Of a DNA stretch of 54,997 nt, positions 1 through 54,997 are shown piece by piece; the first letter of the stretch is position 1; the number at the start of each line of letters is the position of its first letter. Source of the stretch: Acidobacteriota bacterium (GTDB lineage Bacteria > Acidobacteriota > Terriglobia > Acidiferrales > UBA7541); the NCBI GenBank assembly GCA_003224145.1, contig QHYN01000202.1:1-54997 (forward strand). The letters run 5' to 3'. The notes beneath the pieces are model-generated. The model saw nothing but the letters and a program-made list of their open reading frames with translations, was not told where the DNA came from and ran no database searches. The position numbers and the translations under genes are program-made.

Positions 1-2
1 AA

Positions 3-218
3 GACTACCCGGTCACCGGGGATTCAAGTTCAGACGCGCGGTCGTACAAGAAGGTCGATGATCACACGCTGGAGTTTGCTGGCAAGAAGGGCGGCAAGAT
101 AACTATTAGCGGCCGCATCGTCCTGTCGGCTGACGGCAAAACCCGCACCGTTACCACGAGCGGAACCGACGCCAAGGGCAACAAGGTCAGCAGCACCTCG
201 GTGTACGACAAGCAGTAG
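3..218 (+). CDS. C-terminal part of a small hypothetical protein (5' end outside window)
   Basis: An open frame enters from the left edge and ends at TAG 216-218, giving 71 residues of a protein whose start is not in the window. The visible part is hydrophilic and rich in Lys, Ser, Thr and Asp, with alternating patterns such as LEFAGKKGGKITISGRIVLS and TRTVTTSGTDAKG that look like short beta strands. Small exported acidobacterial proteins often end this way, but no family is recognised and no function can be given. The 231 bases that follow, up to the end of the convergent methyltransferase gene, hold nothing recognisable. Confidence 0.6.
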   Translation, partial: DYPVTGDSSSDARSYKKVDDHTLEFAGKKGGKITISGRIVLSADGKTRTVTTSGTDAKGNKVSSTSVYDKQ

Positions 219-449
219 CGAGAACTTCCAGGCGAGCGACAGAAATATTCATGTCGAGGCGCTGGCCATCCGGGACGCAAGAGGCGCGAAATTCTGGCGC
301 GCCTACGGCGCTTGAAATTCTCAAGAGCCGTGTATTGATCACATTGGCCCTAAGACAGAAATGCCGACGCCACAAGCAAAAATCCTATCCAGCACGGGCC
401 TGAGGACCCGCCACTAGGGTTGAAGAATGCACAATGGGGCGTTGGGGAA

Positions 450-1094
450 TCAGGCGCGGCGGTAGAGGTCGAGCGCCCACTGGAGCTTCGCGAGACGGGC
501 GGCGCGCACGAATCCGGCGGATTCCAGGACGGAAGCCATGCGCTGCGGCGAGTGAACGAAAGCGCGAAAGGGGTCTTGCCTTAATCGGTACCAAGAGTTT
601 TCCACCACAAAGCCGGCCCGCACGTACCACTCGTCGCGAGGATAGGTGAACGCGACGATCCGGCGCGCACGCGCAGCCGCTCCGCGGAGCAGCGCTTCCA
701 CATCGGGGTAACAACAGACGACGCGGTCGAGCGTGACGATATCGGCGTCGGGGAGGGAGCCGGCCGTGGCGGCGAAGTCCCCGAGGATGAATTGAGCGCG
801 GAGGGAGGCGTCGCGCGAGGCGAGATGGCGCCGCGCGGCCTCGAGATAGTCGGCGGAAGCATCCGCGAGCGTGACGCCGGCCAAGCCGGCGCCGGCGAGC
901 TCCAAAGCGATGACACCAATCCCAGCGCCGACGTCGAGAAGATGGAGCCCCTGTAGCGGCCAGCGGCGAATTTCTGACAGAAGGATTCGCGTGCTGATAT
1001 CGGGGCCGTGGCGCTGATAGCGGCGCAGATCACGGTCCGCCTTCTTGGGATTGAAGTGGGAGGCCGCGGCGCAAGGGCCAGTGCAACACGTCAT
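450..1094 (-). CDS. Class I SAM-dependent methyltransferase
   Basis: The 214-residue product has a Rossmann-type methyltransferase core. Motif I is LDVGAGIGV at residues 53-61, the acidic ribose-binding position is Asp78 in TLADAS, and GDFA at about 105 is the adenine-contact loop. DRVVCCYPD at 123-131 is motif IV. That last motif resembles small methyltransferases often annotated near Mg-protoporphyrin methyltransferase, but nothing here indicates photosynthesis, so the substrate is unknown. The gene is monocistronic and divergent from the secreted protein at 1315, with about 220 bases between them. No signal peptide or membrane segment is visible, so it is probably cytoplasmic. Family assignment is firm; substrate assignment is not possible. 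Confidence 0.85.
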   Translation of the reverse strand: MTCCTGPCAAASHFNPKKADRDLRRYQRHGPDISTRILLSEIRRWPLQGLHLLDVGAGIGVIALELAGAGLAGVTLADASADYLEAARRHLASRDASLRAQFILGDFAATAGSLPDADIVTLDRVVCCYPDVEALLRGAAARARRIVAFTYPRDEWYVRAGFVVENSWYRLRQDPFRAFVHSPQRMASVLESAGFVRAARLAKLQWALDLYRRA

Positions 1095-1314
1095 GGAATA
1101 TGCCTCGATGAAGCAGAAGAATTGGGCGGGACAAGTGTAGCGTGCCCATACGAAATGAAAAGCGGAAGATGACGGGCGACACTAGGGTGCGGATTCGGCG
1201 CGGCGGCGCAGCCAGCGCGAGATTCTTCACGTTGACACGCCTATAAGCACAGGAATAGGCTTCGGGTGATTTTCCAAAGGGCCCCCCCAAGAAATATCCA
1301 AGGAGGAGATTCCC

Positions 1315-1803
1315 ATGCATCGATTTTTCATCCTGGCGGCTGCGGTGTGGTTGTGCGCCGCGACGGCAAGTGCACAAACCAAAGTTACCGGAACCGCACA
1401 GTGTGGCAAGCCTGATCCGCAGCACCTGGTCCCCGTAGGCGATCGCCCAGACCACAGCCTGGGCGTGGCGCAATTCAAATGCACCTATACCAAGCCGATG
1501 GAAATCGGAGGAGATAAATCCAAGGACGGCGTAAGCACGGAGACAACCGACGTCAGTGGCAATTCGTCTCGCGCTCGCGGCTTTCACGTGGCAACGATGG
1601 AGAGTGGCGACAAGTTTTTCGTGTGGTATCAGGGCACGGGCACGTCGAAGGATGGAGCCCCGGTTGAACTAAAGGGCAATTGGGGATTCACGGGCGGGAG
1701 CGGCAAGCTGAAGGGCATCAAAGGCAAAGGCACGTACACCTGTGCGCCAGCGGGGGACATGCTGTCGTGCGAGGTTGAGGGGGAATATCAGCTCGCGAAA
1801 TAA
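1315..1803 (+). CDS. Small secreted hypothetical protein
   Basis: The ATG at 1315 follows a strong ribosome-binding site (AAGGAGG, about 8 bases upstream). The first 21 residues form a Sec signal peptide: positive start MHR, hydrophobic core FILAAAVWLCAA, and a likely cleavage after SAQ. The mature part of about 140 residues has Cys30 and further cysteines in KCTY, TCAP and SCEVEG, so disulfides are plausible. It ends in a Gly/Lys-rich beta-like tail. No family is recognised; a periplasmic or extracellular location is inferred from the signal peptide. A TTGACA-like element at about 1232 could be its -35 box, though the -10 is poor. The ICMT-like remnant follows 17 bases after the stop. Confidence 0.75.
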   Translation: MHRFFILAAAVWLCAATASAQTKVTGTAQCGKPDPQHLVPVGDRPDHSLGVAQFKCTYTKPMEIGGDKSKDGVSTETTDVSGNSSRARGFHVATMESGDKFFVWYQGTGTSKDGAPVELKGNWGFTGGSGKLKGIKGKGTYTCAPAGDMLSCEVEGEYQLAK

Positions 1804-1820
1804 GCGATTAACGCGCCCGA

Positions 1821-2135
1821 TTGTGCCGGACGAGACGCGGAACGCCCGCGCCGGTCGCTCCGCCGAAGCGATTAGTCGTAGTGGGCTTCTACCGCTACGT
1901 ACGTAATCCCATGTACGTAGGTTTCGCTACGGGATGGATCGGGCTGTGGATCGTTTTTGGACACGCCAACCTCGCAGTGATCGCTGCGGTGGCGGCCGCT
2001 GCGCTCGGCGTGCATCTGTTTGTGGTCTTCTATGAAGAGCCGACGCTGCGCGAGAAGTTCGGGAAGGGTTACGAAGAGTATTGCCGGAACGTAAGGCGTT
2101 GGTGGCCGCGCGCGCGGGCTTGGGACAAGCCGTAA
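1821..2135 (+). pseudogene. 5'-truncated isoprenylcysteine carboxyl methyltransferase-like gene
   Basis: The open frame starts at best from a TTG at 1821 and encodes 104 residues. It contains the conserved GTPAPVAPPKRLVV, YRYVRNPMYVG and EEPTLREKFGKGYEEYCRNV segments of the ICMT/phospholipid-methyltransferase (PEMT/NnrU-like) membrane family, plus one or two hydrophobic helices (IGLWIVFGHANLAVIAAVAAAALG). Family members usually have 150-200 residues with further N-terminal membrane helices. Here an in-frame TAA at 1809-1811 blocks upstream extension, and the first residues enter the conserved core directly, so the N-terminal helices are missing. It may be translated from the TTG, but a decayed or recombination-truncated gene is more likely. 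Confidence 0.65.
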
Positions 2136-2445
2136 TTCCCTGCTCTCCAAGGTTGCACCAAACCCCAATGCAGGTTGCTGGTGGGCCTCCATCGTGGTAG
2201 ACGCCACTGCGGTGAACTGCGGCAGCTACGAGGATGATGAGCTATGTCTGCTGGGGCCGGCAGATGATGTGATAGCCGCGCAACCGGTGACGCCACAGGC
2301 CGAATTTGCTGTGCAAACGGTGTACAATGCCGACGGCTTGGGGGCCAAAATGGAAATTGCGATTCATTAGAACTGGTGACCAAGCTCGGACGCTGAGTAG
2401 GATTTTGTGATACGAGTCTAGGCGAAACCTCTGCAAGGGGGGACG
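2136..2445. other. Intergenic region upstream of the fumarate reductase operon
   Basis: There is no credible coding sequence in these 310 bases. They should hold the promoter of the frd operon. A purine-rich ribosome-binding site (AAGGGGGG) lies just before the ATG at 2446. No clear promoter, riboswitch or operator was recognised. Confidence 0.5.
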
Positions 2446-3201
2446 ATGGCTGAGGTTCAGGTTGCGCCAGCAGAAAAAGCGTTTGGGAGCACGGCGAGGC
2501 GCGACGCGTGGTGGGTGGAAATCATCCCCGTCATCGTGCTGCTGGGAGGTTTCGGGATGTATGCGACGTTACGGGCCGTCGAGGGGAAGTTTTACGAATG
2601 GGGGCCGTATCTTTCGCCGTTTTATTCCCCGTTAATTGACCCCAACCATCGTTGGTGGCCGCTTTCGCCAGCGCTTTTGATTCTGGTGGGGCCGCTGGGA
2701 TTTCGCGTGACGTGCTACTACTACCGGAAGGCGTACTACCGAGCGTTTTTCTTTGATCTGTCCGCGTGTGCAGTGGGGGAGAGAAAAAAATCGTACTGCG
2801 GCGAAACGAAGTTTCCGTTCATCCTGCAAAACGTCCACCGCTATTCTCCTTATGTGGCGATATTGTTCCTCTATTTTCTCTGGCGCGATGTCATCCGCGC
2901 TTTTGCATTTGACGGGAAGTTCGGAGTAGGTGCGGGGACGCTGGTGCTGCTGATCAACGTGTGCCTGCTGACGCTGTACACGTTTTTGTGCCACTCGCTG
3001 CGGCATCTGGCCGGGGGAAAGCTGGATTGCTTTTCGTGCGCGACATTTGGGACGCCGCGGTACAAAGCGTGGAGAGGCATTACGGCGCTGAATGAGGGGC
3101 ACATGCTGCTGGCGTGGTCGAGCTTGGTTTCTGTGGGGCTCGCGGATCTGTACGTGCGGCTGGTGGCAAGCGGTGCGATCCGGGATGTGAGGCTCTTTTG
3201 A
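2446..3201 (+). CDS. Succinate dehydrogenase/fumarate reductase membrane-anchor protein, Sdh1 type
   Basis: This 251-residue protein has about five hydrophobic helices: around residues 24-42, 76-92, 125-145, 158-182 and 218-238. It carries histidines typical of quinone/haem-binding anchors ([23 protein letters not shown]). The signature [15 protein letters not shown] and the overall layout resemble the mycobacterial Sdh1 membrane subunit (Rv0249c type), as I recall that family. It lies immediately before frdA and its TGA stop overlaps the TTG start of frdA, so the two are almost certainly translated together. A strong ribosome-binding site precedes its ATG. Its presence beside separate frdC and frdD anchor genes is odd; see findings. 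Confidence is high for a membrane anchor, moderate for the exact subtype. Confidence 0.75.
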
Positions 3202-4985
3202 GCGACCGATTCGAGACCCACCAGCACGATGTCCTGATCGTCGGCGGCGGGGGCGCAGGCCTGCGGGCGGCGATTGCTGTCTGCGAGGCAAATCCCAAGC
3301 TCAGCGTGGCCGTGATCTCCAAGGTTTATCCGATGCGGAGTCACACCGTCTCGGCTGAGGGTGGCGCCGCAGGCGTTATCAAGCCCGGGGACAGCTTGGA
3401 CGAGCATGCCTACGATACGATCTCCGGCGGCGATTGGCTTTGCGACCAGGATGCTGTAGAGGCCTTCGTCAAGGAAGCGCCTGAAGAGTTGTTGCGGCTC
3501 GAGCACTGGGGATGCCCGTGGAGCCGCGAGCCGGACGGGCACATTGCCGTCCGGGCATTCGGCGGGATGAAAAAGATGCGCACCTGGTTTGCGGCGGACA
3601 AGACTGGCTTCCACATGCTGCACACGCTATTCCAGACGAGCCTCAAGTACGACACTGTGATTCGCTACGACGAATGGTTCGTCACCAAGCTGCTAGTGGA
3701 CGACGGACGCGTGCAAGGCGCGGTGGCGATCGAACTGATGTCTGGAAAGATCCAGGCCATCACTGCGAACGCCATCATCCTTTGCACGGGCGGCTGCGGG
3801 CGTGTTTTCCCGTTCACAACGAACGCCAACATCAAGAATGGCGATGGCATGGCGCTGGCCTATCGCGCCGGCGCTCCGCTGAAGGACATGGAGTTCGTGC
3901 AATACCATCCGACCGGTTTGCCCTTTACCGGAATCCTCATCACCGAGGCGGCTCGCTCCGAGGGCGGCTACATGCTGAACAAGGACGGCTACCGCTACCT
4001 CCAGGATTACAACCTCGGAAAGCCGCAGCCGAAGCCCGTCCTGCGAAGTATGGAGCTTGGTCCCCGCGATCGTTTGTCACAGGCCTTCGTCATGGAGATG
4101 GAAAAAGGTCGCACGATCAAAGGGCCTTACGGCGACGTTGTTCACCTGGACCTCCGCCATCTAGGCGAGAAACTTATTAGCACGAAGCTGCCCTTTGTCC
4201 GCGAGCTGTGCCTCAAATACCAGAACATTGATCCGATCAAGGAGCTGATCCCGGTGCGGCCGGTGGTGCATTACATGATGGGAGGCGTTCACACGGACAT
4301 TAACGGAGCCACACCGCTCCCCGGTTTGTATGCCGCGGGTGAGGTTGCCTGCGTCAGCATCAATGGGGCGAACCGACTGGGCTCGAATTCTCTGCCGGAA
4401 CTCCTGGTCTTCGGTGCGCGCGTCGGGCGAGCAGCTGCTGAGTTTGCCTCAAAACATACGACGCCGAGCGCTGCGATTCTCGCGCAAGCAATGGACGAGA
4501 GTAGGAGGCTTCGAAAGCAGCTTCTTGAAAAGACAGGGGGCGGCGAGCGCATCGCCACGATTCGCGACGAAATGCAGAAGGCGATAGAGAATGGCGCGGG
4601 AATCTACCGGACGGGCACTTCACTTGTGGAAACCGTGACAAAGTTGCGCGAGCTACAGCAGCGCTATAGAAACACCGTGCTTGATGATCGCGGCCTTACG
4701 TTCAACACCGAATTGATCGCCGCGATGGAGCTCGGGTTCATGCTCGACGCGGCCGAAGCAATCGTGCAGTGCGCGCTGCATCGCACGGAATCGCGCGGCG
4801 CGCATCAGCGCACTGATTTCCCCAAGCGCGACGACGAGAAATTCCTCGCGCATTCGCTTGTATACCGAAACGCGGACGGCTCGTCCCGAGTCGAGTATCT
4901 GCCGGTGAAGATTACACGTTGGCCGCCCGGTGAGCGCGTGTACGGCGAGCCGAGCCAGACGAAGGACGCCCAGGCTGGGAGGTAG
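3198..4985 (+). CDS. frdA: Fumarate reductase / succinate dehydrogenase flavoprotein subunit
   Basis: The catalytic flavoprotein interconverts fumarate and succinate at the cytoplasmic face of the membrane complex. From the TTG at 3198, which overlaps the previous stop as TTGA, the product has 595 residues, close to enterobacterial FrdA. Visible motifs are the FAD dinucleotide fold [10 protein letters not shown] (residues 16-25), [10 protein letters not shown] with the covalent-FAD histidine His49, [54 protein letters not shown] and [17 protein letters not shown]. These match E. coli FrdA closely from memory, including the C-terminal ESRGAHQR and [13 protein letters not shown]. The frame stays open farther upstream inside the anchor gene, but that extension lacks family similarity. 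Direction of catalysis in vivo cannot be told from sequence. Confidence 0.93.
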
Positions 4986-4991
4986 GCAAGG

Positions 4992-5735
4992 ATGGCGGAA
5001 ACGATCCAGCTCGAAGTGACGCGCTACTCACCGGAGCACGACGCCGCGCCGACCTTTCAGCGCTTCGAAGTACCGTATCGCAAAGACTGGGTGGTGCTCG
5101 ACGCGCTGAACTACATTAAGGACAAGCTGGATGGGTCGCTCTCCTACCGCTGGTCCTGCCGTATGGGCATTTGCGGAAGCTGCGGGATGATGGTGAACGG
5201 CGAACCGAAGCTGACCTGCGCGACTTTCCTCTCGTTCTACGCGCCCGATGCGGTGCGGGTGGAGCCGCTGCGCTATTTCCCGGTGGTTCGCGATCTCGTC
5301 GTCGAAATGACCGATTTCATGGTCAAGCTTCAAAAAGTAAAGCCGTGGATCATCCGGAAAGAGGAGAAGTCGATCGCAGACGGCGAATATCTGCAGACGC
5401 CGCAGCAGCTCGACGTTTACAAGCAATTCAGCATGTGCATCAACTGCATGCTGTGCTATGCCGCATGCCCGGTCTATGGACTCGACCCGCTTTTCACCGG
5501 GCCGGCAGCCATCGCGCTGGCGCAGCGCTACAATATAGATTCGCGCGACCAGGGAGCGAAAGAACGCATGGATATTCTCTCCCAGCACGAAGGAATTTGG
5601 GCCTGCACGTTTGTCGGTGAATGTACGGAGGTCTGCCCGAAGCATGTGGATCCCGCTGGCGCCATCCAGCAATACAAGTTGACTGCGGCAAAAGAGTGGT
5701 TCAAATCCCTGCTGATGCCCTGGGGGGCGAAATGA
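4992..5735 (+). CDS. frdB: Fumarate reductase iron-sulfur subunit
   Basis: This 247-residue protein passes electrons between the flavoprotein and the quinone site. The N-terminal plant-ferredoxin-like domain has the [2Fe-2S] cysteines in [15 protein letters not shown] followed by LTC. The C-terminal domain has [12 protein letters not shown] for the [4Fe-4S] cluster and [17 protein letters not shown] for the remaining clusters. The segments [25 protein letters not shown] and [14 protein letters not shown] are FrdB-like rather than typical SdhB-like. It starts 6 bases after frdA, and its stop overlaps the start of frdC as ATGA, so this is a tight operon. Confidence 0.93.
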
Positions 5736-6160
5736 CGCCGCACGAAGCAAAAGGGGCGACGCAGTACACCACGTACCACCCACGGTGGTACCGGACGCGC
5801 GTGTCGACCTACTGGTGGCTGGGGAAGTGGTATTACCTGAAGTTCGTGCTGCGCGAGCTGAGCAGCATCTTCGTCGCCTATTTTGTCGTGATCACGCTGC
5901 TGCAGATCCACAGCTTGAGTCGCGGACCCGAAGCATATGCCAGATTCGAAGAACGGATGCGGAATCCGCTGATGATTGCGCTGGACGCCATCACCTTTCT
6001 CTTTGTGCTGTTCCACACGATCACATGGTTCAATCTCGCGCCGCGGGCGATGGTCGTGCGCCTAGGAGGCAAGCGCGTTTCGGAAATTCTGATTGCGGGC
6101 TCGAATTATGTGGCGTGGCTCGTGATCTCGGCTTCAGTGGCGTGGTTTATTTTGAGGTGA
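5732..6160 (+). CDS. frdC: Fumarate reductase membrane subunit C
   Basis: The ATG at 5732 overlaps the frdB stop (ATGA), giving 142 residues, slightly longer than E. coli FrdC. Three hydrophobic helices are visible at roughly residues 40-62, 82-104 and 117-140. Family marks include [18 protein letters not shown] near the first helix, [16 protein letters not shown] between helices 1 and 2, and [14 protein letters not shown] at the end of helix 2. The last corresponds to the HTKTWFELAP segment of E. coli FrdC. With FrdD it should anchor the catalytic subunits and form the quinol site. The longer N-terminus, about 20 residues, is polar and variable. Confidence 0.88.
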
Positions 6161-6163
6161 CGC

Positions 6164-6529
6164 ATGGCAACGGATGCGCCGAAGAAACTCCTTGAGCCTT
6201 TTTTCTGGACGCTCTTCAGCGCCGGAGGCGTGGTGGCAGCTTTGCTCATGCCCGTTCATATTTTTCTATTCGGACTGGCTTTCCCGCTGGGTTGGATTCG
6301 GGACCTGAGTCACACGCGAGCGCTGGCGCTCATCGAACATCCCTTGGTGCGGATTTATCTGTTCGTCTTTTGCTCTTTGCCGCTTTTTCATTGGGCGCAT
6401 CGGTTTCGTTACACGCTGTACGACGGCTTGCAGATCAAACATTTGAACGAGGTCATCACCGTTTTCTGTTACGGCGGAGCGATTATTGGGACGGCACTGG
6501 CGGGCTACCTATTGTTGAGCCTTCCGTAG
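6164..6529 (+). CDS. frdD: Fumarate reductase membrane subunit D
   Basis: The product has 121 residues, the usual FrdD length, with three hydrophobic helices at about 16-42, 63-80 and 96-119. EPFFWTLFSAGGVVAALLMPVH at the start matches the EPVFWGLFGAGG region of FrdD, and the HRFRYTLYDGLQIKH loop corresponds to the conserved HRMHHAMHDL segment. It starts 3 bases after frdC and closes the operon. No strong terminator was seen behind it; about 150 bases separate it from the next gene. Confidence 0.87.
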   Translation: MATDAPKKLLEPFFWTLFSAGGVVAALLMPVHIFLFGLAFPLGWIRDLSHTRALALIEHPLVRIYLFVFCSLPLFHWAHRFRYTLYDGLQIKHLNEVITVFCYGGAIIGTALAGYLLLSLP

Positions 6530-6683
6530 CACTGCCAGCTTCCCTCCCATTTGTGAAAGGTCGGCGCAAAAACTCGGCCCCTTGTGGACGAATATTACGA
6601 TCCGGTGTTTTGGAGGGTGCGAAAAATTCGCGGGGCGCCGAAGGCATGAGCGTTTGCCGATGTTGCAAGCAAAGGAGGAAGCC

Positions 6684-7193
6684 ATGGAATTGAAGCTGAA
6701 AACGATTTCCAAGCCAGGGATTCCAGAGGCCATCGCCAAGGCCGAACTGTACCGTTATTTGAACGAGCCGGAGGAGGCGGAATCGATCTGCCGCGACGTC
6801 CTTGCGGCGGACCCCAATCACATGCTCGGACGCCGGACGCTGGGCTTGGCCATCACCGATCAATTTACTGGCGGAGCCGGAGATCGATACGATGAAGTGG
6901 AGAGAATCTTCCGGGGCTTGGCAGACGCATACGAACAGGAGTATTACCTGGGACTGCTGCATGAACGGAGAGTGAAAGCGCAGCTTCGTGCGCGGCGGGC
7001 GCCACACACCCTGCTCCCCGTGTTAGAAGAAGCGTTGCGGTGCTTCGCAGAAGCGGAGAGGCATCGCCCGCCAGGGAACGACGACGCTATCCTGCGCTGG
7101 AATCGCTGCATTCGGCTGCTGGAAAGCCAGCCGGAGTTTACGAGCGAGCAAGACGTTACGTTCTTTGACGTGCTGGACAGCCCGCCGGCTTAG
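6684..7193 (+). CDS. Hypothetical protein with TPR-like helical segments
   Basis: The ATG at 6684 is chosen because AAAGGAGGAA lies just upstream. The frame stays open back to 6582 but without a better start. The 169 residues are almost wholly helical and charged. Two segments (IAKAELYRYLNEPEEAESIC, VLAADPNHMLGRRTLGLA) have the spacing and small-residue pattern of tetratricopeptide repeats, and ALRCFAEAERHRPPGNDDAI resembles a third. There is no signal peptide or membrane helix, so it is probably a cytoplasmic scaffold or interaction protein. The function is unknown. The stop codon lies inside a terminator hairpin. Confidence 0.7.
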   Translation: MELKLKTISKPGIPEAIAKAELYRYLNEPEEAESICRDVLAADPNHMLGRRTLGLAITDQFTGGAGDRYDEVERIFRGLADAYEQEYYLGLLHERRVKAQLRARRAPHTLLPVLEEALRCFAEAERHRPPGNDDAILRWNRCIRLLESQPEFTSEQDVTFFDVLDSPPA

Positions 7194-7202
7194 GCGGTTT
7201 TT
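7182..7202 (+). terminator. Rho-independent terminator overlapping the stop of the TPR-like gene
   Basis: CCGCC (7182-7186) pairs with GGCGG (7193-7197) around a 6-base loop and is followed directly by TTTTT (7198-7202). The TAG stop at 7191-7193 is part of the loop and stem. Confidence 0.7.
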
Positions 7203-7216
7203 GTCGCACCCGACAG

Positions 7217-7232
7217 GGGCGCCGAAGCGCCC
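7217..7232 (-). terminator. UUCG-capped hairpin between convergent genes
   Basis: Read on the minus strand, GGGCGC-TTCG-GCGCCC forms a 6-pair stem capped by the very stable UUCG tetraloop, 8 bases after the stop of the 7240-7710 gene. There is no T tract directly after it, so termination efficiency is uncertain; it may instead stabilise the 3' end. Confidence 0.45.
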
Positions 7233-7239
7233 TCGCTGC

Positions 7240-7710
7240 CTACCTCTCTTCGGCTCGTTCAATTTTCTTGCCGGTCTCCGCCTCGGCGGCAGCCACGATA
7301 TCACGCGCGTTACCCTTGTCCATGTGGATCAAAGCGAATTTCCCCTGGCCGTCAGCATCCGTGTACTGGATGGTGAGAAAGTGTTTTTTGGAATGCGCAA
7401 AGATGAAGAAGGGACTGATCAGAATCGCTTCAGCATACCGCGGCTTGGAGGTTTTTTCGTAAAGCATGCTCTTGATTTTGTCGTCGGGGATGCTGAGGAC
7501 GGAAGCACCCTTCTCGTTCAGAAAATCGAGGGTTTTCTTGTCGCGGTCAAAAGAGATGCTGCCTTTGACCGGATGATCATCTTTCTTTTGCCCTTCAGTC
7601 TTGGGTTTCATGTACTCGGCATGGTTAAACTTAACTTCGGCAAAGGAAGCCGCAGTGAGGATTAGTGCGCAGCCTGCGGCAAGTACTGCTTTTCCAATGT
7701 GTCCGTTCAT
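7240..7710 (-). CDS. Small exported hypothetical protein
   Basis: The ATG at 7710 is chosen because a GGAGG site lies about 7 bases upstream and because the first residues form a signal peptide (MNGHIGKAVLAAGCALILTAASFA, cleavage likely after SFA). The 156-residue product has a mature domain of about 130 residues with the pattern VKGSISFDRDKKTLDFLNEKG, IPDDKIKSMLYEKTSKPRYA and KHFLTIQYTDADGQGKFALIHMDK. This suggests a small beta-rich fold with an EKTSKPRY loop resembling PH-like (bPH) acidobacterial exported proteins; that comparison is weak. It faces the TPR-like gene convergently and the M48 protease gene divergently. Function unknown. Confidence 0.72.
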   Translation of the reverse strand: MNGHIGKAVLAAGCALILTAASFAEVKFNHAEYMKPKTEGQKKDDHPVKGSISFDRDKKTLDFLNEKGASVLSIPDDKIKSMLYEKTSKPRYAEAILISPFFIFAHSKKHFLTIQYTDADGQGKFALIHMDKGNARDIVAAAEAETGKKIERAEER

Positions 7711-8105
7711 GTTCAGCCTCCAGTTTTGCTTGAATTTGGCCCGATGACGCACCCTAAGGGCGGGGGAGGCATGCTGCAAGCGGCATCGTGCGACAGGACT
7801 GGTATGACGCCTTTTGTCGCTGCTTGGCAGGTGCAAGTGCCTGCTTCCTATGGAGTTAGAGGGAGCGGCTTCTAAGGACCGCCTGGGGAGCGTACCTCGA
7901 ACACACAAAAAGGTGTGAGGGGCTGACGCAGAGTCGATCCAAGGGGGCACGGTTGTGGGCGAATTGGCTCGAATGCCCGACCCACACGGCCGGTGTAAAC
8001 ACGCCTGACCTTAAACTGCTCGTGCGTACAGATGGCAGGTGGCGCGCCGGGGCGTAATCTGAGGAAACACGGCCCTATTTGTAAGGTCCAGCGTTAGGAG
8101 ACGTT
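7711..8105. other. Divergent intergenic region
   Basis: These 395 bases separate the small exported protein (minus) from the M48 protease (plus) and should hold both promoters. A TTAGGAG ribosome-binding site precedes the ATG at 8106. An open frame continues upstream from 7710 on the minus strand, but it lacks a start signal and family similarity, so it is not called. Confidence 0.45.
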
Positions 8106-9818
8106 ATGCGCAGCCTCAAGATCCTGCCTGCGGCGGTGGCGCTTTGTGTTGTGCCACTCGCCGCGAATGCCCAGCAACCGCTAAGCCCAAGCGAAGCGGT
8201 GGATAAGATTGTGGCACAGGAACAAGCGGAGGTGGGGTTGCTCCGCCAATACGCGCCCTTGGTGGAGACGTACATCCAGTACCTGCGGCCGGATAAGCAG
8301 CTAGGAGCGGTACCGGATGGCGACAAATACTTTCTTGGGCGGGCCGAGTTGGCGAAAGGCGTGGACCTGGAACCGCTGGACCGCGACTCCGGAGTCAAGC
8401 ACAAAGTGTTCGGAAGCTGGGGGAGCTTCTTCAACATGGAATTCCTTCCGCGCGGCTTCCTGCAGATGATCTACCTTGATATGAACGGATTCGACCGCCA
8501 GCACTACAAGATTGAGTATGTGCGCCGCGAGTTCTTGGGCGAAGTGCGCTGCCTGGTCTTTGACGTCGATCCGGTAAAGAAGGGCGACAAAGGGCGCTTC
8601 GTGGGGCGCATTTGGGTGGAGGATCAGGACTACCACATTGTGCGCTTTAATGGCGCCTACGGCGGGTCGTCGCTGGTGAGCAACTACTTCAATTTCGATA
8701 GCTGGCGGACAAATGTGGGGAAGAACCTGTGGCTGCCGGCGTTCATCTACAGCGAAGAAGGCAGCGTGCACGACTCGAGGACGCGGAACATGGGGTACAA
8801 ACCTTTCCGCGCGCAAACGCGCCTGTGGGGCTACGATCTGGGCCACTCTCATCAAGAGCAGGAGCTGAGTAAGGTGCTGGTGGAGGCGTCGGCGGGGATC
8901 AGGGATCAGTCGGAAGCCGCCAACGACTACACGCCATTGCAGGCGGAGCGTTCCTGGGACCACCAGGCCGAAGACAACGTTACGGACCGCCTGGAGCGGC
9001 AGGGCTTGCTGGCGCCGTACGGAGAAGTGGACAAGGTGCTCGAGACGGTGGTCAACAATCTCGAAGTGACCAACAACCTAGATATCCAGCCAGAAGTGCG
9101 CTGCCGCGTGCTGATGACCTCTACGCTCGAGTCGCTCACCATGAGCCACACGATCGTGCTGAGCCGCGGGTTGATTGACGTCCTTCCGGACGAGGCCAGC
9201 CTCGCGGCGATCCTGGCGCACGAGCTGGGACACGTAGTGCTGGGACATCGCATTGACAGCCAATACGCGTTTATTAACCGCGTGCGATACGACGATAAGG
9301 ACACCTTCCGCCATTTTGATTTTGCGCGCACGCCGGAAGAGGAAGAGGCTGCGAAGCAGAAAGGGATCGAACTGCTGAGGAATTCGCCGTATAAGGATAA
9401 GTCCGGCAGCGCGCAGTTGTTTTTGCGTGCACTCAAAAGCAGGGCCAAGGAGATTCCGAACTTGATCAGCCCGCACCTGGGCGACCGGGTCTCGACCAGC
9501 TGGAGCATCGCCTCGGCAGTTTTCGCCGCGCAGTCATCCGAGGAGAAGCCCGAGGGCGGCGAGAAGCCGGCTCCAAATGACAAGCCGACGGCCAACGCCA
9601 TTGCGGCGCTGCCACTAGGCGGGCGCATCAAGGTAGACTCGTGGAACGACCAGCTACGAATGCTTAAGTCTAAGCCAGTAGGCAATGTTGCGGAAGCGGA
9701 GAACACGCCCTTCCAAATCACCCCGTTCATGTTCTATCTGACTCGCCAGGGAGCAAATTTACCGACCGCGAATCCTGGCGCTGTCGCAGCAAAGTTGGAT
9801 ACCGAGACAAAGCCTTAG
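8106..9818 (+). CDS. Exported M48-family zinc metalloprotease
   Basis: The 570-residue product begins with a signal peptide (MRSLKILPAAVALCVVPLAANAQQ). A domain of about 280 residues follows with no family recognised by me, rich in aromatic and beta segments. The protease core holds HELGH at residues 372-376 (LAAILAHELGHVVLGH), the HEXXH zinc site of M48 peptidases; the third ligand would be one of the Glu/Asp residues after the FDFART segment. The C-terminal part is rich in Pro, Lys and Glu near residue 480 and ends in a region of low similarity. It probably acts in the periplasm on envelope proteins, as BepA-type M48 enzymes do, but the N-terminal half differs from BepA. It is monocistronic. 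Confidence 0.82.
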   Translation: MRSLKILPAAVALCVVPLAANAQQPLSPSEAVDKIVAQEQAEVGLLRQYAPLVETYIQYLRPDKQLGAVPDGDKYFLGRAELAKGVDLEPLDRDSGVKHKVFGSWGSFFNMEFLPRGFLQMIYLDMNGFDRQHYKIEYVRREFLGEVRCLVFDVDPVKKGDKGRFVGRIWVEDQDYHIVRFNGAYGGSSLVSNYFNFDSWRTNVGKNLWLPAFIYSEEGSVHDSRTRNMGYKPFRAQTRLWGYDLGHSHQEQELSKVLVEASAGIRDQSEAANDYTPLQAERSWDHQAEDNVTDRLERQGLLAPYGEVDKVLETVVNNLEVTNNLDIQPEVRCRVLMTSTLESLTMSHTIVLSRGLIDVLPDEASLAAILAHELGHVVLGHRIDSQYAFINRVRYDDKDTFRHFDFARTPEEEEAAKQKGIELLRNSPYKDKSGSAQLFLRALKSRAKEIPNLISPHLGDRVSTSWSIASAVFAAQSSEEKPEGGEKPAPNDKPTANAIAALPLGGRIKVDSWNDQLRMLKSKPVGNVAEAENTPFQITPFMFYLTRQGANLPTANPGAVAAKLDTETKP

Positions 9819-9864
9819 GCAACTGAAGAGCAAGTCTCTGCTTAGTCGATTCGGAAACTCCATC

Positions 9865-9895
9865 AAAAAGGTTGACACCTGAGTTGAACGTGTCA
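9865..9895 (-). terminator. Candidate terminator downstream of the ferredoxin gene
   Basis: On the minus strand TGACAC and GTGTCA pair across an 11-base loop, followed by ACC and a run of five T (forward AAAAA at 9865-9869). It sits about 80 bases after the ferredoxin stop. The stem is only 6 pairs, so this is a moderate call. Confidence 0.4.
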
Positions 9896-9973
9896 TGCGA
9901 CGGGCTGTAACAGTGCCCCGTGCTGGCCGATGCAAACGCAGATTTGCGTAAATTGGCGCCCGGGAGGCAGTTT

Positions 9974-10351
9974 TCAGTAGGTCATGGGGCCGACTTCTTT
10001 TTCGACTTCGGCAATGTCCACCATGACGATGGCGTCCCATGGGCAGCCGTCAAGGAAGCAGCCGTCGGGGCCCTTGCTGAGGCACTTTTTGCAGCCGATA
10101 CAGAGGATAGGATCGATTTGGATGCGGCCAAACGGAGGATTGTCCTCGTCGGGAACCCAGAACATGCAGTCTTCCACCGGGCAGTACTCCACGCAGGCCG
10201 GTGAGCCAGCACAGCCGGTGCAGCATTCGGTGATGACGGCGAGTTCTTTAGGTTTCTTTTTGCGGGCGGTAGCGATGCCCTTGGAGCGTGGCTCGTGCTT
10301 CAGCTCGTCGGGAACCATGCCCGGAGCTTTGACTTCCGGTTGGGGAGTCAT
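9974..10351 (-). CDS. Two-cluster [4Fe-4S] ferredoxin family protein
   Basis: This is a 125-residue soluble electron carrier. The first cluster set is CTGCAGSPACVEYCP (Cys44, 47, 53 and 57) with extra cysteines at 43 and 62. The second is CIGCKKC (84, 87, 90) completed by a CP at 103, with Cys98 as an additional cysteine. The spacing is the bacterial-type 2[4Fe-4S] arrangement with an expanded loop in each half. The first 35 residues are Pro/Lys-rich and variable. It stands alone, convergent with the protease gene, so its redox partner is not evident from context. Confidence 0.83.
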   Translation of the reverse strand: MTPQPEVKAPGMVPDELKHEPRSKGIATARKKKPKELAVITECCTGCAGSPACVEYCPVEDCMFWVPDEDNPPFGRIQIDPILCIGCKKCLSKGPDGCFLDGCPWDAIVMVDIAEVEKEVGPMTY

Positions 10352-10682
10352 GAGACGAATTATACCTGGATTTTGGGAATAGGGAAGCCGAACCGTGAGA
10401 GCCCCATGCTGGGCTTTCCTAGAGCATCATTACCTCACAACGCCGCGGTTTTTTGATTCCTGCCGTTTCCGCCCGGCGCAGCATTCTTGAGAACCCGAAC
10501 GGAGAGAGCCTTTTGAGGTTCGGGGGAGCCGAATGACCATAACTAAGGTCTTTACCTGAGGCTCATTAAGGGGGTTTACTTACTTGAGCAGGCGGGTTTC
10601 CGATGGTATTGGGCTATCAGCCCTGTAGTGTGGGCCAAGCGGGGGAACGGTCCGGCCCCTTCACGGCGAGGAGGATACCTTC
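10352..10682. other. Upstream region of the stressosome operon
   Basis: These 331 bases contain no credible gene. They should carry the promoters of the ferredoxin (minus) and of rsbR (plus). AGGTCTTTACC at 10546-10556 recurs at 14701-14711 upstream of the second response regulator, which may be chance. A GAGGAGG-type ribosome-binding site precedes the ATG at 10683. Confidence 0.4.
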
Positions 10683-11597
10683 ATGGCGAAGCGAAATGGG
10701 ATGTCTCAAGAAACGGTGACACTCAACAATCGGGCCGGGGAACTAGCTCGAGATGAAGCTCCCTCGGAGCTTCTTCGAGAACTTGTTGCGCACCTCCGGC
10801 AGAATCGTACCCAGCTGCGCGAGGAATGGGTGGCGCGAATCTCTGAGGCGCGCCTGCTCACCGCGATGACCAAAGAAGAGATCTTCGCAGAAGCAACCTC
10901 GGTATACGACAGCTACGTGGAAGCCCTAGAAACTGAGACGTTTGAAGCACTACAGGCCTACGCGCGAAACCTTTCGGAACGCATTATCCCGCGGGGTGTC
11001 GAGACTCATGAAGTCCTCGGCATCGTTCTACTGCTGCGCGACGTCCTGGCACGTTCTCTCTTCGCAAAGTACCAGACCGACTTCAAGAAATTGAACCGCA
11101 TCCTGGATGCCTATGAGCCAGCTGCAAACCGTATCCAAAGCACGGTGGCTGTCGGTTTCGTGCAAGAACGTGAGCGCGTCATTCGCCAGCAGCAGGAAGC
11201 GATTCGCGAACTATCGACTCCGGTCCTGCAGGTCCGCGAACGGTTGCTCATTCTGCCGATCATTGGCGTAATCGATCCGCAGCGCTCCCGGCAGTTGACC
11301 GAACAGCTCCTCCGCGGCATCCGTACCAACCGCGCGAAAGTCGTGGTGATCGATATCACGGGTGTCGCGGCAATGGACGCGACGGTCGCAAACCACTTAG
11401 TGCAAACGGTCGAAGCATCCCGGCTGCTCGGCGCAAATGTAATCGTTACCGGCCTTTCACCGGAGATTGCGCAAACACTGGTCACTATCGGCATCGACCT
11501 GGGCAAAATGAACACCGTGGGCGACCTGCAAGGGGGCATCGAGCAGGCGGAACGACTGTTGGGGTACAAAGTGGTGGCCCTCGCGGAGCCTAGCTAA
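10683..11597 (+). CDS. rsbR: Stressosome scaffold/co-antagonist RsbR (RsbRD-like N-domain + STAS)
   Basis: RsbR proteins build the stressosome shell with RsbS and sense signals through a variable N-terminal domain. Residues about 25-165 here are an all-helical, non-haem-globin-looking sensor of the RsbRD type (LVAHLRQNRTQLREEWVARI). A linker helix follows (RERVIRQQQEAIRELSTPVLQV), then a STAS domain from about 180. The STAS part aligns closely with B. subtilis RsbRA through IDITGV, GANVIVTGLSPEIAQTL and IGIDL. The two phosphorylatable threonines of RsbRA are not conserved in register: IDT is IDP (Pro199), and VVDT is AMDA with Thr234 one residue later. It is the first gene of a six-gene coupled run. 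Confidence 0.88.
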   Translation: MAKRNGMSQETVTLNNRAGELARDEAPSELLRELVAHLRQNRTQLREEWVARISEARLLTAMTKEEIFAEATSVYDSYVEALETETFEALQAYARNLSERIIPRGVETHEVLGIVLLLRDVLARSLFAKYQTDFKKLNRILDAYEPAANRIQSTVAVGFVQERERVIRQQQEAIRELSTPVLQVRERLLILPIIGVIDPQRSRQLTEQLLRGIRTNRAKVVVIDITGVAAMDATVANHLVQTVEASRLLGANVIVTGLSPEIAQTLVTIGIDLGKMNTVGDLQGGIEQAERLLGYKVVALAEPS

Positions 11598-11618
11598 ACA
11601 ACACGGAGGACGGGTAAC

Positions 11619-11981
11619 GTGGAAGTTCCCATTCTCAAACAGGGAGAGGTTCTGATCGCGACGTTTCAGGCGGCCCTTTCGGACGCAGACCTGAACCAAC
11701 TGCGTAGCGGCTTGGTGCAGCAGGTCGTCAGGTTTCGCTCGCGCGGCGTTATCGTGGACGTTACAGCGATGGACGTGTTGGACTCGTTTGCATCACGGAC
11801 GCTCAGAGAGATCACCCACATGATCCGGTTACGAGGTGCAGAAACCGTGATCGTAGGAATTCAGCCAGAAGTGGCATTCGCGATGGTGCAGCTTGGATTG
11901 ACGCTGGAAGGTGTTGCCACGGCGTTAGACCTGGAAGAAGGCCTGGCCTACTTGAACCAGAAGTTCAAGAAAACCAACTGA
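11619..11981 (+). CDS. rsbS: Stressosome STAS protein RsbS
   Basis: The GTG start at 11619 follows ACGGAGGACGG. The 120-residue protein is a single STAS domain without a sensor. VDVTAMDVLDSFASR places the phosphorylatable serine at Ser56, matching Ser59 in the DSF motif of B. subtilis RsbS. VIVGIQPEVAFAMVQLGL and TALDLEEGL also match. RsbS holds RsbT in the unstressed complex, and phosphorylation by RsbT weakens the hold. It lies 21 bases after rsbR and 12 before rsbT, the standard R-S-T order. Confidence 0.92.
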   Translation: MEVPILKQGEVLIATFQAALSDADLNQLRSGLVQQVVRFRSRGVIVDVTAMDVLDSFASRTLREITHMIRLRGAETVIVGIQPEVAFAMVQLGLTLEGVATALDLEEGLAYLNQKFKKTN

Positions 11982-11993
11982 AAGAGAGCGACA

Positions 11994-12398
11994 GTGCCGG
12001 ATGGAGAAACACGGGTGCCCATAAACTCGGACCAAGACATCGTCGTTGCCCGCCAAAAAGGGCGGGCTCTAGCGACAGAGCTGGGGTTTCCTCCTGGGGA
12101 TGCCACCTTGATCGCCACAGCCATCTCAGAATTAGCGCGCAACATCGTGTCGTATGCGCGTAAGGGGCACATCACACTGCAAAAAATCGATGGATTGAAC
12201 CGCGAAGGCCTTTCGGTTATTGCCTCCGATCAGGGTCCCGGAATAACAGACATTCGACAAGCTATGCGAGACGGCTTCTCCACTTCGGGAAGTCTCGGAA
12301 TGGGGTTGCCTGGAGTCCGACGCCTGATGGACGAATTTGAAATCAAGTCCCAACCCGGCCGGGGGACGACCGTGGTGGTGAAGAAATGGAAGCAATAA
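11994..12398 (+). CDS. rsbT: Switch kinase RsbT
   Basis: This is a 134-residue GHKL-type serine/threonine kinase with a GTG start. The N box is TAISELARN (42-50, with Glu46 and Asn50), the G1 box DQGPG (79-83), and the lid/G2 region FSTSGSLGMGLPGVRRLMDEF, almost identical in pattern to B. subtilis RsbT. In characterised systems RsbT phosphorylates RsbR and RsbS and, once free, binds the N-terminal domain of the RsbU phosphatase. No RsbU phosphatase, RsbV, RsbW or sigma-B gene is visible in the window. The end of the gene overlaps the next start by 13 bases. Confidence 0.93.
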   Translation: MPDGETRVPINSDQDIVVARQKGRALATELGFPPGDATLIATAISELARNIVSYARKGHITLQKIDGLNREGLSVIASDQGPGITDIRQAMRDGFSTSGSLGMGLPGVRRLMDEFEIKSQPGRGTTVVVKKWKQ

Positions 12399-13003
12399 AA
12401 GTGCCGCTCGTCGAATACGGTGTTGCCAAATTCTCCCTTCCTGGCCAGGACGAGTCTGGCGATCAGCATCTGGTTTGCTGCAACCAGAACGCGATTCTGA
12501 TCGCCGCGGTTGATGGGATTGGTCACGGAGCAGAAGCGGCCAACGCCGCGAAGGCAGCAACTTCGATTCTTAAGAGCGGGGTGGATCAACCGGTCATTTC
12601 TCTGATGGAGCAGTGCCACGAGAAACTTCGCCCGACCCGGGGTGTTGTCATGAGCCTTGCCTCCATTGACCCAATGCACGGGATGATGACTTGGCTGGGT
12701 ATAGGGAATGTACAAGGGGCGTTGATGCGCAATGGCGCTAGGAAAGGAAGCGTGCAGGATACGCTACTGCTTCGTGCCGGTGTCGTGGGCTCCCAGCTGC
12801 CACCACTCCAGGCGGCTGTGCTTCCGATCGCACGGGGAGACACGCTGTATTTTGTTACGGATGGGGTGCGAAACGAATTTGCCTTGAGCCTGTCCGCGCT
12901 GGAGAACCCGCAAAGAGCCGCCGACAGAATTCTCGAGCAGTATCAGAGCGGAGCGGACGACGCACTGGTTTTGGTGGTGAGGCTAGCGGGAATTAATCGA
13001 TGA
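12386..13003 (+). CDS. rsbX: RsbX-like PP2C/SpoIIE-type phosphatase
   Basis: The 205-residue single-domain phosphatase has GDQ (Asp26), the metal-binding DGIGHG (43-48), TRGVVMSLASID, a GNVQGAL strand, FVTDGVRNEF and the C-terminal DDALVLVV. This is the SpoIIE/RsbX layout with no sensor or RsbT-binding domain. RsbX resets stressosomes by dephosphorylating RsbS and RsbR, and the position directly after rsbT with a 13-base overlap fits that role. Its last codon overlaps the kinase start (ATGA). Naming it rsbX rests on size, context and motifs; it could act on another partner. Confidence 0.8.
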   Translation: MEAIKVPLVEYGVAKFSLPGQDESGDQHLVCCNQNAILIAAVDGIGHGAEAANAAKAATSILKSGVDQPVISLMEQCHEKLRPTRGVVMSLASIDPMHGMMTWLGIGNVQGALMRNGARKGSVQDTLLLRAGVVGSQLPPLQAAVLPIARGDTLYFVTDGVRNEFALSLSALENPQRAADRILEQYQSGADDALVLVVRLAGINR

Positions 13004-13980
13004 AAATGGCCACCGAACGCAAAACGAAAGCAGAACCGAGGTTTGAAGACGAGTACGCCTGTCAGTTGCGCGAATACGCGGCAGGCAGTGGCGAAGCCGC
13101 GCTGGGCAAAGCATATGAGTTGGGGCGTCGAGCTCTCACTGAGGGCAAGAGCCTGATGGAGATCGCCTCCTTTCATCATGAGGCTCTGCAAGGATTGATA
13201 CAGGGGCAGCAGGATGATAAACGCCGAGAAGAGTTGCTCCAGGCGAGCAGCGATTTTCTTGCAGAATGCTTATCTCCCTACGAAATGGCCCAGCGGGGAT
13301 TCCAGGATGCGGTGAAGGCCCTGCGGCAACTCAACGAAACCCTTGAGGAGGAGATCAAGCGCATTGCGTACGCCGTGCACGACGAGGCCGGGCAACTCTT
13401 AGTCGCCGTGCACCTTGCGCTAGCCGAAGTCGCACGGGAATTGCCCAAGCCTCAGAAAGATCAGGTCGGACAGATCGAAGGGTTGCTAAACCAAGTTGAG
13501 AAGCATTTGCGAAGGTATTCCCACGAACTTCGACCGACAATCCTGGATGATCTCGGCTGGCTTCCAGCGATCCGTTTTCTAGCGGAGGGCGTTTCGAAAC
13601 GGGCGGATCTGCCAATCCACATCGAGGCAACCTTCTCTGAGCGGTTGCCGGGTACTAACGAGACGACGCTCTATCGAATCGTCCAAGAGGCGCTGACGAA
13701 TGCCGTTAAGCATGCGAAGCCCAGCAATATCTGGGTCCGGGCGTGGAAAGAAAATTTCGCTTTGTGTTGTTCCATCCGGGACGACGGCGCCGGTTTCGAC
13801 TCTCGACTTCTCCGAATCCCGTCAGGCCGGAAGGGGCTAGGCTTAATTGCTATGCAGGAGAGAGTTAGCGCAATCGGTGGAACACTACAAATCGAATCCT
13901 GCCCCGGACGAGGAACTGAAATTTCTATTCGACTTCCATTGGAGGACGAAAATGCCAATTCGCGTCTTGCTCGCGGATGA
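13000..13980 (+). CDS. NarL-family (HisKA_3) histidine kinase with an RsbU_N-like N-domain
   Basis: This is a 326-residue soluble kinase. Residues about 15-105 resemble the RsbT-binding N-terminal domain of RsbU: the pattern IASFHHEAL aligns with IISIHRKVL, and SSDFLAECLSPYEMAQ with SLDFLIEVMIGYGMAYQ, as I recall B. subtilis RsbU. The HisKA_3 helix follows (EEIKRIAYAVHDEAGQLL, phosphoacceptor His127 in HDEAGQ). A HATPase domain comes next, with the N box YRIVQEALTNAVKHA (225-239), DDGAG (261-265) and GLGL (279-282). The start overlaps rsbX (ATGA) and the end overlaps the response regulator by 29 bases. No membrane helix or PAS domain is present, so RsbT is the most likely input; this is inference. 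Confidence 0.85.
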   Translation: MKMATERKTKAEPRFEDEYACQLREYAAGSGEAALGKAYELGRRALTEGKSLMEIASFHHEALQGLIQGQQDDKRREELLQASSDFLAECLSPYEMAQRGFQDAVKALRQLNETLEEEIKRIAYAVHDEAGQLLVAVHLALAEVARELPKPQKDQVGQIEGLLNQVEKHLRRYSHELRPTILDDLGWLPAIRFLAEGVSKRADLPIHIEATFSERLPGTNETTLYRIVQEALTNAVKHAKPSNIWVRAWKENFALCCSIRDDGAGFDSRLLRIPSGRKGLGLIAMQERVSAIGGTLQIESCPGRGTEISIRLPLEDENANSRLARG

Positions 13981-14584
13981 CCATATCCTGGTGCGCCAGG
14001 CCCTGAAGTCATTGCTCGAGCGGGAGAAGCTCCAAGTTATTGCGGAAGCATCCGATGGGCAAGAAGTAGTCGCGCTGGCCGAAGCGCACCATCCGGATAT
14101 CGCCGTCATCGACATCAGCATGCCGATACTAAACGGCATTGATGCAGCTCGTGAACTGGGCCGTTCGTGCCCAAAAACGAAGACGATACTGCTGACACAG
14201 CATGAAGAGGATCAATACATCCGCGAGGCGTTGGAGGCTGGAGTGAAAGGATACGTCCTGAAGAACCAGGTGGCCAGCGACCTCGTGCATGCCATCCAGC
14301 AGGTTTCACGGGGCCAATTCTATTTGAGTCCGGGGGTTTCTCGAGCAGTAATGGAGGCGTACCGCACCAAGTCAGATAGCCCTGCCGATCCCTTGACCGC
14401 GCGCGAGCGCCAAGTGTTGCAGTTGATTGCTGAAGGAAAGTCCACGAGGGATGCTGCTTCGCTCCTTGGCATCAGCGTGAAAACGGCCGAATCTCACCGC
14501 ATGAGACTCATGCAGAAGCTGGATATTCATGAAACAGCAAGCCTAGTGCGCTACGCCGTCCGCCGCGGGTTGGTGCAGCCTTGA
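13952..14584 (+). CDS. NarL/FixJ-type response regulator 1
   Basis: The ATG at 13952 has GGAGG just upstream and begins the typical receiver MPIRVLLADDH; the frame runs open farther back inside the kinase. The receiver (1-120) has the acidic pair Asp9/Asp10, phosphoacceptor Asp54 in VIDISMP, the LLTQHEEDQY switch strand and Lys in GYVLK. The LuxR-type HTH (about 145-210) reads LTARERQVLQLIAEGKSTRDAA and VKTAESHRMRLMQKL. It overlaps the kinase gene by 29 bases, so it is the direct cognate partner of that kinase. Confidence 0.92.
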   Translation: MPIRVLLADDHILVRQALKSLLEREKLQVIAEASDGQEVVALAEAHHPDIAVIDISMPILNGIDAARELGRSCPKTKTILLTQHEEDQYIREALEAGVKGYVLKNQVASDLVHAIQQVSRGQFYLSPGVSRAVMEAYRTKSDSPADPLTARERQVLQLIAEGKSTRDAASLLGISVKTAESHRMRLMQKLDIHETASLVRYAVRRGLVQP

Positions 14585-14730
14585 GCGGTGGAAGTGCCAA
14601 GTGCGGGCGCTCTTCCTATTGCTTCACTACAAATGGAACCGTTGCTGCGTGTTAAAGATCAACAGCCGGACCATCATCCACACAATATTCCTAACTGATC
14701 AGGTCTTTACCACAGAGGATTAGAGGAAAA

Positions 14731-14750
14731 TACCCGATTGCCCGGATTGA
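14731..14750 (+). promoter_or_regulatory. Candidate regulatory element before response regulator 2
   Basis: TACCCGATTG (14731-14740) continues into CCCGGATTGA. The core ACCCGATTG recurs, in the same orientation relative to the downstream gene, at 20149-20141 and 54939-54931. The part GATTGCCCGGATTGA (14736-14750) nearly repeats at 15471-15485. The binding factor is unknown; a NarL-type regulator from this locus is one candidate. Confidence 0.3.
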
Positions 14751-14776
14751 GAGGAATTTCTAACCTATCCTGAACG

Positions 14777-15409
14777 ATGCCCATACGAGTTTTCCTCGCC
14801 GACGATCATGCCCTGATCCGCCAGGGGCTGAAGACATTGCTGGAAAGACAAGGATTTCAAGTGGTCGGAGAGGCATCGGACGGACAAGAAACGCTGCGGT
14901 CGGCGGAACGGATCCAACCTGATGTCGCGATCGTAGATATCAGCATGCCGTTCATGAACGGCCTGGATGCCGCTCGCGAATTGAAGAAGTCAGCGCCGAA
15001 CATTAGGACCATAATCCTCACGCAACATGAGGAAGATCAGTATGTCACGGAAGCTCTCCGTGCCGGCGCGAAAGGATTCGTGTTGAAAAGCCAGGCAGCC
15101 GACGACCTTGTCCATGCCATACGAGAGGTTTGCCGCGGGTCAGTTTATGTAAGTCCATGCATTCCACGAACGGCTGTCGAGGCATATCTTTCCAAGAGGT
15201 ATGCCTCGGCCGACCCCCTGTCAGGAAGGGAGCGCCAGGTTCTGCAACTGGTCGGTGAAGGAAACTCCACCAAGGACATCGCCAGCCAACTGGGGATCAG
15301 CGTGAAGACTGCGGAATCCCACAGAACCAGGCTCATGAAGAAGCTCGATATCCATGAAACTGCAAGCCTGGTTCGCTACGCCATTCGGCGCGGTTTGATC
15401 GAGGCGTAA
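14777..15409 (+). CDS. NarL/FixJ-type response regulator 2 (paralogue of regulator 1)
   Basis: The product has 210 residues, the same length as the preceding regulator and roughly 70 percent identical by eye. The receiver has Asp9/Asp10, Asp54 in VDISMP, LTQHEEDQY and FVLK. The LuxR-type HTH has LSGRERQVLQLVGEGNSTKDIA and VKTAESHRTRLMKKL. It is separated from regulator 1 by 192 bases, enough for its own promoter, so it may be a duplicated output with different timing. No second kinase is nearby, so it probably shares the RsbU_N-like kinase or takes phosphoryl groups from elsewhere. Confidence 0.9.
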   Translation: MPIRVFLADDHALIRQGLKTLLERQGFQVVGEASDGQETLRSAERIQPDVAIVDISMPFMNGLDAARELKKSAPNIRTIILTQHEEDQYVTEALRAGAKGFVLKSQAADDLVHAIREVCRGSVYVSPCIPRTAVEAYLSKRYASADPLSGRERQVLQLVGEGNSTKDIASQLGISVKTAESHRTRLMKKLDIHETASLVRYAIRRGLIEA

Positions 15410-15709
15410 CCGCGCCCCCGAGGGTAGACCGGCAGACCCCTCTCGGTCATTTCACTTAAGTAAATTGGGTGATTTACCGGATTGATATTACTCGCCAACA
15501 GGCTATGGTCTAGGCAGGAGGAACGGGGCGCCTCCGAGCCCGCACCTCGGTCTCCCCAAATTCTATTTGCTCTGACACGGAGGGGCCCAGACTCGTAGCA
15601 GCGGAGGTTCATGCAAATGGACAGGGTTTCAAACATTGTTCTTTACAAGGCGGTGATCCTGTCTGTCGAAGAAGACACCATGACCATCATGGCGGCATAG
15701 GGAGAGGTT
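15410..15709. other. Leader region with a conserved motif and a possible 29-codon gene
   Basis: A weak hairpin (GACCG 15427-15431 with CGGTC 15444-15448) follows the regulator 2 stop. GATTTACCGGATTGA at 15471-15485 matches 14736-14750 in 13 of 15 positions. A short open frame lies at 15611-15700 (listed separately). Confidence 0.4.
15611..15700 (+). CDS. Possible 29-residue small protein
   Basis: ATG at 15611, or the in-frame ATG at 15617, follows GGAGG at 15603-15607. The frame ends at TAG 15698-15700, 9 bases before the next start. It encodes a short peptide with a hydrophobic stretch (NIVLYKAVILSV) then EEDT. The initiation region (AGCGGAG, then CATGCAAATG) is nearly repeated before the GGDEF gene. 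Translation is plausible but unproven; it may only be a leader. Confidence 0.3.
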   Translation: MQMDRVSNIVLYKAVILSVEEDTMTIMAA

Positions 15710-15916
15710 ATGAACATTCAAGTCCCAAAATATGTCACGCAGGCAAGAGCTTCCTTCCTGCTCGGCATACCACAAGCTGAGCTCGGCCGTATCTCGAAGG
15801 AATCGGGATTGGGCCACATCGAACGCGCAGGCAACGAGGAAGTGACGTACTTCACCTACGAGGAATTGCAGCGGATATGCATGCTCGCGGGGCACCAGGT
15901 GCAGGGCGTCCACTAA
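15710..15916 (+). CDS. Small MerR/excisionase-like HTH protein
   Basis: The 68-residue protein has a ribosome-binding site GGGAGAGG just before its ATG. VTQARASFLLGIPQAELGRISKES fits a winged or MerR-like helix-turn-helix, and the second half has YFTYEELQRICMLAG, the usual helix after the wing. There is no effector domain. It may be a DNA-binding accessory protein for the neighbouring signalling genes; this rests only on shape and position. It lies between response regulator 2 and the diguanylate cyclase gene. Confidence 0.6.
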   Translation: MNIQVPKYVTQARASFLLGIPQAELGRISKESGLGHIERAGNEEVTYFTYEELQRICMLAGHQVQGVH

Positions 15917-15994
15917 ATCACTGTTCGTGGCATTTTGGTGTATCGGGCACGGAAGACGAATGATGTCTCCTGAACGCTGGTAAAGCGGAGATGC

Positions 15995-16873
15995 ATGCAA
16001 ATGCTAATGCGATCAAATAAGTACAGGTTCAGCAGCTGGCGGCGGAAGCGGGGGACCAGCTTCAAATCTGAAAACGATCCCTCTAATGTGGCGATGCTGA
16101 ACATCGCGGTTGATTCCCGATCATTGTTTCGCCGTAGTGCTCCACGCTTGTTACCACGCAGGGACGCGCTAGTTTTTGATAAAGTTTTCCAAGCTCTCCT
16201 TGCGGAGGCAAATCGAGAGCTCGCGAGTTTGTTGCAAGAAGTGAGCGCGGTGCCAGACGACACGCCCCTTCGCGGCACTCAGAGCCGGCGGTTCAATGAG
16301 CTCCTCATGCGCGCAGTTCGGTGTGCCACGAAGCAGTACATGCTTCAGGCCGAACTGGGCAACCTTGCACTCACCGACGAACTGACGGGCTTGTATAACC
16401 GTCGCGGCTTTATGGCCATTGCCGAGCGCCAATTGAAAGTGGCTCGCCGGTCCGGGCGGAGTATGCTGCTCTTTTTCGTTGACGTGGACGGCCTGAAACA
16501 GATTAACGATTCGTTCGGCCATGCCGAAGGTGACTGTGCGTTAAAGCGTACTGCCCAAGCCCTGGAAATGACATTTCGAGATTCCGATATTATTGCACGA
16601 CTGGGAGGCGATGAGTTCGCTGTTCTTGCAATTGAGGCCTCGAACCAGAGCGAAGCCACAATCAGGACCCGCCTCTGTGAGCATCTGAAATCGAGCGGGA
16701 CTGAACGGTCCCGGTACACAATTTCATTGAGCTTAGGCGTTGCACGTTTCAATAGGCGCAGCAGTACATCGATTGGAGAATTGATGGCCGACGCTGACCG
16801 GGCGATGTACGAACAACGGCGGCACCGGTCGACCCTCAGTCTCGCTTCGATGATGAATGATCAATCTGTGTAG
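15995..16873 (+). CDS. GGDEF diguanylate cyclase
   Basis: The 292-residue protein makes c-di-GMP from two GTP. The GGDEF domain spans about 125-285: TDELTGLYNRRGF (127-139), FVDVDGLKQINDSFGH, and the catalytic GGDEF at 204-208. The inhibitory I-site RxxD is intact as RDSD at 195-198, with the usual five-residue spacing, so product inhibition is expected. The first 60 residues are basic and unassigned. Residues about 65-120 form a helical segment (VFQALLAEANRELASLLQEV) that may dimerise or receive the signal. No membrane helix or receiver domain is seen. It sits behind the HTH gene in the stressosome-linked island. Confidence 0.9.
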   Translation: MQMLMRSNKYRFSSWRRKRGTSFKSENDPSNVAMLNIAVDSRSLFRRSAPRLLPRRDALVFDKVFQALLAEANRELASLLQEVSAVPDDTPLRGTQSRRFNELLMRAVRCATKQYMLQAELGNLALTDELTGLYNRRGFMAIAERQLKVARRSGRSMLLFFVDVDGLKQINDSFGHAEGDCALKRTAQALEMTFRDSDIIARLGGDEFAVLAIEASNQSEATIRTRLCEHLKSSGTERSRYTISLSLGVARFNRRSSTSIGELMADADRAMYEQRRHRSTLSLASMMNDQSV

Positions 16874-16981
16874 ATCTTATGGAATTATCGGCGCTGCTGT
16901 TCGTGAGGATTCCCACAGTCTTTCTGCACTGTCCAGTCCGGTGCGATCTGACTGAGGCCAACTGGAAAGGCCATTTCAGAT

Positions 16982-17374
16982 ATGCCTTTGAGGTCTGGAC
17001 GACTTGAGAAACGGACTCGGCTGACTGTCCCCGTGCAGATTTCCAGTCTCCAGGACGCCACCGTCACAGAGCGAACGGCCACCGAAAACGTATGTTCTTC
17101 AGGATTACGAATCTTGACACAAAGGCCTAAGGAGCTGAATGAACGACTGCTGATCCGGTCACTGGATAGGGAGCTGCGAACGCTCGCACGGGTTGTTTAT
17201 TGTCAGCGGCTCTCCGATGGACGTTTTGGCCTTGGACTGCAGTGCCAGCGAGAGGTCGCCAATTGGCCAAAGACGCCTTGGCCGACGCAAATTGAGTGGT
17301 GGCCCCCTGGAGAGGTGCTGGATCCTTCATGGCGCACGCCGTTCTCGCGATTCCGACCAACTCCCTCCAACTAA
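16982..17374 (+). CDS. PilZ-domain protein
   Basis: This 130-residue protein is likely a c-di-GMP receptor. The arginine motif is RLEKR (residues 7-11), and the second motif reads NVCSSG (36-41), where the usual [D/N]xSxxG serine is a cysteine. The beta-barrel strands follow (GLRILTQ, RTLARVVYCQRL, RFGLGLQCQ). The last 35 residues are Trp/Pro-rich and not part of PilZ. It lies 108 bases after the diguanylate cyclase gene and ends 14 bases from the convergent UpxY gene. c-di-GMP binding is probable but the Ser-to-Cys change needs testing. Confidence 0.78.
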   Translation: MPLRSGRLEKRTRLTVPVQISSLQDATVTERTATENVCSSGLRILTQRPKELNERLLIRSLDRELRTLARVVYCQRLSDGRFGLGLQCQREVANWPKTPWPTQIEWWPPGEVLDPSWRTPFSRFRPTPSN

Positions 17375-17388
17375 CTTGTCCGAGTGGG

Positions 17389-17985
17389 CTAGCGCTGCAT
17401 CCGGATCGATTGCGTCAATAAAGAAGGAACTGGAGTGGCTCGGTCAGAGCGCGCGTCGAACGCAGCATGCCGTGCCGAATGTGCGCCACTTAACCAGCTG
17501 CGCTCAACTTCGACTGCTACAGAGCGCTGCAGTAGGCTTACGGGTAGCACAAGTTTCAGCCCCGACTTAATTTTGATCAGCATTCCGGTAAGACCGCGCA
17601 GAGGTCCATCGTCAAGCCGTGCCACGTGCCCTACTTGTAGGTACGGCCACGGCATTATTGGAATGCCGCTCTTCCCGACACGCTGAAGAGCGGCAACTTC
17701 TTGCTCCTTCACGGGAATCGGGGTTTCGCCGGCTCCCACGATCTGGACTACACCCGGCGTCATGAGAACAGGCAAACGATGGTGTGGGTCCATTCGGCAA
17801 AATAGATATCCTGGAAATAGCGGCACCCCGCATTCCTTGGTGGGGTCGGACCCAAGACTTATAAATCTAGCAACAGGTAAGAAACACTTATAACCGGCGT
17901 TTTCGAGGAACAAGGTGGCAGTTTTCTCTGTACCCGTTTTGACGAGGATTGCAAACCACGGCCATTGTTGACTGCGAATGCTCAT
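17389..17985 (-). CDS. Orphan NusG/UpxY/RfaH-like antitermination protein
   Basis: The ATG at 17985 has GGAG about 7 bases upstream; the frame extends farther without family similarity. In the 198-residue product the NusG N-terminal domain is visible: WFAILVKTGTEKTATLFLENAGYKCFLP, then VPLFPGYLFCRMD, VLMTPGVVQIVGAG and IPVKEQEVAALQRV. A KOW-like segment follows (YLQVGHVARLDDGPLRGLTG). It is about 40 percent identical by eye to the gene at 54210-54758. Such specialised NusG paralogues normally head the operon they control, but no polysaccharide gene follows this one. The last 40 residues are variable. Confidence 0.85.
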   Translation of the reverse strand: MSIRSQQWPWFAILVKTGTEKTATLFLENAGYKCFLPVARFISLGSDPTKECGVPLFPGYLFCRMDPHHRLPVLMTPGVVQIVGAGETPIPVKEQEVAALQRVGKSGIPIMPWPYLQVGHVARLDDGPLRGLTGMLIKIKSGLKLVLPVSLLQRSVAVEVERSWLSGAHSARHAAFDARSDRATPVPSLLTQSIRMQR

Positions 17986-18265
17986 TGTGACTCCGCTTGT
18001 GAAGTTGGTGCCAGGAGAAATCCAACTATTCCTGGTACCCTCACAGGGCGCCTGGGTTACCCTCACGCTCGGACTCAGACCACCTTTCAGGCGAGGCTAA
18101 ATCCGGGCCTTGCAGAACCGTAACGAAGACAGAGATCCTCCACCATCCGGTCTAAACCTTAAATGTTGCAGCAGGCAATTCCCACGGTGCGGAGTGGCTC
18201 CCGTAACGCGGTCAGGTCTGTTCTCCGCATGTCGCTGCTGCCTGCTTCAATTGCCCTTCGGCAGA

Positions 18266-18364
18266 CCTTACGCGGTTCGGACCGGCCTCGCGGCTGCCGC
18301 ACTTGTTGTACTGGCGCTTTTTTCCGGGAGCAATCTCAATGCGTTTGTTTATTTCCAGTTCTGA
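18266..18364 (+). pseudogene. C-terminal scrap of an MBOAT acyltransferase gene
   Basis: The last 32 codons before TGA 18362-18364 share 26 of 32 residues with the C-terminus of the MBOAT protein encoded at 47556-48989, including LVVLALFSGSNLNAFVYF. No upstream MBOAT sequence is present in frame. It is therefore a relic of another copy, not a functional gene. The open frame that extends upstream to 18110 has no similarity to the family. Confidence 0.75.
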
Positions 18365-18455
18365 ACCTGCAATCTCTCACAAAACCCAGGTCGGGATCTG
18401 TGCCCTCCTCGTTGTGGCGTTGGAGATCTCCAGCGATAATTGAAGAGTGTGAGAG

Positions 18456-19937
18456 TTACTGCTCAAACACCAACACTGCGGGATTCGCATCGTTCATTGT
18501 AATCACTACAAATTTCGATGGGGACACGATGTACATGATATAGCTCCCGCCTTGAATGATGCCTCTTCCATTTGTAGGCGTTGAGGACACGTAATATGGG
18601 ACGCTGACCGGAACGCCCAAACTGGGTCCGCTTGGGGCGCCGATATCCTTGGTGCCGATGATGGTGCCGGTCGGGATGACACCGTCCGCCGTGAACTCGC
18701 CCGAGAAGATGACTGTCCCAAGCGAGGCGGCGTAGCTAGTATAACCGGCATACCTGCCCATCACCGAGGCATTGGTGAACGTCCCCGCTGCCTGGGGGTC
18801 GGCGAACCCGAAGAAAGCGGAACTGACCCAAAAGGCTTGGTTGGAGCTGACCAAGTAAGCATTCGCGGCACTCGCCCCGACGCCTATGGTTACCCGTCCA
18901 TTGCCATTCACGATGTACGTTCCGGACAGGCCGGTGAGGGTTGTATCCAGCCCGCCGCAGTTTTCGTCGTAGTCTAGAGAAAGAGCGCCATTGCCGTTGC
19001 CAGTAAGCAAGCCTACGAGCACGTTCGGCGCGACGCTGCCTCCGCTAGAACACACGCGTTGGCCTGTAAGGGAAAGCACCATACCGCCGTTCAGTGAGGC
19101 GTTGGAGAAGCCTCCTAGCGGCATTTTCTGGTGCATTACAGAGCCGTTTAGCAATGGCGTGACGCTGGTGACCGCGTCAATTTCCATCGCGAACAGCTTT
19201 CCGGCGTTAACAACGTAAAAGATGAAATTGAGATTCTGTGCCAGCCCGGCGACTAAGGGGGGCAAGCTCATCATGCCCCGGCCAGTTGTGCTGTCGGCTA
19301 CGGCGTAAGTCCCGGCGGCAAACTGCGCCCCAGCAAAAATACCTGACCGGCTGCTGTCGGCGGTTCCGTCGGTGATAGCGCCCAGTCCGTTCGCAGTGAA
19401 ACGACCCGCAAGCATCGTCCGATCGTTAAAGCCGTCCAAGCCGGTGAAACCAAAGGCATAGTCACCCGCTATTGCGGCCGTGTTGTATGCAGTGGTGTCC
19501 GCCTTTTCCATGGTCCCCGAGCCGACCTCTCCGATTCCTCCTGTAGCGTCAATCTCGATGAACTGAGCGTTCCCGTTGGCCATCATGGCAAACGCGAGTG
19601 TACCGCCGCCAGGAATATTTAGGTTCATCACACCCCTGTGGTCCGCACCGATTGCATAAGTCCCGGTGAACGTTAGAGCGGTTGCTCTCTGCTGGGGTTG
19701 TGCGCTATTGGTGTCCAGCTCGCCGTTCGTTAGATTCCCGGCCCCATCGGCCGTGAATCTTCCCACCGCGGCGAAAACAGTCGAGGCGCCACCGCCACCG
19801 GTGGTCATCCCGTTGAATGTGAAGGCATAGTCGCCCTTCAGCTCCGCGTCGTTCACTCCGGGATTGCTCTGGGCCCGGGTCGCCGAAGCAAGAACCAACG
19901 CAAAGCACGTGACCAGCAGAACGTTTAGCTTACTCAT
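18456..19937 (-). CDS. Secreted protein of four repeated beta modules
   Basis: The ATG at 19937 follows AAGGAGAGGAAAG, and the first residues form a signal peptide (MSKLNVLLVTCFALVLASATRAQS). The mature 470 residues contain about four modules of roughly 110 residues, each opening with KGDYAFTFNGM or a variant such as AGDYAFGFTGLDG. Each then has GRFTADGAGNLTNGELDTNS, GTYAIGADHRGVM, and a strand like FAMMANGNAQFIEIDA. The modules have no Cys pairs except in the third. The pattern is that of all-beta surface or extracellular proteins common in acidobacterial genomes; function unknown. An ACCCGATTG element lies about 200 bases upstream. Confidence 0.78.
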   Translation of the reverse strand: MSKLNVLLVTCFALVLASATRAQSNPGVNDAELKGDYAFTFNGMTTGGGGASTVFAAVGRFTADGAGNLTNGELDTNSAQPQQRATALTFTGTYAIGADHRGVMNLNIPGGGTLAFAMMANGNAQFIEIDATGGIGEVGSGTMEKADTTAYNTAAIAGDYAFGFTGLDGFNDRTMLAGRFTANGLGAITDGTADSSRSGIFAGAQFAAGTYAVADSTTGRGMMSLPPLVAGLAQNLNFIFYVVNAGKLFAMEIDAVTSVTPLLNGSVMHQKMPLGGFSNASLNGGMVLSLTGQRVCSSGGSVAPNVLVGLLTGNGNGALSLDYDENCGGLDTTLTGLSGTYIVNGNGRVTIGVGASAANAYLVSSNQAFWVSSAFFGFADPQAAGTFTNASVMGRYAGYTSYAASLGTVIFSGEFTADGVIPTGTIIGTKDIGAPSGPSLGVPVSVPYYVSSTPTNGRGIIQGGSYIMYIVSPSKFVVITMNDANPAVLVFEQ

Positions 19938-20375
19938 CTTTCCTCTCCTTGTTGGCCTGGCGGTGAGGTGGAACTGATTTGGCTGCGAACCAGCGATCAT
20001 GACCGCTCTCCTTAGCGAGCATTCGCGGCTTAAGCTAGCAATGCTTAGCATCGGGCGAGGACGCTCTGTCTTTCCTCCTCTTGACCATCTTCGAGATAGC
20101 TCGCATCCCTTGTACCTATGCTTCAATAGCGACCGGAAGGCAATCGGGTGGATCCCGGGAACCGGGATAGGGAAATGGCCTAAGACGTGGTTAGATGCCG
20201 ACCGGACCAATGGGAATAAATCTGGTCCCGGACTCGCGAACCAGAGTTCTTACTGAGAAGATAAATCCAGAAAGACTGCCCTGTTGATTTTCCTTGGCTG
20301 TACGTGCTCCTTGTAGATCCGCCACCAAGAGAACGCTCTACGAACCGGTGGGTAGCGTGCCAACGCGTCAGAAAT
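19938..20375. other. Intergenic region with an inverted repeat and the ACCCGATTG element
   Basis: No credible coding sequence is seen in these 438 bases. ATCCCGG-GAA-CCGGGAT at 20152-20168 is a perfect 7-pair inverted repeat. CAATCGGGTG at 20141-20150 lies just before it. Both are on the promoter side of the secreted repeat protein. Confidence 0.45.
20141..20168 (-). promoter_or_regulatory. Candidate operator upstream of the repeat-built secreted protein
   Basis: On the minus strand CACCCGATTGCC (shared ACCCGATTGCC with 14732-14742) adjoins a perfect palindromic element, ATCCCGG-GAA-CCGGGAT. It lies about 205-230 bases before the ATG at 19937. This is a possible regulator site by sequence only. 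Confidence 0.3.
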
Positions 20376-20888
20376 TCAAAGTAGACGGGTAAATTGAATC
20401 CCAATCATGCTTCGACCGAAATGTTCCTCGCCTACGAACGCTACGCGGCACAGCTGATCTTCCTCAGTGGCCGGATTTATCAGAATGAGTTCTTGGCCAG
20501 GCGCCACTTTTGTCGCAAGCGTGATGAGTCCGCCGCGGACGTTCAACCGACGGACGTTCGTTTCCTCCTGAAAAGCCTCTTCGTCATCACCGCGACCATA
20601 AACCAGAACCGGCAAATCCTGTACCAGGTCTGGGATCGCCTTCGCATCGCGCAGGACCGAAACCCTTTTTGGGAGCGCAAGGCCGTAAAAGCGATTACCG
20701 CAGCTTTCGCATCGGAAGGGCCGAGCAAGTAAGAGGGGCAACAGAACGACCTCCATGAGATTCCTTCTTTGCGATCGGCGGACTTCAATGCTGCTGCAGG
20801 ATGGGCAATGTCCGTCCATCATCCAACGCAATAAATCCGAAGCAATATCTAGCATAGACCTTGTGTCGGTATTTCTCTCTGGTTTCAC
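20376..20888 (-). CDS. Zinc-ribbon plus PilZ-like protein
   Basis: The GTG at 20888 gives 170 residues; an ATG at 20855 is an alternative start. The first part has CPSC (about residues 28-31) and CESCGNRFYG (about 60-69), a split zinc-ribbon pair separated by a hydrophobic or basic stretch (NLMEVVLLPLLLARPF). Residues about 90-170 look like a divergent PilZ barrel: TNVRRLNVRGGLITL in place of the D/NxSxxG strand, then VAPGQELILINP and CRVAFVGEEHFGRSMIGIQF. The canonical RxxxR motif is not evident, so c-di-GMP binding is doubtful. It is convergent with nothing close by and is followed downstream by the secreted repeat protein on the same strand. Confidence 0.62.
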   Translation of the reverse strand: MKPERNTDTRSMLDIASDLLRWMMDGHCPSCSSIEVRRSQRRNLMEVVLLPLLLARPFRCESCGNRFYGLALPKRVSVLRDAKAIPDLVQDLPVLVYGRGDDEEAFQEETNVRRLNVRGGLITLATKVAPGQELILINPATEEDQLCRVAFVGEEHFGRSMIGIQFTRLL

Positions 20889-20958
20889 ACCCTCAGGGAA
20901 TTAAGACTGACTGCCGCCCATTGGGGCAGTCCGACCAATGCCCAATTCCCGTCCCCTC

Positions 20959-21021
20959 GGTAACCAAGCCACCCCTCATTTTTGGCCCGTAGGCAACCAG
21001 GCCATGTCCAATTTTTGACCC
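20959..21021. repeat. Degenerate tandem repeat, two copies, period 33
   Basis: Copy 1 (20959-20988) and copy 2 (20992-21021) share 22 of 30 bases, with the frame GGyAACCArGCC followed by ATTTTTGrCCC. They lie between the zinc-ribbon/PilZ gene and the large surface protein gene. Confidence 0.5.
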
Positions 21022-21174
21022 TCTGACCAGTTGTATCCCCGCAATCACTAGCCCAGACTCTGACCAGAGCTTATTAGTACTAGTACCTTTAGGCGTAGTT
21101 GTTGCTCTCGGTTGAGCTCATCTCCCTCTTCAAAATGAACCAGCCGCCGGAGCAGGAAAGCTAGGGCGGGGAAA

Positions 21175-24100
21175 ATGGCGATTGCGTCCTCAAGATCGTT
21201 GAACCGGCGGGGAAGGCATCTCTCCAAACCTGTGTGTTCTTGTTCTTCCTTTTTGGGCGAGGTGTTCCTGTTGTTGGCTTCGCTTGCGCCACTGGGAGCG
21301 ATTACTGGTTGCTCAGGCTTGGTTAGTGGCAGCAGCACCAATCCGCCGCCCTCTACCCTCAGCATTACGAACGTACAAGCCACATCCACTACGACGTACA
21401 CCACTCAGATCGCTTGGACAACGAACGTCGCTGCCAATTCCATCGTGGATTATGGCACCACAACTTCGTACGGGTTCAGCACGCCCCTTGACCTCACAAT
21501 GGTCACGAGCCACCAGGTAACGGTCTCCGGTTTGGCGGCCGGTACGACCTACTATTATCAAGTCCAATCAACGGATTCTAAGAATAATAACGGGAAGAGT
21601 GGTGGCCACAGATTTGCAACGGCCGGCGTCAGCATTTCCGGCACGATTACTCCCACCAAGGGTGGGAGCGGGGCGACAGTGACGCTAAGCGGGACCTCGA
21701 GTGCTACCACAACAGCAAACGGCTCAGGAGCGTATACGTTCACGGGATTAGCGAGCGGGTCTTACGGAGTAACGCCGAGCAATGCGGGCTATTCCTACAC
21801 GCCGACGAACCAAAATGTAACTTTGACCACGTTGAACATGACAGGGGTGAATTTCTCTGCGACTGGGACGGCGCTAGCGCCGACGATCACCACGCAGCCG
21901 GTGAATCAGACGGTGACGGCAGGGCAGATAGCCTCCTTCAATGTGGCCGCCACAGGGACTGCCCCGCTCGGCTATCAGTGGAACAAGAACGGTACGGCTG
22001 TCTCGGGGGCGACTTCGTCCAGCTACACCACCCCAGCCACAAGCAGTTCTGACAACGGGGCGCAGTTCACCGTGGTAGTCAGCAATACCGCTGGGAGCGT
22101 GACCAGCAACGCGGCTGCTCTCACTGTTAGTGCCGCCCCGGTCGCACCTTCGATTACGGCGCAGCCTGCCAGCCAGACGGTGACGGCAGGGCAGACAGCC
22201 TCCTTCAATGTGGCCGCCACAGGGACTGCCCCGCTCAGTTATCAGTGGAACAAGAACGGTACGGCTGTCTTGGGGGCGACTTCGCTCAGTTACACCACCC
22301 CAGCCACAAGCAGTTCTGACAACGGGGCGCAGTTCACCGTGGTTGTCAGCAACACGGCCGGAAGTGTAACCAGCAGCGCCGCCACGCTCACCGTCAATGC
22401 GGCTCCCCTTGCGCCTTCGATCACAACACAGCCCGCAAGCCAGACGGTGACGGCCGGGCAGACGGCGACGTTTACGGTGGTGGCGACGGGGACCGCGCCG
22501 CTCAGTTACCAGTGGCAGAAGAACAGCGGGAACATCGCGGGAGCGACGTCAAGTAGCTACACAACACCAGCGACAACGACGGCGGATAGCGGGTCGACGT
22601 TTGCGGTGGTGGTGAGCAACAGTGCGGGTACAGCAACGAGCAGCGCAGCGACGCTGACGGTGAATCCGGCACCGGTAGCGCCAACGATCACCACGCAGTC
22701 GGCGAACCAGACGGTGACGGCGGGGCAGACGGCGACGTTCACGGTGGTGGCGACAGGCACCGCGCCGCTCGGTTACCAGTGGCAGAAGAACGGAGCGAAC
22801 CTCGCGGGGGCGACGTCAGCAAGCTACACGACACCCGCGACGACAACCGCAGATAGCGGGTCCACATTCCGAGTCATGGTAACGAACACCGCCGGTACAG
22901 CAACGAGCAGCGCAGCGACGCTGACGGTGAATCCGGCACCGGTAGCGCCGGCGATCACCACTCAGCCGGTCAGCCAGACGGTCACGGCCGGACAGACGGC
23001 AACGTTCTCGGTTACCGCGACGGGCACCGCCCCGCTTACTTACCAGTGGCAGAAGAACGGGGTAGCCATCAGCGGTGCGAGTTCGGCAAGCTACACAACC
23101 CCAGCCACAACGACTTCGGACAGCGGCACACAGTTCACTGTCGCCATCAGCAACGGTGTCGGTACCGTGATTAGTTCCGCTGCATCGCTAAGCGTTAATC
23201 CTTTGTTGCCGACCGCAGCGTATGCCTTCAATGAGGGCAGCGGAAACACCACCCTCGATGCCTCTGGCAACGGAAACTCGGGGACCTTGTCCGGCCCCTC
23301 CTGGACGACAGCGGGACACTACGCAAACGCCCTATCATTCAATGGAACCAATGCCTACGTCGAGGCAGCCAATTCCAACTCTTTGAATCCTGGAACGGCG
23401 GCAACCTTCTCGGCCTGGGTGTATATGCTCGCTGCCAATGCCGACATCTCCTCGGTCATCAACAAGTGGAGCCAGACCATCGATGATGAGTATTTATTCG
23501 GGCTGGATTCAAGCAATCGCCTCAACTTCTCTTGGCAGACCACGGGCGGGAACACATGGGGCCAGCCGTCCTACTATATCGTTACGGGAAACAGCCAAGT
23601 TCCTTTAAGCACATGGACGTACATCACAGTCGTTAGAAACGGCCCGGCCGTCAGCTTCTACATCAATGGGAGTCTGGATGCGACATTCAGCGCCGCGGCG
23701 GACACCAATCCCTTCCGAAGCGGGATCAACACGCTGCGGATCGGTGGGCAGAACCGCGGGGGGATGGTACGGGTCTTGAATGGGACGATCGACGAAGTAC
23801 GGATGTACAACCAAGCGCTGACCCCAGCCCAGATCCAGAGCGATATGAACACGCCAATCAGCACCCCGCCTGTTCCACCGTTGATCACCTCTCAGCCGGT
23901 CAATCAAAGCGTCCTAGTGGGACAGACGGCAACGTTCTCGGTTACCGCAACGGGCACTGCTCCGCTCAGCTATCAATGGCAAAAGAACGGAAATGCCATC
24001 AGCGGAGCTACCTCGTCCTCCTACACGACGCCGGCTACAAGTACATCAGATAACGGCACGCAGTTCACCGTCGTGGTCAGCAATTCGGCGGGCAGCGTCA

Positions 24101-26214
24101 CCAGTAGCGCCGCCACCCTCACCGTCAACGCCATTACACTTGTGGCGCCCTCGATCACCACGCAGCCAACCAGCCAGACCGTCACGGCCGGCCAAACGGC
24201 CTCCTTCAGCGTAGCCGCCACAGGGACTGCCCCGCTCAGCTATCAGTGGAACAAGAACGGTACGGCTGTCTCGGGGGCGACTTCGTCCAGCTACACCACC
24301 CCAGCCACAAGCAGTTCTGACAACGGGGCGCAGTTCACGGTGGTGGTCGGCAATACGGCCGGAAGTGTGACCAGCAGCGCCGCCACCCTCACTGTGAATG
24401 CCGCTACCTACCTGCTCAGCGTGAGTCCAACGAGTTTGAGTTTTGGGAACATAAACCCAGGTGCCAGCAGCACTCTCGCTGTTACGCTCACCAACTCCGG
24501 CAATTCCAACGTCACGATTTCGAACGTCAGCATTTCTGGTGCGGGCTTCAATGCCAGCGGAGTGTCCACTGGAACGGGTCTGACTCCCGGACAAACCGCG
24601 GCTCTGAATGTGACCTTTGCTCCAGCAGCGACAGGGAGTGTGACGGGCAGTGTTACGGTCACTAGCAATGCGACGAATTCGCCGACGACCATCGCCCTCT
24701 CTGGAAGCGGTATCCAAGCGACGTTCACTGCTTGGGTGGTGCCTGGTCTGGTCCGAGTGGGGCAGACGGACGCTCCCGGCACGACCTCTTCCATCGCTCT
24801 GTCCGGCGCGCGCGGTGAAACCGTGGACGCTCAGGTCATCGTCCAGGGCCTCGCTGGGGGCTTGAGCAACGTGAACTTGAGCGCCTCCGCGCTCACCGGG
24901 CCTAACGGTGTGACCATCCCGGCCTCCAGCTTCGTCCTTTACCGCGAATACTATGTGACAGTTCAGGGCAGCTTTAACGCAGGTGGAAATAACCAGCCCT
25001 TAGGTGCAGGTACTTATCCCGAGCCGTTGATCCCCTTCGTTGACCCAGAAACCGGTGCAGCACTGAGCGGCAGCCTGCAAGCGGTTCCGGCTACTATAGC
25101 CGCCAATCAGAACCAGCCGTTTTGGATTGATCTGAATATCCCCAGGGGCGCCACCACTGTGCCTCCCGGAACGTATACCGGAAGGATCGCGGTCACCAGC
25201 AACCAAGGGAACATCGCCGTTCCTGTGACGCTTACCCTCTGGAATTTCGAGCTGCCCTTGAAACCGTCGGAGCTGACAATGTTCACCACCTGGGTGAATA
25301 CCGGCAGTCCCACAAATGCACAGCAGCAAGCCTTGGCCCAAAACAGAGTCTTCAATTTGAATTATTCGTCCTCGCAGGCGTCTACCTTCCAGTCGCAGTG
25401 GGGCTTGAACCGAGCCGATTTAGGTGGGACGTTCGGTTACAATTTCGTCCAATGCAATGGGTCATTAAATGATCCCATCCCTTCGCAGTCCGCGATCGCC
25501 AGTGCTGCCTCTGCCTATCCTGCTGGATTGCCTCTGGAGCTCTTTGTTTCTGACGAAACCATCGGTTGCTCCGCGGCCTGGCCGAACATCCGAACCATTG
25601 CCAACAACGCACACGCAGCGGGCGTAAAGATCCTCGATACCGTTCCCCCAAATAGCAATCTCTTCAACTATGTGGACTACTGGGTCATTCTTCCGGTCAA
25701 CTGGCCCAGTAGCTTCGCGGGCGTTCCAGGAACGTTTTGGTCCTACACCTCCTGTAACGTGGGCAATGGCAGCAACCCGCGATGGGATATCGATTTCGCT
25801 CCGATCAACGAACGCCTCCAGGCGGGCTTTCTGAATCAGACCCAGGGAGCCACCGGCTTGCTGTACTACGCGGTGGACCGCTGGAACTCTGGAGATAGTC
25901 TGACGTCATGGAACAGTCTTAACACCTGCGGTTGTGGTTGCGGCGTTCCGGGCTCTGGAGACGGAATAATGCTCTATCCGCCGAGTCCGATCGGCTCAAG
26001 CGAAGCGGCGCCCGGCATACGGCTGAAGAACATCCGTGACGGCATTCAAGATTATGAATACGCCCAGATTCTCAAGAACCTCGGGCAAGTGCCGTTCCTG
26101 AACTCCGTCATCGTGCCCATCGCCACAAGCTTTACGAACTGGACTCACGACCCCACCGCGCTTGAAAATGCGCGGCAGCAATTGGGGCAACAACTTCATC
26201 TGCTCCATCCGTAG
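21175..26214 (+). CDS. Giant surface lipoprotein: FnIII-like, Ig repeats, LamG, HYDIN-like and DUF4091
   Basis: A 1679-residue exported protein. The N-terminus has a hydrophobic stretch ending in the lipobox ITGC (Cys46). Domains in order: an FnIII-like module (about 60-150), a carboxypeptidase-regulatory-like module (151-232) and five Ig-like repeats of about 88 residues (236-677), each with TQPxSQTVTAGQTATF and a PLSYQWxKNG core. These are followed by a LamG/concanavalin-like domain (678-900), two more Ig repeats (902-1077), an ASPM/SPD-2/HYDIN-like module (1079-1182) and a DUF4091 region (about 1186-1679). DUF4091 is associated with glycoside-hydrolase-like proteins, so a polysaccharide-binding or -cleaving role at the cell surface is likely. 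A terminator follows. Confidence 0.85.
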   Translation: MAIASSRSLNRRGRHLSKPVCSCSSFLGEVFLLLASLAPLGAITGCSGLVSGSSTNPPPSTLSITNVQATSTTTYTTQIAWTTNVAANSIVDYGTTTSYGFSTPLDLTMVTSHQVTVSGLAAGTTYYYQVQSTDSKNNNGKSGGHRFATAGVSISGTITPTKGGSGATVTLSGTSSATTTANGSGAYTFTGLASGSYGVTPSNAGYSYTPTNQNVTLTTLNMTGVNFSATGTALAPTITTQPVNQTVTAGQIASFNVAATGTAPLGYQWNKNGTAVSGATSSSYTTPATSSSDNGAQFTVVVSNTAGSVTSNAAALTVSAAPVAPSITAQPASQTVTAGQTASFNVAATGTAPLSYQWNKNGTAVLGATSLSYTTPATSSSDNGAQFTVVVSNTAGSVTSSAATLTVNAAPLAPSITTQPASQTVTAGQTATFTVVATGTAPLSYQWQKNSGNIAGATSSSYTTPATTTADSGSTFAVVVSNSAGTATSSAATLTVNPAPVAPTITTQSANQTVTAGQTATFTVVATGTAPLGYQWQKNGANLAGATSASYTTPATTTADSGSTFRVMVTNTAGTATSSAATLTVNPAPVAPAITTQPVSQTVTAGQTATFSVTATGTAPLTYQWQKNGVAISGASSASYTTPATTTSDSGTQFTVAISNGVGTVISSAASLSVNPLLPTAAYAFNEGSGNTTLDASGNGNSGTLSGPSWTTAGHYANALSFNGTNAYVEAANSNSLNPGTAATFSAWVYMLAANADISSVINKWSQTIDDEYLFGLDSSNRLNFSWQTTGGNTWGQPSYYIVTGNSQVPLSTWTYITVVRNGPAVSFYINGSLDATFSAAADTNPFRSGINTLRIGGQNRGGMVRVLNGTIDEVRMYNQALTPAQIQSDMNTPISTPPVPPLITSQPVNQSVLVGQTATFSVTATGTAPLSYQWQKNGNAISGATSSSYTTPATSTSDNGTQFTVVVSNSAGSVTSSAATLTVNAITLVAPSITTQPTSQTVTAGQTASFSVAATGTAPLSYQWNKNGTAVSGATSSSYTTPATSSSDNGAQFTVVVGNTAGSVTSSAATLTVNAATYLLSVSPTSLSFGNINPGASSTLAVTLTNSGNSNVTISNVSISGAGFNASGVSTGTGLTPGQTAALNVTFAPAATGSVTGSVTVTSNATNSPTTIALSGSGIQATFTAWVVPGLVRVGQTDAPGTTSSIALSGARGETVDAQVIVQGLAGGLSNVNLSASALTGPNGVTIPASSFVLYREYYVTVQGSFNAGGNNQPLGAGTYPEPLIPFVDPETGAALSGSLQAVPATIAANQNQPFWIDLNIPRGATTVPPGTYTGRIAVTSNQGNIAVPVTLTLWNFELPLKPSELTMFTTWVNTGSPTNAQQQALAQNRVFNLNYSSSQASTFQSQWGLNRADLGGTFGYNFVQCNGSLNDPIPSQSAIASAASAYPAGLPLELFVSDETIGCSAAWPNIRTIANNAHAAGVKILDTVPPNSNLFNYVDYWVILPVNWPSSFAGVPGTFWSYTSCNVGNGSNPRWDIDFAPINERLQAGFLNQTQGATGLLYYAVDRWNSGDSLTSWNSLNTCGCGCGVPGSGDGIMLYPPSPIGSSEAAPGIRLKNIRDGIQDYEYAQILKNLGQVPFLNSVIVPIATSFTNWTHDPTALENARQQLGQQLHLLHP
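21945..22080 (+). repeat. Near-identical Ig-repeat DNA block, copy 1
   Basis: This 136-base block encodes the Ig core GTAPLGYQWNKNGTAV onwards. It recurs with only a few changes at 22212-22347 and 24214-24349 in the same gene. Such DNA-level identity, beyond what protein conservation needs, suggests recent duplication or gene conversion. Confidence 0.75.
22212..22347 (+). repeat. Near-identical Ig-repeat DNA block, copy 2
   Basis: Second copy of the 136-base block at 21945-22080, in the adjacent Ig repeat. Confidence 0.75.
24214..24349 (+). repeat. Near-identical Ig-repeat DNA block, copy 3
   Basis: Third copy of the 136-base block, located about 1.9 kb away beyond the LamG-like domain, while the intervening Ig repeats are more diverged. 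Confidence 0.75.
24730..26205 (+). repeat. Inverted paralogous DUF4091 segment, left copy
   Basis: This segment encodes the C-terminal DUF4091 region of the giant lipoprotein. It is strongly similar, about three quarters identical at protein level by eye, to the gene at 30012-31625 on the opposite strand. The two copies flank the genes at 26293-29903 in inverted orientation. Confidence 0.75.
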
Positions 26215-26230
26215 CTGAATGGCTGTGGCG

Positions 26231-26252
26231 CGAGCCGCCGCTCGTTCTTCTT
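26231..26252 (+). terminator. Rho-independent terminator after the giant lipoprotein gene
   Basis: CGAGC (26231-26235), loop CGCC, GCTCG (26240-26244), then TTCTTCTT. It lies 16 bases after the TAG stop. Confidence 0.6.
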
Positions 26253-26292
26253 AGCCCCCTGCACACTCCGCGCGTGCTCGTGCCGAGATGGA

Positions 26293-27333
26293 CTAATTGG
26301 CATCAGCGCCCAATTCGGGCCTCGTGGCAGCACAAGTTGCGGCGGGCTCCCTATGCGGCTGAATCGAACTGCAGGGCTGTTTAGCGGCTACTTTTGACAG
26401 GAATTCGCTGGCAAGCTGCCCCATGGTCAGGCACCGTACGTCTCCGTTGCGCACAAGGATTCCAAGCTCGTCGAGAAAGCGCGCGACGACGTTTTCAAGC
26501 CGCGGCCACTCTGCATAAAGGTTCTCCGGGTGGAACCAAACGTGGAAGACTCCCGCGTTACGACGAACGCGTTCCAGTCCTTTTCTTAGCCGCCGCAAGC
26601 GACTGGAATCGGGAATGTACTTGCGCCAACCGGCTGCATAACGAATCAAGAGAGAACCTGGAATGGAGACCAAACCTCCTTTGAGCGACGGCTCAATCAT
26701 GCACGGCGATAGTCCGAGGAAATCGGCCCATATCATGCCAAGGCCTGTAAGCGTTTCGCTGGCGAATCGAACCGGCAACTCATCTATATCGCGGAAGCAG
26801 GTGAACCCTGCATCGCGGAGCTCGCGGAGGTAAGCAACGGAATTGCGCGGGAAGACGAAGCTCGTTGTTGCGATTCCCAATTCTTTCGCGGTTTGGACAC
26901 AGTGGACGTATTCAGCGACGGCTCGTTCTCGCGTCATGCCCGCCAATCCAAAGGGGACGTGCGAAAACGAGTGAAATCCTATTTCCTGCTCCGGCTTTGC
27001 CCGCCGGATCATGTCCACCAGGCGTGCGCCGAACCACTCCGGATGAGTCAGCTCGTCACCTGCCCTGGGGACATACGTAAACCAAGGCTTCGAGAAATGT
27101 GGATAGCGGACCTCTGGCAAACCGGAAACGTCAGGCAAGGACGGGCGCATCATCGCACCAACCACCGCCCAAGTTGCCGATAAGCGGTTGCGAGTAAGAT
27201 GATTCAGCAACTTGGGCGCGCCGACGTCGTGGGTCCACCGGGCCATCTTCAGCAGATGGTCATCAAATGAGAGATCGAACATGCCCCAACTGAGTTCTAG
27301 ATCCAAACTGATGACGACTGTCGGCTCGGTCAT
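26293..27333 (-). CDS. NodB-type polysaccharide deacetylase
   Basis: A 346-residue protein of the carbohydrate esterase 4 type. Motif 1 is SLDLELSWG (Asp11, with Glu13 where the classical TFDD has a second Asp), and motif 2 is HSFSH (121-125), the zinc-ligand HSxxH. TSFVFPRNS near 155 is the motif 3 position. A C-terminal FHVWFHPENL segment gives the late histidine motif. No signal peptide is seen, so it may act on a lipid-linked or nucleotide-linked intermediate in the cytoplasm. It is the last gene of the minus-strand polysaccharide locus, 36 bases after the ATP-grasp gene, and ends about 80 bases from the convergent lipoprotein gene. Confidence 0.85.
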   Translation of the reverse strand: MTEPTVVISLDLELSWGMFDLSFDDHLLKMARWTHDVGAPKLLNHLTRNRLSATWAVVGAMMRPSLPDVSGLPEVRYPHFSKPWFTYVPRAGDELTHPEWFGARLVDMIRRAKPEQEIGFHSFSHVPFGLAGMTRERAVAEYVHCVQTAKELGIATTSFVFPRNSVAYLRELRDAGFTCFRDIDELPVRFASETLTGLGMIWADFLGLSPCMIEPSLKGGLVSIPGSLLIRYAAGWRKYIPDSSRLRRLRKGLERVRRNAGVFHVWFHPENLYAEWPRLENVVARFLDELGILVRNGDVRCLTMGQLASEFLSKVAAKQPCSSIQPHREPAATCAATRPELGADAN

Positions 27334-27369
27334 GACTTTCAGCTCTGAACCAGAGAAATGTGCGGATTC

Positions 27370-28608
27370 CTATCGAATTGGGCCTGGACCGTCACTCAGA
27401 CCTTCCACTCTTTTCAGTGGGAGACCTTCGCGAAGGCTTTTGTATCCGTTGCACAAGTGCTTGTAGGCGAACAACGGCAGATCCAGCAATCCGGGTAAGG
27501 GATCGTCGAGAGCCATAACGGAGAATTCAACGGGGCTGCGGAGAGATCGCCAGTATTCCCCAGGACTTAAACGACCACGCAAAATCAGGTGAATAGCGGC
27601 CGGGAAATCCGTACTCATGCGGATCCAGCGAACGCCTGTACGCGCAGTTTGTTCCGGCACAGACTTGCCGGTGGTCATTTGCCACAAGAGATAGGGAAAG
27701 TCCGTGCCGGCACGAGCGCCTAGCGTCGCCCAGGTCCAAAGCCTTGGATTGATGTCCAGAAGCTTGTAGCACCCGTTTCGGGCGTCCAGCTTGTACTCCA
27801 CCTCAACAAGGCCGGTGTACCGGATGGCCGCCAATAAATGGCGTGAAGGCGCCACGATCTCAGGCACGTCCAGAGTTTCAACAAAGGAACTGGAGTAGCC
27901 AAAGTCAACCGGATACTGTCGCGTCCTCCGCGCGGTGAGGGACACGATCGGTTTTCCGTCGCGGCACAGCGCTGCGTACGAAAATTGCGCCTCGCCGCCG
28001 CCGGGTATCATCTCTTGAACGAGAATCAGCTCCGTGGAAATCAGTTCACGGGCCTCGCGATAGCGCGCCAGGAGTTCTTCGCGATCGGCCGCGGGCCAAG
28101 CTTTGTCCGAGGTAAACCGATTCATGATGGCGTGTGTTGCCGGTTTCAGGATGACGGGAAAGTTAAGGTCAGCGGCTGCAAGGTCCGCTTCCGTGGCGGG
28201 ATAAATCGTCGACGGATAGTCAACTTGTTGGTCAGCCGCCAGCCGGTAGGTGAGGCGCTTATCGTAAGCCCAGCGCAGACTTTCCCAGGCAGGCGTCGAT
28301 ACGCGGAAGCGGCTCGAGAGCACCGCATGGAATTTCGACAGCAAAGCGGCAGACTCGTCGCTGGTGGGGAACAACACCCATTGATCAAGCCCGTAGCGTT
28401 CGGCGACCTCCAAGAGGTACGCAGCTTGACCCTCATCTTGCAGATTTGGCCACGGCAAGGTGCGTCGCGTGTAGCGGGAAAAACTCGCTAGCTCTATATT
28501 TGGCGGGCTGGCTACCCAGACGGGCACGCCACAGCGGCCCAGGCTCCTAGCTATGGAAAGGCCGTTGAGGTTGCCGCCGATGACCAGTGCGCCAATGGTT
28601 TCAGTCAT
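27370..28608 (-). CDS. ATP-grasp family carboxylate-amine/thiol ligase
   Basis: The 412-residue protein opens with a Rossmann-like preATP-grasp fold (ALVIGGNLNGLSIARSLGRCGVPVWV). The central ATP-grasp region has VILKPA, LVQEMIPGGGEAQFSYAAL and VEVEYKLDARNGCYKLLDINPRLW; the last carries the Glu and Asn metal ligands. The layout resembles D-aspartate-ligase-like and carbamoyl-phosphate-synthase-like ATP-grasp proteins found in polysaccharide loci. It should join a carboxylate to an amine, perhaps adding an amino acid or acyl group to a sugar exposed by the adjacent deacetylase; that link is inference. It lies 62 bases after the FAD oxidoreductase gene. Confidence 0.8.
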   Translation of the reverse strand: MTETIGALVIGGNLNGLSIARSLGRCGVPVWVASPPNIELASFSRYTRRTLPWPNLQDEGQAAYLLEVAERYGLDQWVLFPTSDESAALLSKFHAVLSSRFRVSTPAWESLRWAYDKRLTYRLAADQQVDYPSTIYPATEADLAAADLNFPVILKPATHAIMNRFTSDKAWPAADREELLARYREARELISTELILVQEMIPGGGEAQFSYAALCRDGKPIVSLTARRTRQYPVDFGYSSSFVETLDVPEIVAPSRHLLAAIRYTGLVEVEYKLDARNGCYKLLDINPRLWTWATLGARAGTDFPYLLWQMTTGKSVPEQTARTGVRWIRMSTDFPAAIHLILRGRLSPGEYWRSLRSPVEFSVMALDDPLPGLLDLPLFAYKHLCNGYKSLREGLPLKRVEGLSDGPGPIR

Positions 28609-28670
28609 GGAAGAAGCGGCGCATCGTTGCTGGCCGCGTGCCGTTCGCTGTGTTTCATTGGAGGACAGAA

Positions 28671-29903
28671 TTATCCGAGCTCCGCGATGAGAGGTTCGCG
28701 GACCATAACCCGATCACTGGTAGCTTTCCCGGTGATGCACCGTCGCAACGCGCGACCAGCGTAATGGGTCCCAACGACGAATTGCATCAACGCGCCGAAG
28801 CTCCAAACGGCCGGCGCACCAAGGATGTGCAAGTTCGGGACCGAGGTTTCAAAGCCTTCGCGTAGCCGAGGGTACCCTTGGAAGCAGCTTATGGACTGCG
28901 CCAGCTCCGGAGCGAAGAAATCGTATTTGGAGACGTCCACTCGATATCCGGTTCCGAGGAAGACATGGTCGACGGTTCTGTCGGTCCCATTATCCAGCTT
29001 GACTCTGATGCGCTCGCCAGCAGGGGCAGCGGAAACGATGGAACGTCCCAGGCTCATCGGCACATTCTGTAATCGCGCTACCAGCCATCGAGCGCCCGCG
29101 GGCCGGATGGAGCGTTTGCGGAACCAGTCCTGCATCGGGCGGGGGAAGCGCCTGACCAAGTCTGGACGCGCCACAATTTGGCAGATGCCGGCGGGCCCAA
29201 CATCCGTCGGCGCGTAAAGCAGCTTGGAAATTGTGGGACCCAAACTGGAATGAATGGTTCGGGAAACTAGTCCGCCAAGCCAGTGAATCTGGCGCGCGCG
29301 AGCTACGATCTCGACTTGGGCGCCGCTCTCGTGCAGCAGGGCGGCGGACTCCAGCGCGCTCTGACCGCTTCCGATAACCAGCACTTGTTTGCCCGCAAAG
29401 TTTCGGAATTCGCGAGGTTCCGACGTGTGAGACGCCAGCGAGTTCGGGAGACCTGCAAATTCCGGGGGTCGCCAAGCAAACGAGCTGATGCCTGCGGCGA
29501 CCACGACGCGGCGAGCAATAATCGTTTCTCCTTTTTCGAGGATCAGACGGAAACGCTTTGCGTGTTCCTCCACACGGACGATCTTGCGTTGATCGAGGTC
29601 AGGCACCGCACGACTCTGATACCAGGAGCCGTACTCGACGAACCGGTCGAGCAGCACTGGGCTGGAAAACATCTTGCCGCTCGCCGCTCGGAAGGCGTCT
29701 AAGGTCAATGATTGATTCGGATCGGCAATGTGGGACGCGGCCCAGCCGGAGCGCAGCAACATGCCGACGGGCATATTGCGCTGCCAAAAGCACATGGGCT
29801 CGCCGAACGTGCGAACGTCCAGGCCCTTGATGGTGCGGAGGTGCGCAGCCGCGGATAGTCCATAAGGGCCAGCACCGATGATTGCTACGTCACAGCGTGT
29901 CAT
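28671..29903 (-). CDS. FAD/NAD(P)-dependent oxidoreductase of the flavin monooxygenase-like class
   Basis: The 410-residue protein has the FAD fold AIIGAGPYGLSAAAHL (residues 8-23) and a second dinucleotide fold VLVIGSGQSALESAALL for NAD(P)H. A C-terminal DHVFLGTGYRVD serves as the ATG-like segment. MPVGMLLRSGWAAS and WLGGLVSRTIHSS resemble lysine/ornithine N-hydroxylase-type and FMO-type enzymes, so an N-hydroxylation or oxidation of a small substrate is possible. The substrate is unknown. It is co-directional with the ATP-grasp and deacetylase genes and lies about 110 bases after the second DUF4091 gene. Confidence 0.8.
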   Translation of the reverse strand: MTRCDVAIIGAGPYGLSAAAHLRTIKGLDVRTFGEPMCFWQRNMPVGMLLRSGWAASHIADPNQSLTLDAFRAASGKMFSSPVLLDRFVEYGSWYQSRAVPDLDQRKIVRVEEHAKRFRLILEKGETIIARRVVVAAGISSFAWRPPEFAGLPNSLASHTSEPREFRNFAGKQVLVIGSGQSALESAALLHESGAQVEIVARARQIHWLGGLVSRTIHSSLGPTISKLLYAPTDVGPAGICQIVARPDLVRRFPRPMQDWFRKRSIRPAGARWLVARLQNVPMSLGRSIVSAAPAGERIRVKLDNGTDRTVDHVFLGTGYRVDVSKYDFFAPELAQSISCFQGYPRLREGFETSVPNLHILGAPAVWSFGALMQFVVGTHYAGRALRRCITGKATSDRVMVREPLIAELG

Positions 29904-30011
29904 TTCTTCTCCTGTAAATTGAGGCCGTTGGTTGTTGCCAGTCGTGATGGCGGTTTTGCATGAGAGATTTCGACATCAACTGGCGAATAGTTTTTGGAAG
30001 GAGGGATGCAC

Positions 30012-31625
30012 TTATTGCGGAGAAAGTTGATGGAGCTTCTGTCCCAATTGCAAGCGTGCGCCATCCAGAGCGCTGGGGTCGTGAGTCCAATTCGTCCAGC
30101 TCGAAGCAATGGGTGCGATGACGGAGTTTAGGAACGGGACTTGGCCCAGATTATTGAGAATCTGAGCGTATTCGTAATCTTGAATGCCATCACGGATGGC
30201 CTTCAGCCGTATGCCAGGCGCCGCTTCCGTAGAGCCGATCGGCGCTGGTGGATACAGCATGACCCCGTCTGCGGAGCCAGGAACACTACAGGAAGAGGTA
30301 TTCAGGCTGTTCCAGGAAGCCTGCGTATTTCCAGAACTCCATCGGTCTACCGCATAGTAGAGCAAGCCGGTGGCTCCTTGGGTCTGATTCAGAAAGCCCG
30401 CTTGGAGGCGTTCGTTGATCAGAGCGAAATCGATATCCCATCGCGGACTGCTGCCATTGCCCACATTGCAGGAGGTGTAGGACCAAAAACTCCCTGGAAT
30501 GCCGGCGAGGCTACTGGGCCAGTTGACCGGAAGAATGACCCAGTGGTCCACATAGCCGTACAGATTGCTGTCGGGAGGAACCGTATCAAGAATCTTTACG
30601 CCCGCTCCATGGGCGTTGTTGGCAATGGTTCGGATGTTCGGCCAGGCCGCTGAGCAACCAATGGTCTCGTCAGAAACAAAAAGGTCCAGGAGCATTCCAG
30701 CCGGATAGGCGGAGACAGCGTCAGCGATCGCGGATTGCGAAGGGATGGGGTCATTTAGTGACCCGTTGCAACTGACGAAGTTCCAGCCGAAGATCTCTCC
30801 CAGAGAGGAACGGTTCAATCCGTCCGAAGTTTGAAAGGCGGCGGCTTGGCTGGCGGACCAGTTCATGCCGAAAATGCGGTTACGTGTCAAAGCCTGTTGC
30901 TGCGCATTGGTGGGATTACCGGAGTTCGCCCAAAATGCGAAATGCGTCAGCTCCGAAGGTTTCAAGGGCAGCTCGAAATTCCAGAGCGTAACCGTCACAG
31001 GAACGGCGATGCTCCCTTGGTCGCTGGTTACCGCGATGGTTCCAGTATAGGTTCCGGGAGGAACATTGGTGGCGCCCCTGGGGATATTGAGGTCAATCCA
31101 ATACGGCTGGTTTTGGTTGGCGGCAACGGATGCATTGCATGCTTGGAGGGGTGCTCCGCTGCCGCAAAGGGCCGTACCCGTCTCAGGATCAACGAAGGGG
31201 ATCAACGGTTCGGGATAAGTGTCTGGGCCTAAGGGCGGATTGTTTCCCCCTGCGTTGAAACTGCCCTGAACGGTCACATAGTATTCACGGTACAAGACAA
31301 AATTGGATGCCGGGATACTCGCAGCGCCGGGGCCGGTAAGCGCGGAGGCGCTCAAGTTCACGTTGGTCAAGCCACCCGCAAACGCGGTGACGATGATCTG
31401 AGTGTCTACCGTCTCGCCGCGTGCGCCGGATAGATTGATGGAGGAAGTTGTGCCGGGGGCATCGGTCGGCCCCACCCGGACGAGACTAGGAGCTATCCAA
31501 ACAGTGCCCGGCTGGCTCGTCGCGTGGAGCCGCGTCATCCGCGTGCCAAATGCTAAGAAGATCAGGAAGATGACGAGCGCTGCCACCCGAAGCAGGTTTC
31601 TATTGTGAACGAAAGTCTTGCGCAT
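30012..31625 (-). CDS. Exported DUF4091-domain protein
   Basis: The 537-residue protein has an N-terminal signal anchor (LLRVAALVIFLIFLAFGTRM). After about residue 40 it follows the DUF4091 region of the giant lipoprotein almost throughout: RVGPTDAPGTTSSINLSGARG, FVLYREYYVTVQGSFNAGGN, NQPYWIDLNIPRGAT, DETIGCSAAWPNIRTIANNA, and PGIRLKAIRDGIQDYEYAQI. GAGGGACC precedes the ATG. It lacks all Ig, FnIII and LamG modules, so it is a stand-alone version of that domain. DUF4091 occurs in glycoside-hydrolase-like proteins, and its place at the edge of the exopolysaccharide locus fits a polysaccharide-processing role; catalytic residues are not assigned. Confidence 0.82.
   Translation of the reverse strand: MRKTFVHNRNLLRVAALVIFLIFLAFGTRMTRLHATSQPGTVWIAPSLVRVGPTDAPGTTSSINLSGARGETVDTQIIVTAFAGGLTNVNLSASALTGPGAASIPASNFVLYREYYVTVQGSFNAGGNNPPLGPDTYPEPLIPFVDPETGTALCGSGAPLQACNASVAANQNQPYWIDLNIPRGATNVPPGTYTGTIAVTSDQGSIAVPVTVTLWNFELPLKPSELTHFAFWANSGNPTNAQQQALTRNRIFGMNWSASQAAAFQTSDGLNRSSLGEIFGWNFVSCNGSLNDPIPSQSAIADAVSAYPAGMLLDLFVSDETIGCSAAWPNIRTIANNAHGAGVKILDTVPPDSNLYGYVDHWVILPVNWPSSLAGIPGSFWSYTSCNVGNGSSPRWDIDFALINERLQAGFLNQTQGATGLLYYAVDRWSSGNTQASWNSLNTSSCSVPGSADGVMLYPPAPIGSTEAAPGIRLKAIRDGIQDYEYAQILNNLGQVPFLNSVIAPIASSWTNWTHDPSALDGARLQLGQKLHQLSPQ
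30025..31510 (-). repeat. Inverted paralogous DUF4091 segment, right copy
   Basis: Opposite-strand counterpart of 24730-26205. Stretches such as AACGTGAACTTGAGCGCCTC are identical in both copies, so this is homology at DNA level as well. Confidence 0.72.
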
Positions 31626-32079
31626 TACAGGTCCCTCGTTTCGACTGCTTGCTTTATCGCAGCAGCTAGTTTTCGGGTTGGGCGAAGAATAGACAGAGGT
31701 TCAATCCCTTAGCGGCTGGGACATCGGTAAGCTGATTTTCCGACGATTACCTCAACCCTCTCGGTTTGTTTTGCTGTGATATTTCCAGCGCGCAGCTACG
31801 CTGGCGGGTGTATTCCAGTTTGCTCGGCGAGCACTTCTGCGTTAGCTAGCCCACCGTTTGACATTGTGTTAGCTCCTTCTGACTAAACGGCCGTGTGATT
31901 TGAGCATGAGATTAGGACCAGAGTGAAACAACGGCCTTTCCAGTTCTCTTGAACGTTTTTGGTTCTATCAAATTACGACTGCCAGGAACCCTTTGTGGAA
32001 TCCTTCAGTTGAGACCAAAGCTCGCCCGTCGCAACCGGCGGCCGCTTCTTGCCTGGTTGGTGCCTTTTCGCGAGCCGCC
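31626..32079. other. Gap inside the exopolysaccharide locus
   Basis: These 454 bases hold no credible gene, terminator or known RNA. They probably contain the promoter of the DUF4091 gene and separate the glycosyltransferase block from the accessory block. Overlapping open frames on the plus strand here are the shadow of the glycosyltransferase gene. Confidence 0.45.
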
Positions 32080-33276
32080 TCAGCTCTGCGGGATCAACGC
32101 CTGCGCTGCTCCGCCTTGGCGGCTATCCGCCTGTTCCGAGACAGGAATAGGATGGCCGACAAGGAGAGCGTCATACAGGCTGAGGGTCTGACGCAGCATC
32201 CGGTCCTGCGAGAAGCGCTTTCGACAGTCAGCCTGTGCCGTGTCGCCCAACTTGCGCGCATATGCGGAATTGTCGAGCAGGGACCGAAAGGCCATAGCCA
32301 GAGCGGGCGGATCGGAAGGCGGCGCGAGAATCCCATTAACTCCCGATGTAATGATTTCCCGGTTGCCCGGAATGTCGCACGCGACCACGGGCTTGCCGGC
32401 AGCCATGGCTTCGAGGATCGCAAGGGAGAGCCCTTCGGAAATGGAAGGCTGCGCGATGACGTCGAAGGCCGCCAGCAGTTCCGGAACATTCCTGCGAAAA
32501 CCCAAGAAGTGAATGCGATCTCCGAGGCCCGTGCTCTGCGCTTGACGTTCCAGTTCGATCTGGCTGGGACCCTCACCCAGTAGAACCAGTCGCGCATGCG
32601 GATGGAACTCATGAATCTGCGGAAACGCCTGAATCATATCTTCCAGGCCCTTTTTGGGTGCTAAACGGCTTGCGACAGCAATCAAAGGGTCTGCGGCCTC
32701 CAGCCCCAGCTTCTTCCGCGCCTCCTGCATCGAAGTGCAGCCGAAGGATCCCACGTCAATGCCATTCAAGATGGTGACGATCTTTTCCGCGGCTGCTACG
32801 CGCTCACAAATGGCGTCCCGCCGATGATCTTCACTCACAGAGATGATCACGCTGCATGCGCGCGCAGCAATGCGTTCCAGCAGGACATAGAATCTCCGCG
32901 TCCAGTGTCCTTGCGTCTCACGAAACGCAAATCCGTGCGCGTGGTGCACGATGTGGCGCGCTCCAGCAAGTCTGGCCGCAAGGCGGCCGAGGAAACCCCC
33001 TTTAGACGTATGGGTCGTAACCAAATCAAATCGTTCGCGCCGGCAAAGCAGGAATAGTTGGACAAACGTAAGCAGGTCTTGAGGATGAATCTGGTAAATC
33101 CAGCGCCCGAGCTCAAATACTGTGGCCCCGGCCTCCTGAAAGCGCCTAGTTTGCTCCTTACTGGCGGTGACGACCCAAACCTCATCTCCACGCTCTATAA
33201 GGGCCTTGGTAATGGCAAGAACAATTGCGGGGCCACCGCCCCAGGACCCTCCACAGACCATGTGCAACGATTTCAT
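32080..33276 (-). CDS. GT4-family glycosyltransferase
   Basis: This 398-residue GT-B enzyme starts with SLHMVCGGSWGGGPAIVLAI, the N-terminal acceptor-side loop. It has VTTHTSKGGFLGRLAARLAG, the nucleotide-sugar domain start VASRLAPKKGLEDMI, and the EX7E-type motif EGLSLAILEAMAAGKPVVA, the GT4 signature. Retaining transfer of a sugar from a nucleotide donor onto a lipid-linked repeat unit is expected. The donor and linkage cannot be told. It lies 102 bases after the MBL gene, in the same direction. Confidence 0.88.
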   Translation of the reverse strand: MKSLHMVCGGSWGGGPAIVLAITKALIERGDEVWVVTASKEQTRRFQEAGATVFELGRWIYQIHPQDLLTFVQLFLLCRRERFDLVTTHTSKGGFLGRLAARLAGARHIVHHAHGFAFRETQGHWTRRFYVLLERIAARACSVIISVSEDHRRDAICERVAAAEKIVTILNGIDVGSFGCTSMQEARKKLGLEAADPLIAVASRLAPKKGLEDMIQAFPQIHEFHPHARLVLLGEGPSQIELERQAQSTGLGDRIHFLGFRRNVPELLAAFDVIAQPSISEGLSLAILEAMAAGKPVVACDIPGNREIITSGVNGILAPPSDPPALAMAFRSLLDNSAYARKLGDTAQADCRKRFSQDRMLRQTLSLYDALLVGHPIPVSEQADSRQGGAAQALIPQS

Positions 33277-33378
33277 CGAGTAGTCCTCATAGTCGATCGA
33301 GCCGTAGCCGGTTCTAAGATGGCGGTTGCCTTCTTCCGCATGTCGTAGATGGAAGAGCTGTCTCCGTGGACGTTTCCG

Positions 33379-34779
33379 CTAGAGAGCCGTTCGCGGCACA
33401 AACTCCGCGATCGCGTCCTGCTGATTGCGCTTGAACATGGCGCGCAGCGCCAGCGTGGCGAAATGCGCGATTTCGCGCCAGCGTCGCGTCCAATTCCGGA
33501 GGGACCGAGGGGTCAGCATCCCGCTGATCGGGAGATAGCGGTAATCGTAGAGATCAAAGACCTTCGAGAGGACCAGATACTCCTTGACGCATCCTTTCTT
33601 CAGCTTGACGGTCATTCGCTTACTAGGGAGAAAAACCGTCAACATCCCTTTTTGGACGCAGTCCTTCAGCACGAGCGGATGTACTCGGAAGCAGATGGAG
33701 TAATTCGGCGGTTCGCCCGTCAACTCGTACACCTGTTTCTTGTCGAAATCCAGAACCCAATGAACATCCGGCCGTCCCTGCAGCTCGAACACGACGATCG
33801 GTTTAAATAAAAAGCGCGAGAACCAAGGCAGACTTTTCATCAGCTTGCTGAAATACTTGTCAAAGTCCCGAAAGGACATCTTTACGTTCTGCTCCTTGCG
33901 GTATTGCTCTCGCAATACGGGCGCCATCTCTTCGGCATACTCTCGAAGATGCTGCTCGCGGTTTGTGAAAAAATCTTGTTCTTGAAGTTGGAAGCCGCTC
34001 TGATCGTCCCACGAATCACCCGCCACCATCACGACACAATCCGTGCCAGCAGGTTTGTGGCCATCAAAGTATTCCTTCACATGGAGCGGGTTGACAATCG
34101 TGTCGTTATAGCGCTGCGTCTCCTCGTGGAGGAAACAGTGATTGCTGGCGAAAGGGATGGCGTAGCGAGGTTTAAGAAGACTGGCGGACGCCACGAAATC
34201 CGACACGTAGTCCTCGTTGTTCCGGAATCGAAGGTCTTCTTTGTCTTCCGCATCAAAGCAGAATGGATAGGGCTGCGCCGAAGAGTGGCTTCGCAGCATG
34301 AAGTCCACTTTCGGGTGGCGGCGTATCATATGCCGCAGCGGCCATCCCGCGATCTTGCAGTCGTTCATATCGACAATCGTCGTCTTCCCATCGTCAATCA
34401 CCAACGTGCTGTCGATATCGAATTGATAGGAGGTGACGGATAGCTCCGGAGCCAGCCGAACGGTCTTGCCGTGGGGCAATTCGACGATCGCCTTGAAGCC
34501 GAAGTCGGAAAGATCGTCCAGTAGACGCGTTGAGAACGCCTGGGGAACCAGGATCGTCGTGGATTGGGGGAATCTTCTGAGCGAAGGCCCGTGGAAATGG
34601 TCCCAATGGATATGCGTCAAGTAAATGTAGGACACATCTTCGGTGGCGAACTTGGCCGCCTTGGGATAATTCCACCAGGAACGCCAATAGCACGATCCTA
34701 GGATCCACGGATCGACTACCAGTTGGGTTCCTCCGGCTTCCACCAGCAAGCCGGCATGGCTGAGTATTTTGAATTTCAT
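33379..34779 (-). CDS. MBL-fold metallo-hydrolase with a C-terminal accessory domain
   Basis: The 466-residue protein opens with the metallo-beta-lactamase fold: VVDPWILG, then THIHWDHFHG (His56, His58, Asp60 and His61). IVDMNDCK and SNHCFLHEE are later ligand-loop candidates. This N-terminal 270 residues resemble UlaG/CMP-NeuAc-hydroxylase-like MBL proteins without a Rieske domain. The C-terminal 180 residues (FELQGRPDVHWVLDFDKKQVYELTG) look like a separate sterol-carrier/SCP2-like or binding domain; that match is weak. It may hydrolyse or remodel a sugar or lipid intermediate of the polysaccharide. It is placed between two GT4 genes. Confidence 0.75.
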   Translation of the reverse strand: MKFKILSHAGLLVEAGGTQLVVDPWILGSCYWRSWWNYPKAAKFATEDVSYIYLTHIHWDHFHGPSLRRFPQSTTILVPQAFSTRLLDDLSDFGFKAIVELPHGKTVRLAPELSVTSYQFDIDSTLVIDDGKTTIVDMNDCKIAGWPLRHMIRRHPKVDFMLRSHSSAQPYPFCFDAEDKEDLRFRNNEDYVSDFVASASLLKPRYAIPFASNHCFLHEETQRYNDTIVNPLHVKEYFDGHKPAGTDCVVMVAGDSWDDQSGFQLQEQDFFTNREQHLREYAEEMAPVLREQYRKEQNVKMSFRDFDKYFSKLMKSLPWFSRFLFKPIVVFELQGRPDVHWVLDFDKKQVYELTGEPPNYSICFRVHPLVLKDCVQKGMLTVFLPSKRMTVKLKKGCVKEYLVLSKVFDLYDYRYLPISGMLTPRSLRNWTRRWREIAHFATLALRAMFKRNQQDAIAEFVPRTAL

Positions 34780-34940
34780 GCGCGTCTCCTTCGCCTGGAA
34801 ATCTTAGCAAGTCTTGGTCCAGTGATTTGCTCTGTTGAAAGGAACAAAAAAGTTCCAGCGCGCTTAGAACCGAACCCAATTCAAGGCCATTCTTGTGTGG
34901 TGCCTTGTCGACGAGTAGAAAAGAACATCGGTGGCTGGTA

Positions 34941-36119
34941 CTACTGCGCACACTGCGGGACTCCTGGAGAAAGCAGATGTTGTTGTGACCCGGCGGCCAG
35001 CTTCGCGTAGATTGCCTGATAGCGTTCCACAACGATGGGCAGCGCGAAATGCTGCTGCACGCGATGCCGGGCTGCGATTCCAAGCCGGCGCCTTACTTCA
35101 GGACCAGCGTCAACCAGCTTCCTCCATGCCTCGGCTAACGCCGCCGCATTTTCGGGCGGCACGACAATACCGGTTTGATCCACAATCATTGCCGAATCGC
35201 CCACATCGGTGACCACACAGGGCGTCCCGCACGCCATTGCTTCACCGATCACGACCGGAAAGGCTTCGCTGCGAGACGCGGTGGTGGCGATATCCATCCC
35301 AGCAAAAAGGCGAGATACATCTTGGCGTACTCCCAAGAGATGGCAGCAGTCGCGCAGGCCCGCTGCGTCGATCCATTCCACCAACTGCGAGTTTTGCCAG
35401 GCGATGTCCAGGCCGCACAGCAGGAAGTGAACTCCGGGAAATACTTTGTGCAGGCGCGCCGCTGCCTCAATGAAGTTGCGGTGATCCTTATGGGGATGGA
35501 AACGAGCTGCGATGCCAATCAGAAGCGTCTCTACCGGTATACCTAGCTCCTCACGCAGCGACGTGCGGGCAGCAGGATCGGGTTTGACTTGCTGCAGGTC
35601 GAAGCCGTTGGGAATAACTTCCAGTTTTTCGGCAGCGTAGCTGAGTTTCGCATGAACTTGCAGCGATGCCTCGGAGCAACACACAATGTGGGCCGCATAT
35701 TTTCGCGATAATAAGGCGCACGCGCGGCTGACGAGCATGGTGCGGCGGTTGCCCATACTGGAGTCAAGCCCGCTGTGATGGATGCCCCAAACGACCGGAA
35801 CATTTCTGGCAAGACGGGCGGCGAGAGCGCCGACCAAGTTCGCGTGGTACATCCAGGTCTGAATGAGGTCGGGTTTCGATTCGCGGATCCATTGCGCCAG
35901 ACGAAGTACCAGCAAAGGGTTAGGCACACTCGTCTTCATGCCTAGGGTGCGCACACGCACACCGATTGCCTGCATGCGGTCAGCGAGGTCCAATATGCCG
36001 GTGAGGGAAACCACCTCGTTTTCAAACCGCGAAGCATCCATGCCAGATGCAAGCCGACAGAGCATGGTTTCGGCCCCCGCTGGCCCGAGGGTCGTAATGA
36101 CGTGCATGATTTTGATCAT
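34941..36119 (-). CDS. GT4-family glycosyltransferase
   Basis: The ATG at 36119 (MIKIMHVITTLGPAGAETM) is chosen because it begins the GT4 core. An upstream start at 36185 would overlap the GT2 gene. The roughly 392-residue product has the GAET acceptor loop, VVWGIHHSGLDS, IPNGFD and IGIAARFHPHKDHRNFI, and the EX7E motif in SEAFPVVIGEAMACGTPCVV. It is expected to add one sugar to the repeat unit. The gene is tightly packed with the upstream GT2 gene (29-base gap). Confidence 0.87.
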   Translation of the reverse strand: MIKIMHVITTLGPAGAETMLCRLASGMDASRFENEVVSLTGILDLADRMQAIGVRVRTLGMKTSVPNPLLVLRLAQWIRESKPDLIQTWMYHANLVGALAARLARNVPVVWGIHHSGLDSSMGNRRTMLVSRACALLSRKYAAHIVCCSEASLQVHAKLSYAAEKLEVIPNGFDLQQVKPDPAARTSLREELGIPVETLLIGIAARFHPHKDHRNFIEAAARLHKVFPGVHFLLCGLDIAWQNSQLVEWIDAAGLRDCCHLLGVRQDVSRLFAGMDIATTASRSEAFPVVIGEAMACGTPCVVTDVGDSAMIVDQTGIVVPPENAAALAEAWRKLVDAGPEVRRRLGIAARHRVQQHFALPIVVERYQAIYAKLAAGSQQHLLSPGVPQCAQ

Positions 36120-36148
36120 TTTGCTTTTAGGCTGAGCGACGCGGCGGA

Positions 36149-37135
36149 TCAATGGACGCTGCGACCCACTCTTGCGATGTTCCACTTGTCTTTCAGCGAT
36201 ATCGCGAAGGCAAACGGCAGTGAAATCGCTACGAGCAATCGTCCGATCGAGGTGCGAAGCTCGCTGAACTGGGAGTGCGGACCTTTTCCGACGCCGAATG
36301 AATAACGGCTGAAGTTAACTGCCGAGCGAAATATATTTGCGGGTGAGAGCAGCCACCAGTTAATTAGCTCGTTCAAAACATATTTGTGAAAGAGCGCGCG
36401 CCCAACCAGCGCTGTGGGAGTAAGAGCGGTCAGGCGGTCTCCCGCTTTGTCATTCGTGTGATATATCCGCAAAACCTCGTTAACGAAGCGCGTCTTAAAT
36501 CTGCGGGACAGTGCGAACCAGAGGACTCCCTCAGAAATGAATTTTACGTTCGGCACCGTTGGAAACGGAAATTGCTTCAAGACGTCGGTTCGGTGGAATC
36601 CCCACTTCTCGCCTTTTACTTTGTAGCGGAAAAACGACTCAATCCAATCTGAGTCCCACACGTCGCAAGGAAACTTGTCACCGATAAGTTTGCCATCCTG
36701 GTCTTTGCACAGTACGGTGACGGCAGAGAATTTGTCCTTCTCGCCCGGGGGGATGCCATCCCAGTGGTATTTCAACCGTTCCAAGGCTTGCGGTACGCAA
36801 GCGTCATCGGAATCCAAAGTGAGAAATAATTCTCCCTGGGCCTCCTGGACCCCTCGATTGAAGGCGGCAGGCTTGCCCTGATTTTCCTGATAGACGTAAC
36901 GGATCGGAAAGTCTGACTCGGTTTGCCATTTCTCGACGAGTTCTGCCGTGCCGTCAGTGGAGCCGTCATCCACAATCAGCCATTCGAAATCGCGAAAGGT
37001 CTGAACGCGTAAGCTCTCGTAAACCCGGTGTAATGTTGAACGGCGATTAAACGTGGGAGTAAACACCGTAAAGATATATCGATAGTTCCCAGAAATTTCC
37101 AGGGAGCCTGATTTGTCCCCGCGATCTTTAGGCAC
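36149..37135 (-). CDS. GT2-family glycosyltransferase
   Basis: This 328-residue GT-A enzyme has FTVFTPTFNRRSTL, WLIVDDGSTDGTAELV, NQGKPAAFNRGV and LTLDSDDAC, with DSDD as the DxD metal site. It also has EKWGFHRTDVLKQF at the acceptor side. The C-terminal third has a basic, weakly hydrophobic region (LLVAISLPFAFAISL) that may associate with the membrane. It overlaps galE by 8 bases and should be translated with it. Inverting transfer of one sugar is expected; specificity unknown. Confidence 0.87.
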   Translation of the reverse strand: MPKDRGDKSGSLEISGNYRYIFTVFTPTFNRRSTLHRVYESLRVQTFRDFEWLIVDDGSTDGTAELVEKWQTESDFPIRYVYQENQGKPAAFNRGVQEAQGELFLTLDSDDACVPQALERLKYHWDGIPPGEKDKFSAVTVLCKDQDGKLIGDKFPCDVWDSDWIESFFRYKVKGEKWGFHRTDVLKQFPFPTVPNVKFISEGVLWFALSRRFKTRFVNEVLRIYHTNDKAGDRLTALTPTALVGRALFHKYVLNELINWWLLSPANIFRSAVNFSRYSFGVGKGPHSQFSELRTSIGRLLVAISLPFAFAISLKDKWNIARVGRSVH

Positions 37136-38150
37136 GGATTGCGCCTTCGACCGCCGTTGACTCCGCTACGGTTGGCACTACTCGGCCTACGGAATGCCAT
37201 CGCCAAGCGGTTTCGACGATTGTTTCTAGACTTGACCAACTGGGCTTCCAATGAAGCACGCGCGAGGCGAGTTCGCTCTTTGCCACCAACGTCGGTGGAT
37301 CGCCCGGCCGTCGTGGAGCATATCTCGTGGGAATCTTGCGGCCTGAGACCTTCTCCACCATTCCTACAACTTCCTTGACGGACGTTCCTTGCCCTGTGCC
37401 GAGGTTCAGTGCCAGGCTCTGTTGGTCCGCGGCGAGATATCGAAGGGCGGAAACATGCGCGGCGGCCAGGTCCATGACGTGGATGTAGTCACGCACCGCC
37501 GTGCCGTCGGGCGTAGGATAATCCACACCACAGATTTCGAGGCAGTCGCGTTGTCCGAGTGCCGCAACGATAGCAGAAGGAATCAAGTGCGTCTCAGGAT
37601 CGTGTTCTTCCCCCAACTCACCCTCTGGATCAGCCCCTGCCGCGTTGAAATAACGGAGGGCAACCCAACGTAGCTGAGCTGTTTTCCCCATCCACTCGAG
37701 CATTTTCTCCGCGAAAAATTTGGATTCACCGTACGGGTTAACCGGTATCTGCGAGTGATCCTCGGGTATAGGGATGTGCTTAGGCACGCCATAGGTCGCA
37801 CAGCTGGATGAAAACACCATGCGGCTCACCCCGACGCTAAGCATCGACTCCAAAAGGCTGATCGTTCCTGCGACGTTATACTGGAAGTACGCTAATGGGC
37901 ATGCGATAGATTCTGCCACTAACGCCTTGGCTGCGAAGTGGACGACAGCCTCGATTTGGTAGTATCGAAGAACGTCCCTAAGCGTGGCCGAATCCGACAG
38001 TTGCGCGTGGACAAAGGGTCCCCAGCGGACATTGTGGGCATGACCCGTGGACAAATCGTCCAAAACCACGGGTTGGTGTCTAGCTCGCGCCAGAGCCTTC
38101 GCCGCATGGCTGCCGATATAGCCCGCGCCGCCCGTGACAAGAACGTTCAT
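37128..38150 (-). CDS. galE: UDP-glucose 4-epimerase
   Basis: The ATG at 38150 overlaps the stop of the GT4 gene (ATGA) and begins the NAD fold MNVLVTGGAGYIGSHAAKAL (GGAGYIG at 7-13). The product has 340 residues, the usual GalE length. The catalytic set is present: SSSCATYG with Ser116, and YGESK with Tyr140 and Lys144. LRYFNAAGADPEG, DYPTPDGTAVRDYIHVMDLA and RPGDPPTL are family hallmarks. It interconverts UDP-glucose and UDP-galactose (or the N-acetyl forms) to supply donors for the flanking transferases. Confidence 0.93.
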   Translation of the reverse strand: MNVLVTGGAGYIGSHAAKALARARHQPVVLDDLSTGHAHNVRWGPFVHAQLSDSATLRDVLRYYQIEAVVHFAAKALVAESIACPLAYFQYNVAGTISLLESMLSVGVSRMVFSSSCATYGVPKHIPIPEDHSQIPVNPYGESKFFAEKMLEWMGKTAQLRWVALRYFNAAGADPEGELGEEHDPETHLIPSAIVAALGQRDCLEICGVDYPTPDGTAVRDYIHVMDLAAAHVSALRYLAADQQSLALNLGTGQGTSVKEVVGMVEKVSGRKIPTRYAPRRPGDPPTLVAKSELASRVLHWKPSWSSLETIVETAWRWHSVGRVVPTVAESTAVEGAIRA

Positions 38151-39337
38151 CGTTGCTGGCCCATCAGCCATTCTTCGGTCGGCAAAACCGATTCGCCAAT
38201 CATCCCTTTTTGCTGAATTTGCAAATGACGGTAGAGATTTTCGTAGAGCTCTTCGTATGCCCCAATCATTACGGACACGTCGAAGTCTCTCGCTCGGCGA
38301 GCCGCGGCATTAGCGAAGGACCGCCGCGTTTCCGGACTTTTAAGCAGGGCACTCATACAGTCTGCGAGACCTCTGAGATCGCCCACCTGCAGCAGGAATC
38401 CCTCTTTGCCGTTCTCCATCAACTCTGGCACGCCACCGGCAGCAGTGCTTACGATCGGTAGCCCTGAAGCCATGGCCTCAACGACCGAGAGCGGGTTGCC
38501 CTCCCAGTCCGAGGTCAGTACGAAAACATCCATTGCCCCCAGCACGTCTGGAATATCGGTGCGCACTCCAAGGAAATGTACTTGCCCAGCCAAGTCGAGG
38601 TTTTTGGCTTGCTCTTGCAACTGCGCGCGCAAGCTGCCGTCTCCCACAAGGAGCAAATGAGCTTTCCGATCGGAAGCGGGACCTTGGGCAAACGCTCTCA
38701 GGAGCAGAGCGTGGTTCTTCTGCGGAGCGAAGCGTGCCACGCAGGCAAACAAAACATCATCTTCTGCGAACCCTTCCTTGGCCCGCCACTCTGGGCGTGA
38801 AATCTGAGGACGGCCATAGACTTTTGTCGGAATGCAGTTGAAGATGACTTGGCATGATTGAATGCCGTAGAGCCGCTCCAGGCTGGCAGCCACCTCTTTG
38901 GCCACCGCGACGGGTAAAACTCCGTGACGAAATGCGTAGCGCTGAATCCAGCGCGCGCTCGGCTCAACTTCTCGTTCTGCAACGTTGTTCACGGTGTGCA
39001 ACAACATTGAATTGCGCTTGAACCAAAGCATTGATGGGAGGGCATAACGAAGCACTTGCAAATGCGTGTGGATAATGTCCGGCCGGTAGTCTCTCAAAAC
39101 GCGGTGTAGTCTGTAATACGTACGGCAATCAAAGCCCAGTTTCTTTCCCAGATACCAAACCCTCATTCTGGACTCATCCAGCAAACGCTCCAGATCGGAT
39201 CCTATTCGCTGGCCGACCGAAGTTATTGCGACTTCGAAACGCTGCTCGTTCAATCCCCTAACAATGTGAACGGCCATGCGCTCAGCACCGCCGGGCAAAA
39301 ACGACGGGAGGATATGCATCACTCGGATTTTTTTCAT
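38147..39337 (-). CDS. GT4-family glycosyltransferase
   Basis: The 396-residue GT-B enzyme starts with the GT4 loop MHILPSFLPGGAERMAVHI. ACVARFAPQKNHALLL opens the donor domain, and the motif WEGNPLSVVEAMASGLPIVS holds EX7E. It ends with a helical tail. It overlaps galE by 4 bases. A galactosyl-, glucosyl- or hexosaminyl-transferase role is possible given galE next door, but the donor is not assignable. Confidence 0.88.
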   Translation of the reverse strand: MKKIRVMHILPSFLPGGAERMAVHIVRGLNEQRFEVAITSVGQRIGSDLERLLDESRMRVWYLGKKLGFDCRTYYRLHRVLRDYRPDIIHTHLQVLRYALPSMLWFKRNSMLLHTVNNVAEREVEPSARWIQRYAFRHGVLPVAVAKEVAASLERLYGIQSCQVIFNCIPTKVYGRPQISRPEWRAKEGFAEDDVLFACVARFAPQKNHALLLRAFAQGPASDRKAHLLLVGDGSLRAQLQEQAKNLDLAGQVHFLGVRTDIPDVLGAMDVFVLTSDWEGNPLSVVEAMASGLPIVSTAAGGVPELMENGKEGFLLQVGDLRGLADCMSALLKSPETRRSFANAAARRARDFDVSVMIGAYEELYENLYRHLQIQQKGMIGESVLPTEEWLMGQQR

Positions 39338-39383
39338 CGATGAATGACTGGGCTGTAAGAAGTGTGGCTTCTGGCTGGTTAAG

Positions 39384-40466
39384 CTAAAGAGCGATAATAG
39401 AGGAGCGTTTATCTTCGTCCGTCGCTGTTCCGCTGCTGGGATGTTTCCCTTGTTGCGCTACTAAAATTTGACGTCCCAGGTGTTGAATTTCTAGATCCAG
39501 TTCCTGAAAGCGCCTAACCACGGTGTGCAAGACCAAGCCGACCATTCCAACAACCAGCCCGGAGAGTTCCAAACCAACGGCGAGGACCGCGGAAGGCAAT
39601 CGCGGCACCAACCCTGTCCGAAGGAATTCCGAGATCACAAGAATTCCAGGGATGAGCCCGCTGAGGATAAGAAGCAGGCCGACCGTTCCGAAAACAGTGA
39701 GAGGTTTATAGTCGCGAGCCAGGGAGAAGATCATATTGGTGATGATCAAGCCGTCGCGAAAATGTCGAATCTTGGAATAGCTTCCTTTGGCCCGGCTTGC
39801 CAGATCGACCGGAAGCTCGATGACGCGGTAGCCGCGCTCAAGCGCCTTGATGGTCAGCTCTGTCTCGATTTCGAACCCCCCCGCGAGAAGTGGCAGATGC
39901 TTGACAATGTTCCGGTTGAATATCCGATAGCCGGACAGCATGTCTTCGATGTGCGCGTTGAAAATCGTTCTGGTAAGCCATAGAAATATGTAATTGCCGA
40001 GGCGATTCGTCAGACGAAACTGACTCTTGCTGGCAGAATTCAGGCGCGAACCGACGACCATATCGGCCTCGTTATTCAATACCGGCTCAAGGAGCCTGCG
40101 CACGCTGCGTGCAGGATACGTGCCGTCCCCGTCCACCATCACATACATGTCCGCATTGATGTCGCGAAACATGCTCTGCACTACGTAGCCCTTTCCTTGG
40201 CGGCGCTCGCGAAGGATCAGCGCGCCCTTCTGACGGGCACACTCCACGGTCCCATCTGTGGAGTTGTTATCAAAGACGTATATTCGTGCGTGCGGCAATT
40301 CCACCCGAAACTGCTCAATCACATGCCCAATGGTAAGTTCTTCGTTAAAGCAGGGTATCAGAACTGCAATTTCAGGCGCGACAGATCCACTTTGCTGTCT
40401 CAGTGGTTCGCGTTGTCCCGCAATAATCGCTCCATTTGTCACTAAATCACCCCCCACTGCAGGCAT
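39384..40466 (-). CDS. GT2-family (DPM/GtrB-like) polyprenyl-phosphate glycosyltransferase
   Basis: The 360-residue protein has an N-terminal GT2 domain: VLIPCFNEELTIGHVIEQF, VFDNNSTDGT, VMVDGDGTYP (DxD), then DMVVGSRL and FEIETELTIKALERGYRV. After SYSKIRHFRDG come two membrane helices (VGLLLILSGLIPGILVI and VLAVGLELSGLVVGMVGLVL). The architecture is that of dolichyl/undecaprenyl-phosphate sugar synthases, which load a polyprenol carrier for later transfer outside the membrane. The GT39-type transferase gene lies directly upstream in the operon and could use this product. Confidence 0.87.
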   Translation of the reverse strand: MPAVGGDLVTNGAIIAGQREPLRQQSGSVAPEIAVLIPCFNEELTIGHVIEQFRVELPHARIYVFDNNSTDGTVECARQKGALILRERRQGKGYVVQSMFRDINADMYVMVDGDGTYPARSVRRLLEPVLNNEADMVVGSRLNSASKSQFRLTNRLGNYIFLWLTRTIFNAHIEDMLSGYRIFNRNIVKHLPLLAGGFEIETELTIKALERGYRVIELPVDLASRAKGSYSKIRHFRDGLIITNMIFSLARDYKPLTVFGTVGLLLILSGLIPGILVISEFLRTGLVPRLPSAVLAVGLELSGLVVGMVGLVLHTVVRRFQELDLEIQHLGRQILVAQQGKHPSSGTATDEDKRSSIIAL

Positions 40467-40516
40467 AGTGGATTGAGCAGGATTGCAAACAGCTCAGAAT
40501 CCGTATGCCCTGATCA

Positions 40517-41947
40517 TTACGGTGTCTTGTGCGCCTCAGCAGGTACTTGCATTTGGCCGCGAACCACGCAAGCTGATGCATACCCCGCAAACAAACAGAC
40601 GATTGGCATGATCGGATGACGATATCTGCCTAGACTCTCCGATCCGCTTGACACCAACACGAAGTACACGGCAACTGTACCTAGCAGGATCGCTGCATCT
40701 CTCTCACACGACCACGCCATTGCCCCACCGATTGCGGCCATTATGAGGTAGCAGAGCAATAGCACCGCCAAGCTGATGCAAACGCAAAAAATCACCGGAT
40801 AATTTGTCCTAAGCGTGTGAAGCGTCCGCATAGCATCCAAAGGGTTCAAAGATGTGGGGAGCTTCTTAAACAACTTTCCGTATACGATTCCGCCGGGATT
40901 CGCAATCAGGCTCACCATGCCTCGAAGATGGTTAGGTGCATAAATCCCCAAATTGTGGCGGATGAGCTGTAGCCCCTCCCAGCGCATAAATGCGTATCGT
41001 TGTCCGTAAGACCAGGTTGCCTGATCCGGATGGACGTGAAGGTATTGCTCCCAGTCATTGAAACCGAGCTCCTTTTGCACGTCATCGAAAGAGCGGTTCG
41101 TCAACTCTGCGATTACTGATGCGCTTCGATAAAAATAAAGATTTTGGTCCCCTACAGCCGAAAGCTGACCATAGCCAGCGACACGATAGTTCCTTATTTG
41201 CCAAGGTGCCAACAATCCGAAGCAAAAGAGCAAAAACGAGAGCGCATGAATCATCACTTTATGTCGCCGATGAATACGTGCGGAGGTGTAAAAGATTATC
41301 GGCACAAGGACAATTGGAAGATAGTACGAGATTGGGCGTACATAAGTCGCCGCCGCTAAAACGAGCGCCGCGGCTAGGAGAATGGTGAGCCTAGGCTGCT
41401 TAATGTAGCGTGCTATCAGATACAGGAACAACACCACCATAAACGAGAAAAGAGTTTCAGACATTAATTGAGAAGAATAGAAAACGGATAGGGGCTCTAT
41501 CGCATAAAAGCTTGCGCACCAATATGTGATCGTCTCAGGGAACACTTCTCTCGAAGTGAGATAAACGAGAAAAACCGTCAGCGTACTGATCGCAATCTGC
41601 AAAGCTATGGTGACGGCTTTCAGATGCCCCAAAACGAGTCCGGGGATCAGAAACAATGGATATCCTGGGGTTCGTACAATTTCAGGACGGTTCGCTGTAC
41701 TGAACGTTCCGGAAGTAAGCAATGCTTGCGCAGGAGCTAGGTAGCTTTCGGTATCGTTTTCTACAAATACCGAGCTATCGTGATGCGTCGCCATGGCCGC
41801 CAGCGGAAGCACGGTTCGCACTAACAGAGCGGCGCTAAGCACAATCCAGAGGGGAACCCTCAGGACCGACAGGGGCCTTGACAAACCTCGAGTCTGCCTG
41901 AATTTTTTGATACGCTCGCTCACCAACCCTTCAGCAGCGCTACTCAC
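40517..41947 (-). CDS. GT39/PMT-type membrane glycosyltransferase
   Basis: This 476-residue polytopic protein has about 11-12 hydrophobic helices. The acidic loop after the first helix reads VENDTESYLAPAQALL, the position of the catalytic Asp in GT39/ArnT-like enzymes, and RPEIVRTPGYPLFL follows. It should take a sugar from a polyprenyl-phosphate donor and add it at the periplasmic face. A GTG start at 41947 is used; no strong ribosome-binding site is seen. It pairs with the following GT2 gene by position. Confidence 0.82.
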   Translation of the reverse strand: MSSAAEGLVSERIKKFRQTRGLSRPLSVLRVPLWIVLSAALLVRTVLPLAAMATHHDSSVFVENDTESYLAPAQALLTSGTFSTANRPEIVRTPGYPLFLIPGLVLGHLKAVTIALQIAISTLTVFLVYLTSREVFPETITYWCASFYAIEPLSVFYSSQLMSETLFSFMVVLFLYLIARYIKQPRLTILLAAALVLAAATYVRPISYYLPIVLVPIIFYTSARIHRRHKVMIHALSFLLFCFGLLAPWQIRNYRVAGYGQLSAVGDQNLYFYRSASVIAELTNRSFDDVQKELGFNDWEQYLHVHPDQATWSYGQRYAFMRWEGLQLIRHNLGIYAPNHLRGMVSLIANPGGIVYGKLFKKLPTSLNPLDAMRTLHTLRTNYPVIFCVCISLAVLLLCYLIMAAIGGAMAWSCERDAAILLGTVAVYFVLVSSGSESLGRYRHPIMPIVCLFAGYASACVVRGQMQVPAEAHKTP

Positions 41948-42084
41948 GATCTACGTTCCTTCCCTCCCGGCTGTAAGCGAAATGGGCATGTCCCGCAACG
42001 CCCAGCCCTTTCGCTGGACTTAGGCTCCGAAGAACCGCATCCGCGTGTCACTTTCTTCGGTTCCACGACACTAGATGACCGTTG

Positions 42085-43389
42085 TTAGCGCCGTGCAATC
42101 GCAGAAGATACGTCCAGGTTAGGTGGAGAGGGCGGCCCGACATTCATAAAGGTTTTCGCCTTGACTCGGATAGGTTGCATCCGAACCATGGCGGCCCATT
42201 GCGCGATCAAGAGCCCGAAGAAAAACCAGGTCGATTTTCCATTGTCCCAGGTCAGATCGGATGCCGCCACCACCCAAACCGCCAGTAATACCATCCACAG
42301 TTTCCGTGGTAGTGGAGGCATTTCCTTTGCGGATAAAACGAGGAGAACAAGTAAGACGCAAAATAGCCCAAAGCCGATTATGCCCTGCTCCGCAAGCACC
42401 CCCAGGAAAGTATTGTGTGGAATTACCGGTACGGGCAAAAAACGCGTGGAACTCTCTCGGAACGCACCGGCTCCAACGCCGAGAAAAGGATGGGTACGGA
42501 AGAGCTCCCAGCATGCGCTCCAGATGGCCCGGCGTTGGCCCAGCGAACCATGTGTCACTTCCTCGGGGATGGTGGAAATGCGGTCCCAAGACGTTGTAGG
42601 GACCAAGAAAAGGCTGCTGGCTACGGCCAGGAAAATCGCGCCCACGATCGTTAGCTTCTGGAGAGGTGACAATCTCTTAGAAGTCACAGGCACGATCGAC
42701 AGAGCTACCAAACCAGCCAGGAAGCCGCCTCTTCCAGCACTCAACAAAATGGACGTCACAGCCAACGCCAGTTGCAGCCCATAGACCCAAGCCAGCAGTT
42801 TGCGGCTTTGGATGAGCAGGTAGTATGAGATTGGGATGCTCACGGCCATGATCAGTCCGACTTGATCAGCGTTGAGACCAGCGCCGGTGTACCGTTGATA
42901 CGCAACCTCATGATGGGTAAGAAACTGGTACAACGTGTCTACGCTGGAGACGAAGGTCCCAAAGATATATGCCTGCATCAGTCGCTCTTGATCTCGACGG
43001 TCCGGACAGAGTTCCCATATCAGCCAAGCCATGATCAGCAGCTGGCAATAAGTGGAAGCCTGTAAGGTAGTTGCATCCGGGTAAGCGCTCCACAGGTAGC
43101 TTATACAAGCCCACATCGTAAACAGGATCATCACCACGTGGGCGGCGCTGGGAAATCGGATTCTCCTTTTCTCGATGAACGCCAAGACGCCAAGAGCTGC
43201 GGCGAGCATCCCGATCAAACGGGTGGCGGTGCCATACTCAGGGAGCCAAATTGCGTCTTCCCATGGAATGGCAAATACCAAAAGCCACAGAGCGGCGAAC
43301 GCCACCTTGCTGAAAGGTGCAGACGTTTCTGCGTGAAGGAAAGTTCGCGTGAGTTTATCTTCTCCGTAGCGGTTGCCGTAGCGGGACAC
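42085..43389 (-). CDS. O-antigen ligase/polymerase family (Wzy-like) membrane protein
   Basis: The 434-residue protein has about 11 helices and the large periplasmic loop of O-antigen polymerases. LLSAGRGGFLAGLVAL is the Wzy_C-type motif with SxGRG, and GVGAGAFRESSTRFLPVPVIPHNTFLGVLAEQG holds the conserved HN...E loop. The GTG start at 43389 lies 3 bases after the flippase stop. It most likely polymerises repeat units in the periplasm. Wzy rather than WaaL function is inferred from the flippase, Wza and Wzc neighbours. Confidence 0.84.
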   Translation of the reverse strand: MSRYGNRYGEDKLTRTFLHAETSAPFSKVAFAALWLLVFAIPWEDAIWLPEYGTATRLIGMLAAALGVLAFIEKRRIRFPSAAHVVMILFTMWACISYLWSAYPDATTLQASTYCQLLIMAWLIWELCPDRRDQERLMQAYIFGTFVSSVDTLYQFLTHHEVAYQRYTGAGLNADQVGLIMAVSIPISYYLLIQSRKLLAWVYGLQLALAVTSILLSAGRGGFLAGLVALSIVPVTSKRLSPLQKLTIVGAIFLAVASSLFLVPTTSWDRISTIPEEVTHGSLGQRRAIWSACWELFRTHPFLGVGAGAFRESSTRFLPVPVIPHNTFLGVLAEQGIIGFGLFCVLLVLLVLSAKEMPPLPRKLWMVLLAVWVVAASDLTWDNGKSTWFFFGLLIAQWAAMVRMQPIRVKAKTFMNVGPPSPPNLDVSSAIARR

Positions 43390-43392
43390 CCG

Positions 43393-44727
43393 TTAAGCTG
43401 ATGTTTCGGCGGTTCCAACACGTTTGGCGCACACACCGCTGCGCCGGCGCAGACCAGGGAATAAAATGACGGCACCTCCGGCGGCCTGCACGAATGAGCC
43501 GATCGACATTGCGAAAATAGCTCCAAGGAGTCCTTGTCTACCGACCAACAAATAGCTCGCTACCGTGAGGCTTACACTGACCGCAACAAGAAGCGCGATC
43601 TGTGGTTTATAATTTCTGGCCGCGGTCATACCGATTCCCAAGAACTGGGCCATATATCCCATACCTCCGGCCGCCATGATCCAGGGAAGAAGGTCGGCTT
43701 GCTCGGCGTATTCAGGTCGGAACAGGATCCTAAGGATCTCGTGTCCCGCTATTTTGGACACAATCATTCCGCATATTCCCACAGCGGCTCCTAAAGCGAG
43801 CAGGATGCCCATCAGTGACCAGAATTCACCAATATTCTCTGCAGCGTATGCCCGAGCCAGGCGGGTGAATGCCGATTGTCCAAGCGAAACCGCCGCTAAG
43901 CTTCCGACCGACACCACGAATCCGATCGCCGAGAAAATACCTAGCGATCGTTCGCCGAGCGCGTGCTTAATAAAATAGCTGGGAATACTGGAATTAAGTG
44001 TCACGAACAAAGTCAGAATCCCAAGAGGGAAACTAAACGACAGCAATTCCCGTTGCGCTTTTAGACTGAAGAGCGGCCTCAGCGTTTCGTGTCGGAGCTC
44101 GTTGGGTTGGCGATTCAACCCATGGGTACGCTCGCGAATGTCGTAGCCAAAAAGAACGGCTGCACGTGCGACAATGATTCCGGCTATTCCCCACAAGAGG
44201 TTCCTGCCAATGTAGATTCCGATCGTCAGCCCAATCACCGACAGCACCGCTCGTGCGATCAATGACTTGGAGATTCCCAGCATGTTGTCGCAAAGTTGCA
44301 GCCGGGCATAATAGATGTCGCTTACGGTCTCGATGGCCTGCGACACACCCACCATGACAACTACGGCAGTGAGCTCTAACCGATATCCCAGGACCCGCGT
44401 GATCGCGAATACGATCATCAGTGCCAGAGCAGTCGTGAGCAGCCTGAGGCTGAGGTAATGGCCAAAGTAGGTTTGCCGGTAAATATCAGAGGCCAAAACC
44501 GCTCGAAGCTGGAAGCTCATCAGCGCGATGACGGGATAAACGATGGCGAGACCTAAAGCATATTCCCCAACCAATTCGGGGCGGAGTAACTTAGCCAACA
44601 GCATCAACACCGCAAACTGGCAGCCAGCGTAAACCGCGTTGCCTACGAACATCCAACTGAAATCCGCACGCAATGAGGAACTTTGACTCTGCTGCATGGC
44701 GATCACGCTCGCGGCTTCAGCGCTCAT
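43393..44727 (-). CDS. Oligosaccharide flippase (Wzx-like)
   Basis: The 444-residue protein has 12 or so hydrophobic helices, starting FSWMFVGNAVYAGCQFAVLMLLAKLLRPELVG. That opening and the pattern LLRPELVGEYALGLAIVYP are typical of the RfbX/Wzx MOP-superfamily. It should move lipid-linked repeat units to the periplasm for the adjacent Wzy-like polymerase. It starts 5 bases after the formyltransferase-fusion stop. A start at residue 11 (MQQSQ) is possible. The C-terminal tail is Arg/Cys-rich. Confidence 0.86.
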   Translation of the reverse strand: MSAEAASVIAMQQSQSSSLRADFSWMFVGNAVYAGCQFAVLMLLAKLLRPELVGEYALGLAIVYPVIALMSFQLRAVLASDIYRQTYFGHYLSLRLLTTALALMIVFAITRVLGYRLELTAVVVMVGVSQAIETVSDIYYARLQLCDNMLGISKSLIARAVLSVIGLTIGIYIGRNLLWGIAGIIVARAAVLFGYDIRERTHGLNRQPNELRHETLRPLFSLKAQRELLSFSFPLGILTLFVTLNSSIPSYFIKHALGERSLGIFSAIGFVVSVGSLAAVSLGQSAFTRLARAYAAENIGEFWSLMGILLALGAAVGICGMIVSKIAGHEILRILFRPEYAEQADLLPWIMAAGGMGYMAQFLGIGMTAARNYKPQIALLVAVSVSLTVASYLLVGRQGLLGAIFAMSIGSFVQAAGGAVILFPGLRRRSGVCAKRVGTAETSA

Positions 44728-44732
44728 GGTAG

Positions 44733-46529
44733 TCAGTCCACACTGTCGACGGTCACAGGTTTCATCTCATTTTTTTCGACCGGCAGGTTAATGGGGGATC
44801 GCCTGGCACCTCTGCCCCAACGTGTTTGGATTTTGTGTTTGATGCGGTGCCAGACTAGTTCAGGCGCAAAGATTAAACGGTTACCGTCGATGACCGTTAC
44901 AGAATCGAGTCCAACTAATGTATGCAGGCCGTTGCGGTAAGGACTTCCTTTGACGGGGCCAATATGAGCGACGGGCTCTTCAGCAAACTCGAGGGTCGTC
45001 AAGCGGTTCACCCGGTTTATTGTGATTGCGCCTCCATAGCCTTTGGATGAGTCCTGAGTGGGCCGATAGAGTCTGCCCTCGAATGCAAACGGCCGGCCGG
45101 CTGGTCTGCTCGAACGAACATCTACCTTTACGGGATTGGCGCAATGTGGTTCCCAGGGACCCAACAAGCCCGGAGCGTGCCACAAGAACAGCTTCTGTTC
45201 GACGCCATCGTCATGGTTTGTGCAGAAGAGCCACCATCGCCCGTCATATCGAAACACCGTTGGATCGACGGCCGCAAACCCGTCCAGCAGCGTGGCTACC
45301 CGTGACCAAACATCTCGCTCGACATCCAGGGCATAGAGAGAGACGCCGTTCGTTTGGTACGCTTCCGGCGTGCAATAGAACCGTCCCTCATGTTCAAACA
45401 AGTAGGGATAAGACATGTGCACACCGTGATCGATTGACCTCTTGAAAGCGGGCGGCGAGCTTTCGCATCCGGAAAGCTGCGTTTCAAAAATGGCGCCTCG
45501 ATTCGAGGCGAAGTCAAAGCGTTCGACCAGCAATTTAACTTGCGATTTGACCCGGAGTACAAAGGGGTCCGCAATATAGTGATTGTTCTTGCGATAGCTT
45601 AGCCACTCGACTTGTGGATGAAAATCTGGGTTGAGAAAAGAATGAATGGGCTGCCGCACCACCCCAACATTCCAATCCGGAGCGAAAAGAAGCGACGTTA
45701 AACGTTCTTTTAACCAAGCTACCGCCGTCTTGCACAAAAAGGCCGCCATTTGAAAATCATTGGGGCTGTGAAGCACGGGCGCTTCTGTGCGGCTCGGCTC
45801 TGCGTGCAGATACTCAGCGCACCCGTTGAAAATGTCCCGACAAACGCGGGCCGGCATGTGCGTCGTGGCCCACAGGATGGCATTGAGGTTCGACCTGTGC
45901 GAGAACCTCTGCGTGCGGATGTAACACCTCTGAAGAACCACGCCGCCATCCAAACGATCCGTTAGCCGCTGCAACATCGCACCGGTAACCGGGTCATCGT
46001 TGTGTATCTCCCAAAAAGCCGGAGGACCACCCCGATACTTTCTTTCGTCGCCGTGGTGGAAAGACCAGATGCCGTATCGGGCAGCTTGTAGGATTTCGCC
46101 TCGAATGATCCCAAAAGCGAACCGCAAGACGAAGTCCAGGTTGTAACTTCGAATTGTCTCCACATCTTCCGGACGAAAATACTGGCTGAATTTGCCCTTC
46201 TGAATGACTTCACATTGGATTCTAGGAACACCAGCAAGTGTCCCGGACATATCCACCGGCCGGTAGCAGGCAAGGCGTTCCACCGGAAACAAACGTCCGA
46301 GCAGCGTCCACAGGATTCTCTTTGAGGAGATTATTCTTTTTATCTCGCTCCACCTAATGCCGCGGCGCGGTGCGCTAGGATCGACGATCACCAGGGCAAG
46401 CTCGACTCCCTGTACTGCCAGCAGTTCCTCGATACATTTTGCGAATGCCGCCGGAAGCGTGTTTCCCGAACACATGACGGCGAACCGCAGCCTGTTTCTC
46501 CCCGCCGAACTCTCTTTTCCGTTGTTCAT
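44733..46529 (-). CDS. Formyltransferase-like plus beta-propeller (GIPC-transferase-like) fusion
   Basis: The ATG at 46529 is chosen; a TTG at 46547 is the alternative. Counting from the TTG start, the N-terminal domain (about 20-240) matches the formyltransferase fold: FAVMCSGN at the start, FHHGDERKYRGGPPAFWE around 163-180 and DRLDGGVVLQ at 198-206. The usual Asn-x-His is Ser162-Phe-His164, while His164 and Asp200 are kept. The C-terminal half (about 290-585) has ADPFVLR, SYPYLFEHEGRFYCTPE, DPTVFRYDGRWWLFCTN and SSRPAGRPFAFEGRLYRPTQD. This is a five-bladed-propeller pattern like the N-domain of plant glucosamine-IPC transferase and GH43-like proteins. It probably formylates or otherwise modifies an amino sugar; this is inference. 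Confidence 0.75.
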   Translation of the reverse strand: MNNGKESSAGRNRLRFAVMCSGNTLPAAFAKCIEELLAVQGVELALVIVDPSAPRRGIRWSEIKRIISSKRILWTLLGRLFPVERLACYRPVDMSGTLAGVPRIQCEVIQKGKFSQYFRPEDVETIRSYNLDFVLRFAFGIIRGEILQAARYGIWSFHHGDERKYRGGPPAFWEIHNDDPVTGAMLQRLTDRLDGGVVLQRCYIRTQRFSHRSNLNAILWATTHMPARVCRDIFNGCAEYLHAEPSRTEAPVLHSPNDFQMAAFLCKTAVAWLKERLTSLLFAPDWNVGVVRQPIHSFLNPDFHPQVEWLSYRKNNHYIADPFVLRVKSQVKLLVERFDFASNRGAIFETQLSGCESSPPAFKRSIDHGVHMSYPYLFEHEGRFYCTPEAYQTNGVSLYALDVERDVWSRVATLLDGFAAVDPTVFRYDGRWWLFCTNHDDGVEQKLFLWHAPGLLGPWEPHCANPVKVDVRSSRPAGRPFAFEGRLYRPTQDSSKGYGGAITINRVNRLTTLEFAEEPVAHIGPVKGSPYRNGLHTLVGLDSVTVIDGNRLIFAPELVWHRIKHKIQTRWGRGARRSPINLPVEKNEMKPVTVDSVD

Positions 46530-46624
46530 CAGTGAAAGGCGCGCCAAATATCTCGGCTGGCAAATCCTCTAGCTATCAATGTTCGTACAAAATGGATCGA
46601 GGCAATATCTCGAGGCGAGCTCTA

Positions 46625-47581
46625 CTATCGCGAGGCCATCGTGTTGTGAGCCATAATCTTATCAGGGAGATCTTTGGCCAGCGCGGACGTGAACAGCGCA
46701 GCGCCCTCGGGATTTAAGTGTATTCCGTCACGCTGGTAAAACCTTGCGGAGAGCACTCCTGGGTCAACCGGCACCGATACGTCAACTCCTGCAGAGTGTG
46801 CAGCGAAGGCCATTTGGCTGACAGTGCCGTCTGAAGCCAGAGTTGGCGGGACCACAAGAATCAGCTTCGCTCCATGGGCTTCACATAGGCCATTCAATCT
46901 TCGCAGACGGGGGATTGCAATTTCTTCGAACTCGTGACCCTCCGGAATGGCTGGCGTCTGGCTTAGCATCAAAAAAAGATCTTCGAGATGCGGAACCATG
47001 TGGCGAAGGATCTGTGTGCGAACGGCACTGCGCGTGTCCCAAAAGGTGCTGGAGTGCGCGAGCAAAAGATTGCTTGTTGCGGTGCGATCCAGATGTAAGT
47101 CTGAAGCCAGGGCGAGCGTGTCTCGGGCATCAAAGAACAGCATGGGAGCATAATCCTGCCGAACGCCGTTCTCGAGAAAATAATTTACCCCGATACCCAC
47201 TACCACCACCTGCGGTCTCACTCCCTCACGGAACAGCCGCTTCAGCCCGTAGAACCAGTCGTAGTATCCCGTAGCCTCGAGGAAAATCGGATAGATATTC
47301 ATCTTGGCGGAAGTCATCACGCGCAATTGATCAAGCTTGACTCCATACATCAGTAAGGAATTGCCGACCATTAGCACACACGGGGGTTCGCCAGGACCAC
47401 AGGGGTGCATCGTGACCGCCTCGTCATATTGCTCAGAAATGCGTTTATAAGTGAGCGAAAGATGCTTGAGCAGATAGACCGCGGAAATCTCGAAAACAAC
47501 GATAAATATCGCGCAGATCCCCGCCAAGCGCTTCGCGTAAGACAGCGCCGTACCGTTAGAACCGGAAGTAGACGAACGCAT
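46625..47581 (-). CDS. SGNH/GDSL-like acyl-transfer partner of the MBOAT protein
   Basis: The ATG at 47581 lies inside the end of the MBOAT gene (26-base overlap), so translation is coupled. A longer frame exists without similarity. The 318-residue protein has one N-terminal helix (LAGICAIFIVVFEISAVYLL) and then an SGNH-type domain: VLMVGNSLLMYGV as block I (GNS instead of GDS), VVGIGVNYFLENG, and RDGIHLNPEG as block V with the catalytic Asp and His. It most likely acts in the periplasm in O-acylation of the polysaccharide, as AlgJ/AlgX-like proteins do with AlgI. Confidence 0.78.
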   Translation of the reverse strand: MRSSTSGSNGTALSYAKRLAGICAIFIVVFEISAVYLLKHLSLTYKRISEQYDEAVTMHPCGPGEPPCVLMVGNSLLMYGVKLDQLRVMTSAKMNIYPIFLEATGYYDWFYGLKRLFREGVRPQVVVVGIGVNYFLENGVRQDYAPMLFFDARDTLALASDLHLDRTATSNLLLAHSSTFWDTRSAVRTQILRHMVPHLEDLFLMLSQTPAIPEGHEFEEIAIPRLRRLNGLCEAHGAKLILVVPPTLASDGTVSQMAFAAHSAGVDVSVPVDPGVLSARFYQRDGIHLNPEGAALFTSALAKDLPDKIMAHNTMASR

Positions 47582-48989
47582 TGAGATTGCTCCCGGAAAA
47601 CAGGGCCAATACCACGAGAGATACGGTTGCAAGCGCCGTGCGGACTGCATAAGAAGCATTCGCAAATGGGTATTCCTCGTTGCTAGCCTCCATCAACAAA
47701 TCCACAACGAACAACGGTATGGCGAAAATGGCAAGCATGAAAAACGCCGAGGCGTACTCGCTTCGCCACGCCAAATTAGACAGCCCACTCAGAAACTGCC
47801 TCGCCAAGTTGAGTGAGGGCGCTCGGAAGAAGGCTAAACTCAAGCAAAAGACGTTAAAGGTCAAAATCCGTTCGCCCCAGCCAGAGAGAAGACCGGCATA
47901 GGGTTTAGGCTGCGCGCCGTCTGCGGCCTTCATTTTGACTGGCCAGAAAAGACGCTCAATGGCCAAAACGAGGCCGTGGATCGCGCCAAAGATAACGAAC
48001 GTCCAGGCTGCTCCATGCCAAAGCCCCGCCAGAATCATGGTCATCACAAGATTCCGGGATGTTTTCCAGTTCCCGCCGGCACTGCCGCCCAAAGGTATGT
48101 ACAAATAATCGCGCAGCCAGGTACTCAAACTGATGTGCCAGCGGCGCCAGAAGTCTTGGAGGCGGCGCGACAGGTAGGGTTGCCGGAAATTCACCATGAA
48201 ATGGAACCCCATCAATTGCGCGCTGCCACGCGCTATGTCGCTATAGCCGCTAAAATCTCCGTAGACTTGCCAGGCGAACGCGTAGGTTCCAAGCAGAACA
48301 ACCCAGAAGTTCGGCTTCCCGAATTGCCCGCTGAAAGCCGCATTCGCCAGCAAAGCGCAGTTGTCCGCCACTACGCATTTACGCACAAGCCCCGAAAAAA
48401 TCAGCATGAGCCCGTCGAAAAACCGATCCGCATCGAAAACGCGATTCCTCTGTACCTGAGGAAGCAGATGCCCCGGCTTTTGAATCGGGCCCGCTATAAG
48501 ATGAGGAAATAAGCTGACGAATAAACCATATTCGATGAACGACTTCGCGGGCGCGAGCCGCCCCTTGTAGACGTCCACAATGTATGCGACTTCCTGGAAG
48601 GTGTAGAAGGAAATTCCCGGCGGTAGAATGATGCGAATGAGAGATAGAGGAAGGTTGTGGATGCCCAGTGTATTCAGGGCCGTCGAAAACGAGTCCACGA
48701 AGAAGTTGAAATATTTGAACGTGCCAAGGATAGAAAAATTCAGCACCAGCGAGAAGATCAGCCATTTCCTTCGGTTCGCGTCGCAACGGTCAGGGGTAAT
48801 CTTCTGCGCGATCAGGAAATCCATGGTCGTGCTGCCGATCATGAGTGCTAGGAAGCGCCAATCCCACCAGCCGTAAAAAAAATAACTCGCGAGGAGCAGA
48901 AAGATGTTTTTCGCGCGGCAATTCAGGCGCCAATACAGCAGCACGACCGGGATCAGGAAAACAAAATACGCGGGGGAGTCAAAGAGCAT
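47556..48989 (-). CDS. MBOAT-family O-acyltransferase (AlgI-like)
   Basis: The 477-residue membrane protein has about 10-11 helices. Hallmarks are LPPGISFYTFQEVAYIVDVYKG and the RRWHISLSTWLRDYLYIPLGG motif, the MBOAT signature. The catalytic His lies in GLWHGAAWTFVIFGAIHGL. It should carry an acyl group across the membrane for polysaccharide O-acylation. Its C-terminus is the same sequence as the relic at 18266-18364. It lies about 120 bases after the tyrosine-kinase gene; no strong ribosome-binding site is seen. Confidence 0.9.
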   Translation of the reverse strand: MLFDSPAYFVFLIPVVLLYWRLNCRAKNIFLLLASYFFYGWWDWRFLALMIGSTTMDFLIAQKITPDRCDANRRKWLIFSLVLNFSILGTFKYFNFFVDSFSTALNTLGIHNLPLSLIRIILPPGISFYTFQEVAYIVDVYKGRLAPAKSFIEYGLFVSLFPHLIAGPIQKPGHLLPQVQRNRVFDADRFFDGLMLIFSGLVRKCVVADNCALLANAAFSGQFGKPNFWVVLLGTYAFAWQVYGDFSGYSDIARGSAQLMGFHFMVNFRQPYLSRRLQDFWRRWHISLSTWLRDYLYIPLGGSAGGNWKTSRNLVMTMILAGLWHGAAWTFVIFGAIHGLVLAIERLFWPVKMKAADGAQPKPYAGLLSGWGERILTFNVFCLSLAFFRAPSLNLARQFLSGLSNLAWRSEYASAFFMLAIFAIPLFVVDLLMEASNEEYPFANASYAVRTALATVSLVVLALFSGSNLNAFVYFRF

Positions 48990-49110
48990 GGTGACGACTT
49001 AGGTGAGGTGTACCGAAGCCAGGTTAACTTCGAAGCACTGCTACAACGATCGATCAAGTCTCGCGCCTTTTCCGCGGACCTGGCCGAGCGAATCTCAGAG
49101 CTCTCCTTGC

Positions 49111-51435
49111 CTATTGGCCGACATACTCTTCGTAATCAGCGTAGCTACCGTAGCCATAACGGTGGCTATTCTTGGGATCCCAACTGTTGAGAACCGTGCC
49201 AAGCACCCGTGTTCCGTCTTCCGCGAAGCGCTGGCTCGCGTACAAGGCGCTTTCGGTTGTCGTCTGGCCGGCACGCATCACCAGAATGACACCGTCCGCG
49301 TGGCGGCCCAATACGCGCGCATCCGCGAGATGGATCATCGGAGGCGCGTCGATCATCACCATCTCAAACTCCTTACGCATGCGCTTCAAAAATCTCGCCA
49401 TGCGGGGAGAATAAAAGAGGTTAGTTGGAGTTATTCCGCAACTTCCGCCAGGCAGCAGGGAGAGACCTGCAACTTCCGTTTCGCGAACCAAATGCGAGAT
49501 GGGAAGGGTTTCAAGCGGGGTATCCCCCCAGAGCACATCACTTAAGCCCCAGTTATTGGGCGCGCCAAAGACCTTATGCAGCCTCGGACGGCGCAGATCC
49601 CCATCAATCAGAAGCACCTTCCGACCAATCTCCGCCATCGCAATGGCGAGATTGCAGGCCACGGTTGTCTTGCCGTCACCCGAGCTCGGACTCGTCAGGA
49701 CGACCACGCCTGGGCAGTCACCATTCTGGCTTGGCAAAAGGATAGACGTCAGTGTCGTGCGGGCGCATTCCGCCAAGAACGATGGCTTCCGCTTCCAGGT
49801 GGCCAGTTCGGGCCAGTTGGCCGAGGAGTCCGGCGCGGTGTCCGAAGTAAGGGTACGTGTCGGGCGATGCGAGTGCAGGCGGCCCGCGATTTGCCCTGCA
49901 AGTCCCCCCTGATCAAAAGGAATGACGCCCAGCTCCGGCAAATCTAAATAGGCTTGCGCGTCGCCTGGAGCGGTGATCCTGCGGTCGAGCCGGTCTCGGA
50001 GTATTACGAAGCCAAAACCCAGAAAAAGCCCGCTGAACAGGCCAATGGCAGAGTTCATCGGGAAGCTGGGGCGATACGGCAGTAGCGGAGGCTTGGCGCG
50101 GTCAACGACCAGGACATTGCTGTCGCGCATCGCCGTAGCCAAGCTGGCTTCTTTGACCCTCTGCAGCATCACTTCGTACAGGCGCCGATTGGAGTCCACG
50201 TCGCGCCTCAAGGTGTCGTAATGGATGGCCTTGCTGGACTGGTCCGCCACCACTTTCTCCTGATTGGCATGTACTTCCACCAACAGCCGTTCCCGGCGGA
50301 CCGCGGCCGTGTATTCGTTGCCGATGCGCCGCAGCACATTGTTCCGTTCCCTCTGCATCTCGGCCTTTAAGTCATTGATCTGCGCTTGTACGCGCTGTAC
50401 TTTGTAGTGTTCCGGCGTCAGGGTTGCGCTGAGCTCGGCGTATTGCCGCTGCAATTCCGTCAGCTTCTGGCGATACTCACGCATTGTCGGGTCTTCCAAC
50501 ATCTCTGGCAGAGAATCCGCCGGCTTGCTCTGGGCTTCCTCGAATTTCGCTTGCTTGGCAATTCGGTCGGCCTCGGCCTTCGAGAGCTCGTCTAATAATT
50601 CTTTTAGCCGATTCTCCGCCGGATTTTCCTTCTCGGCGGTGATGGAAAGTCCGGAAGTGCGCGCGTACTCCTGGAGTTGCGTCTCCGACGCTTCCAGTTG
50701 AGCTTTCATTTGGTCGAGATGATTGGTCAGGAATTCGGCCGTGCCTTGCGCCGATTTCCATCTCTCTTCTTGGCTGAGTTCGACGAATTCGCTGACCAGT
50801 GTGTTCGTGAAGTCCGCGGCTAACTTGGGATCGGGCGATTCATACAGAATTTCCAGCAGACGCGAGTTGCCGGATTCGCGCACGGTCAGATTACGTTGTA
50901 TCTGCCGGATCAATTCCTCTTTCTCCGGAAGATGCGGCGTTTTTGACAGATCGAAAAAGCGCTGCACGCGCGATTCGAAGGCTCGCCAACCAGTTGCAGG
51001 TCGCTCTTTGCGGAGTTTTAACTTGTCGATCACCCGTTCGAGCAAGGACTCGCTCTGCAAACGCCTGACTTGCGTTTCGACGTACGACTCTGGACTTGCA
51101 ATACTCGCCGTTGACCCACTGGGATCGCCGCCCTTTATTTCTACGAAGTTCGTGCTCTGAATCTCCAGCGAAGTCCTGACGCGATACGTTGGCGTCTGAA
51201 TAAAGCTGAACAGGATGGCCGCAACAAGTCCGCAAACGCCAAAGGCCAGCAGGGTCATCTTGTGCTGAGCCAGAAGGTGCCAGTACTCCAACAAATTGTC
51301 GTAGCCGGGTGTCGCCGCGCCTTCCGCCGCTGGCGAGTCCAGATAGGCGTACAGCACCGGGCGCTGCTTGCCATTCGCGCTCAGACCGTTCGGGCGACGC
51401 TTCGATTTTTCGATAGAAAATTGAGAAGCTTGCAT
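49111..51435 (-). CDS. Wzc-type polysaccharide co-polymerase / tyrosine autokinase
   Basis: The 774-residue protein has an N-terminal Wzz-type chain-length domain with a first helix at about 60-80 (HKMTLLAFGVCGLVAAILFSF). A long coiled-coil periplasmic part follows, then a second helix near 455-475 (SAIGLFSGLFLGFGFVIL). The C-terminal BY-kinase has Walker A SPSSGDGKTT (about 580), Walker A' VLLIDGDLRRPR (about 607) and Walker B MVMIDAPP (about 700). A Tyr-rich tail, HRYGYGSYADYEEYVGQ, covers the last 17 residues. Autophosphorylation of that tail should control polymer length and export. It lies 10 bases after the Wza gene. Confidence 0.92.
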   Translation of the reverse strand: MQASQFSIEKSKRRPNGLSANGKQRPVLYAYLDSPAAEGAATPGYDNLLEYWHLLAQHKMTLLAFGVCGLVAAILFSFIQTPTYRVRTSLEIQSTNFVEIKGGDPSGSTASIASPESYVETQVRRLQSESLLERVIDKLKLRKERPATGWRAFESRVQRFFDLSKTPHLPEKEELIRQIQRNLTVRESGNSRLLEILYESPDPKLAADFTNTLVSEFVELSQEERWKSAQGTAEFLTNHLDQMKAQLEASETQLQEYARTSGLSITAEKENPAENRLKELLDELSKAEADRIAKQAKFEEAQSKPADSLPEMLEDPTMREYRQKLTELQRQYAELSATLTPEHYKVQRVQAQINDLKAEMQRERNNVLRRIGNEYTAAVRRERLLVEVHANQEKVVADQSSKAIHYDTLRRDVDSNRRLYEVMLQRVKEASLATAMRDSNVLVVDRAKPPLLPYRPSFPMNSAIGLFSGLFLGFGFVILRDRLDRRITAPGDAQAYLDLPELGVIPFDQGGLAGQIAGRLHSHRPTRTLTSDTAPDSSANWPELATWKRKPSFLAECARTTLTSILLPSQNGDCPGVVVLTSPSSGDGKTTVACNLAIAMAEIGRKVLLIDGDLRRPRLHKVFGAPNNWGLSDVLWGDTPLETLPISHLVRETEVAGLSLLPGGSCGITPTNLFYSPRMARFLKRMRKEFEMVMIDAPPMIHLADARVLGRHADGVILVMRAGQTTTESALYASQRFAEDGTRVLGTVLNSWDPKNSHRYGYGSYADYEEYVGQ

Positions 51436-51445
51436 TTTGTGACCT

Positions 51446-52447
51446 TCAAGGCGTGCGCCAGATCGCTAAACCTGTTCCCGTTTGAATCGCCGCTTCGATA
51501 GCGCGGAAAGCCGCTTTCTTACCCGTGCTGCTGGGAATAAACAGAATGTCATTGCCCTGGAGTGGAACATCTGGTTTCTTGCCGGTAAGAACGTCCTTAA
51601 CATTGACCGACATCTCTTCCCGCTGATCGGCCTCCTGCTTTAGCCGAAGAATCCTGGCATGCCGCGCGTCAGCCGTTGTGCTGAGGCCCTCAGCAAGCGA
51701 GAGCGCCTGCAGTACGGAGATGGACTGGTGCTCGCCTAGAACGAACCCGCCCGACCGCTTTACCTCCCCGACCACGTACACCATTTCGGCTTTCGGGACC
51801 GAGATGATGTCATGCGGGAAGATCTGAATGTTGTCCCCGGGATCTTGTGCCTCCATGATTTTTTTCAAGTTGAGTTCGGCAACACTGAACCGACCCGACG
51901 GGTCAAGCTCCGCTTTTGGCAACGGGATGCACCCCCACTCCAATTCGCGGGTGATACGGACGCTGTACCCCGCGTCTGACCGAATCCCGCCAGCTAGGGC
52001 TAACATCTCAAGCAAGGTTTTATGTCCTCGCACTTGGTGAACGCCAGGTGTGTTTACTGCGCCAAGGATCGAAACCGGCTGACTGCGCACTTCCGCGACA
52101 CTAACGGCAACTTCCGGGTGACGAATGTACGTGCTCAGAACTTTGTTGAGCTCTTGTTCGGTTTGCTGCACCGTCAGTCCGGACACATGAACGCGCCCCA
52201 CCAGCGGCACCTGTATGTCGCCTTCGCCGTCAATCCGGGCTGGCTTGTTCGCGAACTCAGCCAATTCAGGATCGGAAATCTCCAGCTGATCGTCGGGCCC
52301 CAGCAGGTAAGTGGAGCGAACCTCGCTGCCGCACGTTGGCTTTGGCTGAGCCAGCTTGTGTGACAAGGACTCTTGCGCCGCAGCACACACGACTAGGAGG
52401 AATTCTGCCAAGACAATGACAATAAGGTTGACTTTTGTGATCATCAT
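51446..52447 (-). CDS. Wza-like polysaccharide export outer-membrane protein
   Basis: The ATG at 52447 is chosen; a GTG at 52459 is possible. The roughly 333-residue product has a signal peptide (LIVIVLAEFLLVVCAAAQ). The poly_export domain reads YLLGPDDQLEISD and IDGEGDIQVPLVGRVHVSGLTVQQTEQEL. Two SLBB domains follow: VSILGAVNTPGVHQVRGHKTL and VYVVGEVKRSGGFVLGEHQSI. It should form the outer-membrane export channel together with the Wzc-type protein encoded next. The signal peptide lacks an obvious lipobox cysteine. Confidence 0.88.
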   Translation of the reverse strand: MMITKVNLIVIVLAEFLLVVCAAAQESLSHKLAQPKPTCGSEVRSTYLLGPDDQLEISDPELAEFANKPARIDGEGDIQVPLVGRVHVSGLTVQQTEQELNKVLSTYIRHPEVAVSVAEVRSQPVSILGAVNTPGVHQVRGHKTLLEMLALAGGIRSDAGYSVRITRELEWGCIPLPKAELDPSGRFSVAELNLKKIMEAQDPGDNIQIFPHDIISVPKAEMVYVVGEVKRSGGFVLGEHQSISVLQALSLAEGLSTTADARHARILRLKQEADQREEMSVNVKDVLTGKKPDVPLQGNDILFIPSSTGKKAAFRAIEAAIQTGTGLAIWRTP

Positions 52448-52542
52448 GGATCTAACCACGGGCTAATCCCTATGCAGTTCTCCTGACCAACGAAGCTGGA
52501 TCGATCATTCTGGCTCGTACCGCTCCGCTGCCTGTTCATGGC

Positions 52543-54135
52543 CTAGCCAGACGTTGGCGCAACTAGGGGCTGCCGAGCTCTTGAAGTCATTACCGGACCG
52601 ACTGTCTCGAACCCCGGTATCCGCGTCTGTTCTTTGTGGGCCTTAACAGTGCGAGAGGCCAGCATTTCCTCGATAACTGCGGCAATTGCATTGGAGAATC
52701 CAGTCGCCGTAAAGACATCGAGATCCAACAAAAGGGGAGACGCCAAGTTCTTGCGATACAACGTGAAACTGCCCAGCCGCTTTCCGTTGCGCTTCAGCAG
52801 GCTGAAAGTCAAAGTCCAATTCGTATCTGACAATGTTATCGAGCGATCCCAAAAGAAGTGAAGTTTGGATCCGCTTGCATGCGTGAATGGATAGAGTTCA
52901 ACTCCGGCGGGCAACTCTGACGGTAGATATAGGCCGAAACCGTCAAATCCAACCGGTTTGAGGCACTCCTGCAATGCTTGGCAGAACTCTGCGAGGGTAG
53001 TGCATGACTGAAGAGCGTCTGTTGTCCGGCGAATGCTTATGTCATTTGCAATCACCGAGCGTTGATTCAAAGTGCGATTTGCCGCGCGGCCCAGTTCTAG
53101 GAATTCTGGATAACGCAACTGCTGGACGCCGATCAAAACACCAATCCCCACCACGATCAGGACCATTGCTACTGCGGTGCCCGCCTGGTTGAGGAGGAGA
53201 AGACTCAAGAGGCCAAAACAGGCGCTGACACCATAAAGCACCAAGACAACTTGTCTATGAGAGATGCCGCGACCAAGCAACTTGTGGTGGATGTGCTCTC
53301 GATCAGCATCAAATAGCCGTTGGCAGCTCAAAAACCGACGTATCACTGCGACGGCAACATCCAAAATCGGCAAGCCAAGGGAGACGATAGGAATCGCAAC
53401 CGCTATCGCGGTCGGGGCTTTTTGTGATCCGGCAAGAGCGATTGCGCTCAGTAGGAACCCGATCAGCAGACTCCCGCAGTCACCGAGGAAAATCGATGCT
53501 GGATTGAAGTTATACCGGAGAAACCCGGCAATGGCGCCCGCCAGCGCAAGGGTCAGGAACAGTATCCCTTCATTGTGAAACAGGATAGCGACAACGCCAG
53601 TCACCAGAGTTGAGAACAGCGCAGATCCCGCTGACAATCCATCAAGCCCATCAATCAAATTGAAAGCATTAGTGATCCAGAGAACCCAAAGAATTGTCAG
53701 AGGCAGTCCCACCAGCCATCCCAAATGGGAATCAGGCGACAGAATCGACAACCGGGATATCCCAAAACCATTGCAGAACAAAAGTATCGCTGCTCCTGCT
53801 TGCACTGCAAACTTCAGATACGCATTCAGCCCGACAAAATCGTCGATCAGACCAAGCAGGAAAACGACCGTTGCTGGTCCCAGGATTTTCAAAGTGAAAT
53901 AAGGCAAAGGATATCCGGGCGTGCCGAAATGCCCGGGTACCAACTGCGCCAGCAGCACCATGCACCAGAGAGTCAGGAAAATCGCAACACCTCCCAGCCG
54001 CGGTATCGGACGAACATGAACATGCCGATCAGAACCAGGAACGGAGACCCATCCGCGAGCAATGGAAAAATCGCGAATCCAGCGTGTGAATGCTGCCGAT
54101 GCCAAAAGCGCAGCGACAAATACAAGAACTTGCAT
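52543..54135 (-). CDS. MraY/WecA-like polyprenyl-phosphate sugar-1-phosphate transferase with C-terminal extension
   Basis: This 530-residue protein probably starts repeat-unit assembly on undecaprenyl phosphate. The N-terminal 330 residues have about 10 helices and the family motifs: VRPIPRLGGVAI, LLGLIDDFVGLNAYLKF, WITNAFNLIDGLDGLSAG, FLGDCGSLLIGF and REHIHHKLL (the HIHH-type motif). Residues about 345-530 form an extra soluble region with DISIRRTTDALQSCTTLAEFCQALQECLKPVGFDGFGLYLP, which looks GAF-like but is not assignable with confidence. Typical WecA proteins have about 350 residues. It lies second in the operon, after the UpxY gene. Confidence 0.87.
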   Translation of the reverse strand: MQVLVFVAALLASAAFTRWIRDFSIARGWVSVPGSDRHVHVRPIPRLGGVAIFLTLWCMVLLAQLVPGHFGTPGYPLPYFTLKILGPATVVFLLGLIDDFVGLNAYLKFAVQAGAAILLFCNGFGISRLSILSPDSHLGWLVGLPLTILWVLWITNAFNLIDGLDGLSAGSALFSTLVTGVVAILFHNEGILFLTLALAGAIAGFLRYNFNPASIFLGDCGSLLIGFLLSAIALAGSQKAPTAIAVAIPIVSLGLPILDVAVAVIRRFLSCQRLFDADREHIHHKLLGRGISHRQVVLVLYGVSACFGLLSLLLLNQAGTAVAMVLIVVGIGVLIGVQQLRYPEFLELGRAANRTLNQRSVIANDISIRRTTDALQSCTTLAEFCQALQECLKPVGFDGFGLYLPSELPAGVELYPFTHASGSKLHFFWDRSITLSDTNWTLTFSLLKRNGKRLGSFTLYRKNLASPLLLDLDVFTATGFSNAIAAVIEEMLASRTVKAHKEQTRIPGFETVGPVMTSRARQPLVAPTSG

Positions 54136-54209
54136 GACTTTTCTCTTCTTTTGTTAGGGCTGGTTCTGAAAATCGAACGCTAACGACTTACCGGCTACCG
54201 GAGAAATGA

Positions 54210-54758
54210 TCAGACTAATTCAATTTGAATTCTGCTAGCCAAGTACTGCTCGGGCATCGGCCGTACGCAGGCTTCATCAACTTGAACTGCAACCGACCGC
54301 TGTAAAAGAGTTACAGACAACACGAGGCGTTGATGCCCTTTGAAACCCAACAAGATTCCTTCAACGCCACAAAGGGGGCCATACTCAATTCTCACTCTAT
54401 GCCCGATACGCAGGAAGGGCCAGGGTTGGCTGGGCAGTCCGGATTTAACAACGGCCTGAATGGCGGCAATTTCAGTTTGCTCAACGGGGATGGGAGTTCT
54501 GCCAGTTCCGACCACGTGGACGATCCCAGGGACCGTTAGAATGGGGAGCCGATTCGAAGGGTCAAATTGACAAAAGACATATCCAGGAAAAAGTGGAAGT
54601 TCAATTTCCTTGAAACGGTCAGACCAGCGGCGTCGGCACTTGTACACGGGCAAAAACGATTCGAAGCCCCTAGCCTGCAAATGTGATGCGACGCTGTTTT
54701 CGTACCGGCTTTTGACTCGAAGCGCATACCAGAAAAGATTGCTGTTTTCAGCTTCCAT
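54210..54758 (-). CDS. UpxY/NusG-like antitermination protein heading the exopolysaccharide operon
   Basis: The 182-residue specialised NusG paralogue has WYALRVKSRYENSVASHLQARGFESFLPV, ELPLFPGYVFCQFD, ILTVPGIVHVVGTG and a KOW-like GPLCGVEGILLGF. It is first in the long minus-strand polysaccharide locus, and such proteins load onto RNA polymerase to let it read through long surface-polysaccharide operons. A related orphan copy lies at 17389-17985. No strong ribosome-binding site is visible before the ATG. Confidence 0.9.
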   Translation of the reverse strand: MEAENSNLFWYALRVKSRYENSVASHLQARGFESFLPVYKCRRRWSDRFKEIELPLFPGYVFCQFDPSNRLPILTVPGIVHVVGTGRTPIPVEQTEIAAIQAVVKSGLPSQPWPFLRIGHRVRIEYGPLCGVEGILLGFKGHQRLVLSVTLLQRSVAVQVDEACVRPMPEQYLASRIQIELV

Positions 54759-54930
54759 GCTAATTTGCAGATGCCTTTCGAGTAGCTGATGGGCGTTCTC
54801 CTAAGCCCGAATCTGCCCAAGCTACCGCCCTTTGAGTCCCATCGACAGGGACCCTGCAAAAAACTTCAAGACAGCAACACCTACGTCATTCGAATCGCGT
54901 GATCAAACTAGCCAAATGCGAAGTGGCCCA

Positions 54931-54940
54931 CAATCGGGTG
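54931..54940 (-). promoter_or_regulatory. Candidate regulatory element upstream of the exopolysaccharide operon
   Basis: CACCCGATTG on the minus strand, about 175 bases before the UpxY ATG, shares ACCCGATTG with sites at 14731-14740 and 20141-20150 in the same orientation to the downstream gene. The neighbouring GGGTGATTT also occurs at 15468-15476 (forward). Significance is unproven. Confidence 0.3.
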
Positions 54941-54997
54941 ATTTCCTACAATTTGTGGAGGCAGAAGCCCTTACGGATATAAGGGTTTAGCCCGTCA

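Follow-up and report, generated by a model that had tools for sequence, protein, structure and literature searches.

An Acidobacteriota RsbRSTX module in which RsbR lacks both canonical phosphothreonine positions and which may switch through the RsbS serine

The rsbRSTX locus

The window, by which the whole analysed stretch of 54,997 nucleotides is meant (contig QHYN01000202.1 of the Acidobacteriota assembly GCA_003224145.1), contains a gene for an RsbR with sensor and STAS domains and adjoining genes for an RsbS with its serine, an RsbT with its catalytic residues and an RsbX (Table 1). Known here from its genes, the locus is an RsbRSTX stressosome module of a widespread RsbR subfamily. RsbU_N is the domain of RsbU that binds RsbT. 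This domain was identified with Pfam at residues 18-97 of the histidine kinase encoded behind rsbX (E 4.6e-10), and the kinase is therefore the predicted target of RsbT. Two similar LuxR-type response regulator genes lie behind the one kinase; the second is a possible duplicate.

The AlphaFold model of the window RsbR had a mean pLDDT of 86.3 and a pTM of 0.55, with 7b0u as its top structural match. Weak matches of the model to AfGcHK globin sensors (E about 5e-3) presumably cover the N-terminus, and the Pfam score for RsbRD_N was barely below the cut-off (24.2 vs 24.3). His109, the sole histidine in the aligned segment 97-111, was kept in only 102 of the 125 subfamily rows described below, so haem binding by the window RsbR is not indicated.

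Table 1. Genes and sites of the rsbRSTX locus, in positions of the window
Feature	Position	Strand	Remarks
rsbR	10683..11597	+	304 aa; STAS by Pfam; helical N-terminal sensor, linker helix, STAS
RsbR parts (residues)			sensor, probably globin-like (about 27-130); linker helix (134-177); STAS domain (182-292)
RsbR Ser178-Thr179 codons	11214..11219	+	linker end; invariant in 125/125; candidate alternative phosphosite
RsbR Pro199 codon ccg	11277-11279	+	B. subtilis T171 / Listeria T175 position; residue 1 of helix in model
RsbR Ala233 codon gcg	11379-11381	+	T205 / T209 position; residue 1 of next helix in model
RsbR Thr234 codon acg	11382-11384	+	'shifted' threonine; helix residue 2 in model
RsbR Thr265 codon	11475..11477	+	Listeria T241 position; Thr in 123/125; candidate phosphosite
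rsbS, STAS-only antagonist	11619..11981	+	Pfam STAS
RsbS Ser56 codon tcg	11784-11786	+
rsbT, GHKL switch kinase	11994..12398	+	Pfam HATPase_c; residues E46, N50, D79
rsbX-like PP2C phosphatase	12386..13003	+	Pfam SpoIIE domain
Histidine kinase	13000..13980	+	N-terminal RsbU_N, HisKA_3 and HATPase_c (Pfam); predicted RsbT target
LuxR-type response regulator 1	13952..14584	+
LuxR-type response regulator 2	14777..15409	+

Sequences compared

RsbR was searched for in the family and phylum of the window, in genome_contigs, in 15 genomes behind those loci and in five other phyla or classes. The 240 loci obtained gave 233 RsbR open reading frames, of which 179 were distinct after trimming; one of the two rows named L170 is absent from the counts, and matches that did not cover both sites (e.g. 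L114-L118) were excluded from them. The subfamily set of 125 rows includes the window sequence itself, its own copy (L001) having been set aside, and 49 more distant RsbRs (<60% identity) formed the outgroup. Four rows with 62-74% STAS identity (L136, L137, L154 and L178) were placed outside the 125-row set as long or intermediate; their two sites read IDT/VDS, IDS/MNL, IDA/MTP and LDP/MDA, respectively. Named records among the 125 rows came from Gemmatimonadota, Acidobacteriota, bins labelled Pseudomonadota, Nitrospirota, Ignavibacteriota, Bacteroidota and Rokuibacteriota. Since the sampling was centred on the window RsbR (the best 80 of 488 in genome_contigs and at most 30 loci per search), the subfamily frequencies given below differ from frequencies among all RsbRs. 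Published work is cited by PMC number from excerpts of each paper.

Residues at the canonical phosphothreonine positions

The window RsbR reads I197-D198-P199 and M231-D232-A233-T234 where Listeria RsbR has IDT and VDT. The two STAS domains were aligned without gaps using phmmer, with P199 on T175 and A233 on T209; neither the T171 nor the T205 position of B. subtilis thus holds Ser or Thr, and the Listeria T241 position holds Thr265. The sequence of 6qcm was used as the unaltered Listeria RsbR, because PDB entries 9o3z, 9o3o, 9o5l and 9o4h, each with Ala or Glu at one of the T175/T209 positions, fit the point mutants described in a preprint (excerpt of PMC12154155). The initial annotation had given the sites as IDP with Pro199 and AMDA with Ala233, followed by Thr234, and had allowed that the two residues might be misaligned; the reading is exact by codons and by the gapless alignment, and misalignment was ruled out.

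In the AlphaFold model, helices start exactly at residues 199 and 233, with an aspartate before each. Proline is well tolerated at such a helix-start position, and, a helix beginning exactly at residue 199, Pro199 is placed where this holds.

Distribution among relatives

Pro199 was present in 122 of the 125 subfamily rows (Ser in two, Asp in one) and, in the sequences sampled, is a mark of the subfamily, with or without Ser233. Site 233 was divided almost evenly, with Ser or Thr in 64 rows (61 and 3, respectively); the remaining 61 rows had Ala (31), Val (24), Leu (2), Glu (2), Gly (1) or Asn (1). Both sites carried Ser/Thr in two rows (L129 and L135) and neither did in 61, whereas 45 of the 49 distant RsbRs had Ser/Thr at both and three (L119, L120 and L170) at neither. 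Judging by its sampled members, the window lineage has an aliphatic residue or Gly at the T205-type position. Losses at 233 that look independent were seen in L089, within a Gemmatimonadota group, and in L212, L225, L229 and L230, from the phylum of the Rokubacteria locus L091. At the T205 position, two rows from the Ignavibacteria/Bacteroidota search (L199 and L200) carry Glu (MDEK), which might be a fixed mimic of phosphorylation.

An isolated mutation of this copy was ruled out, the residues being common to relatives. The alignment of relatives that had been proposed as a check on the window residues therefore upholds them, and it adds what had gone unnoticed: Pro199 extends to the members with Ser233, site 233 has changed repeatedly, and Thr265 and Ser178/Thr179 are left. 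In the 64 members with Ser/Thr at 233, RsbR may still be phosphorylated.

Rates of change and selection

By entropy, columns 234 and 233 ranked first and second of the 108 STAS columns (median 0.07 bits), and they required 21 and 20 parsimony changes, respectively, against a STAS median of 1. When residues were scored as Ser/Thr or other, site 233 needed at least 8 changes; site 199, scored as Pro or other, needed 3. Support in the trees was modest, 65 of the 135 forks of the wider tree being unsupported.

Mean identity to the window was 88% for the N-terminus, 95% for the linker and 92% for the STAS domain of RsbR, vs 77% for RsbS and 62% for RsbT, a comparison that favours RsbR because the loci were picked by RsbR similarity. 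Less dependent on this choice is the comparison at four-fold synonymous sites, where nine relatives were 17-49% identical to the window while their RsbR proteins were 82-92% identical, which indicates strong purifying selection on RsbR. The 82-92% identity extends across phyla (e.g. L106, L199), and even the sensor domain has hardly changed, in contrast to the B. subtilis RsbR paralogues, whose sensors differ.

Lineage-specific decay, in which the system would be drifting and RsbR would no longer control RsbT, is hardly credible. The 20 parsimony steps at site 233 could be taken as decay, as could the absence of the gene from many relatives (at E <= 1e-30 it was matched in 31 of 89 family genomes) and the stop that interrupts one of these 31 matches (G015). 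Against this stand the contrast between protein and four-fold-site identity, the invariant active-site residues of RsbT and RsbS and the open rsbR frame of the window.

It is also very improbable that the complex contains, besides this RsbR, another one with normal threonines, in the manner of the B. subtilis paralogues. The window genome yielded one full-length RsbR, and 13 of the 15 relative genomes had a single match, the other two having two. The remaining STAS matches in the window genome were RsbS and two others, L004 and L003. By eye, L004 reads as an ordinary DSSG-type antagonist with ABC-transporter-like neighbours, and the genes next to L003, a fragment at a contig end, resemble those of L004. 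A paralogue could nevertheless be missing from an assembly of 359 contigs that is 95.4% complete, with the weak STAS match of L003 lying at a contig end, and a second RsbR-like protein is present in a few relatives.

RsbS, RsbT, RsbX and the output module

Ser56 of RsbS, which the initial annotation had read as kept, was present in each of the 122 rows that could be read; the two rows that complete the 124 are masked or cut. Residues E46, N50 and D79 of RsbT were each invariant in 117 of 117 rows. Among the 80 genome_contigs loci, RsbS was found in 79, RsbT in 76 and RsbX in 75, and the loci lacking one of them reach a contig end there. The acidic motifs of RsbX were kept in both site-233 groups (113 rows), and comparison of the RsbT, RsbS and RsbX consensus between these groups revealed no group-specific active-site change.

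The output module was compared in the 69 genome_contigs loci whose sequence runs on for 1.5 kb or more behind rsbX. In 41 of the 42 loci without Ser/Thr at 233 vs 15 of the 27 with it, rsbX was followed by a match to the histidine kinase of the window. Loci without the kinase match are mostly Gemmatimonadota, so the association tracks phylum, and a mechanistic tie of the loss at 233 to the output module was dropped. Other genes behind rsbX, which may be other outputs or just neighbours, were a sigma-54 activator gene in one Gemmatimonadota locus (L112:8262-9719, + strand) and, in L080, L086 and L089, genes for TPR proteins near rsbX.

In four genomes of the same genus (L114-L117; e.g. L115:3982-5187, - strand) the RsbR sensor and linker were found, by eye, fused to a histidine kinase. 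The fused part is 66-71% identical over RsbR residues 26-179 and a response regulator adjoins, a natural sensor swap. Because sensor and linker are here joined straight to a kinase, this sensor seems able to signal without an RsbR phosphosite. In the phylum of the Rokubacteria locus L091, L234 and 17 further matches have the RsbR N-terminal domain (31-60% identical) on open frames of 560-953 aa; L234:211-2115 (- strand), read by eye, continues behind the sensor with GAF-like and histidine-kinase parts.

Thr234 and other kept residues as phosphosites

The initial annotation had offered the shifted threonine as a route for RsbT regulation. Thr234 would then have replaced the lost Ser233 as the RsbT substrate, and RsbR would still be phosphorylated near the T205 position. 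Site 234 held Thr in 49 and Ser in 7 of the 125 rows, and these residues were concentrated where 233 had been lost: 51 of the 61 rows without Ser/Thr233 (45 Thr, 6 Ser) had Ser/Thr at 234, vs 5 of the 64 rows with it. A correlated-evolution model with dependence between the sites was preferred on the RsbR tree (LR 13.7, reached in 0 of 61 null simulations and 0 of 14 in a separate set) and on the RsbR+S+T tree (LR 11.3; 0 of 25 null simulations). On the RsbR tree the fitted rate of gain of Ser/Thr at 234 was about 14 times higher after loss at 233 (5.91 vs 0.43).

Such tests are liberal when events are few, however, and the unsupported forks of the wider tree weigh on them as well; an independent-pairs sign test of 233 vs 234 had just 4 supported pairs. 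Ten of the 61 rows without Ser/Thr at 233 have none at 199 or 234 either, so Thr234 is not required, and the five rows with Ser/Thr at both 233 and 234 imply that Thr234 does not need the loss at 233. In the model the helix opens with residue 233, and the side chain of 234, its second residue, should therefore point elsewhere. The coupling could equally reflect a helix-start preference. SpoIIAA and RsbV have Ser/Thr at +1, yet their S58A and S56A forms are not known to be phosphorylated.

The shifted-threonine proposal thus gains from the 51 rows and the model coupling, and loses by the 10 site-free rows and the scarcity of supported pairs. That the kinase target moved by one residue, loss of Ser233 having favoured Thr/Ser234 as a replacement, with members having neither using RsbS alone, is in our estimate rather unlikely. 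If true, the subfamily would range naturally from RsbRs with one site, through those with a shifted site, to those with none, and would include the two Glu233 rows, which are maybe fixed in a phosphorylated-like state.

Phosphorylation of RsbR at other kept residues, Thr265 or Ser178/Thr179 at the linker end, is judged unlikely. Thr265 was Thr in 123 of the 125 rows and Ser178/Thr179 were invariant in all 125, but most STAS columns are equally conserved (Thr265 ranks only 39th-40th most variable of 108, where the median entropy is 0.07 bits), which makes this invariance weak evidence. In the excerpts consulted, phosphate was found on T241 of recombinant L. innocua RsbR, and in L. monocytogenes the T241A change increases sigma-B activity without stress (PMC9237128, PMC8942246); T241 is proposed, however, to act via T209 (PMC9237128), which is missing in the window RsbR. 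Likewise, V. brasiliensis RsbR was phosphorylated in vitro at S178 and T182 (PMC4976288), whereas the V. vulnificus model has both Ser178 and Thr182 buried (PMC9237108).

A possible switch through RsbS alone

The explanation preferred here, to which we give a probability of roughly 0.57, is that phosphorylation has been removed from the RsbR arm, RsbT phosphorylating only RsbS and RsbR signalling conformationally. A sensor signal would travel along the linker helix and reach the STAS core as a change of conformation. RsbT would phosphorylate only Ser56 of RsbS and then leave the core, and the freed RsbT would bind RsbU_N of the downstream histidine kinase, which would drive one or both LuxR-type response regulators. 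RsbX would reset the system by dephosphorylating RsbS. With the T205-type brake lost, feedback under extreme stress should be gone, or its role should have passed to RsbX.

Regulation through RsbS alone had been one of two routes suggested from the window, and it appears to fit the relatives best, given Ser56 in 122 of 122 rows, the RsbT residues in 117 of 117 and RsbX at 75 of 80 loci. This pattern of retention plausibly fits an RsbS-serine switch.

Work on mutants, as excerpted, bears on this explanation from both sides. In B. subtilis before stress, T171 carries phosphate, which aids the phosphorylation of RsbS; T205 is phosphorylated once stress becomes extreme, and this restrains the response (PMC3944199). 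A B. subtilis strain with RsbRA as its only RsbR still signals when RsbRA-T171A is combined with RsbS-S59A (PMC3944199), and in Listeria acid induction is abolished by RsbS S56A but not prevented by T175A (PMC8942246); an RsbS serine as the main phosphosite is plausible on these grounds. RsbS phosphorylation is, however, not the sole route in B. subtilis, since S59A strains are still activated by strong ethanol (PMC3944199).

Loss of the RsbR sites also has a cost in these organisms. T171A lowered the B. subtilis response 10-12 fold or about 100 fold, depending on background (PMC3944199). Listeria T209A had constitutive sigma-B activity without stress (PMC8942246); according to the preprint excerpt, its core had an RsbR:RsbS ratio of 23:7, and T175A was stress-sensitive (PMC12154155). 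Attempts to establish plasmids expressing Listeria RsbR T175A T209A failed, the wild type included, and the authors took this as a sign of lethality or toxicity (PMC6614362). Given these defects, compensation elsewhere must be assumed for the present lineage; no compensating change for the lost RsbR sites was found in this analysis.

Comparison with known systems

Whether stressosome signalling needs RsbR phosphorylation is disputed (PMC3944199 vs priming models, as far as the excerpt goes). Nature seems to have carried out the mutagenesis in several phyla, with the priming site turned to Pro, the brake site changed repeatedly and the RsbS serine kept. The subfamily offers ready-made RsbRs with one, shifted or no canonical site, in a module whose predicted output is two-component and not sigma-B. 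A literature search, for which subscription papers were mostly outside reach, found no published account of this Pro199 RsbR subfamily and no biochemistry on it.

The engineered mutants of B. subtilis (T171A+S59A) and Listeria (T175A, T209A and the double mutant) are alike in being non-phosphorylatable at the same positions (excerpts of PMC3944199, PMC8942246, PMC12154155 and PMC6614362). The sequences described here differ from them as natural variants under selection in several phyla, with Pro or mostly aliphatic residues and, in two rows, Glu.

The V. brasiliensis stressosome provides a precedent for published phosphosites that are not all conserved. There, as excerpted, it is the RsbS site that is not conserved and RsbR is phosphorylated at the linker end, whereas the window keeps Ser56 of RsbS (PMC4976288). 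In the Gram-negative rsbRSTX modules of V. vulnificus and others, the genes likewise stand in the order R-S-T-X with signalling proteins behind them; RsbU_N in some of these proteins and two-component outputs among them are already described in the excerpted text (PMC9237108). The V. vulnificus RsbR has a globin sensor, the title of the same paper calling its stressosome an oxygen sensor, and it keeps S199 and T233 where the window has P199 and A233 (PMC9237108).

With the B. subtilis and Listeria stressosomes the window shares an RsbR of helical sensor, linker and STAS domain, a phospho-serine RsbS, a GHKL RsbT and an RsbX phosphatase. It differs from them in having an RsbR without both phosphothreonines (P199, A233), in the single RsbR that was found and in its predicted output, an RsbU_N histidine kinase with response regulators in place of the RsbU/V/W/sigma-B cascade.
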